NCBI GenBank assembly: GCA_013177995.1
Contig: JABLXN010000001.1
Coordinates: 62,001 to 126,000 of the forward strand
Length of the DNA: 64,000 nt
Reading direction: 5' to 3'
Origin: Brevinematales bacterium
Lineage (GTDB): Bacteria > Spirochaetota > Brevinematia > Brevinematales > Thermospiraceae
Position numbers and translations under genes: made by a program
In this document: positions 1-64,000 of the stretch, one piece after another
Position numbering within the stretch: position 1 is the first letter of the stretch
Layout: each line of letters starts with the position of its first letter
The notes under the pieces: model-generated
The model's database searches: none
What the model was told of the DNA's origin: nothing
The model's input: only the letters and a program-made list of their open reading frames with translations

Positions 1-2177
1 TCAAAGACAATGGCATCCTCAATAAGCCTTGGCTTCACCCCGAGATAGTCCTGAAAGGCATTCCGTGCAAATTCTGAAATACTCCACGCCTGGGCATAGG
101 TTCCGGAGAGCTTGATCTTTCCATCAGGCCCGGGAATAGCATCGATAAGCTCACTCATATTTCCCCGACACCCCATGAACACAATTTGATAGGAGAGATT
201 GGTTGTCAGGGCATAGGCCAGTTCAGTATAGCCATGTTTCAGCAGAGAGGTAATGGTAAACCCTGCATTCCATCCCCATACCGTCCCATTGTGATAAGCC
301 GCATCCTTGTGATAATTGGGCTGATTGTCATGATAAGGATGAAAAAACACATCCTTAGGGGAGAGAGAAGCTATCCCGTAGGGGAAAAGAAGTTCTGAAA
401 TGGTCTTCTTGACCACAAGGGCCTCCTTCTCAGGAGGAAGAAGTGGATCCGAGAAAGGAATAGAAAGAAGCATGAGGGCATTTGGCCTCACTCGCATATC
501 CTGTGTTCCATCGGCAAGTACCCTATCCGCCACCGACTGGTGATACTCATTCCAGAAGACCCTCACAAAATTGGTCCGAAGATTGTCATACACCGCTTGC
601 CAGCGTGTAGCCTGTTCCTTGTCATTGACCCTCTTGGCTAATTGAATCCCTACCTGCAGCGCATTCGCCCACAGAGCCTGAATCTCCACAGCCCGATTAC
701 CCCGGGGAGACCATTCTTTTCCCGGTCCACGAGAGGCATCCATCCAGGTATCCTGATCCCCATGGGTGAGAAAACCCCGATCATCCACATAGTTTTGAAT
801 AGCCCCATTCAAGGCTACCACAATGGTAGGATAAATAGCCTGAACAAAATCCATATCTCTTGTATAAGCAAGGTACTCATACACCTCCCGGATGAGCCAT
901 GGCGTACCATCGGTGGTATTGTAGATGATACTTCCCCCCGCCGCCACCCTGTTTGGAACCCGTCCAAACTCCTTGTTGGTGATAACCGTATACGAAAACC
1001 TTGCTTCGGGGAATTCCCTGCGAAGAAGGGTGAGATTCTTTTCCACATCAAGAGGTCTATCAAGCCATTGATTATCAAGCGTGAGAGACACCTTTTCGTT
1101 TTTGACCACAGCCTCTTTTCCAAAGAGTTCCCCAAGACGCCCTTTGATTTCTTTTGCCTTTTCCCCGGGATTGGTCACCTCAAGATAGGGGATACCCCTA
1201 TTCTGGTAGGTAGAGAAGTTCGTGATCACCCCCTTGGCCTCATCAAAATGCCCGCTCACAAGAAGCGTCCCGGGAAGCGCGATAAACGTATCCCGTCCCC
1301 AGTTATCCCGAAACCAGGGAAGACCCGCCCAGATTCCCTTGCCAAATTCTTCCACTAAAAAGACATAACTCCCTGCTATGGACCACGCTACTGCCTGATT
1401 GAAAAGCTCATCATCAGTCCAGAGCATGCTTTTGGTATGCCGGGCAAAAACCTCTTCTTTGTTCTTTGCATAATAGTTCTGGCTAACCCACCGGGATACC
1501 TTTTGCACCGCCTCCTCTTTGGTAAAACCAAAAGCCACATACACATGCATGGTTTTTACTTTCTGCGAGGCATTCACTTTCAGAGCAAGAAGGGACGCCT
1601 TTTGTTTAAGCCAGCTTTCCTCGGCGGAGAAACGCTCCCAGCCATAGGGCACATCAGCACTGATGGCTATATAGGCAGGAATGTCCCCCGCCTTCTCGGC
1701 CCTGAAAACCACAAGAACATTCTTCTCCTGGACAATCTGGACGTTAGAAGATTCATTCAACAGAAGAATTGTCCCCAAAACATCCCCCTCTGGATGACTC
1801 ACCTCAATCCCAAGCCCCAATTGACGGGAGAAGAGAGCAAGCTCCTCAATGGTCCCATCCTTATAGAGTGTTCGGATACCATATATCAAAATCTCAGAAG
1901 AAGAGGCTTCTTTCGTTTTGTTGAGAATTTTCTCCCCACGAAGAGCCGTCAAGTCTCCAAAGAGATTTCTATTCTTGAAGAGATAGCCCTGTCCCTGGCG
2001 GTAACTATGCGTGGCATTCTCATAGTAGCCAGCCACATTATCTCCATACACAAACTGGGCTCTCTCTCCTGCCGGTACCACAATCTTTGTTTTCTGATAG
2101 TACTCATCCATCGATGGAAACGCCATCATCTGCCCAGCTCCCAACAATACCAAAAAGAAAAAAAAAGGAATTTTCAT
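1..2177 (-). CDS. Secreted amylo-alpha-1,6-glucosidase (GDE)-like protein, 3' end cut off by the window
   Basis: About 725 residues are visible; the C-terminus lies before base 1. The N-terminus is a signal peptide (KIP, a run of F, then LVLLGAG, cut near AFPSM), so the enzyme is exported. Around residues 280-310 the segment WFRDNWGRDTFIALPG is the hallmark of the (alpha/alpha)6-barrel C-terminal domain of glycogen-debranching enzymes; later motifs include WMDASRGPGKEWSPRGN and AAYHNGTVWGWNAG. The family hydrolyses alpha-1,6 branch points of glycogen or starch or acts on related oligosaccharides; the exact substrate is not decidable. The start ATG overlaps the stop of the upstream gene by one base (TAATG), indicating translational coupling. 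A secreted rather than cytoplasmic location is the unusual point. Confidence 0.85.
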   Translation of the reverse strand, partial: MKIPFFFFLVLLGAGQMMAFPSMDEYYQKTKIVVPAGERAQFVYGDNVAGYYENATHSYRQGQGYLFKNRNLFGDLTALRGEKILNKTKEASSSEILIYGIRTLYKDGTIEELALFSRQLGLGIEVSHPEGDVLGTILLLNESSNVQIVQEKNVLVVFRAEKAGDIPAYIAISADVPYGWERFSAEESWLKQKASLLALKVNASQKVKTMHVYVAFGFTKEEAVQKVSRWVSQNYYAKNKEEVFARHTKSMLWTDDELFNQAVAWSIAGSYVFLVEEFGKGIWAGLPWFRDNWGRDTFIALPGTLLVSGHFDEAKGVITNFSTYQNRGIPYLEVTNPGEKAKEIKGRLGELFGKEAVVKNEKVSLTLDNQWLDRPLDVEKNLTLLRREFPEARFSYTVITNKEFGRVPNRVAAGGSIIYNTTDGTPWLIREVYEYLAYTRDMDFVQAIYPTIVVALNGAIQNYVDDRGFLTHGDQDTWMDASRGPGKEWSPRGNRAVEIQALWANALQVGIQLAKRVNDKEQATRWQAVYDNLRTNFVRVFWNEYHQSVADRVLADGTQDMRVRPNALMLLSIPFSDPLLPPEKEALVVKKTISELLFPYGIASLSPKDVFFHPYHDNQPNYHKDAAYHNGTVWGWNAGFTITSLLKHGYTELAYALTTNLSYQIVFMGCRGNMSELIDAIPGPDGKIKLSGTYAQAWSISEFARNAFQDYLGVKPRLIEDAIVF

Positions 2178-2602
2178 TATCTCCCTCCTTCCTTAAAAAA
2201 TTCTGATGGCAAAATAGTAATCTCATCCACAAACTGGTGATAAAACGCATGTATCTGCTCAATTTTTTTCTTGGCTAAGGGATACATCATATCAGGAAGG
2301 GCATAGTCATCAAAGAGCTTCTTGATTTCAAAGAGAAGGGTCTCCTTCATCTCATCGACCGTCATAAAAGCCCCTTCTGTAGCCATTCCCTCAATGGAGA
2401 GAAGAAACTTTTTGGTAATATGAATCATATCAAGGATATTTTTGAGAATGGCAAGATTTTCTTTGTGAAGATTGACGTGAACCTGATCCTCTGCACACCG
2501 TGTTTCATAAATACGAATTTGTTCTTCGGCATATCTTTCCCAGAGATTAAAAACATTCAAAAGAAGATGGTAGTACAGCTTTGTCTCAAGCCTGCGTTTC
2601 AT
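2177..2602 (-). CDS. Hypothetical helical protein, 141 aa
   Basis: No family recognised. The protein is highly charged and probably all-helical (begins KRRLETKLYYHLLLNVF, contains LKNILDMIHITKKFLL), with no signal peptide or membrane segment. The start at 2602 is chosen because AGGAGGAAAGTT sits directly before the ATG and a good promoter lies at 2621-2649; a longer reading frame to 2698 would run into that promoter and the dispersed repeat. It is cotranscribed with the GDE-like gene, whose start codon overlaps its stop codon, so a role linked to that enzyme is possible but is only inferred from position. Confidence 0.75.
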   Translation of the reverse strand: MKRRLETKLYYHLLLNVFNLWERYAEEQIRIYETRCAEDQVHVNLHKENLAILKNILDMIHITKKFLLSIEGMATEGAFMTVDEMKETLLFEIKKLFDDYALPDMMYPLAKKKIEQIHAFYHQFVDEITILPSEFFKEGGR

Positions 2603-2620
2603 AACTTTCCTCCTTGTTTT

Positions 2621-2649
2621 ATTGTACATAGGAGAAAGAAAATAATCAA
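2621..2649 (-). promoter_or_regulatory. Sigma70-type promoter of the 141-aa/GDE operon
   Basis: Reading the minus strand: TTGATT (2649-2644), 17-bp spacer, TACAAT (2626-2621). Transcription would begin about 15 bases before the Shine-Dalgarno site. It lies next to dispersed repeat copy A, which begins at 2676. Confidence 0.6.
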
Positions 2650-2675
2650 GTGTTTTGGAGTATTTTCTCAAAATC

Positions 2676-2872
2676 GAGACCTTTGCACGAATGTGCAAAA
2701 GGTCTCAAAAAAGGAGTGAAAAACAAAATATGGTATGAAAATATTCTTTGCAGTAACAAATGGCCTTTTTTTTGAATAAAAAAGACAAACAAGCCCTTGG
2801 AAATAGAAAAACGGGGAAGAGGGGCGTAACCCCTGACCCAGATAGGGAAAGAAAATACTCGTGCAAGGTTCC
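2676..2872 (+). repeat. Dispersed 200-bp element, copy A
   Basis: One of five related non-coding copies. It starts with a hairpin (GAGACCTTTGCAC, loop GAAT, complementary arm with one extra A; 2676-2706), continues through an AT-rich body, has a GC-rich block with the interrupted palindrome GGGGC-GTA-ACCCC, and ends near GTGCAAGG. It lies between two divergent genes, and its right end directly abuts the promoter of the glycosidase lipoprotein gene. It is the most diverged copy. Confidence 0.8.
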
Positions 2873-2878
2873 CATCCC

Positions 2879-2906
2879 TTGCATTTTTTCCTCTCCACCT
2901 TATAAT
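2879..2906 (+). promoter_or_regulatory. Promoter of the glycosidase lipoprotein gene
   Basis: TTGCAT (2879-2884), 16-bp spacer, TATAAT (2901-2906), about 28 bases before the start codon and seven bases past the end of repeat copy A. Confidence 0.65.
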
Positions 2907-2933
2907 ATAAGAAAACCCAAAAAGGAGTTTTTT

Positions 2934-5207
2934 ATGAAAACCCTTATCCAATCTCTTTTTTTCTGTCTTTTTGTTTTTCTCGTTGGCTGTTCTTCACCCA
3001 GGACAACCAAAACCGTTCAGAAGGAGACAGTCATGTATCCCCCCAATGAACCCTATACCGTAACCTCTAAAGAAGTCCATCAAGGCAACAAGTACGCGAT
3101 AGCCAAAAGCCCCACAGAGATTCAGATCTCCTATCTGAGTTCCAATACGACCTGGAAACTTTCTCAAAACATAGACTTTCTTCCCTCTTTTGAGGCTCCA
3201 GAAAGTCCTCTTCTTGTCGCTCTTTACAACATGGCTCTTGAGGAGGCTCTTCTCAATATCCGACCTGACAAAACCTTCATGGCAGGAGAGAAATGGAACG
3301 GAGTCTGGACACGGGATATTTCCTATAGTATTCATCTTGCATTAGCGGCTATTTTACCAGAGATCTCTCTCAATAGTCTCTTCACCAAGGTGGACACCAA
3401 CCGAAAATGGATCATCCAGGATACGGGTACAGGAGGTTCCTGGCCCATATCGTCTGATCGTGTGGTATGGAGTTTAGCGGCAAGGGAATACCTTCTCTGG
3501 CAGGGGGATAAAGCCTTTCTTTCCCGGGCCTACGAGGTGATGAAAAATACCGCCCTTGCCGATCGCCATGCTGCTTATAACCCCACCACAGGACTTTACT
3601 ATGGAGAATCTTCTTTCATGGACTGGAGAGAACAGAGTTATGCCTCATGGATGAGTCCTGTCGATATCTATCTTTCCTCGTCTTTTTCCACTTGTGTTCT
3701 TCATTACGCTCATCTCACCACGTTAGCATGGATGGCAAAACAACTTGGACTTTCTTCCGATGTAAAACAATGGGAAACATGGGCTACCGAACTCAAGAAG
3801 GCTATTCTTACCAACTTTTATAATAAAGATCTTGGCACCTATGCAAGTTATCTCTATCCTCTGCCAGGAAAAACCGTACCCGCTCTCAAAACAGACAATC
3901 TGGGACTTTCACTGGCGGCTCTCACAGGCATCCTTACTCCAGAAGAAACCACAAAAATCGTTTCTTCTATCCCTGTGGTTCCTTTTGGTGTACCCTCTCT
4001 CTGGCCTCAGCAACCTCATGCCGGTTACTATCACAACAAGGGCATCTGGCCCTTCGTGAACGCCTACTATGTCCTTGCCGCCAAAGAAGCCAACCACCTT
4101 GAGGCTGTTGACTTTGGTATCAAGGCCATGACACGGGCTGCTGCCTTTTTTGGCACTCACAAGGAAAACTTCTCCTACGATCGTGGCCATACCGACAAAA
4201 TGGCAGTGAATTCTGATCGCCAGCTCTGGTCTGTTGCCGGTTACCTTGCCATTGTTTACAAGGTCCTCTTTGGTATCACCATTACTGACGAAGGTATCTC
4301 TTTTCACCCCATGGTTCCAGAGTTTGTCAAAGGTCCCCTCACCCTCAAAAACCTTTCCTTCCGTCAGAGTCGGCTTACCATCACGGTAAAGGGAAATGGA
4401 GATACCATCCAGACAATGCGTGTCAATGGGCAGGACGTCTCACCTTCTACTGTTCTGAGAGGAGACAAGGCTCAATCTTACACGGTGGAGATCACCCTTA
4501 CTCGTACCTCCACCCCGAAAACCATTCGACTTGTTTCTACAGAGGATATCTCCATCTCCGAACCCAAAGTGAAACTCTCCGAAAACACCATCACTTGGTC
4601 CCCTGTGAAAAATGCCACCTCATACACCATTCTCTGGAAAGACAAAACCATCACCACCACAGACACCAATATTTCCCTTCCTGCAGGAAGTGGAGTAGTG
4701 GCTGTTATGGCTCATCACCAGAATCCTCTTCTCTCCTCCTGTATTGGGAAACCCCTCTGGCTCATTCCTGATACCAATCTCATTCGTTATGAGATAGAGG
4801 ATATACCTCCCCTCCTGAGCCTCGCCACCAACCGATACAAAGGTTTCTCCGGAAACGGCTATGTTCTTCTCGATAATGAAGGACAGATAACCCCATCAAT
4901 GGAGGTTATTATCCCGAAAAACGGTGTTTACCTCATTCGTTTCCGGTATGCCAATGGCAATGGACCCATCAACACCGATAACCGCTGCGGTATCCGCACC
5001 CTCCTTGTGGACAAAAAAGAAGCTGGTGTCGTGGTCTTCCCCCAGCGTGGAACATGGACTGAGTGGGGGTATAGTTCCTATCTTTTGGTTTCTCTCACCA
5101 AAGGAAAACACACCCTCTCTCTTGTCAAGCATCCTCTTGATGATAACATGAATGGCAAAATAAACCAGGCGGCCTTAGACACCCTTGAACTTATCCTCTG
5201 GGAATAA
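2934..5207 (+). CDS. Lipoprotein with six-hairpin glycosidase domain and C-terminal carbohydrate-binding-like domain
   Basis: 757 aa. The start follows AAAAAGGAG and gives a typical lipoprotein signal with lipobox LVGC (Cys about residue 19); upstream in-frame codons cover the promoter and are rejected. Residues roughly 85-460 look like an (alpha/alpha)6 glycosidase: KWNGVWTRDISYS, GGSWPISSDRVVW, SSFMDWREQSY and NSDRQLWSVAGYL supply the acidic and aromatic residues expected in a sugar-binding cleft. A beta-rich middle segment is followed by a last ~140 residues beginning RYEIEDI that resemble CBM6/CBM35-type domains. It is probably anchored on the periplasmic or outer surface and degrades glycans. 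The precise GH family is uncertain. The following gene starts three bases after its stop. Confidence 0.75.
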   Translation: MKTLIQSLFFCLFVFLVGCSSPRTTKTVQKETVMYPPNEPYTVTSKEVHQGNKYAIAKSPTEIQISYLSSNTTWKLSQNIDFLPSFEAPESPLLVALYNMALEEALLNIRPDKTFMAGEKWNGVWTRDISYSIHLALAAILPEISLNSLFTKVDTNRKWIIQDTGTGGSWPISSDRVVWSLAAREYLLWQGDKAFLSRAYEVMKNTALADRHAAYNPTTGLYYGESSFMDWREQSYASWMSPVDIYLSSSFSTCVLHYAHLTTLAWMAKQLGLSSDVKQWETWATELKKAILTNFYNKDLGTYASYLYPLPGKTVPALKTDNLGLSLAALTGILTPEETTKIVSSIPVVPFGVPSLWPQQPHAGYYHNKGIWPFVNAYYVLAAKEANHLEAVDFGIKAMTRAAAFFGTHKENFSYDRGHTDKMAVNSDRQLWSVAGYLAIVYKVLFGITITDEGISFHPMVPEFVKGPLTLKNLSFRQSRLTITVKGNGDTIQTMRVNGQDVSPSTVLRGDKAQSYTVEITLTRTSTPKTIRLVSTEDISISEPKVKLSENTITWSPVKNATSYTILWKDKTITTTDTNISLPAGSGVVAVMAHHQNPLLSSCIGKPLWLIPDTNLIRYEIEDIPPLLSLATNRYKGFSGNGYVLLDNEGQITPSMEVIIPKNGVYLIRFRYANGNGPINTDNRCGIRTLLVDKKEAGVVVFPQRGTWTEWGYSSYLLVSLTKGKHTLSLVKHPLDDNMNGKINQAALDTLELILWE

Positions 5208-5210
5208 CCA

Positions 5211-6446
5211 ATGGGGATTGAAAAGATTCTTGGCACCTTAGACCTCAAAACCACCAACTACTGGGTCTCCCTGCTGAAAACTCTCCCACCTCATGAGGTA
5301 GGGGTGATCAAGGTCAGTGCTAAACTCTGTTATTCTTCTACTCTGCTACAGAGTTTTGTCGAAGAGATCCGTTATTTAGTCAAAGAGGCTGGTATTATTC
5401 TCCCCATTGTAGTAGAGGCACGAAAAGACTTCATAGATTTCTATCAAAAAAGGCTTATCCTTGCTCTGACGAAAGCCAATATACCCTTTACCTCCTGCCC
5501 TCCAGAACTGGTTCACCTTGAGCCTTCCCTCAAAAAAAACCAGTGGAAAGTGGACACCATATTCACCGCTCCTGTTATCGAGGCTATCCTCGAAGGAAAA
5601 ATACCCGTCCTGTGTGCAGGGGGCATCTCACCTCAGGGGGATATCGTGCCTATTCCGGGGCTTCTTTTAGCCCGGGAACTGGTATATACTCTCCACGCAA
5701 AAAAACTTATCTTGGTAGGTCATACCCCCATCCGAACCAAAAGTGGACGCTTTGTCACAGAAATCCTTTCCCAACAAGAATGGCAGAAAAAAATCCTTTC
5801 CCGTGAGATTACCCCGGCTATGGCAAGACGCGTTACCTCTGCTTTTGATCTTCTCTCAAGATTAGGACCCGGGCATAGTGTCCAGATCACCCGACCAAAG
5901 TATCACAAACACGGGGCTTCCACTGGTCTTTTAGAGGAACTGCTCGGTAATGGGAGCGGAACCTACCTTGCTCTTCCTCCCCAGATTACCGTGTATCCTC
6001 TCTCGGCCATTGATGAATCATGGCTCTTTCAAACCATTAGTGAGGCCTTTTCCCCCCTCAACAAAAAACTCAAAAAAGACTATTTTTCCACTATTCGTCC
6101 CTATCATCCCTTAGTTTACTTGGATAGCCTCCGAAAGGGAGGGGCTATTGTGTATTCTCTCGAGAATACCCCCTACATGTGCAAACTCTTTACCCGCCAG
6201 GATTATGAGGGGATAGGGATAGGTTCCACCGTGATACACACCATCTACAAACACTTCGGTTCTCTCTGCTGGCGTACCTCTCTGAGTAATGAAAAAGCAG
6301 AACTCTTTTATGAGAAACTCATTTCCGAATATGATGGCATCTCCCTCAAGACACCACATTACACCCTTTATTTTTTAGGAAAGGCAAAGACAAAAAAGAA
6401 CACCCTTGCCACCATCCTTGATAATCTGCCCTCTTCGTTTGAATGA
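5211..6446 (+). CDS. N-acetylglutamate kinase/synthase-like fusion (amino-acid kinase + DUF619-type acetyltransferase)
   Basis: 411 aa. The N-terminal ~270 residues have the amino-acid kinase fold of NAG kinases: PIVVEARKDF, LCAGGISPQGDIVPI, KLILVGHTPI and the ATP-site-like segment HGASTGLLEELLGNGSGTYL. The C-terminal ~140 residues resemble the acetyltransferase domain (DUF619) of the vertebrate/Xanthomonas-type NAGS-K proteins, with YEGIGIGSTVIH as the likely acetyl-CoA loop and CWRTSLSNEKAELFYEK. Such enzymes make and/or phosphorylate N-acetylglutamate in arginine synthesis. No other arginine gene is nearby. It starts three bases after the glycosidase gene without a strong ribosome site, suggesting coupling. 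Confidence 0.7.
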   Translation: MGIEKILGTLDLKTTNYWVSLLKTLPPHEVGVIKVSAKLCYSSTLLQSFVEEIRYLVKEAGIILPIVVEARKDFIDFYQKRLILALTKANIPFTSCPPELVHLEPSLKKNQWKVDTIFTAPVIEAILEGKIPVLCAGGISPQGDIVPIPGLLLARELVYTLHAKKLILVGHTPIRTKSGRFVTEILSQQEWQKKILSREITPAMARRVTSAFDLLSRLGPGHSVQITRPKYHKHGASTGLLEELLGNGSGTYLALPPQITVYPLSAIDESWLFQTISEAFSPLNKKLKKDYFSTIRPYHPLVYLDSLRKGGAIVYSLENTPYMCKLFTRQDYEGIGIGSTVIHTIYKHFGSLCWRTSLSNEKAELFYEKLISEYDGISLKTPHYTLYFLGKAKTKKNTLATILDNLPSSFE

Positions 6447-6449
6447 ACC

Positions 6450-6773
6450 TCAATCCACAATATCGATAATCTGCCCCTTCCCCTCTTCTAAAGGAGCCTC
6501 ATGAGAAACGACGGAAGCCTCTTCTTTTTTCTCTCTCTTCTCTCCCTGCTCGTATGACTGAGAAGAAGACCCTTCTGGATCTATCTTGGTAAAATCCTGA
6601 GCATACGCATCTAACTGAGAAACCGTATGAGGGGCATCCAAACTCTTCTGATGGGCCTGTTCCCTTGCCTGAAGTTGACCGGACTGAGCAACCTGTTGTT
6701 GTCTGGCCACGGTTTCAGAATGTTCACCCCACTTGGAGAACAGTACCTGAAAATCAATAGGTAGGACACCCAT
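6450..6773 (-). CDS. Hypothetical hydrophilic protein, 107 aa
   Basis: The start at 6773 follows AGGAGGTAGGT; longer frames would overlap RNase P RNA. The first 20 residues (GVLPIDFQVLFSKWGEH) look ordered, the rest is rich in Gln, Glu, Ser and Lys and probably disordered. No export signal. It lies directly downstream of rnpB on the same strand and converges with the NAGK/NAGS-like gene four bases away. No family recognised with certainty. Confidence 0.65.
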   Translation of the reverse strand: MGVLPIDFQVLFSKWGEHSETVARQQQVAQSGQLQAREQAHQKSLDAPHTVSQLDAYAQDFTKIDPEGSSSQSYEQGEKREKKEEASVVSHEAPLEEGKGQIIDIVD

Positions 6774-6795
6774 ACCTACCTCCTTTTTTATTATC

Positions 6796-7127
6796 AGGGT
6801 GGGCCTATAAGCCGGGTTCTGTCGAGATGGAACATCTCTCTCAGGGAAAGGATTGCTCCTTTCCTCAAGCGACCTACCCGCATCCACTGAAAAGCCATCA
6901 GTATCGGATGCCTATTTGGTCTTGCATCACGGAGGGCATGCCCTGCCAGGTGACTTATGCCACCTGCGGTGGGCTCTTACCCCACCCTTTCACCCTTACC
7001 GTACAAACGGCGGTCTGGTTTCTGTAGCGCGTCCATTGTCTTGCGACATCCGGCTTTTCGCCGGTCCGTGGCTTTTTGATGCCCAGACTTTCCTCCCGCC
7101 TTTGCGGGCGTTCCATCAGCCCACCCT
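6796..7127 (-). ncRNA. rnpB: RNase P RNA (bacterial type A)
   Basis: The transcript 5' region reads GGGTGGGCTGATGG followed by GAGGAAAGTCTGGGC, the universally conserved CR-I sequence. The 3' part carries ACAGAACCCGGCTTAT just before the closing strand GGCCCACCCT, which pairs with the 5' GGGTGGGC to form helix P1. Internal hairpins and the GGTAAGGGTG region also match the type A fold. About 330 nt. This RNA is the catalytic subunit that trims tRNA 5' leaders. A weak promoter-like TATATA lies at 7130-7135. The ends are set by P1 and may be off by a few bases. Confidence 0.95.
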
Positions 7128-7217
7128 TGTATATATCGGTAGTTTTTTCCTGAAAGGTAACCCCTTTTGAGAAATAACCTTCTCTTTCGTTTGAAAGAGT
7201 ATCTTTGCTCTTCCCTT

Positions 7218-8516
7218 TTAGCCTATCGTTACCCTTCTCTCCCCATAAGCCACCGCCTCAAAGTAGTCAAAATACTCAGGAAAAGACTTTGACACACATC
7301 CCGGGTTTTCGATGGTAATCCCTTCCACCTTGAGCCCAACAAGGGAAAAGGCCATGGCCATCCGATGGTCCTCATAGGTATGGAGCTGAGCCCCATGATA
7401 AGAGCCATTCCCACGCACCACCAGATAGTCCGTTCCTTCTTCCACCGAAGCCCCTATCTTGGTAAGTTCTGTAGCCAAAGCAGAAAGCCTATCACACTCC
7501 TTGATCCGAAGATTGGCCACGTTGAGAATTCTTGTCTCTCCCTCGGCAAAAAGCGCTACCACCGCCAATGTTGGCACAAGGTCTGGCATATCATTGAGAT
7601 CCACCACTATCCCTTTGAGCCTCCCTTCACTTCGAAGGACCACAGCCTGAGGTTCATACGCCACTTCACAGCCCATTTTTTCAAGAACAGACGCAAAACG
7701 GCTATCCCCCTGAAGGGACTCACTTCCCACCCCTTCCATACGCACTTCTCCTCCAAGGATGGCCGTCATGGCAAGAAAATAGGAAGCACTTGAAGCATCG
7801 GCTTCAATGGGATATTTCCCAGGCGAGGTATAGAGTTGTGGCTCCACCACAAACCTCTCATACCCCTCCTTTTTCACCTTTACCCCAAAATGTTCCATCA
7901 TGGCAAGCGTCATATCGGCATAAGGCTTGGAAGCCAAATCCCCTTCCACCACAATCTCGGTTTCCCGAAAAAATTGTGGGGCTGCCATCAAAAGAGAGGA
8001 AAGATACTGACTGCTCTTCTCCCCCGGCAAATGACACACACCCCCATCGACCCCTCTCGCACGAACCCTCACAGGGGGACAACCATTGGCCTTTTCACTC
8101 GCAGCCTCTACCCCTAACTCTCGCAAAGCCCGCAGCAAATCCTCAATTGGCCTTTGTCTCATCCGTTCATCCCCATCGAGAACAAACTCCCCCTCTCCAA
8201 GGGCTACATAAGAGACAAGAAAACGCATGGCTGTTCCCGCATTGCCCACAAAAAAGGTATGGTGGCCAGTGGGACGCCGTCCTCCCTTCACCATAGCTAC
8301 GTGTGTTTTGGTATCCCAGTCAAGAAAAATTCCCATCTGGGCAAGGGCTTTCGCCATATAAATCGTATCCTGTGATTCAAGAAGATGATACAACGTCACC
8401 GGTTCCGGTGAAAGGGCTGCCAAAAGAAACGCTCGGTTGCTCATACTCTTGGAACCCGGAACCCTTACTGTGGCAAGCACTGGTTTTTGTTGCGTTCTGA
8501 CGTGATACAATTGCAT
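7218..8516 (-). CDS. aroA: 3-phosphoshikimate 1-carboxyvinyltransferase (EPSP synthase)
   Basis: 432 aa, the normal family length when started at 8516 (MQLYHVRTQQ). Sixth step of the shikimate pathway: transfers enolpyruvyl from PEP to shikimate-3-phosphate. Signatures: VPGSKSMSNRAFLLAA (PEP/S3P-binding Lys-Ser), GNAGTAMRFL, PGEKSSQYLSSLL, DMPDLVPTLAVVALFAEG, NLRIKECDRLSALA and EDHRMAMAFSL. Cytoplasmic. A 138-bp gap with a strong hairpin separates it from the upstream cyclo-ligase gene, so it may have its own transcript. The Ala in NAGTAMR marks a variant of the usual NAGTA[MV]R motif. Confidence 0.95.
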   Translation of the reverse strand: MQLYHVRTQQKPVLATVRVPGSKSMSNRAFLLAALSPEPVTLYHLLESQDTIYMAKALAQMGIFLDWDTKTHVAMVKGGRRPTGHHTFFVGNAGTAMRFLVSYVALGEGEFVLDGDERMRQRPIEDLLRALRELGVEAASEKANGCPPVRVRARGVDGGVCHLPGEKSSQYLSSLLMAAPQFFRETEIVVEGDLASKPYADMTLAMMEHFGVKVKKEGYERFVVEPQLYTSPGKYPIEADASSASYFLAMTAILGGEVRMEGVGSESLQGDSRFASVLEKMGCEVAYEPQAVVLRSEGRLKGIVVDLNDMPDLVPTLAVVALFAEGETRILNVANLRIKECDRLSALATELTKIGASVEEGTDYLVVRGNGSYHGAQLHTYEDHRMAMAFSLVGLKVEGITIENPGCVSKSFPEYFDYFEAVAYGERRVTIG

Positions 8517-8589
8517 ACTCTTTTCCTTCCCTTCTTTTTCTCTTTCACTTTTTTCCAACGATGGTCCTCTGCACTCACAAAAGCCCACA

Positions 8590-8624
8590 AAGAGAGGAGA
8601 GAAGGTTTTTCTCTCCTCTTTTTC
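8590..8624 (-). terminator. Strong hairpin between the cyclo-ligase gene and aroA
   Basis: Perfect 11-bp inverted repeat AGAGGAGAGAA (8593-8603) / TTCTCTCCTCT (8609-8619). On the minus strand it is followed by CTCTTTG, a modest U-rich tail; the plus strand tail TTTTTCG is better. It may act as a partial terminator or attenuator in front of aroA. Confidence 0.5.
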
Positions 8625-8654
8625 GTATTCACCTGAATCTTTCACTTCCGATGA

Positions 8655-9209
8655 CTATTTTAGCCACCCCTCTTCACACACAACCCTATCCAGAGAGACA
8701 TCGTGCTCATCATGGGGAAGCGCCCTCAAAACCTGGAAGCGATAGGCAACTCCAATGGTATGACTCTCTGTCATCCTTGACAAAAACCTATCATAAAACC
8801 CTCCCCCATAGCCAATCCGAAACCCTCTCTCATCAAAGACCACCCCGGGAACTAAAATAAACGTCGGCACACATATTATCATTTCACCCACGGGTTCAGG
8901 GATACCGTACTTTCCCTTTACCACATCCCGTCCTAAATCCCGTACCTCGGCCACTTCTATTTCCCTCGAACGAACCCTTGGCAAAAAAAGTCTTCCGCCT
9001 TTTTTGAGCCACCATTTCATCAGGGGTAAAACATCCACCTCCCCACGAATAGGCCAATACGCCATCAAGGAAACCTCTGGAGAAACCTTCTCACCAAGGA
9101 GTTTCTCAAGCCATCGTTCTATTTGCCATGAGAGTTGCTCACGCGTCTCCTCGGAGAGAGCCTCCCTCATAGCAAGAAACGACCGACGAAGAATTACTTT
9201 TTCTTCCAC
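8655..9209 (-). CDS. 5-formyltetrahydrofolate cyclo-ligase
   Basis: 184 aa with a GTG start preceded by CGGAG. The enzyme converts 5-formyl-THF plus ATP to 5,10-methenyl-THF. Motifs: LRRSFLAMREALS at the N-terminus, MAYWPIRGEVDV (substrate site), and the C-terminal nucleotide-binding VPGVVFDERGFRIGYGGGFYDRFL, diagnostic of the family. It starts 10 bases after the stop of the HEAT-repeat gene and is probably the last or near-last gene of the long ruvB operon. Confidence 0.93.
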   Translation of the reverse strand: MEEKVILRRSFLAMREALSEETREQLSWQIERWLEKLLGEKVSPEVSLMAYWPIRGEVDVLPLMKWWLKKGGRLFLPRVRSREIEVAEVRDLGRDVVKGKYGIPEPVGEMIICVPTFILVPGVVFDERGFRIGYGGGFYDRFLSRMTESHTIGVAYRFQVLRALPHDEHDVSLDRVVCEEGWLK

Positions 9210-9219
9210 ACCAACTCCG

Positions 9220-9852
9220 CTATTTTTTACCCTTCTCCTTGATAGAGCGAATAGCCTGATCTACCCGCGCTTTGAAGGCATCGGTAAAAATAGGCCGCTC
9301 TCTGAGACGAATGAGTGGAATAAGAGAATCCCGATGATTCAGCTTTTCAAGGGATTCCACTAAAAGCATTGCCAACCTTTCATCCTCAACCCTTTTGGCA
9401 TACTCATGAAGCGTCTCACGAGAAACAGGATAGTCTAAATTACCAAGAGCCCCAATGAGAGCATAGGCTCGATTTTTATCAAAAACATCTTTCATCAGAT
9501 AGGTGGAAAGCATTCTCGCGTCCGACTCATCCCCAATGAGACCAAGCACCCATACCCCGAGGATATAAATATCTCTCATCTTGGCAACCTGAATACTCTT
9601 GTCAAGGTTAGAACCTGGATTGGCGGCACTGACCAGATTGCGTACCTGGACAATAGCCTCCTTCAAGCGAAGTTCCCCCACTCGCTTGAGCGCACTACAC
9701 ACAAGATCATAATCCGGTGAATCAAGCGCCTGCAAGATGATATTACTTTGACTCGCATCAAGCGATGCCATCATAGGATCATACTTGGTATCATACCCCC
9801 AGGCTATACTGCCCGCCAAAAGACCAACCATCATCAGAACTTTCCAATGCAT
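9220..9852 (-). CDS. Exported HEAT-repeat-like protein
   Basis: 210 aa. An N-terminal signal peptide (HWKVLMMVGLLAGSIAWG, cut near YDTK) directs it across the inner membrane. The remainder is helical with repeated pairs such as LVCSALKRVGELRLKEAI, YALIGALGNLDYP and LLVESLEKLNHRDSLIPLI, the pattern of HEAT/armadillo-type scaffolds that bind proteins. Start supported by AAGGAGGTCGGT. 22 bases downstream of the large unknown gene in the same operon. No enzyme motif seen. Confidence 0.75.
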   Translation of the reverse strand: MHWKVLMMVGLLAGSIAWGYDTKYDPMMASLDASQSNIILQALDSPDYDLVCSALKRVGELRLKEAIVQVRNLVSAANPGSNLDKSIQVAKMRDIYILGVWVLGLIGDESDARMLSTYLMKDVFDKNRAYALIGALGNLDYPVSRETLHEYAKRVEDERLAMLLVESLEKLNHRDSLIPLIRLRERPIFTDAFKARVDQAIRSIKEKGKK

Positions 9853-9874
9853 ACCGACCTCCTTGATAGGCTTG

Positions 9875-11572
9875 TTATATTTTAAGGTAAAGAGATTTTT
9901 CTATCAAGAGACTGGTTCCTCCCAGTTCTCCCATCAAAAGAAAATGAATCGTATCCGCAAGGCTATAGGCCATCTCCACCGCTTCACGAATCGTTTTGCC
10001 ATTTGCCCACCGATCACCTTCAAGTTTCTTGTCAAAAGTAATGGTATCATTCATATTCTGAATCACCGGCAATTCACTCTCGGCTCGACTCAGAATAAAA
10101 AGCCACTTGCTACTGTACTGTTCAAACATATCCCGAAGGTCCCGGCGAACCTGACGAGAGACCTGACTCCGCTGAATGGCTAACTGATTGAGACGACTGC
10201 TCTTCTCCGCCACCGAAAGAAAGGCCTCCTTTTCTATTCCTCGAATCTCCTTGAGAATCCGGAGATACTCATTGAATCTATCCCGAAGGGGCATCATACG
10301 ATAATAGAGATCCAGAAGCTCTTTTTTCATATCCACCCTTTTCCCATCAATCAAAAGATAGTTATACTGAACCTTGTTGCTGGTAAAAAGAAACGAAAAC
10401 TCACTCTCATAAAGCTCGATAAGCGTTTCCACAAGAAAGATTTTGTCGTTCACGGTATATACCGCTCGTGGATTCCGATTGGACTCATACTCCATGAGCT
10501 TTTCTTTCCAGTGAATCCTCTCTTCAATGAAAGCCACCCCTTTTTGAATATACTCACTAAGCCCCTGAAGGACGTGATTGGCTGTCTCTTCTGCCGTCGG
10601 AAAGAGCATCCCCGGTTGCGCTTGCGTCTTGGCTTTTTTCTCCTCCTCCTGCATGGCCTTTTTCATTTCCTCGCGCCACTGATCAGTATAGTATCCAAGC
10701 ACATCCTCCGGCTTCATCCCAAGAAATTCTCGAAAACTGATCCTTTTCTTCTGTCTTTCGATACGATACACATATTCCATCAAAGGATAAAAACGGCTTA
10801 TCACCCTCTCATAGATAAAATCCACCGCCGTATGAAGGCTTTTGATATTCTGATCCGTAATCCGAGGATTGAGCCTGCGAATCTCCCCCTCTTTGGTAAG
10901 GGCCTTCTCAATAGCCAATTTGAGAGACGTCTGATAGTTCTGAATCACAAAAAGCGAACGATAAAAAGCCTTGAGCACATCCAGTGTCTCAAACAAAGAT
11001 TCAGGATCCACCTTGTGCTCGGCAAGAAATTTGAAATACTCCTCCTGGTAGAGTGTATCAAGCCGATAAATCAGTTCATACCCAAAGGGAAACGAAGGAT
11101 CGGCCATCATCATCTGCCTGACCTCGGCCGTAATCGCCTTGTCCTGATAGAGAAGTGAAGCCAATATCATCTTTATCTGCAGAAGCGTATTCTGAAAATC
11201 ATACACAAGAAAATTGACAAAGCTTTCTTTGAGCTGTCGCCCATTCCAGCGAATAATACCCAAAAGGGCACAGGTAATACGAGAAGCGGTGAGTTCAATC
11301 CACTGAGAAACGGGATTTGGTTCTTCGGCTTTCTTGAGAGAGGCTGTTCGCTTCTTTTCTGCCTCAGCGACATCACGTTCTATCCTTGCCCTCTCCCGAA
11401 CCACGGTTTTTGCGACCTTTTTCAGGGCACGACGCTCTTCGGCATCGAGATCTATCACCTCTCCACCTGCTTCAACAAACTTTTGGAAAAGGGCTTTTTT
11501 TTCTCCTTCAGAGAGATCCCTCATCTTGAGACGTTCCCGGATACTCTCAATACGCTCCCGGTTATTGCTCAT
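9875..11572 (-). CDS. Large hypothetical protein, 565 aa, probably helical
   Basis: No enzymatic domain recognised. The N-terminal ~85 residues are highly charged and probably coiled coil (ESIRERLKMRDLSEGEKKAL, ERRALKKVAKTVV). The rest is a long alpha-helical region with many aromatic and charged residues and no signal peptide or transmembrane stretch. The start ATG lies inside the end of the upstream lipoprotein gene (11-bp overlap), with GGGAGGTAATCT as ribosome site, so translation is coupled. Together with the flanking lipoprotein and HEAT genes it forms an apparently conserved module of unknown role; a spirochaete-restricted family is suspected but not shown. Confidence 0.7.
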   Translation of the reverse strand: MSNNRERIESIRERLKMRDLSEGEKKALFQKFVEAGGEVIDLDAEERRALKKVAKTVVRERARIERDVAEAEKKRTASLKKAEEPNPVSQWIELTASRITCALLGIIRWNGRQLKESFVNFLVYDFQNTLLQIKMILASLLYQDKAITAEVRQMMMADPSFPFGYELIYRLDTLYQEEYFKFLAEHKVDPESLFETLDVLKAFYRSLFVIQNYQTSLKLAIEKALTKEGEIRRLNPRITDQNIKSLHTAVDFIYERVISRFYPLMEYVYRIERQKKRISFREFLGMKPEDVLGYYTDQWREEMKKAMQEEEKKAKTQAQPGMLFPTAEETANHVLQGLSEYIQKGVAFIEERIHWKEKLMEYESNRNPRAVYTVNDKIFLVETLIELYESEFSFLFTSNKVQYNYLLIDGKRVDMKKELLDLYYRMMPLRDRFNEYLRILKEIRGIEKEAFLSVAEKSSRLNQLAIQRSQVSRQVRRDLRDMFEQYSSKWLFILSRAESELPVIQNMNDTITFDKKLEGDRWANGKTIREAVEMAYSLADTIHFLLMGELGGTSLLIEKSLYLKI

Positions 11573-12158
11573 AGATTACCTCCCAGAGGCTCCCATCGGA
11601 GACAAGGTGCACCTCTCTCCATGGCAACCCTTCATACCCCGGTATATGATAAGGCCTTCTCTCTATTTTTTGCAAGTCCAGAAACATTCTCTCTCCCCCT
11701 CCCTCCACAAGAAGAAGACGTGGTCTCCCATCGGAAAAACGCTTTCTCACCGTTGCCTGCCACTGTCCCTTTTGATAGCTTGTTAACCATCCATTCTCCC
11801 GCTGGGTATCCGAAACATCCCTCTCAAGAAAAAGCGGTATCACCTCAAGAAAGAGATCATTCCACTCCTCACTCACAAAAAACAGATACTCTTTCTGTAC
11901 CTCATTCACAAGATAGTTTGTCCCCCCACTCATGGCCAAAAACCAGAAAAGCCTTCCTGACAAAAGAGGTTCTCTCCCCTCTATCACCCAGAATCTTTTT
12001 TTCTCCCCGTACATCTCTATCTGAAGCTGTTGTTTTCCTTCCTCTGTGGTGAGAAGAAGATTTCCTCTCAGGTACCAGGCTTCTTCACCACCACCACGAA
12101 CCATGTAGCCACAACCTACAAGCAGCCCACAAAGTCCTATAACCCACAGCCGTTTCAC
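11562..12158 (-). CDS. Lipoprotein of unknown function, 198 aa
   Basis: GTG start overlapping the PmbA-like stop by four bases (GTGA). The leader KRLWVIGLCGLLVGC contains a lipobox (LVGC, Cys about residue 16), so the mature protein is lipidated. The body is rich in Trp, Glu and beta-strand-like segments (RFWVIEGREPLLSGRLFWFL, PRLLLVEGGGERMFLDLQ), loosely like LolA/outer-membrane assembly lipoproteins, but this is not firm. Its 3' end overlaps the following 565-aa gene. Confidence 0.7.
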   Translation of the reverse strand: MKRLWVIGLCGLLVGCGYMVRGGGEEAWYLRGNLLLTTEEGKQQLQIEMYGEKKRFWVIEGREPLLSGRLFWFLAMSGGTNYLVNEVQKEYLFFVSEEWNDLFLEVIPLFLERDVSDTQRENGWLTSYQKGQWQATVRKRFSDGRPRLLLVEGGGERMFLDLQKIERRPYHIPGYEGLPWREVHLVSDGSLWEVIYEQ

Positions 12159-13483
12159 CCTTCCTCTCCTGTAACACTTATTCTCTCAAAAGCCATGGCG
12201 GGGACTTTCATACCATGCACCACTTCCTGTTCAGAACCAAGGAAGAGAAGATTCTGGATGAGATCAAAACTATTTCCCCGAATCATGGTATCCTTCACCC
12301 TTCCCTTCACCTTTCCCCCTTCAATCAGAAAACCCAACTCAACATTCACAGAAAAATCCCCTGCCACCACATTACTCATTCCCCCACCTAACGTACTATA
12401 CACCACAAGCCCCCTGTCAATAGACTGGATCATCTTTTCAAAGGGGGTATCGCCGGGCTCTACAATGAGGTTAGAGAACTCCGGTTGAGGAAGAGAGGAA
12501 GGCGACCGTCTGCCATGCCCGGTTGTTTTTGTTCCGAGACGCTTAGCGGTAGCAAGATCATAGATAAAGTTTTTCAGCACCCCCCTGTCAATAAGCGCAA
12601 GGGGAGAAGGCACAACTCCCTCATCATCAAAGGGATACACATCCCCCACCTCTATACAAAAGGGATCATCCCTCAGAGTCAAACGGCTATCAGCCACCTG
12701 GGTACCCTCCATACCCTCCCAGCGACATATCTTTTTGTAGCGACTGCTTCCATTGAGGGCGATCAAAAGAGGATCAAGGATGGTTTCCACCGCCTCCGGG
12801 GCAAAAATCACCGGATAATACCCTGAGGGTATTTTGGCCTTTCTTTGACTCCAGGAAAAAAGACGGGACATTTTGTCCACATAACGCTTGAAAGCAAAAT
12901 CCGTATCAAAACGATATTCACTTTCCCCCAAATAGAGAAGTTCACCCGATTCATCCACACGAGAAAACCCACAGGAAAGAGAAAACGAACGCTCCCCATA
13001 ACTTTCAAAAAATCCCGCGGTGTTGGCCACCCATACCTCTCCATCTGAGACATCCACAGAGACAAAAACCTTGTTCTTTTTGTCAATCTGTTTCAACTCC
13101 CGAACAAGGTATTCTCCCCAGGAAATAGCCTTCTCCCTTTCAAGAGAAACATCCCGCGAGATATCAAGTCTGGGGACCGTGCTTTTCCCCGGAAGATCAA
13201 AAACAATCCTCTCCCCCCATCTTGCCTGTTCTTTGGCCGAGGTTACCATACTCTCTATATCTTCTTCATGATTACAAAACCCCTGTCCGACACGATAATC
13301 CCCATCCGACATCTTCTCAAATACTCGAATCCCCAACGCCGCATACTCCTTGGTCTCAAGAGACTTGAGCCTGTCCATATCAAACTCTACCGACCAGGAT
13401 TCCCCCGCTTCGGCATATACATCACCACAAGAAACCATTCTTACGACCTGTTCGACATACTGAGGAAGAGATGTTCGTGTCAT
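12155..13483 (-). CDS. TldE/PmbA-family protein (metalloprotease-related)
   Basis: 442 aa. C-terminal half shows the family signatures VVPSPLALIDRGVLKNFIYDLATAKRLG, TTGHGRR and GDFSVNVELGFLIEGG. The HExxxH zinc motif of the TldD partner is absent, which fits the TldE/PmbA subunit. TldD/TldE complexes degrade unfolded peptides and mature ribosomal peptides in other bacteria. No tldD lies beside it here. It starts three bases after the flavin reductase-like gene and overlaps the lipoprotein gene downstream. Confidence 0.85.
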   Translation of the reverse strand: MTRTSLPQYVEQVVRMVSCGDVYAEAGESWSVEFDMDRLKSLETKEYAALGIRVFEKMSDGDYRVGQGFCNHEEDIESMVTSAKEQARWGERIVFDLPGKSTVPRLDISRDVSLEREKAISWGEYLVRELKQIDKKNKVFVSVDVSDGEVWVANTAGFFESYGERSFSLSCGFSRVDESGELLYLGESEYRFDTDFAFKRYVDKMSRLFSWSQRKAKIPSGYYPVIFAPEAVETILDPLLIALNGSSRYKKICRWEGMEGTQVADSRLTLRDDPFCIEVGDVYPFDDEGVVPSPLALIDRGVLKNFIYDLATAKRLGTKTTGHGRRSPSSLPQPEFSNLIVEPGDTPFEKMIQSIDRGLVVYSTLGGGMSNVVAGDFSVNVELGFLIEGGKVKGRVKDTMIRGNSFDLIQNLLFLGSEQEVVHGMKVPAMAFERISVTGEEG

Positions 13484-13486
13484 ACC

Positions 13487-14053
13487 CTACTCCTTACGAA
13501 AACCACGTCCAATATGACGGGCTTTGGCTACTTTTTCACCCACAGAATGGTATTCTCCTACTTTGCTCAGATAGGTCATAAATTTCATCTGAGAAACATC
13601 AGGTTTTCCCTCTCTCACGTACGCCTCTATGGCATAACTCTCAACGACCTCACCCACCAAAAGCCAACAAGACTCCCCGATATCAAGCCACTGCCTCACC
13701 CGGCACTCAAGAGAAAGGGGTGCCTCCGCAATGAGAGGGGCTCCATACTTCCCATCTTCTACCCGAAAAACCGAAGACTTATCACACTCATATCCAGAAA
13801 CAATCCCACAGTAATCCACCTCCCTCACCTGATTCTCAGAAGGAAAATTGAGCGAATATACCTGGATCTTTTCCCGCTCCGAAAGGATATAATGCTCCCT
13901 CGCTATCGCCGACAAAATGAGGGGTGGTTCATCCTCCACAGGCGTACACCAGGCAATGGTGGTAAAGGTGGGTTTTCCTCTCACCTCGGCCCCTACCACC
14001 ACCACAGGAAGAGGATAAAACCAGAGTTGTGGACCGTAGTTTTTGCGTATCAT
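13487..14053 (-). CDS. Flavin reductase-like (flavoredoxin family) protein
   Basis: 188 aa starting at 14053, where ATGA overlaps the ruvB stop. The N-terminus YPLPVVVVGAEVRGKPTFTTIAWCTPVEDEPP and the following SAIAREHYIL are typical of FMN-binding split-barrel flavin reductase-like proteins; CGIVSGYECDKSSVF and a C-terminal GRGFRKE also fit. Such proteins bind FMN and reduce flavins or transfer electrons; the partner is unknown. An upstream in-frame extension lies within ruvB and is not used. Confidence 0.8.
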   Translation of the reverse strand: MIRKNYGPQLWFYPLPVVVVGAEVRGKPTFTTIAWCTPVEDEPPLILSAIAREHYILSEREKIQVYSLNFPSENQVREVDYCGIVSGYECDKSSVFRVEDGKYGAPLIAEAPLSLECRVRQWLDIGESCWLLVGEVVESYAIEAYVREGKPDVSQMKFMTYLSKVGEYHSVGEKVAKARHIGRGFRKE

Positions 14054-15078
14054 TTTGTGTCTCCTCGAAAAAGCCATCCTTCTTCTTCCGGGAAGGTAAG
14101 CCCTATGTGCTCATACGCCAGGCGAGTAGCCACTCTCCCCCGGGGCGTCCTTTGAAGAAACCCCTGTTGAATGAGAAAAGGCTCATACACATCCTCTATG
14201 GTTTCCATCTCCTCATTCACCGAAGCCGCCAATGCAGAAAGCCCAACAGGTCCCCCACGATACTGTTCAATAATCACCTTGAGAATCCGCCTATCCATCT
14301 CATCCAACCCCTTCTCATCCACTCCCAACCGACGAAGGGCATAGTCGGCAAATTCCCTCTCCACAGGAAGCCTCTTCTCTACAAGGGCAAAATCAGCTAC
14401 CCGCTTGAGAAGCCGGTTGGCAATACGAGGGGTTCCCCGAGAACGACGGGCTATCTCATGAATACCATCAGGGGTAATCTTCACCCCAAGGATACCAGCA
14501 CTTCGGGCAAGAATCTTTTCAAGACTCCCCACATCATAATAATCAAAACGCTCAATAATCCCGAACCGAGACCGCAGTGGCCCCGTGAGATCTCCCATCC
14601 GGGTGGTTGCCCCAATGAGTGTAAAAGGCGGAAGAGAAATCCGTAGCGTCTTTGCCCCTGTTCCCTCGCCGATGATAATATCCACCTTGAAATCCTCCAT
14701 CGCCGAATAGAGGACTTCTTCTAATTGACGCCTGAGCCTGTGAATCTCATCAATAAAAAGCACATCATGTTCCTCTAACGAAGTGAGAAGAGCCATGAGA
14801 TCCCCTTGCTTCTCTAAAGAAGGGGCACTGATAATCTTGATAGACTGCCCAAGTTCACTCGCTATGATTTTGGCAAGCGTGGTTTTCCCAAGTCCAGGAG
14901 GACCATACAAAATCACATGGTCAAGCTGTTTGCCTCGCATTTTGGCCGCTTCCACAAAAACGGCAATATTCTGCTTGACGCCCTCCTGACCCACAAAATC
15001 CGCAAACGTCTTCGGCCGAAGAGGCTCATCCATGTCCGTCGGCAAAAAATCACCTGTCGTAATCTTTTCCTCTATCAT
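14050..15078 (-). CDS. ruvB: Holliday junction branch-migration ATPase RuvB
   Basis: 342 aa from 15078 (MIEEKITTGDF), the usual length; the start follows AAGGAAAGGGAG. AAA+ motor of RuvAB. Walker A GPPGLGKT about residues 59-66, Walker B FIDEIHRL about 108-115, sensor and arginine finger region GATTRMGDLTGPLRSRFG, and the RuvB C-terminal winged helix ending in RTPRGRVATRLAYEH. First gene of a minus-strand operon with a clear promoter. ruvA and ruvC are not adjacent. Confidence 0.97.
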   Translation of the reverse strand: MIEEKITTGDFLPTDMDEPLRPKTFADFVGQEGVKQNIAVFVEAAKMRGKQLDHVILYGPPGLGKTTLAKIIASELGQSIKIISAPSLEKQGDLMALLTSLEEHDVLFIDEIHRLRRQLEEVLYSAMEDFKVDIIIGEGTGAKTLRISLPPFTLIGATTRMGDLTGPLRSRFGIIERFDYYDVGSLEKILARSAGILGVKITPDGIHEIARRSRGTPRIANRLLKRVADFALVEKRLPVEREFADYALRRLGVDEKGLDEMDRRILKVIIEQYRGGPVGLSALAASVNEEMETIEDVYEPFLIQQGFLQRTPRGRVATRLAYEHIGLTFPEEEGWLFRGDTK

Positions 15079-15096
15079 CTCCCTTTCCTTCGATAA

Positions 15097-15125
15097 ATTA
15101 TAAGGGAGAAAAGAAAGAAGTGCAA
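15097..15125 (-). promoter_or_regulatory. Promoter of the ruvB operon
   Basis: Minus strand: TTGCAC (15125-15120), 17-bp spacer, TATAAT (15102-15097), followed about 19 bases later by the ruvB start. Repeat copy B begins 40 bp upstream. Confidence 0.7.
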
Positions 15126-15164
15126 ACGAAAACTCCCACAAGAAGACCCTGAGAACACCCTCTC

Positions 15165-15365
15165 GAGACCTTTGCACGAATGTGCAAAGGTCTCAAAAAA
15201 GTAATAAAGAAACAAAAATTAGTATCAAAATATTCCGTGCTGTAATAAATAAACCAATTTTTTTGAATAAAAAAGACAAACCGGCCTTTGTAAACAGAAA
15301 AATCGGGGGAGAGGGGCGTAGCCCCTGACCTAAAAAGGGCAAGAAAGCACCCGTGCAAGGGTCTC
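15165..15365 (+). repeat. Dispersed 200-bp element, copy B
   Basis: Complete copy. It begins with a perfect 13-bp-stem hairpin, GAGACCTTTGCAC-GAAT-GTGCAAAGGTCTC (15165-15194), then an AT-rich body, then GGGGC-GTA-GCCCC (about 15313-15325) and the terminal CACCCGTGCAAGGGTCTC ending at 15365. The two ends share a near-identical 13-mer GTGCAA[AG]GGTCTC as a direct repeat. Confidence 0.9.
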
Positions 15366-15584
15366 AATAAATCAATGTCCCCTATCCCTTCAAAAACTCC
15401 ATCACAAAACCAGTCAAGCCACAAGTTAAACGTTTAACCTTTCGCCTTTCCTAAAGACACACAGCCAACTTTGTTGTTCTTTTCCTCCAACCCCTGTGAA
15501 AATCAAAAAGACATTTTCAACCGTTTCTCTTTTCTCCCCTCTGAAACGCCGGTCCAAAAGAAGATAATTTTCTCTCCAAACCTC
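15366..15584. other. Intergenic stretch with a 14-bp perfect palindrome
   Basis: No gene seen. The only clear structure is the perfect palindrome GTTAAACGTTTAAC at 15425-15438, which could be a dimeric-regulator operator. It lies between the 3' end of the LolA-like gene and repeat copy B, with no obvious promoter beside it. Confidence 0.45.
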
Positions 15585-16226
15585 TTACTTCCCTACTTTT
15601 ATATTCACTAACTGATACCTATCGGGAAGATTCTCCGTCCCATCCTCCATGATGGTTTTGTTGAGAAAGACCTCAGGAATCCAGTAGTTATCTTTTTGCG
15701 TAAACTTCAGAATAGTGGAGGTGAGAAAACCACTCCCCTTGAAATCAAGCCGCTGGAGACGAAGCGTCGTCTTGTCAATAAAAAGAATATATTCATTGGC
15801 CGTATTCTTTGGAGAAAGGGAGAGAATCACACTTCTGTCATCCTCGGCGGCGGTGGTCATGGTATAGTTTTCCCATGTTTTTTCTGTCGGGGCACTCAAG
15901 AGAAGCGGTCCAAGAGTAAACACCTTCACATACGGCTGAAAGATATCTCCATAGAGTTCCTGACCCTCCTCAGTAAGCCCAACAACCTCAAGTTTCATCC
16001 CCTGATTCTTTTTGTAGGAAATCCGTACCCTTGCCTTGCGTCCACTCTGGACCATATCCTTGGGAATAGAAGCAAGTTTCTTCTCGATAGGCCCTCCCTG
16101 AAGCTCAGCCTCAAAAGAAGGAGGAAGTCCATCAACCAAAGCCCTGTGAAACTTAATCAAAAAAGCCCTGTCTGCCGAAAATCCCAAAGAAACTATCCCT
16201 AAAAGAAATACAATGACTCGCCTCAT
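15585..16226 (-). CDS. Exported LolA-like/outer-membrane lipoprotein-sorting-type protein
   Basis: 213 aa. Signal peptide RRVIVFLLGIVSLGFSA, then a beta-rich body: ARVRISYKKNQGMKLEVVG, EYILFIDKTTLRLQRLDFKG and a C-terminal DRYQLVNIKVGK. The pattern of alternating strands with 'TLRLQRLDF' resembles the LolA/DUF4292 half-barrel that carries lipidated proteins or polysaccharide through the periplasm. Start supported by GGGAGGTTTCCG and a good promoter. Family assignment is moderate; could be a generic periplasmic protein. Confidence 0.65.
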   Translation of the reverse strand: MRRVIVFLLGIVSLGFSADRAFLIKFHRALVDGLPPSFEAELQGGPIEKKLASIPKDMVQSGRKARVRISYKKNQGMKLEVVGLTEEGQELYGDIFQPYVKVFTLGPLLLSAPTEKTWENYTMTTAAEDDRSVILSLSPKNTANEYILFIDKTTLRLQRLDFKGSGFLTSTILKFTQKDNYWIPEVFLNKTIMEDGTENLPDRYQLVNIKVGK

Positions 16227-16253
16227 CGGAAACCTCCCGTTTATTCTCTTGTT

Positions 16254-16282
16254 ATTATACTCTCAAAAACCAAAAATATCAA
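16254..16282 (-). promoter_or_regulatory. Promoter of the LolA-like gene
   Basis: Minus strand: TTGATA (16282-16277), 17-bp spacer, TATAAT (16259-16254), about 28 bases before the start codon. Confidence 0.65.
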
Positions 16283-16291
16283 CAAAAACAC

Positions 16292-16723
16292 TCACTCTCT
16301 CTCCCCCTCTACATACCAGGGAAGAAGCATTCCATTCTCTTCATCATACCACAGGACACCTTTCACCTCATACATAACAAGAGCCGGGAAAAAAGACTGA
16401 AGACACTCTTTCTTGCCCCAGGAAAGGGGGCGTCGAATCACTGCCCAGATCTCCTTTTGCCAACGGACAAGCCATTCTACCTGGAGACTCACATCCAAGG
16501 GCTCCTCAGGGGTCATAATCCTCACCCTCTCCACAGGACGATAGGCAACGATCTCATACCCCCGGCTACGAAGCCTGTACCAGAGCTTTCTCTCCCGTTT
16601 GGGAAGGGCCATAAGCATCCGAAGCATCTTTATTCTCTGGTAGCGGGCACTCCACAGATAGAGACTCCCTCCTCCGACAAAAACCACAAAACCAGCAAAG
16701 GCCATCCAGAATCGCTTGTCCAT
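16292..16723 (-). CDS. Membrane-anchored hypothetical protein, 143 aa
   Basis: One N-terminal transmembrane segment (FWMAFAGFVVFVGGGSLYLW) followed by a basic, Arg/Trp-rich domain (KRERKLWYRLRSRGYEIVAYRPVERVRI) and an acidic tail. It starts five bases after the second STAS gene, so it probably belongs to that operon. No family recognised; a Holliday-junction-resolvase-like helical fold is not supported by any catalytic motif. Confidence 0.65.
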   Translation of the reverse strand: MDKRFWMAFAGFVVFVGGGSLYLWSARYQRIKMLRMLMALPKRERKLWYRLRSRGYEIVAYRPVERVRIMTPEEPLDVSLQVEWLVRWQKEIWAVIRRPLSWGKKECLQSFFPALVMYEVKGVLWYDEENGMLLPWYVEGERE

Positions 16724-16728
16724 GAAAC

Positions 16729-17061
16729 CTACCCAAGAAGAGAGAGAGCTTCTTCTACCGACTGGGTCATTTCAAAAACCCCGGCAAGCCCGATAATCTC
16801 CAGTGTTTTTCGAACGTTGGGCTGTATTCCCGAAAGAATCATACGCCCGCTATGGGATTTCACCTCACGCAAAAGAGCAAGAAAAGCCCGGGCCCCGCTG
16901 GAATGAAGATACCCCACCTCTTTCAGATCAAGCACAAGAAAGATTTTCCCCTGCTGAAGAAGATTTTTCCCCATCTCCTCTAACGACTGAGAATCCGAAA
17001 CATCAAGGTTCCCTGAGATATGCAAAACAACCGCGGCTCCCCGAGGTTCAAGGGAAACCAT
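16729..17061 (-). CDS. STAS-domain anti-sigma factor antagonist (second of pair)
   Basis: 110 aa, a single STAS domain. FLVLDLKEVGYLHSSGARAFLALL carries the phosphorylatable Ser of the SpoIIAA/RsbV family (SSG motif), and GRMILSGIQPNVRKTLEI is the conserved second half. In this family the unphosphorylated protein releases a sigma factor or regulator by binding an anti-sigma kinase. The ATG at 17061 is preferred over the GTG three bases earlier because AGGAGG is then five bases away. Nine bases downstream of its paralogue. Confidence 0.88.
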   Translation of the reverse strand: MVSLEPRGAAVVLHISGNLDVSDSQSLEEMGKNLLQQGKIFLVLDLKEVGYLHSSGARAFLALLREVKSHSGRMILSGIQPNVRKTLEIIGLAGVFEMTQSVEEALSLLG

Positions 17062-17070
17062 CACATCCTC

Positions 17071-17406
17071 CTATGACTTGAGCACCTTGAGCGCATCACT
17101 GACCGTTCCCATAATCTCGAAAAGACCATCAAGTTCCACAATCTTGAGTGTTTTATGAACATTTGGGGTGAGGTTGGCCAAAATCATTCGCCCATTGTTC
17201 TCCTTCAGCTGTCGCATCGTCGCAATAAAGACACGAATACCACTGGAGCTGAGATAATGAACATCCCCCAAATCAAAAACCAAGAACTTCTCCCCTTGAT
17301 TGATATGGGCATTGATGGTTTCTTCAAGTTCAAGAGCCTGATTGATTTCCAGTCTTCCCGACACACGAATCACTACGACATTATCCCTTTTTTCTACATC
17401 AACCAT
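17071..17406 (-). CDS. STAS-domain anti-sigma factor antagonist (first of pair)
   Basis: 111 aa from 17406, preceded by AAAAAGGAGGTATCACG. FLVFDLGDVHYLSSSGIRVFIATM contains the SSG phosphoacceptor motif; GRMILANLTPNVHKTLKIVELDGLF is shared with the neighbouring paralogue, indicating a tandem duplication. The partner anti-sigma kinase is not in the window. Transcribed from its own strong promoter. Confidence 0.9.
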   Translation of the reverse strand: MVDVEKRDNVVVIRVSGRLEINQALELEETINAHINQGEKFLVFDLGDVHYLSSSGIRVFIATMRQLKENNGRMILANLTPNVHKTLKIVELDGLFEIMGTVSDALKVLKS

Positions 17407-17433
17407 CGTGATACCTCCTTTTTGCGCCTCTTC

Positions 17434-17462
17434 ATTGTAAAGAAAAGTCTTCCACCTGTCAA
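17434..17462 (-). promoter_or_regulatory. Promoter of the STAS pair
   Basis: Minus strand: consensus TTGACA (17462-17457), 17-bp spacer, TACAAT (17439-17434), about 28 bases upstream of the first STAS start. Confidence 0.75.
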
Positions 17463-17514
17463 TTATTTCAACAAAAATCTTTGCCATAAAAGTCTCATTC
17501 CATAGGGCACTTCC

Positions 17515-17704
17515 CACTCGTGCGAAGGTCTCAAAAAAGTAATAAAAAAATAAAAATAGTATAAAAATATTCCTTATCATAATAAATAATTCTACTTTTT
17601 TGAATAAAAAAAGACAAATAGGCCCTTGTAAACAGAAAAATCGGGGTTTCAGGGGCGTAGCCCCTGACCTAAACAGGGCAAGAAAACACCCGTGCAGGGG
17701 TCTC
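17515..17704 (+). repeat. Dispersed 200-bp element, copy C
   Basis: Lacks the left arm of the terminal hairpin and begins at CACTCGTGCGAAGGTCTC. Over the next ~110 bases (17525-17636) it is almost identical to copy D, showing recent common origin. It contains the GGGGC-GTA-GCCCC palindrome and ends CACCCGTGCAGGGGTCTC at 17704, 28 bp before the sigma28-like promoter of the flgN operon. Confidence 0.88.
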
Positions 17705-17731
17705 CTGCTATAGGAGAAGAACTCTCAGCCT

Positions 17732-17757
17732 TTAGGTTTTTATGAGAATGCCGATAG
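17732..17757 (+). promoter_or_regulatory. Sigma28 (FliA/WhiG)-type promoter of the flgN-flgK-flgL operon
   Basis: TTAGGTTT (17732-17739), 10-bp gap, GCCGATAG (17750-17757). This closely matches the sigma28 consensus TAAAGTTT-N11-GCCGATAA. It lies 42 bases before flgN, a class of gene commonly sigma28-driven, and a fliA homologue is present at 46868-47668. Confidence 0.6.
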
Positions 17758-17799
17758 AAACAATAAGACAGGGATGTCAAAAGAACCAAGGAGGGTTAT

Positions 17800-18294
17800 A
17801 TGGATGCGGTCATGACAAAGCCAATGGATGAAGCCATTGCTATTTTGAAAGAAGAGGTATCTCTTCTCCAGCGAGTCCTTTTTTTGGAAGAAAAAAAGTA
17901 TCAGGCTCTCAAAGAGGTAAATCTCGAGGATCTTATGAATATCAACGATCAGGAAGAACTTCTTCTCCAGGAAATACATGCGAAAGAAGAAAAACGCCAG
18001 CAGGTTTTTCACAAAATAAACCCGAAAGCAACGGACTTTCATGCCTTCCTCTCTCAGATAGAAGAAGAAACCGTACGAGAGTCCTTCCAGAACCTCTATA
18101 TTCAATTGGCTGAGCTTCGTGATCGCCTCAAGATGCAAAGCGAAGAAAATAAACACCTGATACAACTCAATAGCGAGATCATCAGTATGACATTAGGGCT
18201 TTTTCAGAAAACGCATGGAGAAACCTATCACTCTCCACAGGCACCGGCCAAACCAAGCCCCGGTGGAAGTTTCTTAGTCAATCACGTGGTATAG
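17800..18294 (+). CDS. flgN: FlgN-family flagellar export chaperone
   Basis: 164 aa, nearly all helical: MDEAIAILKEEVSLLQRVLFLEEKKYQAL, NLYIQLAELRDRLKMQSEENKHL and a flexible Pro-rich tail. This is the pattern and length of FlgN chaperones, which hold FlgK and FlgL before export. The gene is nine bases upstream of flgK, which supports the assignment strongly; sequence similarity alone is weak. Start preceded by AAGGAGGG. Confidence 0.8.
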   Translation: MDAVMTKPMDEAIAILKEEVSLLQRVLFLEEKKYQALKEVNLEDLMNINDQEELLLQEIHAKEEKRQQVFHKINPKATDFHAFLSQIEEETVRESFQNLYIQLAELRDRLKMQSEENKHLIQLNSEIISMTLGLFQKTHGETYHSPQAPAKPSPGGSFLVNHVV

Positions 18295-18303
18295 GAGGAA
18301 CGC

Positions 18304-20205
18304 ATGTTTTCCACATTTCACGGTATCGAAGTCGGAAAAAAAGGCCTCATGGCCAACAACACGGCCATCCAAACCATTGGTCATAACCTCGCCAATATTG
18401 AAACCGAGGGATACAGCCGTCAAAGGGTTCACCTCAAAACCTTCATTCCTATTTACGAACCAACCGCCAACCGTGTCGAGGTACCCGGCCAGATCGGTAC
18501 TGGTGTTGTGGTGGAAGACATCCAAAGAATTCGTGACCAGATGATCGATGACCGCATCTACTTTGAAAAGGCAGGGTTAGGTAATGCTGAAATGCGACAG
18601 CAGTTCCTCCATCAGATCGAGATGATTCTCAATGAACCGGATAGACCCAATATCCGAACCGTGATGGACGACTTCTGGGAGAGCATGCAAAAACTCGCCG
18701 CCAATCCTACCGAAAGAGCCGCTCGTGAGGAACTCATCCAGAGAACCAATACGCTCTCTGATACCTTCAGGCATACCTACAATTCTCTCCATGATCTGCG
18801 TGTTCGTGCCAATGCCCTGATTGAACAGCGTATCAGTGAAGTGAACCAGATAGGGGCAGAGATTGCCTCCCTCAACCTCCAGATTGTCAAATCAGAAGCC
18901 ATGGGCGACAATCCCAACGACCTCTACGATAGACGGGATCTTCTCATCGAAAAACTTTCCAAAATCATGACCATCAAGGTCGAAAGAAACAACCGTCATG
19001 AATACATCGTGTATATAGGGGCCGAAAACTTTGTCCAGGGAGGTCTCATCAATCCGATTAGCGGCGTAGGAAACACAGAAAATGAAGGCTTTGTCGATGT
19101 TCGCTGGGCTGATGGAAGACTTGTCAATCTTGGAAATGGAGAACTCGCCGGCCTTCTCATCGCCCGTGATGTAGACATCAAAAACGCCATTGAAAACATC
19201 AATACCTTAGCCATCAATCTCATGGATAGCGTCAATGAAGTCCATAGAGACGGTTTTGGCCTCAACCTTTCCACCAATCTCCCCTTTTTCAAAGAGGTTC
19301 CCCTCTCTCCCTATGCCAACGGGGATTACGACTTCAACAAAGATGGAAACATAGATGGCGTGGCCATTTTCCGTGTTACAGGACGAGAGAAACTCACCCC
19401 GGAAACCACCATCGGTAGTGCTGGAGTTCTCAACTTTGGTCCAACCTATCCCAATGGCCAGGATGTGCTCGTCACCTACAACCCCAATGATACCATCAAG
19501 GATATCATTGATCGCATCAACAAATCCGACGCCGGTGTAGTCGCCTACCTCAATCACAAGGGACAGCTCGGGTTCCGTGCTCGATTCCCGCTCTCAGACC
19601 AGCATCCTGAATTTGTTATCCGACACTTAGAAGATTCCGGAAACCTCTTAGTCGGCATTGCTGGTCTTCTCACCCAGAGTGGCCCGGCAGGGGCTTTTGA
19701 CTACCAGAATCCCGGCGGCATTGTGGCTCTCAATGTTCCTCGGGAACAGATTGGTTTCACCCCAAAAGAAAACCCATCCTTCTGGATGGCCATCAATGAT
19801 CAGCTGGTGTACAATCCCGATAACATCGCGGCGGCTGGTGGTATCGATATGGATGGTGATGGGAGCCCCGATCGTATCAGCGGGACAGGAGACAACCGTA
19901 TTGCCCTTGCCATGGCTGAACTTCGCCATAAGCCCGTCATGATCGAGCGACAGGCCACCTTTGGAGACTATTTCAAGTCCATCATTGGTGACTTTGGAAC
20001 CCGTTCTGAATCCGCTCGCATCAGCAAGGAGAAAAATGAAGCCGTGGTCACCAGCCTCCTCAATCTCAGGGAACAAATCAGTGGGGTTAACGTGGACGAA
20101 GAACTTTCCAAACTGCTCATGTTTCAACATGGCTACAATGCTTCGGCTCGTATGGTCACCACGGTGGATAGAATGATAGAAACCATCCTCAGGATGGGGG
20201 CATAA
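18304..20205 (+). CDS. flgK: Flagellar hook-associated protein 1 (FlgK)
   Basis: 633 aa. N-terminal MFSTFHGIEVGKKGLMANNTAIQTIGHNLANIETEGYSRQRV is the rod/hook-type D0 motif, and the C-terminal DEELSKLLMFQHGYNASARMVTTVDRMIETIL is the matching C-terminal coiled coil. FlgK forms the first hook-filament junction. The variable centre carries two Ca-binding-like acidic loops, DYDFNKDGNIDG (about residues 341-352) and DMDGDGSPD (about 515-523). Ribosome site TAGGAGGAACGC precedes the ATG. Confidence 0.97.
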   Translation: MFSTFHGIEVGKKGLMANNTAIQTIGHNLANIETEGYSRQRVHLKTFIPIYEPTANRVEVPGQIGTGVVVEDIQRIRDQMIDDRIYFEKAGLGNAEMRQQFLHQIEMILNEPDRPNIRTVMDDFWESMQKLAANPTERAAREELIQRTNTLSDTFRHTYNSLHDLRVRANALIEQRISEVNQIGAEIASLNLQIVKSEAMGDNPNDLYDRRDLLIEKLSKIMTIKVERNNRHEYIVYIGAENFVQGGLINPISGVGNTENEGFVDVRWADGRLVNLGNGELAGLLIARDVDIKNAIENINTLAINLMDSVNEVHRDGFGLNLSTNLPFFKEVPLSPYANGDYDFNKDGNIDGVAIFRVTGREKLTPETTIGSAGVLNFGPTYPNGQDVLVTYNPNDTIKDIIDRINKSDAGVVAYLNHKGQLGFRARFPLSDQHPEFVIRHLEDSGNLLVGIAGLLTQSGPAGAFDYQNPGGIVALNVPREQIGFTPKENPSFWMAINDQLVYNPDNIAAAGGIDMDGDGSPDRISGTGDNRIALAMAELRHKPVMIERQATFGDYFKSIIGDFGTRSESARISKEKNEAVVTSLLNLREQISGVNVDEELSKLLMFQHGYNASARMVTTVDRMIETILRMGA

Positions 20206-20219
20206 CAAGGAGGTAGTGT

Positions 20220-21470
20220 ATGTTAGGAAGAGTGACCCAGGGATACATGAAACAGGATTTTGATTATAACCTGCACAGAAGACAGACCGAGATGCAGAGT
20301 GTGGAACGCCAGCTTGCCTCTGGTATGAGAGTGAACCTCCCCTCTGATGACCCTGTGGCCAGTATCAACTTCATGGATTATGATAGTCGTCTCAAGGAAA
20401 TGTCTGTTTACAGGTCTCAAATCAGTTTTGCCCAGTCCAAACTCAAGACCATCGATTCCTCGCTTGATACCGTAACCCAAATTCTCCAGCGGCTAAGAGA
20501 ACTCGCCGTTCAAGCAGCAAACGGTGTCTATACCAAGGAAGAACGAGAGAAAATCGCCGTTGAAGTGGATCAACTTACGCGGGAGATTTTAGCCCAGGCC
20601 AATAGTTATTACAAGGGAGAAGCCCTCTTTGGGGGCACCATGGTTTTTGACACTCCCTTCAAGGCGCAATATCGCATCAACGAACAAACAGGGATTGAGT
20701 TTCTCGAAGACGTACGTTATATTGGAAACTCTCAGGCCCAACTTCTGGAGGTTGAACGTTCGATCAAGATTACCATGTCTCAGCCGGGAAACCAGATCTT
20801 CTGGGCACAGGATATGGGCATTTATTCCACCATCTCCGTTTCAGGATATACCGCTCCAAAAGATTCCAAGATCGTCATTGATGGACACGAGATCCAGATT
20901 CGTGCAGGGGATAACATTGAAACCATTGCCAACAAAATCAATGGAGCAGGACTTGCCGTGAAGGCATCCATCCAGACCCAGGCCGGATCAAGCTTCTTCT
21001 CCATTGAGACCACCAGCCCCCACCAGGTGGTGATGTATGACATGGAGGGAGGAAGTGTCCTCCAGGACTTAGGACTGGTAGATAATGGGATGTATCCCCC
21101 TTATAACTATTCACCAGCCGCGCGGGTCTATACCGGAAGTATCTTTGATGTTCTCATCGACTTCCGAAAGGCTCTCTTGGACGATAACATCCACCAGATT
21201 GGAGGAACAGCGATTGCCGGCATCGACCAATCCCTGGAAAATCTCTTGCGTTATAGAGCCAACCTCGGGAGTGTATCTTCTCGACTCGACATCATCAACG
21301 AACGCTTCCTTGCCGATGAGGTGTACATCACAGAAGCCAAAGACAATGCTGTGGCCACTGATATTCCGCGCACGATAACGAAACTGAAGATGTTAGAGTT
21401 TTCCCATGATGTAGCTCTCAATATTGGAGCAAGAATCCTTCCAAAAACGCTATTAGACTTTTTGCGCTAA
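20220..21470 (+). CDS. flgL: Flagellar hook-associated protein 3 (FlgL)
   Basis: 416 aa. N-terminal segment QTEMQSVERQLASGMRVNLPSDDPVASINFMDYDSRL is the flagellin-like D0/D1 helix of FlgL, with LRELAVQAANGVYTKEER continuing it; the C-terminal FLADEVYITEAKDNAVATDIPRTITKL is the closing coiled coil. It is the second hook-filament junction protein. Directly follows flgK (14-base gap, AGGAGG). Confidence 0.95.
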   Translation: MLGRVTQGYMKQDFDYNLHRRQTEMQSVERQLASGMRVNLPSDDPVASINFMDYDSRLKEMSVYRSQISFAQSKLKTIDSSLDTVTQILQRLRELAVQAANGVYTKEEREKIAVEVDQLTREILAQANSYYKGEALFGGTMVFDTPFKAQYRINEQTGIEFLEDVRYIGNSQAQLLEVERSIKITMSQPGNQIFWAQDMGIYSTISVSGYTAPKDSKIVIDGHEIQIRAGDNIETIANKINGAGLAVKASIQTQAGSSFFSIETTSPHQVVMYDMEGGSVLQDLGLVDNGMYPPYNYSPAARVYTGSIFDVLIDFRKALLDDNIHQIGGTAIAGIDQSLENLLRYRANLGSVSSRLDIINERFLADEVYITEAKDNAVATDIPRTITKLKMLEFSHDVALNIGARILPKTLLDFLR

Positions 21471-21558
21471 AGAAGGAAACCAATGAAGAAAAAACTCTTC
21501 ATTTTCTTGAGAAATTTTTTATTTCTGGTTAAAGTATAAGAGGAAAAGGGAGGTCCCT

Positions 21559-22008
21559 GTGGAAACCATCAAAACCAAGGCATACGGTGAGATTCAGGTT
21601 GATCCCTCGTCTATAATTCTCTTCAAGAGAGAGATTCTCGGCTTTGAGGGACTCACCAAGTATTATCTCATCGAAATGGGAGACTTGCCGAATTTTTACT
21701 GGCTTCAATCAGCCGAAGAACCTGAACTCGCCTTTGTTGTGGTCAATCCCAGACTCTTTCAGGAGGACTACAAGCTTGTACTCGATGAAATTGACTGGGG
21801 GCTTTTGGAGGTTGGTCCCAACGATGAAGTGATCGACTTTGCTATTGTAAACATCCCTGAAGACATCCACAAAATGACCATGAACCTCTTGGGTCCCATT
21901 GTGATCAATGCCACAAAACGTATTGCCATCCAGGGTATTTCGATGAACAATTCCTACGGAACCAAAGTACCCCTGTTTTCCAAAGAACTTACACCGACAC
22001 ACACATAA
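21559..22008 (+). CDS. fliW: Flagellar assembly factor FliW
   Basis: 149 aa, GTG start with GGGAGG five bases upstream. FKREILGFEGLTKYYLIEM, FYWLQSAEEPELAFVVVNP and VNIPEDIHKMTMNLLGPIVINATKRIAIQ are diagnostic. FliW binds flagellin and, when free, inhibits CsrA, coupling flagellin synthesis to export. The fliW-csrA pair next to flgL matches that partner-switch circuit. The ribosome site lies within the self-complementary GGGAGGTCCC, nearly repeated before csrA. Confidence 0.95.
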   Translation: METIKTKAYGEIQVDPSSIILFKREILGFEGLTKYYLIEMGDLPNFYWLQSAEEPELAFVVVNPRLFQEDYKLVLDEIDWGLLEVGPNDEVIDFAIVNIPEDIHKMTMNLLGPIVINATKRIAIQGISMNNSYGTKVPLFSKELTPTHT

Positions 22009-22021
22009 AGGGAGGGTCCTC

Positions 22022-22273
22022 GTGCTTGTTTTATCGAGGAGGGAAGAAGAATCCATCATCATCGATGACACCATTGAAATCAAGATTGTTGGTATCAAGC
22101 AGGATCAGGTGAAGATTGGTATCATCGCTCCGAAAAATGTCAAAATCTTCCGAAAAGAAGTTTACGAGGAGATCCAGGCAGCCAACAAGGCCGCTGCAGC
22201 GAGTGCTCTCCCTGTTGAGGATCTGAAAAATGTTCTCAAGAAAGATAAAAAGACCGAAGGAGGCCGCTCATGA
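22022..22273 (+). CDS. csrA: Carbon storage/translation regulator CsrA
   Basis: 83 aa, GTG start. MLVLSRREEESIIIDDTIEIKIVGIKQDQVKIGI... is the canonical CsrA N-terminus with Arg6/Arg7, and the RNA-contacting C-terminal helix KNVKIFRKEVYEEIQ is present; a longer Lys-rich tail follows. CsrA binds GGA motifs in mRNA leaders to block translation. The stop overlaps the next start (ATGA). Confidence 0.97.
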   Translation: MLVLSRREEESIIIDDTIEIKIVGIKQDQVKIGIIAPKNVKIFRKEVYEEIQAANKAAAASALPVEDLKNVLKKDKKTEGGRS

Positions 22274-22491
22274 TTTCACCAGAAAAAATGGAACTCCTCA
22301 AATATTATAACAAGGGTCTGGATCTCTATCGAAGTCGCTCCTTTGCTGAAGCCAAGACCTACTTCCAGAAGTGCCTTGAGATTGTCCCGGATGATGGTCC
22401 CTCTCAACTCTACATAGAACGGTGTGATTACTTCATCAAGAATCCACCTCCTCCCGATTGGGATGGGGTCTTTGTGATGACCACCAAATAA
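22270..22491 (+). CDS. Small TPR-type protein, 73 aa
   Basis: One TPR unit (ELLKYYNKGLDLYRSRSFAEAKTYFQKCLEIVPDDGPS) followed by YIERCDYFIKNPPPPDWDGVF. The same ending is familiar from the C-termini of spirochaete adenylate/guanylate cyclase proteins, so this may be a free-standing version of that module. Four-base overlap with csrA and 25 bases before the bactofilin gene suggest operon membership. Function unknown. Confidence 0.75.
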   Translation: MISPEKMELLKYYNKGLDLYRSRSFAEAKTYFQKCLEIVPDDGPSQLYIERCDYFIKNPPPPDWDGVFVMTTK

Positions 22492-22516
22492 TAGCAATAA
22501 ATAAAAAGGAGGAACT

Positions 22517-22870
22517 ATGGCACCCAATATTGATCGTTATCGTGATTATCCGACCGTTACTCGTTTGAGTAATACTTCTCAGTGGTCCGGAACCATACGT
22601 TTCAAGACCTCTCTCCGGATTGACGGAGACTACGAAGGCAAAATCGATGCGCAAGGGCTTCTTGTCATCGGACCAAACGCCAAAATCAAAGGAGACATCA
22701 TCTGCGACGAGGTGATTGTGGGTGGGGAGATCCACGGCAATATTCACGCCCGTAAACGTCTCGAACTTTTTGAAACAGCCAAACTGTACGGAGATATCAA
22801 AACACCCAAGCTCAAGATGGAAGACGGGGTTATCTTCCAGGGTAAGTGTGAAATGCTTTCCAATTCCTGA
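22517..22870 (+). CDS. Bactofilin
   Basis: 117 aa. The core from about residue 25 to 105 is the bactofilin beta-helix: SLRIDGDYEGKIDAQGLLVIGPNAKIKGDIICDEVIVGGEIHGNI with hexapeptide-like repetition. Bactofilins polymerise into filaments that organise cell shape or envelope sites; in spirochaetes one influences helical shape and motility. Its place at the end of a flagellar operon fits. AAGGAGG precedes the ATG. Confidence 0.93.
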   Translation: MAPNIDRYRDYPTVTRLSNTSQWSGTIRFKTSLRIDGDYEGKIDAQGLLVIGPNAKIKGDIICDEVIVGGEIHGNIHARKRLELFETAKLYGDIKTPKLKMEDGVIFQGKCEMLSNS

Positions 22871-22967
22871 TCCCCTTTTTTAAGGGCTCTCTTACCCTTT
22901 TTCTTCCCCTCAGTTGCTCAGTTTTCCCCACCATGTCTTCCACAAAGATACCATAAAGGGAGGGAAA

Positions 22968-24956
22968 ATGCACTTTTCAAAGGTTTTTCATCTTCCTCTC
23001 ACGGATCCCCTCCTCATTTTTCTTCTTCTTTTAGGAAGTGCTTTTTTCGTTCAGATAGTGAGTAGAAAGACAAAAATCCCGGATATTATTGGACTTATTC
23101 TCATCGGAATGGTTATCGGTCCCTCAGGCCTGAGTATTCTCCAGAGAAACGAAATCCTCAAGCTCTTTTCTACCGTGGGGCTTCTTCTCCTGCTTTTTTT
23201 AGCCGGCTTGGAAATTGATGAAAATACCCTGAAGAAAAATCAACAAAAAAGTTTCATCTTTGGGGTCTTCACCTTTTCTTTTCCGCTACTTTTAGGTTTT
23301 TTAGGGGGATATTTTCTCTTCCGCTTCAATTTTCTCACCTCCCTTCTCTTTGCCTCTCTCTTTGCTTCCCATACCCCCCTCACCTTCTCCCTTCTCCAGA
23401 AAAAAAAGGTCTCTCACGATGAATCGGTGAGCACCACCATTGGGGGAACAGTCCTGACCGATATTGCGGCTCTGCTTATTCTGGCCATTACTGTCGCCAT
23501 TTACAGAGGAGAATTCGGGGCCGGTCTTGTCCTTCAAATGAGCCTCTCTTTTGCCCTTTTCTTTCTCCTGACCATCTTTCTCCTCCCTGCCTGGGTGGGA
23601 ATTCTCTACCGAAAACTGGAAAAAAGAGACGACCTTCTCTTTCTCTTCACCTTGATTCTAGTCTTCGGGTTTGGAGTTTTAGCTGAAATCGCCGGTATTG
23701 AACCCCTTGTGGGCGCTTTTCTTGCTGGAATAGGAATCAGTCGTTATATCGCCCAGGTCTCTCCGCTGGCCAATCGTCTGCATTTCTTTGGAAATGTGCT
23801 TTTTATTCCCGCTTTTCTGATAGCCGATGGGATGCTTATCGATCCTCTCTCCTTTTTTTCTGATCCCCGTTCTTTAGGTATGGCTCTTTTTATGACGTTC
23901 TGTGTGATCATTTCAAAATGGTTGGCCGCTTTTCTCTCTTCTCGTCTTTTTGGCTGGAAAAAAGCCCAACAGTTAGTTATGTTTGGTCTCTCCATCCCTC
24001 AAACAGCAGTTACCTTGGCCGCTGTTGTGGTAGGATACGAAATCGGGATGTTCGATAACGCTGTTTTGAATGGCTCGATCGTGATGATTCTCTTGTCGGT
24101 CATTATCGGTTCAATTATCACAGAAAAGGGAGCTGATGGACTTCTTTCGGATTCTGCCCCTGTCTCTCTCTCATCACCCCTTGTTCTCATAAGTCTCCTT
24201 GAATCACCGAAAAACATCCAGAGAACATTAGAATTAGCCGTAAACCTCCATGAGACGGCTTCTGTTTTTGTGCTTCCTCTTTTCCCTCGTGAAACCACAA
24301 AAGATGAATCCCCTTTTTCCACCCTTCGTGAAGAAGTCGCCACCTATGCTCTTGCCACAGGAAAACCTGTGGAAATCCTTTTGCCTTCTTCTCCCAATAT
24401 CAAAAAGGGAATTCTCTCGTTTCTCACCACCCACCCTACTACCGATATTTTCCTCTCCTTTTCCCCCACTTCCTCTATGATAACCCCAAAAACCCTGTAC
24501 CTGATGAAAAAAATTCTTTTTTCCCCCTCCTCTCCTTCCATTTTCATTCCCCATCTCACCCAATCCTTTTCTACCTTTGAAGAAGTTGTTCTTCTCGTTT
24601 TTGATAACGACCTCTCCCCTGCTGACCTGAAAAGCCCTCTTGAGAGAGTCTCTCACTTAACCAAAGCCACAAGGGCATCCCTCGTGATCGCCGCTCCTCC
24701 AAAAACCCTCTCGTCTATCCAGAAAACCTTCTCTTCCTCCCCCAGTGGAATATTCTTCACCCCAAAAGAGACCAGCGATCCTCATGCCCTCAAGGAAATT
24801 ATTTCTTCTTCCTCAAATGCTCTTTTTGTCATTTTCTCGCTGGTAAAAAACAGACAAGTCCCTTTCTCAAACTTCGCCACAGTTTTCTCTTCTCTTGGGC
24901 CCCCTTTGAAACAAAAAGACTATCTTTTCTTTTTTTCCACGAAAAAGAAAATCTGA
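22968..24956 (+). CDS. CPA2-family Na+/H+ (or K+/H+) antiporter
   Basis: 662 aa from 22968 (AAGGGAGGGAAA before the ATG). Residues about 10-390 contain a dozen transmembrane segments of the KefB/NapA-like exchanger fold, with LGSAFFVQIVSRKTKIPDIIGLILIG, FLAGLEID, TDIAALLILA (the ion-binding Thr-Asp) and GIEPLVGAFLAGIGIS. The last ~260 residues form a cytoplasmic domain resembling paired USP-like folds (LLVFDNDLSPADLKSPLERV). It exchanges cations for protons across the inner membrane. Converges with the sensor kinase gene. Confidence 0.88.
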   Translation: MHFSKVFHLPLTDPLLIFLLLLGSAFFVQIVSRKTKIPDIIGLILIGMVIGPSGLSILQRNEILKLFSTVGLLLLLFLAGLEIDENTLKKNQQKSFIFGVFTFSFPLLLGFLGGYFLFRFNFLTSLLFASLFASHTPLTFSLLQKKKVSHDESVSTTIGGTVLTDIAALLILAITVAIYRGEFGAGLVLQMSLSFALFFLLTIFLLPAWVGILYRKLEKRDDLLFLFTLILVFGFGVLAEIAGIEPLVGAFLAGIGISRYIAQVSPLANRLHFFGNVLFIPAFLIADGMLIDPLSFFSDPRSLGMALFMTFCVIISKWLAAFLSSRLFGWKKAQQLVMFGLSIPQTAVTLAAVVVGYEIGMFDNAVLNGSIVMILLSVIIGSIITEKGADGLLSDSAPVSLSSPLVLISLLESPKNIQRTLELAVNLHETASVFVLPLFPRETTKDESPFSTLREEVATYALATGKPVEILLPSSPNIKKGILSFLTTHPTTDIFLSFSPTSSMITPKTLYLMKKILFSPSSPSIFIPHLTQSFSTFEEVVLLVFDNDLSPADLKSPLERVSHLTKATRASLVIAAPPKTLSSIQKTFSSSPSGIFFTPKETSDPHALKEIISSSSNALFVIFSLVKNRQVPFSNFATVFSSLGPPLKQKDYLFFFSTKKKI

Positions 24957-24968
24957 ACTCCTTTCTTC

Positions 24969-27929
24969 TCAACAACCCTCCTCAGCATAGGGAAAAGACA
25001 CCACCACTTTTGTTCCTCCCTCTGAGAAAAAGGCACACTTCCCCTCTAACTGGGCGGCCAACATCTCAATCAACTGAAGCCCAAATCCCTTCTCTTTCTT
25101 CTCCATGGAAAACCCAACCCCATCATCCTGAATACTCAGCGTAACCATACCCTCTTTCTTTTCAAGCCTCACCTCAATACTTCCCCTCTCCCTCCCCTGA
25201 AAGGCATACTTAGCGGCATTGGTGATCAGTTCATTGACAATAATCCCCAACGGGAAAAGCCTTTTCACATCAAGGGAAAAATCCTCTATGGCCACTGAGA
25301 GGGCTATCCTCCCCCTACCGGGAAAGATACTGAGAATAGCCTCTAAAAGCTCCTCGAGATACGGCTTGACCGACAGGGTACTTGAATCAGGGACAAGAAG
25401 GAGCTTATCATACATCACCCTCATACTCTCCACGCGACTGATGGCATCCTGAAGGATAGACTTCGCTTCAGGATTTGTTACGGCATCCTCCTGAATCCTG
25501 AGAAGACTCATAATAGACGTAATATTGTTCTTGATACGATGATGGGCCTCTCTCAAGATGAGTTCCTTCTCCTGGATTTGACGCCTGAGTTCCTCTTCTG
25601 CCCGCTTCTCCTCTGTCACATCCTCAAAAACCCCCTCAATCCAGCCCTTCTCAGGATAGAGACGGGCCGAATACCGTGCCCAGAAGGTGGTCCCATCCTT
25701 TTTTCTGTAAAGAACCTCATAATTTTTCACTTCACCTGTCTTTTGAATTATCTCAAGCATCCTCTGCCTGACGGAGATATCCACATAGTTTTGAGAAGAG
25801 ACCAACTTTCCAACCACGTCCTCTCGTTTTTCATACCCGAAGAGTTTCGCAAGCTGGTCATTGCACTCCAAAATAAGCCCATCAGAAATACGAGAACGAA
25901 AGAGTCCCACCGGAGAATTCTGGAAAAGATTGCGATAGGTTTCCTCACTCTCCTTGAGTCTCTCCTCCATCTCCTTTTTGTCGGTAATATCCCTCACCAC
26001 TCCTAACACCCGTTTCTCATCTATTTTTGAATGGCGTGCCTCAAAGAAGCGATTTTTTCCTCCAACGAAAAGACTATACGAAAAAAGCGAAACCTCCCCC
26101 TTCTCAAGGGCGTGCTGTATCGCCTGCATTGACTGAGAAGCTATCTCTGGTGGAAGCACCTCGGTAACCTTTTTGCCAAGAAAATTTTCCGGGGAAGTAT
26201 AAAGGGCTGTTTTCTCAGAAGCACGGAAGTCTAAAATCCTCCCCTCGCCATCGAGAATAAAAAGGATATCCGGAAGCGCGGCAAGAAGAGCCTCCCTCTC
26301 CTCAAGAGCATCGTGAAGTCGCTTTTCCACCAACTTCCTATCCGTGATATCCATCACAGAGAGAAGCCCTGCGGGTTCTCCCCCAACAAGAAGCCCTGTC
26401 CCATAGACCAATGCCCAGTGAATAGAGCCGTCTTTGTGAATCACCCGTACCTCATAGGTTCGGGGAGTCCTATCCCCGTGCTGACGACGACGCCCCAACT
26501 CCAGGGCCATCTTCTTGTCCTCGGGATGCACAATATCCCAGAAATTCATCTGAAGAATCTCTTCCCGACTATACCCGGAGATAACCTCCGCCGCCCGATT
26601 GGCATAAATCCATTTGTCATGCTGATAAATCAGAATGGCAATCGGTGTCGATTCGGCCAAATTGCGAAACCGATCCTCACTCTCTACAATTTTTTCCTGA
26701 GCCTGTTTAGTTTCAGTAATATCCCTCATAATGGTACAGAGAAGAGACTCCTCTCCACTCTGAACCCTGAAGGAAAGTGTCTGTACAAAACGTATCACCC
26801 CATCAAGCCTGGCTATCTTCTGTTCACGAAGATTCCCTTCCCAGCCTGTTTCATGTCCGTACACAAGCTGCATAAAACCATCTTTCAACTGATGATAGAG
26901 AGAAGGGCTTTTCATCTCCTCTGGCACTACCTGTACCATCACTTCCCAGATATACTTGCCCAAAGCCTCTTCCCTTGCAATCCCGGTAATCTCAGCCATC
27001 TTGTTGTTCCACTCCACCACCTTTCCATCAGATGAAAAAAGCCCTATCCCATCAAAAGACTGGCTGACAATGGCCTCATAGCGATTTTTGCTCTCAAGAA
27101 GGGCCTGTTCAGCCCGCTTCCGATCCGAAATATCCGTATGCGTCCCCAAAAAACGAATAGGCTTCCCCCCCTCATCCCTCTCGACAATATATCCCCTGGC
27201 CAAAATCCACTGCCAGGAGTTATCCTTTCGCCGGAAACGGAACTCAAGAACAAATCTCTCCGTTTCTCCACGGAGATGTTTCTCCACCTCCTGTTGAACC
27301 CGCTGCGTGTCATCTGGGTGAACCCGGGAAAAAAACTCCTCCGGACGATGGGGAAACTCATCCACCTCATACCCGGACATGGTATAATAGCGTGGGGAAT
27401 AATATACCTCATTGGTGAGAAGATTCCAGTCCCAGATACCATCGTTAACGGCAATCATGGTTTTGGAGAGTCTATCCTCATTTATCCGAAGCCGCTCTGT
27501 GATGACCTCCAGCTCCTTCGCCCTCTCACGCTCCCGCTGGCGGGACTCAAAAAGTCGAAGAGCCATCTTGATAGACGTGTGAAGAACCATAATCCCCGAA
27601 CTCTTCACCACATAGCCATAGGAGGTAATTGCCTCTGTCTTTTCTACGACCTCAGGTTCTACATGAGAAGAGAGAAAAACCACCGGAATCTCTCGTTTAG
27701 CAAGGATCTCTTTGGCTACCACCGTCCCATCCCTCCCCTGGCCAAGGTCAATATCCATGAGAATCAGATCAAGGGGATCCAGCGTGGTAGCTTTGGTGAT
27801 AGCCTCCTCTGCATGGGAAGCAATCTCCACCTCATACCCAAAACGCTCAAGCTCCTTTTTTTGAGCAAGAGCAATAATCCCCTCATCCTCCACCAGAAGA
27901 AGCCGAACCTGTCTTGATTTATTCTCCAT
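24969..27929 (-). CDS. Receiver-multi-PAS hybrid histidine kinase (HisKA_2 type)
   Basis: 986 aa, cytoplasmic. Order: receiver domain 8-125 (phosphoacceptor Asp59 in LILMDIDLG), then five PAS domains (about 160-275 with NEVYYSPRYYTMSGYE, 290-410, 420-540, 550-660, 670-790), HisKA_2 dimerisation helix with phospho-His in REAHHRIKNNITSI, and HATPase_c (NELITNAAKYAF, DDGVGF, GFGLQLI). The start at 27929 is forced, because an ATG at 27962 falls inside the -10 box. No response regulator gene is adjacent, so it is an orphan sensor; ligands unknown. Confidence 0.9.
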   Translation of the reverse strand: MENKSRQVRLLLVEDEGIIALAQKKELERFGYEVEIASHAEEAITKATTLDPLDLILMDIDLGQGRDGTVVAKEILAKREIPVVFLSSHVEPEVVEKTEAITSYGYVVKSSGIMVLHTSIKMALRLFESRQRERERAKELEVITERLRINEDRLSKTMIAVNDGIWDWNLLTNEVYYSPRYYTMSGYEVDEFPHRPEEFFSRVHPDDTQRVQQEVEKHLRGETERFVLEFRFRRKDNSWQWILARGYIVERDEGGKPIRFLGTHTDISDRKRAEQALLESKNRYEAIVSQSFDGIGLFSSDGKVVEWNNKMAEITGIAREEALGKYIWEVMVQVVPEEMKSPSLYHQLKDGFMQLVYGHETGWEGNLREQKIARLDGVIRFVQTLSFRVQSGEESLLCTIMRDITETKQAQEKIVESEDRFRNLAESTPIAILIYQHDKWIYANRAAEVISGYSREEILQMNFWDIVHPEDKKMALELGRRRQHGDRTPRTYEVRVIHKDGSIHWALVYGTGLLVGGEPAGLLSVMDITDRKLVEKRLHDALEEREALLAALPDILFILDGEGRILDFRASEKTALYTSPENFLGKKVTEVLPPEIASQSMQAIQHALEKGEVSLFSYSLFVGGKNRFFEARHSKIDEKRVLGVVRDITDKKEMEERLKESEETYRNLFQNSPVGLFRSRISDGLILECNDQLAKLFGYEKREDVVGKLVSSQNYVDISVRQRMLEIIQKTGEVKNYEVLYRKKDGTTFWARYSARLYPEKGWIEGVFEDVTEEKRAEEELRRQIQEKELILREAHHRIKNNITSIMSLLRIQEDAVTNPEAKSILQDAISRVESMRVMYDKLLLVPDSSTLSVKPYLEELLEAILSIFPGRGRIALSVAIEDFSLDVKRLFPLGIIVNELITNAAKYAFQGRERGSIEVRLEKKEGMVTLSIQDDGVGFSMEKKEKGFGLQLIEMLAAQLEGKCAFFSEGGTKVVVSFPYAEEGC

Positions 27930-27960
27930 CCCACCCCCATTGATACTTTTAGCTACCTTC

Positions 27961-27988
27961 ATTATAGCAGGAAAAAAGAAAAAGTCAA
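27961..27988 (-). promoter_or_regulatory. Promoter of the hybrid kinase gene
   Basis: Minus strand: TTGACT (27988-27983), 16-bp spacer, TATAAT (27966-27961). It lies immediately next to the lepB terminator. Confidence 0.7.
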
Positions 27989-27989
27989 T

Positions 27990-28025
27990 AAAAAAACAAG
28001 CCCATGGTCAAAATCAACCATGGGC
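27990..28025 (-). terminator. Rho-independent terminator of the aspS-lepB operon
   Basis: Perfect 9-bp stem GCCCATGGT / ACCATGGGC (28000-28008, 28017-28025) with an 8-nt loop, followed on the minus strand by TTGTTTTTTT. About 30 bases after the lepB stop. Confidence 0.88.
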
Positions 28026-28056
28026 CAAGTGTCTCTCATTTTCCTTGGGAAAATCC

Positions 28057-29106
28057 TCACATCTCTCGATTCACAATCGAACGAGCCGACTCATTGAAGT
28101 TCCATACCCCTATACGAGTGAAGGGAAAATACCTGAGAAGTGGCTGTCCAAAGATGTTTCTTCTTGGGACAAGTCCAAAATACCGCCCATCCTCACTCAG
28201 ATCACGATTATCCCCCATACAGAGATAGTAGTCATCACGAACCACCCACTTAGTGAGTTCCACTCCCTTCAGGTAGAATTGACCATTTTTGATATCCACT
28301 TTCTCTTTTGATTCTCTCTCTACGAGAAGACGATAGAGATACTTTTCATAGCCCTTCGTTTTTGTGAGATCCAGAATATCTCCCTTGCGTGGGATATACA
28401 CCTCAGGAAAATACCAGAGAAGAAGAGCCCTATACCCATCAAAATTGGTTACCACCCCATCATCCCCAAGGAGTTTCATGGCCTCAGGATACGATGGCAC
28501 ATTGAAAAGAAAATACCTACCCACTAAATGCTGAACAATCCGCTTTTTCCCCTCCACGTTTTCTTCATATACATTGAAATCATAATACGAAGTCTCCTTA
28601 TGGGGACCCATCACCTTCTCATTTTTCATCACCACAAAGGTGGTAGGGACAGGGGTTCCATTCACGACCAGATGGGCATTACTCATGGCAATCCTATCTC
28701 CTGGTTCACCCACCACACGCTTCACAAGATTCTTGGGATTATCATAGGTATTGTCAATATTGATGAGAGACAAACTGAAAAGCGAAACCACCTCTCCCCA
28801 GATACCTGGTGAATTCCATGCTGGGGAGATAAACACCACAATATCATTGCGTTTGGGATTGCGAAGACCAGGAATCTTCCCGTGAAGAAGAGGAACATAC
28901 GATCCCATACCCAATTTGGACACCATAAAGATATCACCAACTAACAAATTGGGTACCATGGACTGGGTGGGAATCTGATAGGCTTCCAGAAGAAAAATCC
29001 GGAGAATAAGAACAATCACATAAGCTTCCGCAATCTCTTTTAGATTATAGAGAACCTTTTCCTTGAATGTTTGCGGCTTTGGTTTTTCTTTCTTTTTCCC
29101 AAACAT
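28057..29106 (-). CDS. lepB: Signal peptidase I
   Basis: 349 aa, longer than the E. coli enzyme core. One N-terminal membrane segment (EAYVIVLILRIFLLEAY), catalytic Ser49 in IPTQSMVPNL, catalytic Lys129 in NLVKRVVGEPGDR, and box E GDNRDLSEDGRYFGLV. It removes signal peptides from exported proteins on the outer face of the inner membrane. Last gene of the aspS operon, three bases after ispF. Confidence 0.95.
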   Translation of the reverse strand: MFGKKKEKPKPQTFKEKVLYNLKEIAEAYVIVLILRIFLLEAYQIPTQSMVPNLLVGDIFMVSKLGMGSYVPLLHGKIPGLRNPKRNDIVVFISPAWNSPGIWGEVVSLFSLSLINIDNTYDNPKNLVKRVVGEPGDRIAMSNAHLVVNGTPVPTTFVVMKNEKVMGPHKETSYYDFNVYEENVEGKKRIVQHLVGRYFLFNVPSYPEAMKLLGDDGVVTNFDGYRALLLWYFPEVYIPRKGDILDLTKTKGYEKYLYRLLVERESKEKVDIKNGQFYLKGVELTKWVVRDDYYLCMGDNRDLSEDGRYFGLVPRRNIFGQPLLRYFPFTRIGVWNFNESARSIVNREM

Positions 29107-29109
29107 AGA

Positions 29110-29586
29110 CTACTCCTTCTGTCTCTCTTCTTTTTCTAAAAGAACCACCACATGACACACAATCCGATCAAGAGCTGTATGCTCTGATGTCTTGGCCTTG
29201 AGACTCACCGCATCCACCAGTATATCAAGGGCCTGGGCTATATTCTGCCGAATGCTCTCTCTGTACGGAGAGAGTTTTGGACTATCGAGGATGATCACCA
29301 TATCGATATTGTGGATTTTGACACCCTCAAGTATCCTTTCCTTCACCTCACGAAGAAGATCAAGGCTCCTTATCCCCCTGTAGCGCTCATCCGTATCAGG
29401 AAAAAGCGTTCCCACATCGGTATGGGCAAAAGGTCCAACAAGCGCGTCAATGAGGGCATGGACAAGTACATCCCCATCCGAATGAGCCACACAGCCCACG
29501 GGAGATTCAATACGCACTCCCCCGATCCACAGAGGAAGCCCTCGTGCCAGACGATGGAGATCGTAGCCAAGCCCCACCCGAAGCAT
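29110..29586 (-). CDS. ispF: 2-C-methyl-D-erythritol 2,4-cyclodiphosphate synthase
   Basis: 158 aa, full length. Metal ligands Asp9 and His11 in GLGYDLHRL and His43 in DVLVHALIDAL; AHSDGD and the C-terminal KAKTSEHTALDR are also conserved. Fifth step of the MEP isoprenoid pathway, so isoprenoids are made by that route here. Its ATG directly follows the TAG of the PIN/TRAM gene. Confidence 0.97.
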   Translation of the reverse strand: MLRVGLGYDLHRLARGLPLWIGGVRIESPVGCVAHSDGDVLVHALIDALVGPFAHTDVGTLFPDTDERYRGIRSLDLLREVKERILEGVKIHNIDMVIILDSPKLSPYRESIRQNIAQALDILVDAVSLKAKTSEHTALDRIVCHVVVLLEKEERQKE

Positions 29587-30576
29587 CTATTTTTTCACCT
29601 CTGTAAACACAATCCGCCCGGCTGATGTCTGGAGCACACTGGTGACCTTCACAAGAATGCGCCGTCCAATATAGGACTGACCGTTTGCCACCACCACCAT
29701 CGTCCCATCAGGAAGATACCCGACTCCCTGGTTATTTTCCTTGCCTTCTTTGAGCACATCGAGTTCAAACTCCTCCCCCGGCAAAAAGACCATTTTGAGC
29801 GCATTGGCAAGGTCATTGATGTTGAGGATACGTACATCATCTAACTTGGCAATCTTGTTGAGGTTATAATCATTGGTGACAATATTTGCCCGAAGCTCCT
29901 TGGCAAGGGCAATGAGTTTCATATCCACACCACGAATCTCAGGAAAATCCTTTGAGATAATACGAAGATCAATAGTGGAATTCTCTTTGAGTTTATTGAG
30001 GATATCAAGCCCTCTTCTTGCCCGACTCCGCTTGATAGGATCCCTCGAATCAGCCAAAGCCTGAATCTCATTGAGCACAAACTTGGGGATAATCACCACA
30101 CCAGAGATAAACCCTGTCTCGGCCACATCAGCAATACGCCCATCAATAATAACACTGGTATCAAGAATCTTGAGATCCTGACACGTTTTTTCCTCTGTCT
30201 CAATCCCAAGTCCCCCAAGGGAAAACCTCTTCATCGTATAGGAAAAGAAAAACCCGAGATACATCAAAAGAGCCGAAAAATAAAACTGATACGCCTGGGG
30301 AAGGGTCAAAAGAACCATTTGATTCACCACATTCCACGCCAGTTGGGCTACAAAATAACCCAAAATAAGTCCCCCAAAAGCCAACAAAATATTCCCCCGC
30401 TTTGAAGACCACCACCATTCAAGAAACCAGAGAAGTCCAATAGCAAGGGCCGCAAACACAAACGTCATCCACTGCTTGAACAAAAGAAAATGAATGACCG
30501 CCAAACCAACAAAAACTAAACTCGCCACCACTCGACGAAGAATATTCATACTTCGCCTACTCCTTTCACGTGCCAT
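29587..30576 (-). CDS. Membrane PIN-TRAM domain protein (YacL family)
   Basis: 329 aa. Four N-terminal transmembrane helices (about residues 10-115), then a PIN nuclease domain starting LKILDTSVIIDGRIADVAETG with acidic residues also at IPKFVLNEIQALAD and RANIVTNDYNLNKIA, and a C-terminal TRAM RNA-binding domain (QGVGYLPDGTMVVVANG...RILVKVTSVLQT). YacL-type proteins are putative membrane-bound ribonucleases. Neighbouring ispF is a common arrangement. Start taken at 30576 with AAGGAG seven to eight bases upstream; an internal ATG at 30549 is also possible. Confidence 0.88.
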   Translation of the reverse strand: MARERSRRSMNILRRVVASLVFVGLAVIHFLLFKQWMTFVFAALAIGLLWFLEWWWSSKRGNILLAFGGLILGYFVAQLAWNVVNQMVLLTLPQAYQFYFSALLMYLGFFFSYTMKRFSLGGLGIETEEKTCQDLKILDTSVIIDGRIADVAETGFISGVVIIPKFVLNEIQALADSRDPIKRSRARRGLDILNKLKENSTIDLRIISKDFPEIRGVDMKLIALAKELRANIVTNDYNLNKIAKLDDVRILNINDLANALKMVFLPGEEFELDVLKEGKENNQGVGYLPDGTMVVVANGQSYIGRRILVKVTSVLQTSAGRIVFTEVKK

Positions 30577-30596
30577 AAAAAAACTCCTTTTGCTGT

Positions 30597-32387
30597 TTAT
30601 TTATTCGCTTTATACTCCACTACCTTGATCCCCAACTCCTCAAGCTGCTTCGGAGTCACCTCCGAAGGAGAATCACACATGAGATCCGTTCCCTTCTGTG
30701 TTTTCGGAAAGGCAATCACATCACGAATATTGGAAAGTCCCTGGAATTCCATCACCATACGGTCAAGCCCAAAGGCAAGCCCCCCATGAGGTGGAGCCCC
30801 AAACTCAAGCGCATCCAGAAGAAATCCAAACTTCTCCCTGGCCTCAGTCGGAGAAATCTTCAGAAGTTCAAAGATCTTTGCCTGGAGCTGCATATCATGG
30901 ATACGGATGGACCCTCCACCAAGTTCAATACCATTGAGCACAAGGTCATACGCATCAGAACGGACCTTGAGAGGATCCGTGTCTAACAGGGACATATCCT
31001 CAAGCTTCGGTGCTGTAAAGGGATGATGTACCGAATCATAGCGATTCTCTTCCTCATTCCATTCAAAGAGAGGAAAATCCACCACCCAGAGAAACTTCAG
31101 TTCTCCCTTCTTGCGAAGCCCAAACCTCTCCCCAAGATGAAGACGCAGGTTAGCCATGCTATCATAAACCACCTTTTTCTTGATATCGCCCACAAAGAGA
31201 AGGGTGTAGTTTTCTTTTGCTCCTGTTACTTCTAAAAGCTTTTTCTGGATAGGTTCAGAAAAATATTTCACAATATTCGACTCGAGTTTTCCATCCTTGA
31301 CCCTCATCCAGGCCATACCCTTGGCGCCATATTTACCCACAAAAGCAATGAGATCGTCAAGGTCTTTTCTGGAGAGCCTATCCCCATCGGGCACAGGAAG
31401 ACACTTGATCATCCCTCCCTTTTCTGCCACACTTCTAAAGACACTGAATTCACTTTCCTTCACCACCTCTGTCACATCGACAAGTTCCATTCCAAAACGA
31501 ATATCAGGGCGATCAATGCCGTATTTTTCCATAGCCTCCTGATACGTCATCTGAGGAAAGGGAAGACTCACCTTAATCCCATAATTTTCCTCAAGGACCT
31601 TTGCCACCATCTGCTCCATGAGGCTCATGATATCTTCCTGACGAACAAAGGACATCTCGATATCAATCTGGGTAAATTCTGGCTGGCGATCGGCCCTGAG
31701 GTCCTCATCACGAAAACATCGGGCAATCTGGTAGTATCTCTCAATTCCCCCTACCATGAGGAGCTGTTTGAAGATCTGAGGAGACTGCGGAAGGGCATAA
31801 AACTTCCCATGGGAGAGACGAGAAGGAACAAGAAAATCTCGAGCTCCCTCGGGAGTGGACTTATTGAGAATAGGGGTTTCAACCTCTAAAAAGCCATGCT
31901 CATCCAAAAACCGCCGAACCGTCTGGGTAATCTTATGTCGTTTGTAGAGGTTATCATACATAGCGGGGCGGCGAATATCAAGATAACGGTACTTCAGCCT
32001 CACCTCCTCACTCACATCCTCCTGATCCATCTGAAAAGGAGGGGTTTTCGAACGATTGAGAAAATCGATGCGATCTATCTTTACTTCGTAGGCCCCTGTT
32101 TTGAGCTTGGGGTTCACATTCTCGGGCGAGCGATTCTGAACTACCCCGCTCACAGAAATCACATCCTCATGACGGGCTTTCTTGGCCGTCTCGTGGGCCT
32201 CAGGGTTGGTCTGGGGATCAAAAACAAGCTGGACAATCCCACTCCTATCTCGAAGGTCAATAAACATGAGACCCCCATGGTCTCGATAGTTCTGTACCCA
32301 TCCTGTGAGGGTCACGCGCTTGTTTACTAAAGCGGTCTCACAAATCTCTCCGCAAAAATGAGTGCGTTGCTGATCCTGACGAATCAT
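30597..32387 (-). CDS. aspS: Aspartyl-tRNA synthetase
   Basis: 596 aa, bacterial-type class IIb enzyme. N-terminal OB fold (RVTLTGWVQNYRDHGGLMFIDLRDRSG), motif 2 around ARCFRDEDLRADRQPEFTQ, GAD insertion domain, and motif 3 GLAFGLDRMVM. It charges tRNA-Asp, or tRNA-Asn as well if it is non-discriminating, which cannot be decided here. First gene of a four-gene operon, with its own promoter and GGAGG ribosome site. Confidence 0.97.
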   Translation of the reverse strand: MIRQDQQRTHFCGEICETALVNKRVTLTGWVQNYRDHGGLMFIDLRDRSGIVQLVFDPQTNPEAHETAKKARHEDVISVSGVVQNRSPENVNPKLKTGAYEVKIDRIDFLNRSKTPPFQMDQEDVSEEVRLKYRYLDIRRPAMYDNLYKRHKITQTVRRFLDEHGFLEVETPILNKSTPEGARDFLVPSRLSHGKFYALPQSPQIFKQLLMVGGIERYYQIARCFRDEDLRADRQPEFTQIDIEMSFVRQEDIMSLMEQMVAKVLEENYGIKVSLPFPQMTYQEAMEKYGIDRPDIRFGMELVDVTEVVKESEFSVFRSVAEKGGMIKCLPVPDGDRLSRKDLDDLIAFVGKYGAKGMAWMRVKDGKLESNIVKYFSEPIQKKLLEVTGAKENYTLLFVGDIKKKVVYDSMANLRLHLGERFGLRKKGELKFLWVVDFPLFEWNEEENRYDSVHHPFTAPKLEDMSLLDTDPLKVRSDAYDLVLNGIELGGGSIRIHDMQLQAKIFELLKISPTEAREKFGFLLDALEFGAPPHGGLAFGLDRMVMEFQGLSNIRDVIAFPKTQKGTDLMCDSPSEVTPKQLEELGIKVVEYKANK

Positions 32388-32431
32388 AAAGCCTCCAGTA
32401 CGTTCTCTTTTCTTTCCTTTTGAAGTATGTT

Positions 32432-32460
32432 ATTGTAAAGCCAAAGGGAGTTTTTTGCAA
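32432..32460 (-). promoter_or_regulatory. Promoter of the aspS operon
   Basis: Minus strand: TTGCAA (32460-32455), 17-bp spacer, TACAAT (32437-32432). It lies back to back with the trpR-like promoter. Confidence 0.65.
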
Positions 32461-32487
32461 GAGTTTGAAAGCCCTCACTTTCTTCAC

Positions 32488-32517
32488 TTGACAAAAACGC
32501 TCTCTTCACCATACAAT
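32488..32517 (+). promoter_or_regulatory. Promoter of the TrpR-like gene
   Basis: Consensus TTGACA (32488-32493), 18-bp spacer, TACAAT (32512-32517). The predicted start of transcription, six to seven bases on, coincides with the ATG at 32524. Confidence 0.7.
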
Positions 32518-32523
32518 AAGAGC

Positions 32524-32784
32524 ATGGAAAAGGATTTGATTCAGGTCCTCTGCGAGATTACCGATTCAGAGACAATGCACAAGTTTCTGTCTGAGATTCT
32601 CACCCCAGCTGAGAAAAAAGACCTCACCCTGCGCTGGGAACTTCTCAAGAGACTCGCCGAAGGAAAATCTCAGCGAACTGTTGCTTCCGAACTTCATATC
32701 AGTCTCTGCAAAATCACCCGTGGAGCCAAGATTCTCAAAGACCCCTCGTCTTTTTGCGCTCAGGCTCTCAAGAAAGGACGCTAA
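32524..32784 (+). CDS. TrpR/YerC-family transcriptional repressor
   Basis: 86 aa from 32524. EILTPAEKKDLTLRWELLKRLAEGKSQRTVASELHISLCKITRGAKIL is the whole TrpR-type helix-turn-helix region, including the dimer helices. TrpR binds DNA with L-tryptophan as corepressor; YerC-type relatives have other roles. No trp gene is nearby. There is no Shine-Dalgarno sequence, and the promoter places the RNA start at the ATG, so translation is probably leaderless; a longer frame from 32455 would cross the promoter. Confidence 0.8.
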   Translation: MEKDLIQVLCEITDSETMHKFLSEILTPAEKKDLTLRWELLKRLAEGKSQRTVASELHISLCKITRGAKILKDPSSFCAQALKKGR

Positions 32785-32785
32785 C

Positions 32786-33097
32786 ATGCAAAAACCTCCC
32801 TCTCTTCGCGAAGCGGCGGCTATCCTTGAACTTCCCGAAAACTTCTCCGTTGAAGAACTTCAACAGTCCTATAGATCGCTTCTCAAACGTTACCATCCCG
32901 ACCACTGCCATGAACTTCCCGTTTTTTGTGAAGAAAAAACCCAACAAGTCATTATGGCTTATCGTTTGCTCTTTGATACTATCAAAAAATACCGCGTCTC
33001 CCTCTCTGAACTGGAGAACATCGTTCCCGGTGAATTCTGGATGAAAAGGTTTGCCTCTGATGGAGTATGGGGCAACCCCCACCCGCCCAAAAAATAA
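32786..33097 (+). CDS. J-domain-containing small protein
   Basis: 103 aa, starting one base after the TrpR-like stop with AAAGGACG as ribosome site. Residues about 12-70 are a J domain: AAAILELPENFSVEELQQSYRSLLKRYHPDH, with the invariant HPD at 37-39 that stimulates Hsp70/DnaK ATPase. There are no Gly/Phe or zinc-finger regions, so it is a type III J protein with a private client. Its tail is short and basic. Confidence 0.85.
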   Translation: MQKPPSLREAAAILELPENFSVEELQQSYRSLLKRYHPDHCHELPVFCEEKTQQVIMAYRLLFDTIKKYRVSLSELENIVPGEFWMKRFASDGVWGNPHPPKK

Positions 33098-33126
33098 AAA
33101 AACTCTCTCCTGAAGACAACCTTTTT

Positions 33127-34041
33127 TTACCTGTATTTTCCCTGCCAAAGATCATGGTCTTTCATGTACATCTCAAGCAGGTGTATATTCTGAGACTTCT
33201 CTCTTGTCCAGAGAGGAGCCACAAGACGTTTCTCTTCACAATCGCCAAAGAGTCTGTGGACAACAATAGCCGGATCAAGCCGAGTGAGGGCTTCAGCCAA
33301 CCACTGAATATACTCCTCCCGCTCTAAAAGGGAAATTCGTCCCTCCTGATACCATTTCGCAAGGAGGGTATTGGTCTCCACGTAGAGATGATGAAATTTG
33401 ATAGCCTCACACCCCCATTCCTGGACATCTTCTACCGTCTTCAAAAACACCTCTTTTGTTTCACCGGGAAGCCCCCCAATCACATGCACAAGCCTATCCA
33501 CGCCACATACTCTCAATCGAGAAAGAGCCTCACGCGAAGCCTCGACGGTATGCCCCCGATTGACAAGACGCAACGTGGCTTCACAGGTCGATTGTACGCC
33601 AAGTTCTACCGTCACCCAGATTTTTTTGGCCACAGAAGAGAGAACGTCAAGCACATCATTTCCCAAACAATCCGGCCTTGTTCCAATAAAAATCCCCACC
33701 ACCCCAGGCACAAGCACCGAGTTATACAACTCCGCTAAATACTCAGGACTCCCATAGGTATTGGTATAAGCCTGAAAATAGGCAATATACCCCCCCTGAA
33801 ATCCCCTCTTCTCCCAGAAATGGATCCGTGAAAGAAGCTGCTCTCGTGGAGAAACAAGGGGATTCACGTAAGACGCCCTCGCTCCATGTTCCCCACAATA
33901 CACACAACCGCCATAGGAAAGGGTCCCATCCCTATTGGGACAGGTAAACCCTGCATCAAGGGCAATCCTTTTCACAGGAAAACCAAACCGCTTGAGAAGA
34001 TATCCCTTAAGAGCATGATAAGGCCGACCATCCCACCTCAT
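33127..34041 (-). CDS. Radical SAM protein, TIGR01212/YhcC family
   Basis: 304 aa from 34041, where ATGA overlaps the methyltransferase stop. The YhcC-type cluster motif CPNRDGTLSYGGCVYC has cysteines spaced for a 4Fe-4S cluster, preceded by FGFPVKRIALDAGFT; later motifs GTRPDC, VELGVQST and HVIGGLPGETKE are typical. The reaction of this family is not established here. It converges with the J-domain gene. Confidence 0.88.
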   Translation of the reverse strand: MRWDGRPYHALKGYLLKRFGFPVKRIALDAGFTCPNRDGTLSYGGCVYCGEHGARASYVNPLVSPREQLLSRIHFWEKRGFQGGYIAYFQAYTNTYGSPEYLAELYNSVLVPGVVGIFIGTRPDCLGNDVLDVLSSVAKKIWVTVELGVQSTCEATLRLVNRGHTVEASREALSRLRVCGVDRLVHVIGGLPGETKEVFLKTVEDVQEWGCEAIKFHHLYVETNTLLAKWYQEGRISLLEREEYIQWLAEALTRLDPAIVVHRLFGDCEEKRLVAPLWTREKSQNIHLLEMYMKDHDLWQGKYR

Positions 34042-34640
34042 ACCTTTTGCCCCACCAAAATCCCATCTTCCCACGAAAAAGCAAACACCCGATAATGAGA
34101 CGAAGAAAGCATCGCCTCATAAAAATCCTCAAGGGCCTTTTCCGCCGGCAGGGGATTTTCTCTCTCCTGATGAAGATGCTTCCCCAAAAGATTATCCACC
34201 ACCAGAAGCCCCCCACAAGAAAGACGGTCAGTAATCAAGGGCAAAAGTTGCGGATACATTCTCTTTTCCGCATCTAAAAAGACCATGTCAAACGTTTCCC
34301 CACAGTTTTTCAAAAACTCTTCAGCGTCCCCGTACACCACCTCAACCGGCTTCTGATAAAAAAGGGCAAGAGCCTCTCTATAGCGGTTTTTGTCCCGTTC
34401 TATGGTGATAATCCTTGTCCCTTCCGGGAGATAGCGAAGAAGCCAGAGTGTCGAATACCCGCTTCCTGTGCCAATTTCAAGAAGAGAACGGGGAGAAACA
34501 AGACTCACAAGCAAACTGAGAAATTGCCCGAACTGTGGACGAACCGCCGGAATCTTTTGTTCAAGGGCTTTTTCATAGAGAATCCTGTTCTCATCCGTAT
34601 ATCCTAAGCGAACATCAGAGAGAAGCCTTTTCTCATCCAT
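34038..34640 (-). CDS. Class I SAM-dependent O-methyltransferase
   Basis: 200 aa. RSLLEIGTGSGYSTLWL is SAM motif I, RIITIERDKNRY motif II, and FDMVFLDAEKRMYPQLL with GGLLVVDNLL place it in the catechol/caffeoyl-CoA O-methyltransferase-like group that includes tRNA hydroxyuridine methyltransferase TrmR. Substrate unknown. It starts two bases after the AsmA-like gene and overlaps the radical SAM gene, so the three form an operon. Confidence 0.85.
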   Translation of the reverse strand: MDEKRLLSDVRLGYTDENRILYEKALEQKIPAVRPQFGQFLSLLVSLVSPRSLLEIGTGSGYSTLWLLRYLPEGTRIITIERDKNRYREALALFYQKPVEVVYGDAEEFLKNCGETFDMVFLDAEKRMYPQLLPLITDRLSCGGLLVVDNLLGKHLHQERENPLPAEKALEDFYEAMLSSSHYRVFAFSWEDGILVGQKV

Positions 34641-34642
34641 GG

Positions 34643-36640
34643 CTATCTTCCGGCAGGAAGCAGGACAACCTTCGGTTTTTCGATGGTATTGGTAACCCTC
34701 AAACGAAAAACCAACCGATTTCCCTCGCTATAGCCAGCAGCCAAGAGTTGCGCCACATTGGGAAGCCCCACCACATAGTCTTTAGAAACCGAAAGAGTTA
34801 TCGAAGAATCCACCGTCTTCTTGGCCAGAAAAACAAGCGTGGGAGCCGAAACCTGAATATCATAACTATCCAAACGAACGTCTTTGAAGGATACTGTTCC
34901 CTCTCGCATCTCTCCCGTTACCACAAACGTATCAAAACTCAGCCTTTCCAGAGGAAGATTATAAAGCACCTCACTTATCTGGTTCTGGAGCACAAGCCCA
35001 CGAAACTCCGGCTTATCCACATTGAAAGCAAACCCCATATACCCCATCAAAAGATTCGTAAGAGGTAACTGATACTCTATGGTTCCTTTCAAGGTTCCAT
35101 AGACAGTTTTCCCATCACGAAGCATGGTCTCATTGAGATCATGAAGCTTGATATCGGAAAGTCGAATACTCCCGCGAAGGAAATCACCCGCCACCATCGC
35201 ATCACCTCTCACGCTACCCCGCAAAAGTTGACAGGAGATATTCTCAAGCACTAACGCTTTGCCACGAGGGAGAAGATGCAACTGAAAATTCTCTATCTCA
35301 AGGTTCTCATAGAGAACCAGCGGGATATTTACCTCCACATCAAGAGGAAAAACATCAATCACATCAAGCCAGGATAGGGACGCCTTTTCTTGAACCTCCC
35401 CACTTCCTGTGGTATTCTTTGTCGAAGAAGGCCATTTTTGACGCAACGCATCCGAGAGATCAAACCTCTCCGCAGTCAAGGAAAGGGCCATCCCTTGCCG
35501 ACCGATAGGCAAAGAACGAAGACAAAAGCTATTCTTCCCAAAACGAAGGGTAGCTTCTCCATTGAGGGATAATCCTGCAATATCAAATGCCCCTTCTATT
35601 TGAAGAGGTCCATAGCCAATATCCTTGAGCGTAAGTCTTCCATCCAGTTGAGAAAGATCCCCATTCTCATAACGAAAAACCACCTTCCCCTCAACTGCTC
35701 CACTACCTCCTTGAAGCCCATCCCCAACCCGGAGAACCAGATTTTCCACCACCCCATAGGCAAGCTTTTGTTTCGGATTATAAAAGAGATTGGAGATAGC
35801 CACTTCACTGGTATTATACCGAACTATCGTATCGGAAAGCAGAAAATTCTCCTTCTTGGTATCATAAAGAACCTGATAACGAGACGAGGTGATCTGATTG
35901 GATTGCCAGAGAAGAGAAAGAGACGTCCCCTTCACTAACCATTGATTTCCCTGAAGATACACTTCGCCGCCCACCCTTTTGACAAGAAAATCCTTGCCAG
36001 CCTGGAAAAATCTCCCCACCTCCATATCCTCTATTTGAAAACGGATAGTTTTTCCCTTGCCCTGAAAAGAAGCCTTCCCATACATGCTCACCAGAGTCCC
36101 ATTGTAGGAAGCAGGGGAAGTAAAAGACCCTAAATTCCAGGTCACATTCACATTGAGCGGAATACTCTTGTACACAACCTGAGAATCTACAAAGACCATC
36201 TGCTGAATGACAAAGCCAAATCCCTCAGACGGTTTTTTCTGCGTCGATGAGGCCTGAAATCTTTTCACCACCCCCTCTATATCCTCGATGGTGGCATACA
36301 AACCCCGAATGGACAGCCTCGAAAATTTTAGTGTTCTCTGAATCAGTGCCCCAAGGTCGTAGTAGGCACTTATCTCTTTTGCCTCAAGGAGAACCTTTCC
36401 TCCGGTTTCCATAAGTTTGGGATTCTCAAGCTGAACCCCCTTGAGCCAATCAATCCTTGCGGAAGAAACCTCGACTCGAAGACGGTACTCTTTTGTTAGA
36501 GCTTCATTCACGAGGGCAAGTACCCTGTCTGCAGGCCACTGAAGATACAAATAAACAACCCCTCCCACTGCGGCTACCACTAAAAGCAGGAAGACCACAC
36601 TCACAACCAGAAAAAATTTTTTCAAGAGTTCCCCCTTCAC
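34643..36640 (-). CDS. AsmA/TamB-like envelope protein, 665 aa
   Basis: One N-terminal transmembrane helix (FFLVVSVVFLLLVVAAVGGVVYLYL) followed by a long beta-rich periplasmic region. The AsmA-type start RVLALVNEALTKEYRLRVEVSSARIDWLKGVQLENPKLME and the C-terminal GTLKGTIEYQLPLTNLLMGYMGFAFNVDKPEF match AsmA/DUF748 bridge proteins thought to move or balance lipids between membranes. GTG at 36640 is used; a TTG at 36625 with AAGGGGG just upstream is an alternative that keeps the membrane helix. Confidence 0.75.
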   Translation of the reverse strand: MKGELLKKFFLVVSVVFLLLVVAAVGGVVYLYLQWPADRVLALVNEALTKEYRLRVEVSSARIDWLKGVQLENPKLMETGGKVLLEAKEISAYYDLGALIQRTLKFSRLSIRGLYATIEDIEGVVKRFQASSTQKKPSEGFGFVIQQMVFVDSQVVYKSIPLNVNVTWNLGSFTSPASYNGTLVSMYGKASFQGKGKTIRFQIEDMEVGRFFQAGKDFLVKRVGGEVYLQGNQWLVKGTSLSLLWQSNQITSSRYQVLYDTKKENFLLSDTIVRYNTSEVAISNLFYNPKQKLAYGVVENLVLRVGDGLQGGSGAVEGKVVFRYENGDLSQLDGRLTLKDIGYGPLQIEGAFDIAGLSLNGEATLRFGKNSFCLRSLPIGRQGMALSLTAERFDLSDALRQKWPSSTKNTTGSGEVQEKASLSWLDVIDVFPLDVEVNIPLVLYENLEIENFQLHLLPRGKALVLENISCQLLRGSVRGDAMVAGDFLRGSIRLSDIKLHDLNETMLRDGKTVYGTLKGTIEYQLPLTNLLMGYMGFAFNVDKPEFRGLVLQNQISEVLYNLPLERLSFDTFVVTGEMREGTVSFKDVRLDSYDIQVSAPTLVFLAKKTVDSSITLSVSKDYVVGLPNVAQLLAAGYSEGNRLVFRLRVTNTIEKPKVVLLPAGR

Positions 36641-36667
36641 ATGGGAAAATGAACGAGATTTTAGGCG

Positions 36668-36877
36668 TTATTCATGACGGATATAACGCTGAACATTGTA
36701 CATGAACCAATCATTGTAGTGCTTTTCGATCCACTCACGGGTTGCCTGGCTCAGACCAATGTCATAGCCACGTTTCTCGGACTCGATCCATTTGTACACC
36801 TCTATCTCGTGGATGACATCCTTCACCTGCCGTTCAAGATCGAAATACCGTGTTGTCATAGTCATGACTCCACTCAT
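36668..36877 (-). CDS. Small hypothetical protein, 69 aa
   Basis: Start at 36877 after AAGGAGAGTTG. Charged and helical (RYFDLERQVKDVIHEIEVYKWIESEKRGYDIGLSQATREWIEKHY), no signal or membrane segment. It has its own strong promoter, next to which the insertion sequence has landed. No family recognised; intact despite the IS. Confidence 0.7.
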   Translation of the reverse strand: MSGVMTMTTRYFDLERQVKDVIHEIEVYKWIESEKRGYDIGLSQATREWIEKHYNDWFMYNVQRYIRHE

Positions 36878-36900
36878 CAACTCTCCTTCTCTCTTAGTAT

Positions 36901-36928
36901 ATTATACACTATTTAGAAAAAATGTCAA
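36901..36928 (-). promoter_or_regulatory. Promoter of the 69-aa gene
   Basis: Minus strand: TTGACA (36928-36923), 16-bp spacer, TATAAT (36906-36901). The IS-flanking direct repeat begins at the first base of the -35 box. Confidence 0.75.
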
Positions 36929-36945
36929 GTAAAAACTCTCAAAAT
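36928..36945 (+). repeat. 18-bp direct repeat flanking the insertion sequence (left copy)
   Basis: AGTAAAAACTCTCAAAAT occurs here and again at 38268-38285, exactly bracketing the insertion sequence. It is the likely target-site duplication. Confidence 0.8.
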
Positions 36946-38267
36946 CTCGCAACTCAATAGAAATGTCGTCATATTTATCTCAATAGAAATGTCGTCTTCT
37001 GGGAGAGGGTGGAGGAGATTTTGTGCCCTGTGGAGCTTATCTCGTAGTACTCCAGTTCCACATTCTCCTTGTAAATATGGACAGAACCATCTAACCATGT
37101 TTTGATGGTTACCCTGTCCCCCGGTTTCAAGGCTATACTTTTTTGTCTTGGAAGCTGAAAATACCTCGTCTTATGTTTCACCACATAGTCTCTTGATATC
37201 TTTCTCTTCACAGAAAAACATACCATATCCTTGAGGTTTTGCCCTTCCAGAAGGGGAACATGATGGTCTTCCTCTGAGAGAGGTTCTTTGTTGTATTTGG
37301 CATTGTGTCTGTCCCAGTACTCCTCTACCAGATACCTATTCGCTTCTTCTATCGTCTTTATTCCCTTATGCTTGAGAAGTTTAATAAGCCTGTCTTGATG
37401 AACTCCATTGGAGCGTTCAATTCGCCCTTTCGCTTGTGGTGAGTTGGCAAAAATGAGTTCAATTCCCAATTCCTTACACACGCTTCCAAATTCCGTAAGC
37501 GCTTCTTCTCCTTCAAGCTCTTCTTCTATGGTCTTTTGTCGCTTGGTGTAATAAACACTTCTCCGGTCAGTATATATCGACTCTGGAATGCCATAGCGTG
37601 ATATCCATCCGTAAAGGCATTGCAGCGACAATTCCGTGGTTTCTCCTGTCGCAAATAGACCAAAGGTTTTGCCCGTCGCATCGTCTACCATGCTCGTAAG
37701 ACAATATTTGTTTCCATCCCCAAACCAATCATGAATACTTCCCTCCATCTGAATCATTTCCCCAAAAGAAGCCTTTCTCGGCCTTCGTAGACGGTGCTTC
37801 GGGGTCTTTTTCCGTCTTTCCCACAATCCCTCTTCACGAAGCCATCTATAGAGCGTCTGAGGGCATATTTTGGCCCCCGTTTCCCTTGCGATCTCTTCCG
37901 CTGCTAACACCGCACCCCACCCTTGATAGTTTTTCCTGTAAAGTTCAAGAGCTAATTCCCTGATTTCGTCCTTGTTGTTATTCCCACGGCGTCCTAAAAG
38001 CCCATGATTTAACCCTTCATCACCTTTTTCAAGGTATTTCTTGTAAATCCTCTGAACCTGTCTCACGCTCAGCCCAAGTTTCTCCGCACCCTTTCTCTGG
38101 GTGATTTTCTTCGTCCTGATCATTTCCATCACCTTCGCTCTTTCCATCGCCTTTTTCGTCATACGTATCACCTCTTTCATGGTAACCCCTTTCTTCGTGG
38201 TTACCCTTATTTTAAAAAGGCGACATTTCTATTGCGATAGAACACGTCATTTTAAATGAGTTTTAAC
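36946..38267 (-). mobile_element. ISNCY-type insertion sequence, about 1.32 kb
   Basis: Ends are long imperfect inverted repeats. The left end carries AACTCAATAGAAATGTCGTC and a second internal CTCAATAGAAATGTCGTC (36969-36986 region); the right end on the minus strand reads AACTCATTTAAAATGACGTG then GCAATAGAAATGTCGCC. A single transposase gene fills the element. Flanked by the 18-bp direct repeat. Uninterrupted gene, intact ends and perfect flanking repeats all indicate a recent, possibly active insertion. Confidence 0.88.
36975..38180 (-). CDS. ISNCY-family DDE transposase
   Basis: 401 aa, full length. N-terminal helix-turn-helix KKITQRKGAEKLGLSVRQVQRIYKKY, second DNA-binding block LYRWLREEGLWERRKK, then the RNase H-like core with catalytic acids in MVDDATGKTFG, YTDRRSVYY and KGRIERSNGVHQDR (D, D, E). 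The C-terminal KHKTRYFQLPRQKSIALKPGDRVTI is usual for the family. Its coding end enters the left inverted repeat. A 7-bp hairpin, GGTAACC/GGTTACC (38181-38205), immediately precedes the start and could limit translation; a second start is at 38162. Confidence 0.92.
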   Translation of the reverse strand: MKEVIRMTKKAMERAKVMEMIRTKKITQRKGAEKLGLSVRQVQRIYKKYLEKGDEGLNHGLLGRRGNNNKDEIRELALELYRKNYQGWGAVLAAEEIARETGAKICPQTLYRWLREEGLWERRKKTPKHRLRRPRKASFGEMIQMEGSIHDWFGDGNKYCLTSMVDDATGKTFGLFATGETTELSLQCLYGWISRYGIPESIYTDRRSVYYTKRQKTIEEELEGEEALTEFGSVCKELGIELIFANSPQAKGRIERSNGVHQDRLIKLLKHKGIKTIEEANRYLVEEYWDRHNAKYNKEPLSEEDHHVPLLEGQNLKDMVCFSVKRKISRDYVVKHKTRYFQLPRQKSIALKPGDRVTIKTWLDGSVHIYKENVELEYYEISSTGHKISSTLSQKTTFLLR

Positions 38268-38285
38268 AGTAAAAACTCTCAAAAT
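38268..38285 (+). repeat. 18-bp direct repeat flanking the insertion sequence (right copy)
   Basis: Identical to 36928-36945. Confidence 0.8.
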
Positions 38286-38293
38286 TGTTCTTC

Positions 38294-38330
38294 ATAAAGA
38301 AAAAAGAGAGAATCTCCCCCTAAAGGGAGA
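38294..38330 (-). terminator. Terminator of the OmpA-like lipoprotein gene
   Basis: Minus strand: TCTCCC-TTTA-GGGGGAGA stem (38330-38313) followed by TTCTCTCTTTTTTC. About 28 bases after the stop codon and just outside the IS right repeat. Confidence 0.7.
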
Positions 38331-38357
38331 GACCTCTCTTTATATACCAGATTTCGT

Positions 38358-38924
38358 TTACTTTTTCCTCACGTGGAAAGTCACCCGCCGGTTCTCAGGA
38401 TTGGTAGGATCATTGGGATACAAGGGTTCAGATTCTCCTACCCCATTCACCACCACACGGGAAAGATCCAGCCCCTGTTTGCGGAGAAGCCCATAGACAT
38501 ACTCAGCTCTCTGGCGAGAGATAACCACTGTAGGAACTCTCTCTCCCTTCTTGGCAGGGTCAGGAGGGGTAGCATGTCCTCTGATCTCAAGCACATATCC
38601 CTCGGGCATGGTCTCAAGGGTCTTCTTGATGAGAGGCAATGCCTTCTTCATCCAGTTAGAGACAGCCGAGGCCTGAAGAGTAGTAGAGCGATACCCAAAT
38701 CCAAGCATAGGAATTGTACCAATCTCTTGATTGAGGCGAACCACTATCTGCTCGGGTGTTTCCACAGGGGCTTTGGGTTCTTCCTTCTTCTCTTCGACAA
38801 CAACTGGTTTTTGCTCGGGTTGAGCCGTCACCGGGGTAGATTCTGGCTTGGCTGCAGGCTTACCACCACATCCTGCCACCCAGAAAATCGCAAGTATAGC
38901 CACCACCTTCAATATCCAACGCAT
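38358..38924 (-). CDS. OmpA/Pal-like peptidoglycan-binding lipoprotein
   Basis: 188 aa. Lipobox WVAGC (Cys about residue 19), a Pro/Glu/Lys-rich linker, then a C-terminal OmpA domain: MPEGYVLEIRGHATPPDP, VVISRQRAEYVYGLLRKQGLDLSRVVVNGVGESEPLYPNDPTNPENRRVTFHV, with the Asn/Arg-rich end that binds diaminopimelate or ornithine of peptidoglycan. It would tether the outer membrane to the cell wall. Own promoter and terminator, so monocistronic. Confidence 0.9.
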   Translation of the reverse strand: MRWILKVVAILAIFWVAGCGGKPAAKPESTPVTAQPEQKPVVVEEKKEEPKAPVETPEQIVVRLNQEIGTIPMLGFGYRSTTLQASAVSNWMKKALPLIKKTLETMPEGYVLEIRGHATPPDPAKKGERVPTVVISRQRAEYVYGLLRKQGLDLSRVVVNGVGESEPLYPNDPTNPENRRVTFHVRKK

Positions 38925-38954
38925 TTTGCCTCTTCTTATGCACGTTTATACAGT

Positions 38955-38984
38955 ATTATAACTATTTTCAACTCTCATTGTCAA
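38955..38984 (-). promoter_or_regulatory. Promoter of the OmpA-like lipoprotein gene
   Basis: Minus strand: TTGACA (38984-38979), 18-bp spacer, TATAAT (38960-38955). Confidence 0.75.
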
Positions 38985-38989
38985 CTATA

Positions 38990-39020
38990 TTTTCTGCCCC
39001 TCAGAAAGAGGGGCAGAAAA
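38990..39020 (-). terminator. Hairpin after tpiA
   Basis: Perfect 13-bp stem TTTTCTGCCCCTC / GAGGGGCAGAAAA with a 5-nt loop, six bases after the tpiA stop. On the minus strand the tail is A-rich, not U-rich, so it may stabilise the 3' end or work with Rho rather than be a classic terminator. Confidence 0.6.
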
Positions 39021-39025
39021 AACAC

Positions 39026-39778
39026 CTATTGAAATCTCACAATTCGTGTAAAGGAATCAAGCTTGAGACTTGCCCCTCCCACAAGCGCCCCATCAATATG
39101 CTCCTGGGCCATAAGCGCATCAATATTTTCTGGTTTCACAGAGCCACCATACTGAATTCTGGTCTTCTCCGCCACTTCAGCATCATACAACTCTGCTAAC
39201 ACTTTGCGTACATAAGCATGAACCTGATTGGCATCCTCAGGAGTGGCAGTCTTGCCAGTTCCAATAGCCCAGACAGGTTCATAGGCGATGGTCACCTTGA
39301 GAGCCTCTTCTCTGGAAAGACCCTTGTAAGCCTCCACCACCTGACGTTTACAGACTGCTTCTGTCTGGCCTTTTTCCCTTTCCTCAAGAAGCTCCCCAAT
39401 ACAGAGAATTGGCAAAAGCCCATTCTCCAGCGCCGCCTTTACTTTTTTGTTAATCATCTCATCGGTTTCACCAAAGATATGACGTCTCTCAGAGTGTCCA
39501 AGAATTACATGCGTCACCCCTGCCTCCTTGAGCTGTACAGGAGAAACCTCACCGGTAAAGGCGCCTTCTTTCTCATAGTACATATTCTGAGCCGCCACCC
39601 AGATATTGGAACCCTTGAGTTCCTCCACCACTCCCGCAATATTGACAAAAGAAACCCCCACAAGAATATCCCTGTCCTTCACATCAGCAAGGGCATTTTT
39701 CAACTCACGGGCAAAGGCTTTCGCTTCAGTAGGGGTTTTGTACATCTTCCAGTTTCCAGCAATAAATGGTCTCCGCAT
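39026..39778 (-). CDS. tpiA: Triosephosphate isomerase
   Basis: 250 aa, full length. Catalytic Lys11 in AGNWKMYK, electrophilic His in ILGHSERRHIFGE, catalytic Glu in IAYEPVWAIGTG with flexible loop 6, and the phosphate-binding YGGSVKPEN. Interconverts DHAP and glyceraldehyde-3-phosphate in glycolysis. 16 bases after pgk; cotranscribed with it. Confidence 0.98.
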   Translation of the reverse strand: MRRPFIAGNWKMYKTPTEAKAFARELKNALADVKDRDILVGVSFVNIAGVVEELKGSNIWVAAQNMYYEKEGAFTGEVSPVQLKEAGVTHVILGHSERRHIFGETDEMINKKVKAALENGLLPILCIGELLEEREKGQTEAVCKRQVVEAYKGLSREEALKVTIAYEPVWAIGTGKTATPEDANQVHAYVRKVLAELYDAEVAEKTRIQYGGSVKPENIDALMAQEHIDGALVGGASLKLDSFTRIVRFQ

Positions 39779-39794
39779 CCTTTTCTCCTTGTCT

Positions 39795-41063
39795 TTATTT
39801 ATCCATCAGGGCAGCCACGCCGGGAAGTACCTTGCCCTCTACGAGTTCCAGCGAAGCCCCACCACCAGTCGAAATATGAGACATCTTGTCAGCTACACCG
39901 GCTTTGTTCACCGCAGACACAGAATCTCCCCCACCAATCACCGTAATGCACCCGGGAAGCTCTGCCAAAGCCTCTGCAATCGCAATGGTTCCCTTGGCAA
40001 AATTGGGGAATTCAAACACCCCAAGAGGCCCATTCCAGAAAACCGTCTTTGCCCCTTTGAGAGCCTCTTTGAAAGCCTCAATACTCTTCGGTCCAATATC
40101 CATACCCATCCAGCCAGGTTCAATCTGTCCACGCTCCACTACCTTGTATGCCGCTTCAGGGGAAAACTCCTGGGTTACCACATTATCAAGGGGTAAAAGA
40201 ATCTGCACACCCTTCTCCTGGGCCTTCTTGAGGATTTCCTTGGCTGTCTCTAGCATATCATCCTCAACAAGCGATGCCCCTACCTCCATTCCCTGACTCT
40301 TGAGGAAGGTATAGGCCATCCCGCCACCAATGATAAGACGATCCACCTTGTTCAGAAGACTCTCAAGCACCGCTATTTTCGAGGAGACTTTTGCTCCACC
40401 TACAATAGCCACAAAGGGTTTGGCTGGGTTTTTGACCACTTTTTCCTCAAGAAACTCAAGTTCCTTTTCCATCAGAAAACCGGCCACAGCAGGAAGAAAC
40501 TTGGCCACATCGGTCGTAGAGGCATGAGCCCGGTGAGCGGTACCAAAGGCATCATTCACATACACATCCCCATAAGAAGCAAGCTCTTTTGCCATCTTTT
40601 CCCTTTCAGCCGCATCCTTTGAGGTTTCTTCAGGATGAAAACGGGTGTTTTCGAGCATGAGAATGCCACCCTCTGGAAGACTATCTACCATCGCCTTTAC
40701 CTCAGGTCCCATACAGGAGGGAGCAAGCTTCACCTCCTTGCCAAGGAGTTTGGCAAGATGAGCGGCTACAGGAGCCATTTTATGCTTGCCTTCGATGTAT
40801 TTCTTTTCATCAAAAGGCTTTCCTTCCTTCTCTGCTTTCTCTTTTGCTTTTTGCATATCCTTTTTGGGATCTCCTAAGTGAGACATGAGAACCAGACTCT
40901 TTGCCCCTTGTTTCAGAACATACTCAATCGTCGGAAGAGCCGCCCGGATACGGGTGTCATCCTGGATCACCCCATCCTTCATCGGTACATTAAAATCCAC
41001 ACGCATTACCACGCGCTTACCCTTGAGATCAATATCTCTCACGGTTTTCTTTGAGATAGCCAT
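39795..41063 (-). CDS. pgk: Phosphoglycerate kinase
   Basis: 422 aa, slightly long owing to a Lys/Glu-rich insertion near residues 70-90 ([16 protein letters not shown]), seen in many bacterial Pgk proteins. Signature [33 protein letters not shown], hinge and GGAKVSSKI, and the nucleotide loop GGGDSVSAV. Converts 1,3-bisphosphoglycerate plus ADP to 3-phosphoglycerate plus ATP. AGGAGGATAGT before the ATG. Confidence 0.98.
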
Positions 41064-41104
41064 ACTATCCTCCTTTCTTTGTTTCTCTTCAAAAAGTGGA
41101 TTTT

Positions 41105-41133
41105 ATTGTAGAGAGAAAAACGAAAAAAAACAA
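41105..41133 (-). promoter_or_regulatory. Promoter of pgk-tpiA
   Basis: Minus strand: TTGTTT (41133-41128), 17-bp spacer, TACAAT (41110-41105), about 40 bases before the pgk start. Confidence 0.65.
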
Positions 41134-41222
41134 GTAGAAGCCACAACAAAGTGCGCGTGTGGTATATTATCTAAGAAAATTGGATAGCCCCTTCTCTTTT
41201 TTCATCTCAAGGAAAAGCCACA

Positions 41223-42551
41223 TTAACTCCCGAGTGGAGCTTTTTGAGAAGAAGTGTCTCTTTCCCAGACCTTTTGAAAACCAAGCATTCGAAAGAGAAG
41301 AAGAGTCCCTAAAAAACCATACCACCAGCCCACCAAACGAGGAGAAAAAGAGAGAGAAAAACTCCCTCCGAGGGAAAAAAAGTGAATAAGCATTGCCACC
41401 ATACCCCAGGCCTTCTCAAGAAAGACCAAAAACCAGGTGGAAACAGGGCCAAAGATCACCCATATCGCGGCCACAAAACATCCCCCAAGAACAAAGGGAA
41501 AAAGGGGAACAATCACCAGATTGGCAACAAAAGACAAAATCGTCATCTCTCCAAACGTCATGACCAGAAGAGGAAAGGTCATCACATTCGCCGATAGTGT
41601 CACCCCCGCAAGACCTCCAAAAGGCCAGAACTTTTGAAAAAGAAGAGAAAGTGGTTCGGCAAAAAGAAGAATACCCACAACCGCAAGAAAACTGAGCAAA
41701 AAGCTAGTTCCTAACCAGGAAAGAGGAAGAAAGACACAACATAGCCCGGCTACAAAAAACACCCAGTCTAACCAAAAAAGAGGCGTCCTCACATCCCAGA
41801 GAAGAACATACCCCCACAAGAAAAGCGTGGCCCTCACTAACGAGGCCGGCGCACCCACCACAAGGGTGTACAAAGACAGAAGCAAAGTAGAAAGAACCCA
41901 CGCCCTTTTCTGAGAAAGAAAACATCCCAAAAGTCCCTGAAGAGCCCCCGCTATCAAAGCTAAATGAAGCCCGGAAATCGCCAGAAGATGAAAAAGCCCG
42001 CTCAATTGAAACTCCCGCTTTGTCCCATAATCCAAAAAAAGTCTGTTACCAAGCACAAGGGCAAAGACCAGAGATCGAAAAGACGAAGGGGATATATGCC
42101 TTTCTATCCTTTCCTGCCAGAAGAAAAATATCCGGCTGAAAGAGGCAAGGACATCCCGGCGTTTCACAAGGACAATCTCAGAAGGATAGAGAGAAGCCCC
42201 TGTCTTTGTGAGACGAATCTTTCCCCGAATGGCGACGGTATCACCCAAAAACCATGGCGTAGAAGAAAAAAAGACCAACTCTCCCGATCTATGCATATAC
42301 ACCCCATCAGGAGAAAGGACAGGATGAGACATAACAACAAGCGTCCGTTCTGTATATCCAGAGACATATTCCTCTCTCTGTGAGACTTTCCAGAAGCCAA
42401 AAGCAAGACCCGCCACCAAACACCCCCAGAGGACCCACCGACGAAAACCAAGCACCATCCCATACAAAAAGGCACACCCTACCCAATCCATCCAACTCCC
42501 ATAGAGCCCAAAGAAAAAACCAACGACAAAAACAAGACTGGCAACCGCCAT
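41223..42551 (-). CDS. ComEC/Rec2-family competence membrane protein
   Basis: 442 aa, about ten transmembrane helices. The competence-domain signature LFHLLAISGLHLALIAGALQGL and VGAPASLVRATLFLWGYVLL are clear. The N-terminal region (WFLGDTVAIRGKI) resembles the OB-fold DUF4131 region. The C-terminal beta-lactamase-like domain found in some ComEC proteins is absent. It would form the inner-membrane channel for single-stranded DNA uptake. Starts one base after the H-NOX-like gene. Confidence 0.88.
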   Translation of the reverse strand: MAVASLVFVVGFFFGLYGSWMDWVGCAFLYGMVLGFRRWVLWGCLVAGLAFGFWKVSQREEYVSGYTERTLVVMSHPVLSPDGVYMHRSGELVFFSSTPWFLGDTVAIRGKIRLTKTGASLYPSEIVLVKRRDVLASFSRIFFFWQERIERHISPSSFRSLVFALVLGNRLFLDYGTKREFQLSGLFHLLAISGLHLALIAGALQGLLGCFLSQKRAWVLSTLLLSLYTLVVGAPASLVRATLFLWGYVLLWDVRTPLFWLDWVFFVAGLCCVFLPLSWLGTSFLLSFLAVVGILLFAEPLSLLFQKFWPFGGLAGVTLSANVMTFPLLVMTFGEMTILSFVANLVIVPLFPFVLGGCFVAAIWVIFGPVSTWFLVFLEKAWGMVAMLIHFFSLGGSFSLSFSPRLVGWWYGFLGTLLLFRMLGFQKVWERDTSSQKAPLGS

Positions 42552-42552
42552 C

Positions 42553-43068
42553 TCAAAAACGGATTTCTGTGCTATTCTGGTTTATCTTGCGCACAGAGAA
42601 TTGATCGTTGTACACCTTGGCCGCACTTCGTAGAATAGCAATAATATCTACCAGCGCCTTCTCATGAGCATAGACAAGAGAAAGCGAATGCGTTGATGTC
42701 TCCCGTACATCAATACGAGAGATGAGAGAATTGGGTAACACCTCACAAAGCATGTTATTGGTATTGATGATGTTAATAAGTAATTCTTTGGAACTATGAC
42801 ACTTCTGGAGATACGTTTGATAGAGAAGTGGCGAAAAATCAGTAAGCCAATAGGTCACAAAACCATTTTTGAAGTCTATCTCACTAATATCTAAAATCTC
42901 ATGAATAATGGACAAAAAACGCTGAAGCCTATCCGTATTGATATGGTAGTCCTGATTGTTGAATTCCTGCACACCAATCCCAGCCGCTGTGGCCACATTT
43001 TTCCAGGCTGTCTCTCCATATTTGGAGAGAATCCAGCTTTTCAACGCTTTGAGAAGCAGGATTTTCAT
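42553..43068 (-). CDS. H-NOX (heme NO-binding)-like protein lacking the heme ligand
   Basis: 171 aa. The N-terminus LLLKALKSWILSKYGETAWKN and the C-terminal SLISRIDVRETSTHSLSLVYAHEKALVDIIAILRSAAKVY align by pattern with the two ends of H-NOX/HNOB domains. The proximal His of the family (usually NLH before the beta half) appears as NTN here, and the YxSxR heme-propionate motif reads YAHEK. If the assignment is right, heme is probably not bound in the normal way. GAGGGGG ribosome site. Followed by comEC after one base. Assignment is tentative. Confidence 0.6.
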   Translation of the reverse strand: MKILLLKALKSWILSKYGETAWKNVATAAGIGVQEFNNQDYHINTDRLQRFLSIIHEILDISEIDFKNGFVTYWLTDFSPLLYQTYLQKCHSSKELLINIINTNNMLCEVLPNSLISRIDVRETSTHSLSLVYAHEKALVDIIAILRSAAKVYNDQFSVRKINQNSTEIRF

Positions 43069-43131
43069 ACAACCCCCTCACTTTTTGAGATGCCTATATT
43101 GTAAGATATCTCACAAAAAACGCAATATTTT

Positions 43132-43170
43132 TCAAAAAAATAAAAGAGGGTGCACACAGCACCCTCTTTC
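43132..43170 (-). terminator. Terminator of the pullulanase gene
   Basis: Minus strand: AAAGAGGGTGC-TGT-GTGCACCCTCTTTT stem (43168-43143) followed by ATTTTTTTG. Directly after the stop codon at 43180; textbook form. Confidence 0.9.
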
Positions 43171-43179
43171 TTTTGATCT

Positions 43180-45750
43180 CTATCTGTAGAGAACCATTCC
43201 CGTCATCTCATCGAGAACCACGGTACCACTTACCTTTTTGCCCTGAACGGAAGCAGACTGGCCGTCAACCATCACGTTCCATTCCCCTTCAGGCAGGGTA
43301 AAGGAAGCCTTCTTGCCAAAGTTCCCGTTAATCAGCACCACAAAGGTGTATTTGTCCTTGGTAACCTCTGCAGGATAGATATACCCAAGGGCAGAAGAGA
43401 GCGTGGACTTCCCATCTTCACCGAGGGCATCAATAAACTTCACCTGAGAACCAGCCCCAGCGCTGAAGGCAGGATAGGTTTTTCGCATCTTGATAAGTCC
43501 CTGATAGTAGGCATAGAGATCAGCATTCACTTTCTTGAGTTCCCAGACAATCCAGTTGGCTTCATTGTCCTTCTCATAACTATCATGGTCGATCACCCAG
43601 GGACGCGGCTTACTTGACCACTTTTTATTTCCATCTGCAGCATTGACCCACTCACCCTTTTCATTCTTTATCCAGTTCCCTGTATTTTCAGGGAAAACAT
43701 CCTTCACTGTGGGAGGAACAACGACCTTCATACGAGCAAACTCCTGTCCCTCATGCATCATGAGAGCCCCGGGAACCGTAAAGAGGAAAAGCGCCCCAAG
43801 TTTTGCCTGCTTGAGCTGCTTCTCTGTGAGCTTACAGAGGGCAAGATACTTCTGAACATCAAACTTGCCATCGGTATAGACATCAAGAGCGGTATCCTTT
43901 TTCATATCCCTGTTGCCAAGTCTGAGGAAATCGCCAAAGGTGTTGTTATCGTGAGACTCAATATAATTGAAAGAATTGCCAACATATTTGAAGAGGGTTG
44001 GATATCCCTGCACGGCTTTTTTCAGTTCAGCTACAGGAGCATTACCGAACACAAGTCCAGCCGTTGAGCCATAGGAAGCATTAGCTCCACCACGAACAAG
44101 GTTGCGGAACTTGTCATTCCAGGCTCCTACTCCCCTCTTATCAAAGCCGTTGTTATTGTCATTCAGTGCATACCCACCACCATCACGAGGTTCACCACGA
44201 CCACCCATCCAGGGTTCAGCTGTGAAATAGGCATTGGGGTTGATCTTTTTCACCGCAGGTACCAAAGCCTCATAGGTCTTCCAGTCAATGATCGTTCCAA
44301 GGTCAAAACGATAGCCATCAACCCGGTATTCCTGTACCCAGTAGGTTGTGCTATCCACAATCAGCCGACTGGACATGGGCCTATCAGACTTGTAGTCGTT
44401 TCCACATCCAGAACGCGCATCATAGGTGCCAAGTTCATTCATAAAGAAATAATACTTTTTGTCTATATACTTGAGGGCATTCCTATCATACTGGGAAACA
44501 TGGTTATACACCACATCCATCAGAACGGCAATGCCATTCCTGTGGAAAGCATCCACCATGGCCTTGAAGGCATACACCTGACCGCCACTGGTTCCAATCC
44601 ACTTGCCGGGTCGAACCTCTCCCTCAAAATAGAAAGCCTCTGGAGCAAAATAACAGCTTGTCATATATCCCCAGTGGTTGCGTCCGTACACATTCCAGTT
44701 ATTGTACACAATGCCGGGGGATCTCACCATATAGGGGGCTTCAATCTCATTGAATTCCTGTGTGGGGAGAAGTTCCACCGCATTCACCCCAAGTTCCTTG
44801 AGATGAGCCAGTCCACCCTCTTTGCCATCTTCCACAAGCCCCTCATAGGTTCCCTTCTTGGTCACATTCTTGGAGAGCATGGTCATATCCCGAACATGCA
44901 TCTCATAGACGATAAGCTCATGCTGCTTGTAGGGCATATAAGCCTGCTTCGACTGCCAACGATAGGTAGAAGGATCCACAATCACCGTAAGATGATGCTG
45001 CGGAGAAACCTGTTTGGTGGCCAATGCCTTGGAATAAGGATCGGCTACAATCACCTTGGGATTGAAATCCTCTGTATCTCCAGCTGGCCCCCATACTCGA
45101 TAGCCATAGAATTTGCCAAGATAATTTCCCTGGAGGGTAACCTCCCATACACCATTGGCATCACGCTTCATCTCTACCTGCTTCTCACCTGGTTGCTTCT
45201 CAGCCTCTGCTGGTCCTTCATAAGGCTGATCAAAGAGCGCAAGCACCACTCGTGTCGCCCGAGGAGCAAAGACACGGAAGGTGGCTGAATTGCCAGACAA
45301 AATACAACCAAGTGGCTTGTCTGAGTAGTACCGATTGAGCCATTCGTCGCCGGGCTGAATCTCAAAGGTATTGGTGGCTTTGCCCTCTTTGGTATCAGAG
45401 ATCACCGCCACCACATAGTTCTTGTCAGAAGCAAGGGGATCTGTGGTGAGCACATATTCACCCTTCTTCTTTCCTGGTTGTTTTTCTACCACCTTGACAG
45501 GGGTCTTGGTTTCATAATCCCACACCTCAAGGGTATAGGCATAACTCTTGGCATCGTCATACTTCATCTTGATGTCAATACGACTATCCGTTTGACGATA
45601 CGCCGCAGCCACCTTCTGCGTAAAGGTGTACTCGCTCTCTGCTTGGGTGGACGAAGCCTTGGTTGAGGATGTGGTTTTCGCTCCACCCCCACATCCAAGG
45701 ACAAGCCCAACAAGAAGAATACTCACTATCCACAACACACTTCTTTTCAT
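43180..45750 (-). CDS. Pullulanase-type alpha-1,6-glucosidase lipoprotein (GH13)
   Basis: 856 aa. Lipobox VLGC (Cys about residue 20) after a standard signal; Gly/Ser/Thr-rich linker. Early-set beta domains at about 130-260 (CBM48-like, SATFRVFAPRATRVVLALFD). GH13 barrel: YNNWNVYGRNHWGYMTSCYF (the YNWGY-type pullulanase motif), region I LMDVVYNHV, region II YRVDGYRFDLGTI (nucleophile Asp), region III AYFTAEPWMG (acid Glu), region IV YIESHDNNTF. C-terminal beta domain ends at VLYR. It cleaves alpha-1,6 links of pullulan, starch or glycogen outside the cytoplasm. Monocistronic with own promoter and terminator. Confidence 0.93.
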   Translation of the reverse strand: MKRSVLWIVSILLVGLVLGCGGGAKTTSSTKASSTQAESEYTFTQKVAAAYRQTDSRIDIKMKYDDAKSYAYTLEVWDYETKTPVKVVEKQPGKKKGEYVLTTDPLASDKNYVVAVISDTKEGKATNTFEIQPGDEWLNRYYSDKPLGCILSGNSATFRVFAPRATRVVLALFDQPYEGPAEAEKQPGEKQVEMKRDANGVWEVTLQGNYLGKFYGYRVWGPAGDTEDFNPKVIVADPYSKALATKQVSPQHHLTVIVDPSTYRWQSKQAYMPYKQHELIVYEMHVRDMTMLSKNVTKKGTYEGLVEDGKEGGLAHLKELGVNAVELLPTQEFNEIEAPYMVRSPGIVYNNWNVYGRNHWGYMTSCYFAPEAFYFEGEVRPGKWIGTSGGQVYAFKAMVDAFHRNGIAVLMDVVYNHVSQYDRNALKYIDKKYYFFMNELGTYDARSGCGNDYKSDRPMSSRLIVDSTTYWVQEYRVDGYRFDLGTIIDWKTYEALVPAVKKINPNAYFTAEPWMGGRGEPRDGGGYALNDNNNGFDKRGVGAWNDKFRNLVRGGANASYGSTAGLVFGNAPVAELKKAVQGYPTLFKYVGNSFNYIESHDNNTFGDFLRLGNRDMKKDTALDVYTDGKFDVQKYLALCKLTEKQLKQAKLGALFLFTVPGALMMHEGQEFARMKVVVPPTVKDVFPENTGNWIKNEKGEWVNAADGNKKWSSKPRPWVIDHDSYEKDNEANWIVWELKKVNADLYAYYQGLIKMRKTYPAFSAGAGSQVKFIDALGEDGKSTLSSALGYIYPAEVTKDKYTFVVLINGNFGKKASFTLPEGEWNVMVDGQSASVQGKKVSGTVVLDEMTGMVLYR

Positions 45751-45782
45751 GACCTTCCTCCTACCAAAAATACTTCGGGTAT

Positions 45783-45810
45783 ATTATACCACGGAAAAAA
45801 AAATAGTCAA
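45783..45810 (-). promoter_or_regulatory. Promoter of the pullulanase gene, flanked by 9-bp direct repeats
   Basis: Minus strand: TTGACT (45810-45805), 16-bp spacer, TATAAT (45788-45783). The 9-mer AATACTTCG (plus strand) occurs at 45769-45777 and 45809-45817, bracketing the promoter at a 40-bp interval, a possible operator pair. Confidence 0.65.
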
Positions 45811-45924
45811 TACTTCGCGTTCTTTATATTTTGTATCATACCTCATACTCAATAAGGCTCTATCTCGCTTATTTTTCCCATGCCTCACTTAAGAACTTTG
45901 CTCCTAACCCAGACAGGGGAAAAA

Positions 45925-46113
45925 CACCCGTGCAAAGGTCTCAAAAAAGTAATAAAAAAATAAAAATAGTATAAAAATATTCCTTATCATAATAAATAAT
46001 TCTACTTTTTTGAATAAAAAAAGACAAATAGGCCCTTGTAAACAGAAAAAGCGGGGAAGAGGGGCGTAGCCCCTGACCCAGAAAGGGTAAGAAAGCACCC
46101 GTGCAGGGATCTC
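45925..46113 (+). repeat. Dispersed 200-bp element, copy D, joined to a fragment of another copy
   Basis: Near identical to copy C from AAGGTCTC (45934) through the AT-rich body, then GGGGC-GTA-GCCCC and end CACCCGTGCAGGGATCTC. The bases just before it (45904-45942) match the right end of the element (CTAACCCAGACAGGG...CACCCGTGCAAAGGTCTC), so a truncated copy and a full copy are fused head to tail at their shared 13-mer. Confidence 0.88.
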
Positions 46114-46787
46114 TATTTATGATACAGAGAAACAAAAGAAAAAACAAACAAGAGCCCTTTTATGATGGTTTGGCTCTTACCATATTTCAGCTAAACGAAG
46201 GGACTTTGCTGAAACAGGGTAATAGCCATCGCCTTTGCCGTGGTGCAATAGGCAAAAGCCCCTGCTGGAAAAGAAGCCCCGCAGGCTGGTGAGAGAAAGC
46301 TTTGTTCTTTTACCCCTTTTTTTCTGTACCCCACCGGGCCGCTTTTGCGGTCGTGTGCTCTTTCGTAAGGGGGAAGTCCTTCCGGAGTGAGGGTGCGTAT
46401 CAGTTGAAAGTTGAAAGTTTGTAAAGTTTATAAAGTTGGGGGCAAGGTTCAGTAGGATGAGTTGTGGTTGCCGAAGTCTCAAGGACGAGGCAATGTCGCC
46501 CACGGAGGAAGGACTTTCCCTGAAAAAGGAAGAAGTTTTTCTTTACCCGCAAAAGCGGCCCACCATCCGTCCGAGGCGCATTCGTAGCATGCGACGAGGA
46601 CAACGCGCTTTTGTCCCGCGCGGGAGTGCTTCCTGGAAAAAGGAAGAGGGGCAGCAAAAAGAGCCCAAAACTGAAAGAGAAAAGATGGTTGAAGGAGTAT
46701 TGAGTTTTTGGGTAAAGATAACCGTTCTGTCTGGATGTGGAACGACACTGCAAGCATAAGAAAAATTGCATTTTTTCAAAAAAATAC
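46114..46787. other. GC-rich, stem-loop-rich intergenic block without a convincing gene
   Basis: Base composition differs from neighbours. Four successive hairpins lie at 46151-46177 (AGAGCC/GGCTCT), 46185-46214 (TTTCAGC/GCTGAAA), 46234-46256 (TTTGCC/GGCAAA) and about 46260-46285 (CCTGC/GCAGG). Then nested inverted repeats: GGGCCGCTTTTGCGG (46336-46350) with its exact complement at 46547-46561, enclosing AAGTCCTTCC (46374-46383) with its complement at 46507-46516. Short tandem-like GTTGAAA/GTTTATAAA units lie at about 46403-46436, and the palindrome TCCCGCGCGGGA near 46615. Frames on both strands lack ribosome sites and protein-like composition. Could be a structured RNA or the remnant of a mobile element. 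Confidence 0.5.
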
Positions 46788-46816
46788 TTGTAAAAAAGAA
46801 CGAAAGGCTTTATAAT
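46788..46816 (+). promoter_or_regulatory. Promoter of fliA-hpf-hprK
   Basis: TTGTAA (46788-46793), 17-bp spacer, TATAAT (46811-46816), about 50 bases before the fliA start. Confidence 0.7.
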
Positions 46817-46867
46817 TAAATCGAAAAAAGCCGGGCAAAAATTTGAAGAAAGAGGATCGTTTCATCA

Positions 46868-47668
46868 ATGAAGGGATACGAGAAGTTCGAAAGCCTCTCA
46901 GAAGAAGAACTCTGGGAGCAATACCTTCAGACCCGCGATGAACAGATACGCAACTATTTTATCGAGAAGTATGCCCCACTGGTGAAATATGTTGCCGGTC
47001 GTGTTGCCATGAATGTTCCAAGTTCAGTGGAATACAATGATTTAGTGAGTTATGGAATCTTAGGACTCATTGACGCCATTGACAAGTTTGATCCTCATCG
47101 AGAGATCAAATTCAAAACCTATGCGGTCACCCGTATTCGAGGGGCCATCTTTGATCAACTTCGGGCTATTGACTGGCTTCCTCGTTCTGTTCGTCAAAAA
47201 TCCAAAGAGATCGAACGAACCATCGCTGAGCTCGAAGGGAAATTAGGCCGTCCCCCCACAGATGAAGAGATTGCCAAAGCCATGGATATGAGTCTTGAAG
47301 ATTTTCATAATCTTTTACTGCGGGTGAGTGGCAATAACCTTGTTTCTATGGACGAAAGCTGGTATATTAACGACGGTTCCGACAATGCCCCCACCTCTAT
47401 CGAAGAAACACTCGAAAGTTCGGACGCTTATAACCCTGATGTGGTAGCCGAAAAACAGGAAATCAAAAAGATGATTGCCAAGGCACTCATGGAACTCCCC
47501 GAAAGAGAACAACAGGTCCTTATTCTTTACTATTATGAAAGTCTGACTCTCAAAGAGATTGGAACCATTCTCAATGTGACTGAATCTCGTGTTTCCCAGC
47601 TTCATACCAAGGCCATCCACATTCTGCGAAGTAAACTTGCCCAGATCAAAGAAGGTTTCTCAAAATAA
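46868..47668 (+). CDS. fliA: RNA polymerase sigma factor FliA/WhiG (sigma28)
   Basis: 266 aa. Region 2 YAPLVKYVAGRVAMNVPSSVEYNDLVSYGILGLIDAIDKFDPHREIKFKTYAVTRIRGAIFDQLRAIDWLPRSVR is the FliA/WhiG signature; region 3 GRPPTDEEIAKAMDMS; region 4 LKEIGTILNVTESRVSQLHTKAIHILR is the -35 recognition helix. It directs late flagellar genes, and a matching promoter precedes flgN in this window. First gene of a cluster with hpf and hprK. Confidence 0.95.
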   Translation: MKGYEKFESLSEEELWEQYLQTRDEQIRNYFIEKYAPLVKYVAGRVAMNVPSSVEYNDLVSYGILGLIDAIDKFDPHREIKFKTYAVTRIRGAIFDQLRAIDWLPRSVRQKSKEIERTIAELEGKLGRPPTDEEIAKAMDMSLEDFHNLLLRVSGNNLVSMDESWYINDGSDNAPTSIEETLESSDAYNPDVVAEKQEIKKMIAKALMELPEREQQVLILYYYESLTLKEIGTILNVTESRVSQLHTKAIHILRSKLAQIKEGFSK

Positions 47669-47698
47669 ACCTCACAATACATCATAAGGAGGACGATT

Positions 47699-48022
47699 AT
47701 GGTTGTTGCGTATACCCTCAAAGGGCTTGAACTTACCGATGAGCAAAAACAATACTTAGAAAAAAGGATGCAAAAATTCAAATTTTTCTATGACCATATC
47801 CTCAATATCAAGGTTATTGCGGAAGAATCGCGGGGGCGAATTTCCTTGGAAATCAAGGTGATGGCAAATCACGATAGTTTCTTTGCCTCCGATACTCAAC
47901 CCACCTGGGAAGCCGCCTGTGATAGTGTGACGGACAAGATTGAGAAAGAAATCAAGCGCTACAAAGAAAAAAAAGTCAAAGAACACCACAAGTCCAACCA
48001 CAAAGAACTCCCTGAGGAATAA
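47699..48022 (+). CDS. hpf: Ribosome hibernation promoting factor (short HPF/RaiA family)
   Basis: 107 aa. TLKGLELTDEQKQYLEKRMQKFKFFYDHILNIKVIAEESRGRISLEIKVMANHDSFFASDTQPTWEAACDSVTDKIEKEIKRYKEK shows the beta-alpha-beta-beta-beta-alpha fold and the basic C-terminal helix. It binds the 30S decoding region in stationary phase. No long-form dimerisation domain. AAGGAGG before the ATG; 30 bases after fliA. Confidence 0.92.
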   Translation: MVVAYTLKGLELTDEQKQYLEKRMQKFKFFYDHILNIKVIAEESRGRISLEIKVMANHDSFFASDTQPTWEAACDSVTDKIEKEIKRYKEKKVKEHHKSNHKELPEE

Positions 48023-48028
48023 CCTTCT

Positions 48029-48994
48029 ATGGATACTCACCACGTCTCTCGTGTCCTCACGGTAGAAGAACTTCTTCGTCTGAACGAAGAACAGAATCTT
48101 GCTCTGAAACTGGAACTTCTTTCTGCACCAGAAACCCTTCAACAGGCTATTACCAGCGAAGAAATCGATCGGCCAGGGCTTCCCCTGGCCGGCTTTTTTG
48201 AGTGTTTTGAAGGGGGACGTATCCTCATCATGGGCAAGGGAGAAATGGCCTATATCAAAAAAATGGAAGCCCAGAATGACACGAAAAATTTAGAGAAACT
48301 CTTTCATTACAAGATCCCTGCGGTGGTGATCACCCATGGACAAACACCACCCGATTCATTAAAAAATGTTTGTCATCATTATCAGGTTCCTCTGCTCCGC
48401 ACCAAACTCCCAACCAAGCAATTCATCCCCATGATTACCAGCTTTCTCACGGATTATTTTGCCCCGTCCATCAACATCCATGGCAATCTCGTCTCTGTCT
48501 ATGGGATAGGCGTTCTCATCGTGGGCAAAAGCGGAATTGGGAAAAGTGAGGTATCCTTAGGGCTTGTGGATAGAGGTCACAAGTTCATTGCCGATGACTT
48601 AGTCCGCATCAGGCGTCTCAGCAAGGCTGAGGGTTATGAACTCATCGGTGAACCATCTCTTCACTTAGGGGCTTTTCTTGAGATCCGTGGAGTAGGCATC
48701 ATCAATCTTTCCCAGTACTATGGAGAAGGCCGCATTCAAAAAAGTGAACATGTGGGATTGATCGTAGAACTTCATGAGTGGGATAGCCGCTATCAATATG
48801 ATAGGCTTGGGCTTGACGATCGTTTTGAAAAAATACTGGACGTGGACGTTCCAAAACGCACCATCCCCGTTTCCAGTGGGAGAAATATCCCCCTCCTCAT
48901 AGAGATTGCTGCCTACCGGGAGATCATGCGTCGTCTTGGGAGGAACTCTGCCGAAGAGTTGGATCAAAAGCTGTTAGGACTATTGAAGAAGTAA
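48029..48994 (+). CDS. hprK: HPr kinase/phosphorylase
   Basis: 321 aa. N-terminal DRTGG-like domain, Walker A GKSGIGKS about residues 166-173, capping region FIADDLVRI, and the family signature LEIRGVGIINLSQYYGEG. It phosphorylates or dephosphorylates the regulatory Ser of HPr and so links carbon status to regulation. Directly after hpf (six bases). HPr and EI genes are not in the window. Converges with mltG, four bases apart. Confidence 0.95.
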   Translation: MDTHHVSRVLTVEELLRLNEEQNLALKLELLSAPETLQQAITSEEIDRPGLPLAGFFECFEGGRILIMGKGEMAYIKKMEAQNDTKNLEKLFHYKIPAVVITHGQTPPDSLKNVCHHYQVPLLRTKLPTKQFIPMITSFLTDYFAPSINIHGNLVSVYGIGVLIVGKSGIGKSEVSLGLVDRGHKFIADDLVRIRRLSKAEGYELIGEPSLHLGAFLEIRGVGIINLSQYYGEGRIQKSEHVGLIVELHEWDSRYQYDRLGLDDRFEKILDVDVPKRTIPVSSGRNIPLLIEIAAYREIMRRLGRNSAEELDQKLLGLLKK

Positions 48995-48998
48995 CTCT

Positions 48999-49988
48999 CT
49001 ACCTCCTCATCTGATACCGCTGGACTGCCTGATTGTGTTCCTGAAGCGTCGAAGAGAAATAATGCGTCCCATCATTTTTGGAGACAAAATAGAGGTACTC
49101 CGTCTGAGCAGGATAAGCCACAGCAAGGAGGGCTGTTTTTCCCGGGTTGGCAATCGGTCCAGGGGGAAGCCCATAGTATATATAGGTATTATACGGCGAG
49201 GTATTGGTAAAATCCCGCTTGCGAATATTGCCATCCCAGGTACCTTCCATCTGGCGGATATAGATCAAGGTAGGATCTGTCTGGAGTTTCATCCGTATCC
49301 GAAGACGATTATAAAACACCCCTGCCACAATGGGTTTCTCGTATTCGACACTCGTCTCCTTCTCCACAATACTGGCCAACGTCACTGCCTGAAGAAAAGA
49401 AAGCCCATGAGAGGTCAAAGCCTCTCTCATCTCAGGGGTCACCACCCGTTTGAACTGATTTACCATCATTTTGACAATATCATGTGCCGTCATATCAAGC
49501 GAGACGCTATAGGTCTCTGGAAACAAAAACCCCTCAAGGTTTTTCACTCCCTTCACCCCTAAATCAGCCACAAGATCCACCCTCTTGCATGCCTCAAGGA
49601 AATCTGTCTCGCTCGTGATAAACTTCTCCCTCACTAAATAAGCCGCAATATCATAGATATTCCATCCCTCGAGAATGGTCATCTTTCTCGCATAAACCTG
49701 ACCTGTTCCCATTTTTTTGATGAGATCATCGATTGATTCTCCAGGCAAAATCTGATACGTACCTGCCTGAAGTTTTTTGTCGTATCCCTGAATTTTTGCT
49801 CTCACCTTGAAACGAACAGGATCCCGGATAATCCGATGTTGAGAAAGACGATTGGCTATTCGGTTGAGACTTTCCCCCTTCTGAACCTCAAACAAAAGCG
49901 GCTCTGTATTGAGTGTCACATCCCGAGCGCACCCCAGGACAAAAAATACAAGCCCAACCAAAAGAAAACTTGCATACACTCTCTTCAT
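48999..49988 (-). CDS. mltG: Endolytic murein transglycosylase MltG
   Basis: 329 aa. YceG-like fold: LFEVQKGESLNRIANRL (LysM-like), AGTYQILPGESIDDLI, LEGFLFPETYSV, catalytic Glu in TLASIVEKETSV, and VFYNRLRIRMKLQTDPTLIY, GLPPGPIANPG. It cuts nascent glycan strands and sets their length. The N-terminus ends in VFFVLGC, which looks like a lipobox, so it may be lipid-anchored instead of having the usual single membrane helix. ATGA overlap with rlmB. Confidence 0.95.
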   Translation of the reverse strand: MKRVYASFLLVGLVFFVLGCARDVTLNTEPLLFEVQKGESLNRIANRLSQHRIIRDPVRFKVRAKIQGYDKKLQAGTYQILPGESIDDLIKKMGTGQVYARKMTILEGWNIYDIAAYLVREKFITSETDFLEACKRVDLVADLGVKGVKNLEGFLFPETYSVSLDMTAHDIVKMMVNQFKRVVTPEMREALTSHGLSFLQAVTLASIVEKETSVEYEKPIVAGVFYNRLRIRMKLQTDPTLIYIRQMEGTWDGNIRKRDFTNTSPYNTYIYYGLPPGPIANPGKTALLAVAYPAQTEYLYFVSKNDGTHYFSSTLQEHNQAVQRYQMRR

Positions 49989-50713
49989 ACCTGCCCTCCA
50001 TAGCGATGTTTATACACTTCCCACAAACACACCGCTGTCGCTACCGAAGCATTGAGACTGTCCAGTTTGCCGGTTGTGGGAATACGCACCATATCATCAC
50101 AGGCCCGTCGCATCATTCGACGCATACCCTTGTCCTCTGAGCCTACCACAAGACACACAGGAAAGACGAAATCCACCCCCCCGAGAATACGTTCTCCATG
50201 CATATCCAGCCCATAGACACGAAACCCCATCTCCTTCAGCCTCTCGGTCGTGCGGACAATATTTCGGACATACACCACAGGGAGACGATATAACGCCCCC
50301 GCTGAAGCCCGAATCACCTGAGGGGTTATGCGGGCACTATGATCCTCTGGCAAAACCACCACATCCACACCAAAAAGAAGAGCAGAACGCAGAATTGCCC
50401 CCACATTTCCCGTGTCGGTAAGACCATCAAGCATGAGAATCACCCTTGCTTTCTCCCAGTCAGAAAATCTCTCTTCTTCTTCATAGACGGTAGGGGGAAG
50501 CGCTATCTCTGCCGCTATACCCTGATGCTTTTGTGTGCCGGCAAGCCGGCTGATTTCCCTCTCTGAAAGAAACTCGACAACTATCCCTTTCTGCCGTGCC
50601 TGAGCCACAAGCGTGGCATACTTCCCCTTCTTCGAAGCTTCTACCACAAGACGCTGGATAGAAAGACGTTCAGAGAGCGCCTCTTCCACAGAGTTTCTTC
50701 CATAGACAAACAC
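49985..50713 (-). CDS. rlmB: TrmH/SpoU-family 23S rRNA ribose methyltransferase (RlmB-like)
   Basis: 243 aa from the GTG at 50713 (AAGGGG five bases upstream; a GTG six bases earlier is possible). Substrate domain VYGRNSVEEALSE, then knotted SpoU domain with motif 1 LDGLTDTGNVGAILRSALLFGVD, motif 2 VVGSEDKGMRR and motif 3 IPTTGKLDSLNASVATAVCLWE. It 2'-O-methylates a ribosomal or transfer RNA nucleotide; RlmB (G2251) is the closest match by pattern. 14 bases after the flhG stop. Confidence 0.88.
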   Translation of the reverse strand: MFVYGRNSVEEALSERLSIQRLVVEASKKGKYATLVAQARQKGIVVEFLSEREISRLAGTQKHQGIAAEIALPPTVYEEEERFSDWEKARVILMLDGLTDTGNVGAILRSALLFGVDVVVLPEDHSARITPQVIRASAGALYRLPVVYVRNIVRTTERLKEMGFRVYGLDMHGERILGGVDFVFPVCLVVGSEDKGMRRMMRRACDDMVRIPTTGKLDSLNASVATAVCLWEVYKHRYGGQV

Positions 50714-50727
50714 ACACACCCCTTCGT

Positions 50728-51621
50728 TCAGGCGGGCATTCGCTTGAAGAAAGCATTGAGAAACTTGAACCACCCCTTGTCCTCATCAGAAACCTGAAGG
50801 TTCAAGAGTCGCTTCGCGATATGATTGAGACAGAGATTCACCGGGGCATTTGGAGCAAGAAAGGCAAAAGGAATCTGTTTTTTCACCGCCACCGGTACCA
50901 CAGGATCCTCAAAAACAAACCCCAAACTCTCCACCTTGACATTCAAGAACTGTCCACATATCTGAATAATTCTCTGAGAAACCTTGTTGGCCTCAGCCGG
51001 AGAAGACACCCGGTTCATGAGAAGTTTGATATTGGCATTGTCCGTTTCGGAAACGATGGCCTTGATCACCCCATATGCATCGGTAATCGATGTCGGTTCC
51101 GGGGTAGCCACCACAATAATCTCATGCGCCGCCAAAAGAAAACTGATCACATTACTCGAGATACCAGCCGAAGTATCAATGATAATATAATCCGCATAGC
51201 TTATCTCTCGAATAGCCTGAATCAGGTTCTGCTTCTCCTCATCCTTGAGATTGGCAAGCTGCGAAAACCCATTGGCCCCAGCAATGATATCAAGCCCATA
51301 TTCGGTCTTGTAGATAATCTCAGAGATCTTCTTTTGACCTTTGATCACATGCATGAGATTATACTTGGGGATAATTCCCATCAGCACATTGATGTTCGCC
51401 AGACCAAGATCAGCGTCCATCACAATCACCTTTTTGGGCGACTCTTTCATCTTGGCCAAATGAATACCCAAGTTGAGAGAAATACTACTTTTGCCTACTC
51501 CACCCTTACCAGAAGTAATAGCAATAATCTTTGTATCATGATTGGCAAAGGTGCCCATCATCCGGCGGAGACCTTCAGCCTGATCTGGACCTAAAATTCC
51601 CTTTTCCATTGTCGTTGACAT
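50728..51621 (-). CDS. flhG: MinD-family ATPase FlhG (YlxH/FleN)
   Basis: 297 aa. Deviant Walker A ITSGKGGVGKSSISLNLG about residues 35-52, VIVMDADLGLANINVLMG, and IIIDTSAGISSNVISFL. N-terminal DQAEGLRRMMG is the FlhF-activating (DQAxxLR) motif of FlhG proteins. It controls flagellar number and placement together with FlhF. 18 bases after flhF; first residues follow a standard ribosome site. Confidence 0.95.
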   Translation of the reverse strand: MSTTMEKGILGPDQAEGLRRMMGTFANHDTKIIAITSGKGGVGKSSISLNLGIHLAKMKESPKKVIVMDADLGLANINVLMGIIPKYNLMHVIKGQKKISEIIYKTEYGLDIIAGANGFSQLANLKDEEKQNLIQAIREISYADYIIIDTSAGISSNVISFLLAAHEIIVVATPEPTSITDAYGVIKAIVSETDNANIKLLMNRVSSPAEANKVSQRIIQICGQFLNVKVESLGFVFEDPVVPVAVKKQIPFAFLAPNAPVNLCLNHIAKRLLNLQVSDEDKGWFKFLNAFFKRMPA

Positions 51622-51639
51622 ACTCTTCCCTCTCTTCGC

Positions 51640-52959
51640 TTATTTCAAAGCCTGATTCACCAAGTTTTCGATATTCGCTATCTCAAAATCCTGTGGGACT
51701 TCCTGCCCATTGGTGATAAACGAAAGCGGAAGCTGATAGCGATAGAGCATCGAAAGAAGTGAACCATAGCACACCGTTTCATCCAACTTTGTGGCAAGCA
51801 CATGCCTGAAGTTCAAACACGAGTAGTTCTCCACCACAAAGGCTAAATCCCTTGGTTTTGTAGTGGCCGAAACCACCAAGTGAATATCAAAAGGTACATC
51901 ACACTGAGAAAGCCACTCAGAAAGTTCCTTCAAAGGAATGGTATCCCTGGGACTTTTTCCCGCTGTGTCAATAAACGTGAAATGGGATCCATCATTTTGT
52001 TTGATCAATTTGAAAAAGTCCTCTCTTGTCTTGATCTCATAGAAGGGTGAACGGAGAATCTCCGCATACTTGGCCAGCTGAGGATCCGCCCCCACCTTGT
52101 AACGGTCAATAGAGATAAACCTCATCTTCTTCTGCCGCATAGCAGCTAAGTGAGCCGCCAATTTGACAAGCGTTACCGTCTTACCAACCCCTGTTGGACC
52201 TACAAAGAGAATATTGTTTCCATACGGATAGTTCTCAAGAGAAATAGGCTGACTCTTGAGATGAGAAAGAAGAAAGCGTTTCACCTCTAAAAGGATCTGA
52301 TTCTTGTCAATAAGAACCTCTGTCTTCAGGGTTTTTAAGTACTCAAGAATATCGGCTATCACCTTGGCATCAAAATCTCTCTCACCAAGAAAATCCTCTA
52401 TCCAGAGCAGGTGGTTCTTGGCTATCTCTGCATCCCGCACAATTTCGTTTTCTTTCTCGTACTCTTCACTGAGATGATGATTCACAAGGCCCTCTCGAAT
52501 ACAGGAGAGTTCCTGTTTGATAAAGTTCTGAAGAGAGGAAATCTCCATTTCAAGTTTGTTGACCTTGCTAACCAGTTCGCTCTCAGCACTTGAAACCGAA
52601 ACATTCTTCATAACGGTAGCGGATTTTTCAGCAATCACCTGAAGGGCCTGTTCTTTGACGGCATTTTTGGCCTGCTTTGGAGAAGCCGCTGCCATCACCG
52701 GTTCTGGAGAAGAGGAGGCCTGGGAGAAAAGGGGCATCTCATCACGACAGGTGGCTACTGTCTTTCGGGGGGCTTTCGTCTGGATGGAAGCCACCGCCAC
52801 CCATACGACATCTTTTTTGAGGCCAAACCAGCGTCTCACCTCTTTGCTGGTCACACGCAAAAGCTGCGTCTCATTGAGGCGGTTCTCACGGATCGCTTCA
52901 GCAAACATCCTGTCAATCGCTTCTTTCCGTGTGCGGCCCTCGTAATTACGATATTCCAT
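51640..52959 (-). CDS. flhF: SRP-type GTPase FlhF
   Basis: 439 aa from 52959 (AGGGAGGGTACT). N-terminal basic B domain, helical N domain, then the G domain: NNILFVGPTGVGKTVTLVKLAAHLA (G1), RFISIDRYKVGADPQLAKYAEI, FTFIDTAGKSPRD (G3) and ATKLDETVCYGSLLS (G4 TKLD). It recruits the export apparatus to the cell pole. Sits between flhA and flhG as in many flagellated bacteria. Confidence 0.96.
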   Translation of the reverse strand: MEYRNYEGRTRKEAIDRMFAEAIRENRLNETQLLRVTSKEVRRWFGLKKDVVWVAVASIQTKAPRKTVATCRDEMPLFSQASSSPEPVMAAASPKQAKNAVKEQALQVIAEKSATVMKNVSVSSAESELVSKVNKLEMEISSLQNFIKQELSCIREGLVNHHLSEEYEKENEIVRDAEIAKNHLLWIEDFLGERDFDAKVIADILEYLKTLKTEVLIDKNQILLEVKRFLLSHLKSQPISLENYPYGNNILFVGPTGVGKTVTLVKLAAHLAAMRQKKMRFISIDRYKVGADPQLAKYAEILRSPFYEIKTREDFFKLIKQNDGSHFTFIDTAGKSPRDTIPLKELSEWLSQCDVPFDIHLVVSATTKPRDLAFVVENYSCLNFRHVLATKLDETVCYGSLLSMLYRYQLPLSFITNGQEVPQDFEIANIENLVNQALK

Positions 52960-53014
52960 AGTACCCTCCCTTCTCACTCCTTCTATTATATCACAGTTTT
53001 ATCATTTATGCAAC

Positions 53015-55090
53015 TCATGACATTACCCTCGGGGCGCTAATCATCCCTATCTGATCCACAGAGACATCCACCGGCACCTCGGAGTAGGAGAGCACTCCCA
53101 CCGAAGGAAACATTCGTTCTATCATCTCTCTCACCAAACGTCGTACCCGTTGAGAGCAGAGAATCACAGGAGAATAGCCATTCTGGATAGCGTTCTCAAT
53201 AATCTGAGAAGCCTCCTGCACAAAATGATTCATAATCTCTGGATCAAGGTTGGCATAGGTGGCATTCTGTTGTTCATAAATCGAATCCTGAAGAATCTCC
53301 TCCAGTTCAGGATCGATCATCACCGCCTTCAGGGTATTCTTCTCATCGACATAATTGCCCACTATCTGCTTTCCAAGGGCCTGACGCACATATTCCACCA
53401 GCGTATCAATATTCTTGGTCGTGGCCCCATAATCAGAAAGGGTTTCTAAGATAGTCACCATATTGCGAATACGCACCCCCTCACGAAGAAGCCCCTGCAA
53501 AACCTTTTGAATATCCCCCACACTCATATGCTTGAGAGCCTCATCGACCACCACAGGATACTCCTTGCGGATAGCGTCGAGCATGGCCTGGGTATCCTGC
53601 CGGGTGAGAAGAGAAGCCGCATTCCGCTTGATCACCTCTGTGAGATGAGTGGCGATCACTGCCGGCGCATCATAAACAGAAAACCCCATCGATTCTGCTT
53701 TGACCCTCTCCTCCGCTGAGATCCACTTGGCCGGCAAACCAAAAGCCGGTTCCTTCACACTGATGCCATCGATTGCATCAAGATCAAGACGGGCATTCAT
53801 GGCTAAAAACTTACTGGGATACACCTTGCCACGGGCAATATCTATCCCCCGTATCTTGATCACATACTCCGAGGCATCAAGGGCTACGTTGTCCACAATA
53901 CGAATAGGGGGTACAAGCACACCAAGATCAAGCCCAATCCGCTTGCGAATCATGCGAATACGGTCAAGAAGGTCTCCTCCTTGTTGTTTATCCACCAGGG
54001 GAATAAGGTTGTACCCTATCTCAAGATTCATGGGATCAACCTTGACAATATCCTCCACCGTCGTTGTTTGCTCTGCGGTTTGCTTTGTCTTGGTTTCCTG
54101 CTGTTTTTTGACCTCTTCCTGGGTTTGGGCAGACTGCATCATATACCCAAGGGCCACAAGTCCCCCACCGACCAGAAGCATGATGAACGTAGGAAACCCG
54201 GGCAGAAAAGCCATCACCCCAAGCACCCCTCCCGTGATGTAGAGAATAGAGGCTGTGGAAGCAATCTGCTTCACCACGTTTCGACCAAAACGCTCCTGAG
54301 AGGCTGATCGGGTGACAATGATACCTGTGGCTGTGGAAATCAAAAGCGCAGGAATCTGAGACACCAGACCATCACCAATAGTGAGAAGCGTATATGTCTG
54401 AGCGGCTGTGGCAATATCTTCCCCACGAACCACTGTCCCAATCACAATACCCATGATAATATCCACAAGGGTAATCACAAGGGCCACCTTGACGTTTCCA
54501 GAGACAAACTTGGAAGAACCATCCATGGCTCCATAGAAGTCTGCTTCCTGACGCACCTCCTCTCGCCGCTTCCTCGCCTCCTCTTCGGTGATGAGTCCCG
54601 CATTGAGATCGCTATCGATCGACAGCTGTTTGGCTGGCATCGCATCGAGCGTAAACCGTGCGGCCACTTCCGACACACGACTCGCACCCTTGGTAATCAC
54701 AAGAAACTGAATGGCTAAGAGCACGATAAAGATGGTAATCCCAATCCAGTAGTTTCCTCCCACCACAAACTCACCAAACGCCCGAATAATCTTGCCCTGA
54801 AATCCCACTCCCTGACTCAGGATGAGCCTTGTGGACGATACATTCAGTCCAAGCCCAAAAATCGTGGTGAGAAGAATAAGCGTCGGAAAGGTATGAAAGT
54901 CCGCTGGTTTTCGAATAGACAGCGTACTCAGGATAATCATCAAGCTTATGGCAAGGTTCAACGCAAGCATGACATCAAGTATCCACGCAGGCAAAGGAAT
55001 CACCATCATGAGCACAATCACCACCACCGCAATCGCCATGGGAAACTCGTCCAAAAGAGAAAAAAGAAGGTTCTGTCTGTCGTTTGCCAT
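53015..55090 (-). CDS. flhA: Flagellar export-gate protein FlhA
   Basis: 691 aa. Eight N-terminal membrane helices and the FHIPEP-region motif RFTLDAMPAKQLSIDSDLNAGLITEEEARKRREEVRQEADFYGAMDGSSKFV, then a cytoplasmic substrate-docking domain beginning about residue 345 (NLEIGYNLIPLVD). Proton-driven core of the type III export machine. AAGGAGGAACC before the ATG; nine bases after flhB. Confidence 0.98.
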   Translation of the reverse strand: MANDRQNLLFSLLDEFPMAIAVVVIVLMMVIPLPAWILDVMLALNLAISLMIILSTLSIRKPADFHTFPTLILLTTIFGLGLNVSSTRLILSQGVGFQGKIIRAFGEFVVGGNYWIGITIFIVLLAIQFLVITKGASRVSEVAARFTLDAMPAKQLSIDSDLNAGLITEEEARKRREEVRQEADFYGAMDGSSKFVSGNVKVALVITLVDIIMGIVIGTVVRGEDIATAAQTYTLLTIGDGLVSQIPALLISTATGIIVTRSASQERFGRNVVKQIASTASILYITGGVLGVMAFLPGFPTFIMLLVGGGLVALGYMMQSAQTQEEVKKQQETKTKQTAEQTTTVEDIVKVDPMNLEIGYNLIPLVDKQQGGDLLDRIRMIRKRIGLDLGVLVPPIRIVDNVALDASEYVIKIRGIDIARGKVYPSKFLAMNARLDLDAIDGISVKEPAFGLPAKWISAEERVKAESMGFSVYDAPAVIATHLTEVIKRNAASLLTRQDTQAMLDAIRKEYPVVVDEALKHMSVGDIQKVLQGLLREGVRIRNMVTILETLSDYGATTKNIDTLVEYVRQALGKQIVGNYVDEKNTLKAVMIDPELEEILQDSIYEQQNATYANLDPEIMNHFVQEASQIIENAIQNGYSPVILCSQRVRRLVREMIERMFPSVGVLSYSEVPVDVSVDQIGMISAPRVMS

Positions 55091-55099
55091 GGTTCCTCC

Positions 55100-56248
55100 T
55101 TAGGCCACCACACCCTTGCCCTTGGCCTGATACACAATCGAGAGAATACGTGCCACCGCTTCAAAGAACTCTGGTGGGATTTCCTCTCCCACATCCACCA
55201 TCTGATAGAGAGAACGGGCCAAAGGCTTATTTTCTATGACATAAATATCATGTTCTTTCGCAAGAGCCTTGATGCGTTCAGCAATAGGTCCCTCTCCCTT
55301 GGCAATCACCACAGGGGCATTCATATAGTGTGGATCATACTTGAGAGCCACCGCAATATGCGTCGGGTTGGTAATCACCACATCCGCCTTGGGTACTTCC
55401 CGGGCCAGATTCTGACTGATAAACCGCCTCTGCATTTCACGGATCTTGGCCTTGATTTCAGGATTTCCTTCCATCTCTTTGAATTCTTCTTTGATTTCCT
55501 GTTTGGTCATTTTGAGAGATTGGATGAAATTCCATCGCTGAAAAGCATAGTCCACAAGGGCAAAGATAAGCAAAAGTATCCCCACCGTACTCACAAACTG
55601 AAAGAGAAAAACCGCAAGAAATTCTACCGATTCAGGAAGCGACCGACGACTGGTCAAAAGAAGCTCTCCAAACCGATTCATCAAAAAAAGAAATGCCACC
55701 GCAAAAACCCCCACGAGTTTCACCAAAGACTTGGCGAGATTGAAAAGCGTCTCTGTTGACCAGAACATCCTGGCAAAATTCTTGCCAATATTGCCCCAGA
55801 TTTTGGCAAAATTGAACTGTATTCGCTTGGTGGTAAAGACAAAACCACCCTGAATCGCGTTGCCTATCACGGCGGCCACCACCGCCACAAAAAACACAGG
55901 GAGAAGCACCTGGGCTACCACCCAGAGCATATTCACATAGAGAGCCGAAAGATTGTTGGACGTTGCCGAAAGGGTGAGAATATTCTCAAGATAAAAACGA
56001 AAGATGGATCGCATAAGATACCAGAGATACCCTGCCATGAGACTCACCGCCCAGAAAACAAGCAAAAACACAATAATCGCCGTGAGCTCCTGAGAACGAG
56101 GGATCTGGCCCTCTTCCCTTGCCTTGCGCTTCTTGTACTCAGTAGGTTCCTCGGTACGCCCCTCATCCTCAGCGGCAAAAAGCTGAAGATCAAAGGTGAT
56201 TTCAGCAAGTTCCGGATACAGGGACAAAAGCCACTCTCGTGTGGTCAT
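55100..56248 (-). CDS. flhB: Flagellar export switch protein FlhB
   Basis: 382 aa. Opens with a spirochaete-style long N-terminus (LYPELAEITFDLQLFAAEDEGRTEEPTEYKKRKAREEGQIPRSQEL), four membrane helices, and the autocleavage site VVITNPTHIAVALKYD (cut between Asn and Pro). Cleavage switches export from rod/hook to filament proteins. ATGA overlap with fliR. Confidence 0.97.
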   Translation of the reverse strand: MTTREWLLSLYPELAEITFDLQLFAAEDEGRTEEPTEYKKRKAREEGQIPRSQELTAIIVFLLVFWAVSLMAGYLWYLMRSIFRFYLENILTLSATSNNLSALYVNMLWVVAQVLLPVFFVAVVAAVIGNAIQGGFVFTTKRIQFNFAKIWGNIGKNFARMFWSTETLFNLAKSLVKLVGVFAVAFLFLMNRFGELLLTSRRSLPESVEFLAVFLFQFVSTVGILLLIFALVDYAFQRWNFIQSLKMTKQEIKEEFKEMEGNPEIKAKIREMQRRFISQNLAREVPKADVVITNPTHIAVALKYDPHYMNAPVVIAKGEGPIAERIKALAKEHDIYVIENKPLARSLYQMVDVGEEIPPEFFEAVARILSIVYQAKGKGVVA

Positions 56249-57039
56249 GACGCACCCCCTACCCGCTGAAGCATTCTCACCATAGCCCGAACATCACCTA
56301 AGACCTGGGACACGAGAGCATCACCCACATTGACCAGCACAGGGAGAAACACCCAGAGCACCACAAACCCCACAATGAGCTTCACATGAAACCCCATGAT
56401 CATCACATTGAACTGGGGAGCCACACGCCCTATCATCGCCACCGCAATATCCAGGAGAAGCGAAACCCCTATCACCGGAAAGGCTATCCGCATCCCCACA
56501 TCAAAGAGCACACGAATACCCGCCGTGAGACTCTTCACAAACACATTGAGCGAGGAAAGATCCAGCTTCCAGAACCCTCGAAAACTCTCCGCTATCACCT
56601 GGATCAAATAGATATGTCCATCCACCCGCAAAAAAAGAAGAAGAATCAAAATCCCCAGTACATTACCAAACGATGGCGTCTGCTGTTCTGACATCGGATC
56701 ATAGACTTCATTGATACCCATGCCCATCTGCATACTGAACATATGCGCCGAATTCTGAAAGGCAGACACACAAAAATACACAAAACTCCCTATCCCAAAG
56801 CCAATGAGAAAATTCACCACCATATCCGCCCCAAGTTCCACAAAACCCTGCGGCTGAGGGACGTTGTACCCCACCACCAGTGGCACAAGAGCAAGACTCA
56901 CAAAAAAGGCAAACGACAATTTAGCCCGCATGGGGAGAGCCTGGCCGGAGAAAAACGGGGCACCGGTGAACATTCCCATCATCCTCACAAAAACCACGAT
57001 GAAGACCTCAAAATACCGATAAAACGCCTCGTAGAGCAT
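56245..57039 (-). CDS. fliR: Flagellar export protein FliR
   Basis: 264 aa, six or more membrane helices. FIVVFVRMMGMFTGAPFFSGQALPMRAKLSFAFFVSLAL is the FliR N-terminal signature, and FQNSAHMFSMQMGMGINEVYDP the central motif. It forms the export pore with FliP and FliQ. Eight bases after fliQ; overlaps flhB. Confidence 0.96.
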   Translation of the reverse strand: MLYEAFYRYFEVFIVVFVRMMGMFTGAPFFSGQALPMRAKLSFAFFVSLALVPLVVGYNVPQPQGFVELGADMVVNFLIGFGIGSFVYFCVSAFQNSAHMFSMQMGMGINEVYDPMSEQQTPSFGNVLGILILLLFLRVDGHIYLIQVIAESFRGFWKLDLSSLNVFVKSLTAGIRVLFDVGMRIAFPVIGVSLLLDIAVAMIGRVAPQFNVMIMGFHVKLIVGFVVLWVFLPVLVNVGDALVSQVLGDVRAMVRMLQRVGGAS

Positions 57040-57047
57040 CTATCCTC

Positions 57048-57317
57048 CTACAGGCGTGCCTGGGCTATATACTCAAAAATCCGGTAGGTAAAATCCTTGA
57101 ATTCCCTCAAAAAAAGCGGCCCTAAAAAAACCATAAGAAGCAAAATCACCACCATCTTTGGCACAAAGGTGAGTGTCTGTTCCTGGATAGACGTGGTCGC
57201 CTGAAAAATACTGATAATAAGTCCTACTATCATGGAGATACCAAGAAGTGGCACCGACAAAAAAAGCACCTGATACAGCGACTCACTCATCAGTTTGAGA
57301 ATAAGACCATCCGACAT
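57048..57317 (-). CDS. fliQ: Flagellar export protein FliQ
   Basis: 89 aa with two membrane helices. LMSESLYQVLFLSVPLLGISMIVGLIISIFQATTSIQEQTLTFVPKM contains the FQA(T)TQIQEQTL family motif. Pore subunit. Ten bases after fliP. Confidence 0.97.
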   Translation of the reverse strand: MSDGLILKLMSESLYQVLFLSVPLLGISMIVGLIISIFQATTSIQEQTLTFVPKMVVILLLMVFLGPLFLREFKDFTYRIFEYIAQARL

Positions 57318-57327
57318 CCCCTACTCC

Positions 57328-58080
57328 CTAACGAAAACTGAGCACCAGTTTTTCCACCAAAAGGTCCCAGCCATCCACCGCCAAAAACAACACAAGTTTC
57401 AAGGGAAAAGCCACCATGGTCGGCGGAAGCATCATCATACCCATGGACATCAACACACTGGCCACCACAATATCAATAATCGTAAACGGAATCAGAATCA
57501 ACATTCCCATATAGAACGAAATCGTGAGTTCATTCAGGATAAACGCAGGAATAAGCACATAATCCGGCACATCATCACGATTCCTTGGCCTTTCTACCTT
57601 GGCCATCTTGACAAAGCGGTAGATATAGCGTTCCGACGTTTGCTTGAACATAAACTCCCGAATGGGCTTCATCGCCTTTTTGTATCCCTCTGCCAAGGGA
57701 ATCTTCCCATCTAAATAGGGCCCAATCCCCTCTTGATACGACTTCTGGAAGATAGGATACATCACAAAAAGACTCATAAAAAGAGCAAGACTCACAATGA
57801 TCTGGTTTGGTGGAAGTCCCTGCTGAGAAAGCCCACGCCCCACAAAGGAAAGCACAATATACATCCGGATATAGCTGGTCAGCGTAATCAAAAGCGTCGG
57901 TGCAAGAGAGATAATCGTAATCAAAAAGAGCACCTGAAGCGAAAGAGCCACCTGACGGGGTGTCTTTGCCTCGGTAATATTCACATTCACCGACGGTATA
58001 GGAATATTCTGAGCCTGCTGAGCAAACCCAGCCACCGACAAAGCAAGCAAAAGCCCTGCATAGAGAGCCGGTTTTTTCAC
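57328..58080 (-). CDS. fliP: Flagellar export protein FliP
   Basis: 250 aa from the GTG at 58080, which is preceded by GGGAGGGAGGAA; an upstream in-frame extension is untranslated leader. Signal peptide KKPALYAGLLLALSVAGFAQ, then motifs LAPTLLITLTSYIRMYIVLSFV, PIREFMFKQT and SFYMGMLILIPFTIIDIVVASVLMSMGMMMLPPTMVAFPLKLVLFLAVDGW, all characteristic. First gene of the export operon. Confidence 0.97.
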   Translation of the reverse strand: MKKPALYAGLLLALSVAGFAQQAQNIPIPSVNVNITEAKTPRQVALSLQVLFLITIISLAPTLLITLTSYIRMYIVLSFVGRGLSQQGLPPNQIIVSLALFMSLFVMYPIFQKSYQEGIGPYLDGKIPLAEGYKKAMKPIREFMFKQTSERYIYRFVKMAKVERPRNRDDVPDYVLIPAFILNELTISFYMGMLILIPFTIIDIVVASVLMSMGMMMLPPTMVAFPLKLVLFLAVDGWDLLVEKLVLSFR

Positions 58081-58096
58081 TTCCTCCCTCCCGTTA

Positions 58097-58200
58097 GTAG
58101 TAGTAGAAGGATACTTACTACTACGCACGATATATTATGAGATGATAATAAAAAAAAATCAAGTGTTTTTTGAAAAATTTTTCAAAAAATTTTTCAAAAG
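58097..58200 (-). promoter_or_regulatory. fliP promoter with structured leader and A/T palindromes
   Basis: Minus strand: TTGATT (58162-58157), 17-bp spacer, CATAAT (58139-58134). The predicted 5' end of the mRNA forms a 9-bp hairpin, GTAGTAGTA/TACTACTAC (58124-58116 with 58105-58097). Upstream of the -35 are two overlapping A/T palindromes of the type TTGAAAAATTTTTCAA (58169-58195), possibly an UP element or curved DNA. Confidence 0.55.
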
Positions 58201-58251
58201 TTCTTGAGAGATAGAGATATAGGATGCCCTTCCCCCTCTGAACACACAAAA

Positions 58252-58289
58252 CAAAAAGGCTATCTCCACTTTCAAGAGATAGCCTTTTG
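58252..58289 (-). terminator. Terminator of the CRISPR precursor transcript
   Basis: Minus strand: stem AAAGGCTATCTC / GAGATAGCCTTTTT (58289-58252) with a 9-nt loop, followed by GTTTTG. It lies about 70 bp past the last repeat in the inferred direction of array transcription and also insulates the fliP promoter. Confidence 0.85.
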
Positions 58290-58361
58290 TTGCCATTCTT
58301 CTCTCTCTGGACGAACCCAAACACCCGCACTCCCCTACACAAAACCTCTCTCTTACCCTCC

Positions 58362-61002
58362 AATCCCTTAAACAGGTCACTCTTTTTCTACATTACCTTC
58401 TGGAGAAAATTTCATACCAACGAAGCGTCGTAATCCCTTAAACAGGTCAATCTTTTTCTACTTGCACCGCAGGAGAAAAACATCGAGGCTCTGCGTCGGC
58501 TTGTCGTAATCCCTTAAACAGGTCACGGTTTTTCTACTTCTATGCAAAGATGGATTAATGTGACACTCAATCCCATGAGTCGTAATCCCTTAAACAGGTC
58601 ACGGTTTTTCTACAGAGAGAGTTGTTATCTCTTCTCGAGTATAATCGAAAAGTCGTAATCCCTTAAACAGGTCACGGTTTTTCTACACGCTGTCGAAATA
58701 AAATCGACTTATTCGGCTGGCTGGGAGTCGTAATCCCTTAAACAGGTCACGGTTTTTCTACGCTACGAGAGCGAAGAACAAAATCGAGCGAGAGATGATC
58801 CGAGTCGTAATCCCTTAAACAGGTCACGGTTTTTCTACGTATCTAAAAGCCGTGCGTAAATGTATCGCAAGACTTCAGTCGTAATCCCTTAAACAGGTCA
58901 CGGTTTTTCTACTCGACAAAGAAAAGAAAGAAGGAGGCGATTTATGAGAGTCGTAATCCCTTAAACAGGTCACGGTTTTTCTACTCTCGGGCTTTTCGGG
59001 TGCCAATATTTAATGTTCGCACCAGAGCGTCGTAATCCCTTAAACAGGTCACGGTTTTTCTACCCTCTGGCTTCAAAAAATATATACGATGTGGTGTGCT
59101 ACAGTCGTAATCCCTTAAACAGGTCACGGTTTTTCTACGAAAGCCCCCAGAAGGGATTATCAATGAACTACTTACCACAGTCGTAATCCCTTAAACAGGT
59201 CACGGTTTTTCTACTTTGAACTTATAGACAAAGACGGTGAAATTATCCCTGTGGTCGTAATCCCTTAAACAGGTCACGGTTTTTCTACGGGGTGTCTATA
59301 GATATCAGCCCATGGTATGCGGGTTGGTCGTAATCCCTTAAACAGGTCACGGTTTTTCTACAAACGCTTGAAGCATGGCTAACTGTTTTTCAGAGCATTG
59401 CCAGTCGTAATCCCTTAAACAGGTCACGGTTTTTCTACCATGGCTGACTGTTTTTCAGAGCATTGCTATGCTCTACAAGTCGTAATCCCTTAAACAGGTC
59501 ACGGTTTTTCTACAAGCGTGATGACCATGATTTAGTTATTAGAACATTGTTCTCTGGTCGTAATCCCTTAAACAGGTCACGGTTTTTCTACACAGAAGTA
59601 ACCCCGGAAATGATTGCCGAAACCGATGATGTCGTAATCCCTTAAACAGGTCACGGTTTTTCTACCCCAGAAGAATGGCTAAGAAGACAAAAACTCAGCT
59701 ACGATGGGTCGTAATCCCTTAAACAGGTCACGGTTTTTCTACCGGCATAACAGACCGACTGGGTTTATTAAAGACATCGAGTCGTAATCCCTTAAACAGG
59801 TCACGGTTTTTCTACGCCTGTGACACGGAGATATTTTTGAATGGAACACATCGTCGTAATCCCTTAAACAGGTCACGGTTTTTCTACTGTTCGTTTGCCA
59901 AAGAATGCGCCTTTTACAAAGGTCGTAATCCCTTAAACAGGTCACGGTTTTTCTACTGTTCGTTTGCCAAAGAATGCGCCTTTTACAAAGGTCGTAATCC
60001 CTTAAACAGGTCACGGTTTTTCTACCCTTTTTGGATACCTTAACCGTCTTTATCCCCTTGACAAAGTCGTAATCCCTTAAACAGGTCACGGTTTTTCTAC
60101 TTTCTGTTGAAAGGGGAGAGATTAAATTCTCCCTCCTCGTGTCGTAATCCCTTAAACAGGTCACGGTTTTTCTACTTTGAGAGTTTAGACCAAACCAAGT
60201 CGCTGAGGTGTGTCGTAATCCCTTAAACAGGTCACGGTTTTTCTACTTGAAAGGGGAGAGATTAAATTCTCCCTCCTCGTACAGGGTCGTAATCCCTTAA
60301 ACAGGTCACGGTTTTTCTACTGACAACGAGCCCGAAGCAACTTACTCATTTACGGATTACGGGTCGTAATCCCTTAAACAGGTCACGGTTTTTCTACACT
60401 GGTGGTGCGCTATAAAACATCAATAGATGTGAGTAAGGTCGTAATCCCTTAAACAGGTCACGGTTTTTCTACAGAAAGAAAAGGAGGAAAAATATGACTT
60501 TTCTATTGAAAGGTCGTAATCCCTTAAACAGGTCACGGTTTTTCTACCCCACCCACCTTGCAACAGGGGGTGAAGGAGGTCCTTAGAGTCGTAATCCCTT
60601 AAACAGGTCACGGTTTTTCTACCTTGTTGCCCCCATCGACAACTACCTACTGGTGCGCTATAAGTCGTAATCCCTTAAACAGGTCACGGTTTTTCTACAA
60701 GTGACCGTGGAAATAGACAAGGAGATGATTTGCTCCTTGTGTCGTAATCCCTTAAACAGGTCACGGTTTTTCTACAAACAAAAGAGCCGACGAATGTAAT
60801 TGAAGCCCAATTGGTCGTAATCCCTTAAACAGGTCACGGTTTTTCTACAGGAAGTGGACAAAATCAGCAACAATCGTGGACTTTGCAAGGGGTCGTAATC
60901 CCTTAAACAGGTCACGGTTTTTCTACGAGCCCGAAACCACTTACTCGTTTACGGATTACGATGTGCGGTCGTAATCCCTTAAACAGGTCACGGTTTTTCT
61001 AC
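58362..61002 (-). CRISPR. CRISPR array, 36 repeats and 35 spacers
   Basis: Repeat length 35 bp; plus-strand copies start GTCGTAATCCC and end GGTTTTTCTAC (full copy at 60968-61002). Spacers are 34-44 bp. Read on the minus strand the repeat ends GGGATTACGAC, giving an 8-nt crRNA tag ATTACGAC similar to the AUUGAAAC-type tags of type I/III systems. The two repeats at the low-coordinate end (58362-58391 and 58427-58461) have TC or AT for CG in the CACGG block, and the first also lacks its start, as expected for the old trailer end. The leader and cas genes are at the high-coordinate end. Spacers at 59888-59921 and 59957-59990 are identical. Several spacer pairs overlap the same target. Confidence 0.99.
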
Positions 61003-61251
61003 AGCACCCCCTTTTTGGGCCTTGAAAGACAAGCACTTAGATCCCCTTTTTTTGCAGACCCCCACCAAAAAGAGCCCTTCCAGAGCCAAAAAACATCACC
61101 TCAGTCCTATATCCTCTTGTCCTACAAAGACTTCAGACCTCCACGGAAAAATCGACACTTACACACTTCGGGGAGATCTGCGTCATGGGTTTTTGACAGA
61201 TCTCACAGAAATAGTATAGCACAATTTGAGCCTGCTGTCAAGAGAAAATCC
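61003..61251 (-). promoter_or_regulatory. CRISPR leader with consensus promoter
   Basis: Minus strand: TTGACA (61241-61236), exactly 17-bp spacer, TATACT (61218-61213), starting just 10 bases after the second cas2 stop. Just downstream of the start point is a 30-bp imperfect palindrome (61174-61203) with arms AGATCTG/CAGATCT and inner TCA/TGA, a plausible site for leader folding or binding of integration or regulatory proteins. About 205 nt of leader separate the promoter from the first repeat. Confidence 0.88.
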
Positions 61252-61542
61252 TCAAATAATCCTGTAGTCAAGTTCATCAGGATTCTGTACATGACCAGGA
61301 CCAAATTTTTGTTGTTTTTGCCAGTCCTTTTCACACAAAACAAAATACACCGCATAATCCTCTTCTTTCAATACCTCCCGAACCTCTTCCCGCAATTGTT
61401 TCAAAACTTCCATTGTGGTATACAATTCAAATACCGAATACTGCACCCTCTGACCATATCTTTCGGCTATTTTCGCCACCTTTCGCAGCCTCTTTGGGCT
61501 TCGGATATCATAAATCACCAGGTAATGCCTCTTCTCCCTCAT
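61252..61542 (-). CDS. cas2: CRISPR-associated endonuclease Cas2 (second copy)
   Basis: 96 aa. LVIYDIRSPKRLRKVAKIAERYGQRVQYSVFEL is the Cas2 ferredoxin-like fold with the metal-binding Asp in YDI. C-terminal AVYFVLCEKDWQKQQ. Cas2 dimers bridge two Cas1 dimers in spacer integration. Its ATG overlaps the stop of the first cas2 by four bases, and the leader promoter starts 10 bases after its own stop. Confidence 0.95.
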   Translation of the reverse strand: MREKRHYLVIYDIRSPKRLRKVAKIAERYGQRVQYSVFELYTTMEVLKQLREEVREVLKEEDYAVYFVLCEKDWQKQQKFGPGHVQNPDELDYRII

Positions 61543-61820
61543 AAGATTCGATAATCCTCCACCTTGAGCATATCTCCCGTGCCATCTTTTTGAATACTCT
61601 CATAACACGTCCGACACAAAGGATACACAAAAAAACTATCCAATCTCAATTTCATCACCCGAAAAACCTCTCTTTTCATCTCTTCTATCATTTCCCACTC
61701 CCCTTCGACCATAAAAAATGACTTCTGCACCCGAAGACCATAACGTTCTAAAAGCTTTGCCACCTTAGCAAGCCTTTTTGGAGAACGGATATCATAACAC
61801 ACCAGAAATATCACCCTCAC
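61539..61820 (-). CDS. cas2: CRISPR-associated endonuclease Cas2 (first copy)
   Basis: 93 aa, GTG start overlapping the cas1 stop (GTGA). FLVCYDIRSPKRLAKVAKLLERYGLRVQKSFFMVEGEWEMIEEMKREVFRVM; metal Asp in YDI is kept. C-terminal part FFVYPLCRTCYESIQ differs from its neighbour and has a CRTC pair often seen in Cas2. Both Cas2 proteins end in DYRI[IL], which suggests divergence after duplication. Confidence 0.95.
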   Translation of the reverse strand: MRVIFLVCYDIRSPKRLAKVAKLLERYGLRVQKSFFMVEGEWEMIEEMKREVFRVMKLRLDSFFVYPLCRTCYESIQKDGTGDMLKVEDYRIL

Positions 61821-62875
61821 CTCCCTACAAATGGTTTATAACTCTCCTCCTCACCCATAACCACTCTTTTGAGGTGTCTCACCTGTTCAAGCAAAATCTG
61901 TCTCCAGGAGACAACCTCCCCCAATGGTTCATAATACACGTCTTTATCCCGAAGAGTCTCCTCAAAATGCGTAATAACCTTCCGACACCCATCAGTAGTG
62001 AGAAGAACACCCTTTTTCGTCTCAAGAGAACCCCCTTCTTCAAGCGGAAAATCAATACTTTCTCGTCCAAACTCCTTCTCCTCAAAATCCTCTGGCTTCA
62101 AAACTCCCTTATTGAAAAGAGAAATCACCAGATTATCCACCAAAAGAGCACGAAACTCCTCCATACAATCAAGAGCAAGCGAAGGCCTATTGTACTCCAA
62201 AGCATGAAAAAAACCCACTCTGACATCAAACCCCTCCGTCATCAGAAAACCATCTAACCGGTAAAAAAGGAGCGTGTACAAAAAACTGAGAACTGCATTC
62301 ACATTATCCTCCGGTGGTTGACGCGTTCGCCCACAAAAGACCGCCCACTCTGGCAAAAAAGCCCTGGCCAAAACGGCAAAATACAATTTAGCCGCCAAAC
62401 CTTCATGCCCACGCACTTCTTCAACTGTACTGGATTCTCTGACCCGTCTTTTCACCTGTTCCACATCCCTCACATACCCCAACAATACCTCATCGAGCTT
62501 TCTATTGCGAATGATACGCCTCATCACCAGTATCTGATTCTCAATCTTGGCCTCAACAATTGCCTGAGAAAAACGAAGACAAAAACCAGAGTTTTTCAAA
62601 AGATCATACTGCTTCATCCGAAGAGCCACATGCTCCCTCTCCCCATAGGTCAACCTGGCATTGAACGCCCCATTTCTATTCAAAAAAACAACTGGTAGTT
62701 TCCAATGTACCAATGTAGCCAGCGCAGAACGAGTTATATCCACTCCCCCAAGAAAAACAATCTGATCCACACTTCCAGGTCTGATAATCTCCTTGAAAGA
62801 AGGCGTTTCAAGAACAAGATTCTTGTTTTCCTGACGGAGTTTTCCCCCTTCGGTCAAGACGTAAACATGAGACAT
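61817..62875 (-). CDS. cas1: CRISPR integrase Cas1
   Basis: 352 aa from 62875, with AGGAGG five bases upstream; an in-frame extension would start in the repeat element. N-terminal beta domain (SHVYVLTEGGKLRQENKNLVL, IVFLGGVDITRSALATL) and helical catalytic domain with Glu in VRGHEGLAAKLYF, His in VGFFHALEYNRPSLALD and acid in LDCMEEFR. It integrates new spacers at the leader end. No reverse transcriptase fusion. First gene of cas1-cas2-cas2; the element copy E lies directly before its ribosome site. Confidence 0.97.
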   Translation of the reverse strand: MSHVYVLTEGGKLRQENKNLVLETPSFKEIIRPGSVDQIVFLGGVDITRSALATLVHWKLPVVFLNRNGAFNARLTYGEREHVALRMKQYDLLKNSGFCLRFSQAIVEAKIENQILVMRRIIRNRKLDEVLLGYVRDVEQVKRRVRESSTVEEVRGHEGLAAKLYFAVLARAFLPEWAVFCGRTRQPPEDNVNAVLSFLYTLLFYRLDGFLMTEGFDVRVGFFHALEYNRPSLALDCMEEFRALLVDNLVISLFNKGVLKPEDFEEKEFGRESIDFPLEEGGSLETKKGVLLTTDGCRKVITHFEETLRDKDVYYEPLGEVVSWRQILLEQVRHLKRVVMGEEESYKPFVGR

Positions 62876-62888
62876 CCTCTCCTCCTGA

Positions 62889-63087
62889 GAGCCTTGCACG
62901 GGTGTTTTCTTCCCCTGTTTGGGTCAGGGGCTACGCCCCTGAAACCCCGCTTTTTCTGTTCACAAGGGCTTATTTGTCTTTTTTTATGAAAAAAATAGGC
63001 TTGTTTATTATGGAAAGAAATATTTTTATACTACTTTTTGCTTTTTATTACTTTCTTGAGACCTTTGCACATTCGTGCAAAGGTCTC
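62889..63087 (-). repeat. Dispersed 200-bp element, copy E, in the cas1 leader
   Basis: Inverted relative to the other four copies. Minus-strand order: perfect hairpin GAGACCTTTGCAC-GAAT-GTGCAAAGGTCTC (63087-63058), AT-rich body, GGGGC-GTA-GCCCC, and terminal CACCCGTGCAAGGCTC. It is flanked by the 11-bp direct repeat TCTCCTCCTGA (plus strand) at 62878-62888 and 63084-63094; four bases of the right copy coincide with the element end. The repeated bases include the cas1 Shine-Dalgarno sequence. Confidence 0.92.
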
Positions 63088-63107
63088 CTCCTGATAACTT
63101 TTCTCAC

Positions 63108-63113
63108 ATTATA
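63108..63113 (-). promoter_or_regulatory. Possible -10 box upstream of the cas1 leader element
   Basis: TATAAT on the minus strand between the CARF nuclease stop and element copy E, with a weak -35 only. It may be the original cas1 promoter, now about 230 bp from the gene. Confidence 0.3.
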
Positions 63114-63187
63114 CAGGAAAAGAGTTCATCCTGTATCCTCATTTCTTGAATTTTTTTAGTTGCTCCTTCTCTCTACTCTTGCTTGTC

Positions 63188-64000
63188 CTATAGCTTTCTC
63201 TCAAGATACTCTTCGATCTTGTCAAAGTAGCAGTAGTCCAATCCCGCCTGCTCACATTTCACCTTCTGATCTCGAATGGTCTGTGATACCCAGTGATATT
63301 CCTTCCCCTCTAAAAAAGAAAGCATCGGACCCACAATCACCGACTTCCCATAGGGACCGGATTTCTGATAGGCGCCATGCTCCTTACCTCGAGCCGTATC
63401 CGTCTCAAACTCCCCTGATTTCATCTCCACGAGAAGAAGTGTCCCATAGCTGGTAACAATCACAAGGTCATATTCAGCATCATGCTTATCAGAAACCGTA
63501 CACCCCTTCTTGCGTGTTTTCACACTATAGAAAAGCCCGCATACCCTCTCCCTCAGATCACTTTTCTCCTGCAGGATACGAACCACCTCAGAGACCACCA
63601 TTTTTTCAAAGGCTATTCCTATCCTGTCAAAATATATCACATTACTCGAACGTATCAAATATCGCCCGTCCTTTTTTTCCACGTTTTTAAAGTGCCCCCC
63701 ACAGGAGGTGAGCCAGGATTCAAGAACGCGATATTTCTCTTCTTCAATGCCCCTTTTATCAATGATAGGTCCATTGTACTCCCCATTCTCCTGAATATGC
63801 CGGGATTCTGCCTCCACATATTCGGCCATCTTTTTCTTGAGGACATTCCAGTACTCCTTATACATCCTGGGAATATCATAATAAAGTTCAGCAAGCCTCT
63901 GAAATTCTCTCCAGTCATTTTTTCTCTTTGCTGTGTCTATGTACTTTTTCATCTCTCTCATTTTGGTATCATACCGACCAAAACCTGTATCGCCTGCTAT
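63188..64000 (-). CDS. CARF-type PD-(D/E)XK nuclease (Can/Card1-like), 5' end cut off by the window
   Basis: The frame is open through base 64000, so the N-terminus is outside; about 270 C-terminal residues are visible. The last ~130 residues hold a restriction-nuclease-like core: GIAFEKMVVSEVVRIL, then DAEYDLVIVTSYGTLLLVEM with KSGEF, giving D-x13-E-x-K, the PD-(D/E)XK pattern. The same layout (CARF sensor, then DUF1887-type nuclease) is found in Can1/Can2/Card1 effectors that are activated by cyclic oligoadenylate made by type III CRISPR complexes. The preceding segment AGDTGFGRYDTK would join the CARF part. Upstream of cas1 on the same strand. Confidence 0.7.
   Translation of the reverse strand: MAGDTGFGRYDTKMREMKKYIDTAKRKNDWREFQRLAELYYDIPRMYKEYWNVLKKKMAEYVEAESRHIQENGEYNGPIIDKRGIEEEKYRVLESWLTSCGGHFKNVEKKDGRYLIRSSNVIYFDRIGIAFEKMVVSEVVRILQEKSDLRERVCGLFYSVKTRKKGCTVSDKHDAEYDLVIVTSYGTLLLVEMKSGEFETDTARGKEHGAYQKSGPYGKSVIVGPMLSFLEGKEYHWVSQTIRDQKVKCEQAGLDYCYFDKIEEYLERKL

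Follow-up and report, generated by a model that had tools for sequence, protein, structure and literature searches.

In this work we describe a CRISPR array (array 1) that very probably belongs to a type III-A (Csm) system, with spacers taken from the coding strand of invader genes, crRNAs antisense to invader mRNA, and a strand bias most likely brought about by selection. Type III systems target RNA and need crRNAs complementary to mRNA. An earlier note on the window (the whole analysed stretch of 64,000 nucleotides) had predicted from the apparent polarity of the spacers that the missing interference module is of type III, and had proposed to look for it past base 64000. A complete type III-A module, containing cas10 and csm2-csm5, lies directly beyond that base.

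Array 1, its leader and the type III-A module

The features of the locus that fall within the window, all on the minus strand, are as follows.

58357-61002, minus: CRISPR array 1, 36 repeats of 35 nt and 35 spacers
61003-61241, minus: leader with a TTGACA-N17-TATACT promoter motif at 61241-61213, homologous to the array 2 leader on contig C24
61252-61542, minus: cas2, first copy (PF09827, TIGR01573)
61539-61820, minus: cas2, second copy (PF09827, TIGR01573)
61817-62899, minus: cas1 (PF01867, TIGR00287), without a reverse transcriptase domain
63188-64000, minus: C-terminal part of a CARF/PD-(D/E)XK nuclease (Card1/Can2-like), cut at the window edge (whole gene L004:5188-6750)

Spacers of array 1 were named A1-A35 beginning at the left, where the first two repeats are degenerate and mark the leader-distal end. 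One repeat-spacer unit is duplicated, A21 (59888-59921) being identical to A22 (59957-59990), and 34 unique spacers were used in the analysis. The tandem cas2 genes overlap by 4 nt and both are clear Cas2 members, which is seemingly unusual in one adaptation module.

Sequence beyond the right-most repeat of array 1 is common to the flank of the second array end on contig C24, and both leaders carry the promoter motif on the minus strand (11/12 matches, with TG ahead of the second hexamer). The repeat folds at -7.7 kcal/mol in the transcribed orientation, compared to -2.1 kcal/mol in the other. Taken together, the motif found in both leaders and the fold of the repeat make transcription of array 1 from the minus strand, as claimed in the earlier note, well supported.

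Window base 64000 corresponds to C1:126000, and position p of L004 to window position 58000+p. Past the window edge the minus-strand order is card1-like, csx20, csm5, csm4, csm3, csm2, cas10, cas6, csx1 and then array 2, which has the same repeat as array 1. Cas10/Csm1 is of the III-A kind (TIGR02578, 622 bits at a cut-off of 170) and has both the HD and GGDD motifs; its closest relatives found are mostly in spirochaete genomes, an indirect sign that the organism is probably a spirochaete. The small subunit Csm2 was recognized by PF03750 (1.4e-18) and by TIGR01870 above cut-off, Csm3, Csm4 and Csm5 by TIGR02582, TIGR01903 and TIGR01899, each above cut-off, and Cas6 by PF10040 above cut-off and the PADLOC Cas6 model (1e-60), with TIGR01877 below its cut-off. 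Three genes are predicted to act in cyclic oligoadenylate signalling: the CARF-HEPN protein Csx1, which carries R-X4-H, the CARF PD-(D/E)XK nuclease, and Csx20 (TIGR01897, PF23400 and NF040559 above cut-off). For one Csx20 protein, cA4 ring nuclease activity has been demonstrated (PMC12409355).

At the leader-distal end of array 2 (L004:14916-14963) the last repeat stands 12 bases upstream of the csx1 start codon, on the same strand, and the pre-crRNA transcript of this array may read into the cas operon. The contig ends within array 2, and an array with this repeat is cut by the start of C24, on which its leader is also found; judging by these sequences, the two are probably parts of one array.

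The genome contains a further, separate type I locus with Cas3 and Cas1 on contig C7 (G000:C7:1-12000, L025), accompanied by a small array. It might be supposed that array 1 serves this locus and that its strand bias is incidental, the more so as spacers of types I-A and I-B have likewise been found to favour the coding strand (PMC8482600). We consider it highly improbable, for the C7 array has a different repeat, and the III-A genes sit between two arrays with the array 1 repeat and share its cas1-cas2 cluster. The type I array was considered as an internal control for the strand test described below, and it was dropped owing to too few recovered spacers. A search of genome contigs for the exact repeat gave no match. 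A third cas1 gene is present as a fragment at G000:C27:20379-20690 (positions 2-104 of a 283-position model). We also observed, on contigs C3, C4, C5, C9, C16, C25, C28, C54 and others, a sequence of ~130 bp in ~20 copies of 90-100% identity, often located at contig ends; it probably belongs to a transposon at which the assembly is broken.

Coding signal of the spacers

The strand of origin was assessed with a codon model trained on long ORFs of the same genome, which gives a strand log-odds value for each spacer, requires no invader sequence, and assigns the strand correctly for ~79% of random 40-mers taken from genes. With this model 28/34 unique spacers of array 1 were called plus (binomial p = 2e-4; strand-flip p < 1e-4), and after collapsing of the overlaps the bias was retained (23/29, p = 0.002). 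As the classifier is only ~79% accurate, 28/34 fits a set that is 86-100% sense, and even a fully sense-derived one: the maximum-likelihood sense fraction equals 1.0, with a support interval of 0.86-1.00 (0.83-1.00 for the collapsed set). The simple count of open frames per strand, also proposed earlier, did not separate the strands (63 plus and 58 minus), because at 40 nt the spacers lack the length that it requires.

In array 2 the same test called 9/14 spacers plus, which in so small an array gives p = 0.42, and the sense fraction of 0.78 has, with n=14 spacers, a support interval of 0.29-1.00. The log-odds of one array 2 spacer (L004:15343-15382) are strongly antisense, at -4.2; possibly this spacer is non-functional, or directed at an antisense transcript.

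The reading frames were further examined in individual spacers of array 1, of which the following are of importance here.

58913-58949, plus: A8, AAGGAGG and ATG, gene start
59362-59478, plus: A14/A15, overlapping, sense frame AWLTVFQSIA, two synonymous differences
60101-60285, plus: A24 (60101-60140) and A26 (60247-60285), overlapping, gene start together with A29 (probable)
60321-60362, plus: A27, sense frame DNEPEATYSFTDY, minus strand without open frame
60398-60437, plus: A28, sense frame LVVRYKTSIDVSK
60473-60512, plus: A29, AAGGAGG and ATG, gene start
60623-60663, plus: A31, sense frame LVAPIDNYLLVRY
60927-60967, plus: A35, sense frame EPETTYSFTDYDV

The overlapping sets reported in the earlier note are real, with correct coordinates and peptides; each set fits an open plus frame, and two sets have no open minus frame. 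In A14 (59362-59403) and A15 (59439-59478) the overlap of 30 nt contains 2 differences, both at third codon positions of the plus frame, and on the minus strand no frame is free of stops in both members. A27 and A35 share 35 nt with 4 differences, located at codon positions 1, 3, 3 and 2 of the plus frame EPE[A/T]TYSFTDY, and have stops in all three minus frames. Within the 18 nt shared by A28 and A31 there are 3 differences, which in the open plus frame L[V/L]VRY fall at positions 3, 3 and 1; of the minus frames one is likewise open, and in it they would fall at positions 1, 2 and 2. The A31 site was found again in array 2 (L005:1-30). A24 and A26 are identical across 34 nt, and a 13-nt overlap of A29 with A24 shows one third-position difference (CTA/CTG). 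A29 therefore probably extends the A24/A26 set, the joint reading being a ribosome site, ATG and then TFLLKGERLNSPSSYR. The ribosome sites followed by ATG on the plus strand of A8 and A29, pointed out earlier, were confirmed in the sequence. Over all overlap sets third positions account for 7/10 distinct differences, a count that serves as support only, as the frames were picked post hoc.

The array 1 spacers are A-rich on the plus strand (604 A and 474 T). Purine richness is common in coding strands, so an A-rich strand could mimic a coding one; together with frames chosen after looking at the overlaps, this might give the whole bias as an artefact of composition. Against it, dinucleotide-preserving shuffles left an excess of coding signal on the plus strand (Stouffer +4.9) and not on the minus (+0.25), which means that composition alone does not explain the bias, and neither A14/A15 nor A27/A35 offers a minus frame to be read instead. 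The chance that composition is responsible seems to us very small. We therefore keep to the coding-strand origin of the array 1 spacers, and since these are sense on the plus strand and the array is transcribed from the minus strand, their crRNAs would be complementary to mRNA. The same claim of the earlier note is in this way supported by the statistical sense bias and by the minus-strand promoters, with the target strand inferred.

Protospacer search and the probable cause of the bias

Comparison of all spacers with phages (blastn) yielded no protospacer, the best E value of 3 being taken as chance, and the array had no match among plasmids. Merged peptides had no match in phages (tblastn), and in 100 relatives they detected their own arrays and one weak match (E = 0.36); six degenerate peptide patterns were found in none of the viral contigs scanned. 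One match of A29, located in a congeneric genome, was not accepted as a protospacer, for it covers the ribosome site and ATG of a gene in which the following codons differ. Such an outcome is not surprising, as type III spacers are matched less often than those of other types (PMC8482600). The target strand is thus predicted from what the spacers themselves appear to encode, with no protospacer among the phages, plasmids, relatives and viral contigs searched.

According to the explanation we favour, the array 1 spacers would represent, on the plus strand, coding-strand pieces of invader genes. The minus-strand transcript started at the leader promoter would be cut by Cas6, each resulting crRNA being complementary to the mRNA of the invader. 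With this mRNA bound by the Csm complex, cyclic oligoadenylate made by Cas10 would switch on two effectors, the Csx1 RNase and the Card1/Can2-like nuclease, until Csx20, acting as a ring nuclease, ends the signal. The strand bias would arise through survival of infected cells whose spacers pair with mRNA, and not through acquisition that reads RNA.

A statistical strand bias alone cannot tell selection from biased acquisition, in which spacers would be captured from RNA, or oriented according to transcription, by the adaptation machinery itself and the bias would precede selection. There are RT-Cas1 systems that draw their spacers from RNA (Silas et al. 2016, as cited in PMC8482600), and array 1 is nearly all sense, a stronger bias than in many mapped type III arrays. 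However, a search of the genome with RVT_1 gave no reverse transcriptase match and Cas1 is plain, so the evidence leans to selection; array 2 has a likely antisense spacer, and in Thermus, which is without reverse transcriptase, unselected acquisition is unbiased (PMC7515739). Biased acquisition is in our view unlikely, and selection for working spacers, as in Thermus, would be the simplest cause. Where the earlier note had left selection and acquisition side by side as the source of sense-derived spacers, the sense bias itself (28/34) stands and the balance moves to the former.

Four overlap clusters in the ~48 spacers of the two arrays correspond, if sampling is uniform, to an effective target space of ~15 kb (the expected number of overlapping pairs is 6.1 at 10 kb and 3.1 at 20 kb), which points to one or a few small genomes, or to hot spots, as the source of spacers. 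The arrays come back several times to a few short coding sites, and it is conceivable, though we regard it as rather doubtful, that within one rapidly diverging family of phages this lineage selects or acquires spacers at defined coding hot spots (for instance early genes, or the starts of genes).

Comparison with known type III systems

That type III spacers favour the coding strand is known from earlier work, and our results add one more genome, probably of a spirochaete, as a clean example. The polarity of crRNAs could be read here from the spacer coding signal alone, with no known invader, and it correctly predicted a type III module that had not been seen; the same signal could serve as a cheap test of RNA targeting for arrays without mapped protospacers.

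A preference of type III spacers for the coding strand is general (Vink et al. 2021, PMC8482600), and array 1 is alike in that its spacers appear to be oriented for pairing of crRNA with mRNA. Vink et al. used mapped protospacers from many genomes, whereas here the orientation was deduced from the spacers' own coding signal. In Thermus thermophilus type III spacers acquired without selection derive from either strand, and it is through survival that the bias emerges (Artamonova et al. 2020, PMC7515739). Both systems are of type III, with a conventional Cas1, no reverse transcriptase and a strong bias (in Thermus, among protective spacers), but in Thermus selection was demonstrated experimentally, while in our case it is inferred. 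The module itself resembles known type III-A (Csm) systems with Csx1, a Card1/Can2-like nuclease and Csx20 in its cas10-csm2-csm3-csm4-csm5 set, cas6 and predicted cyclic oligoadenylate-dependent effectors, and it differs from them in two tandem cas2 genes and in the second array placed immediately upstream of csx1.
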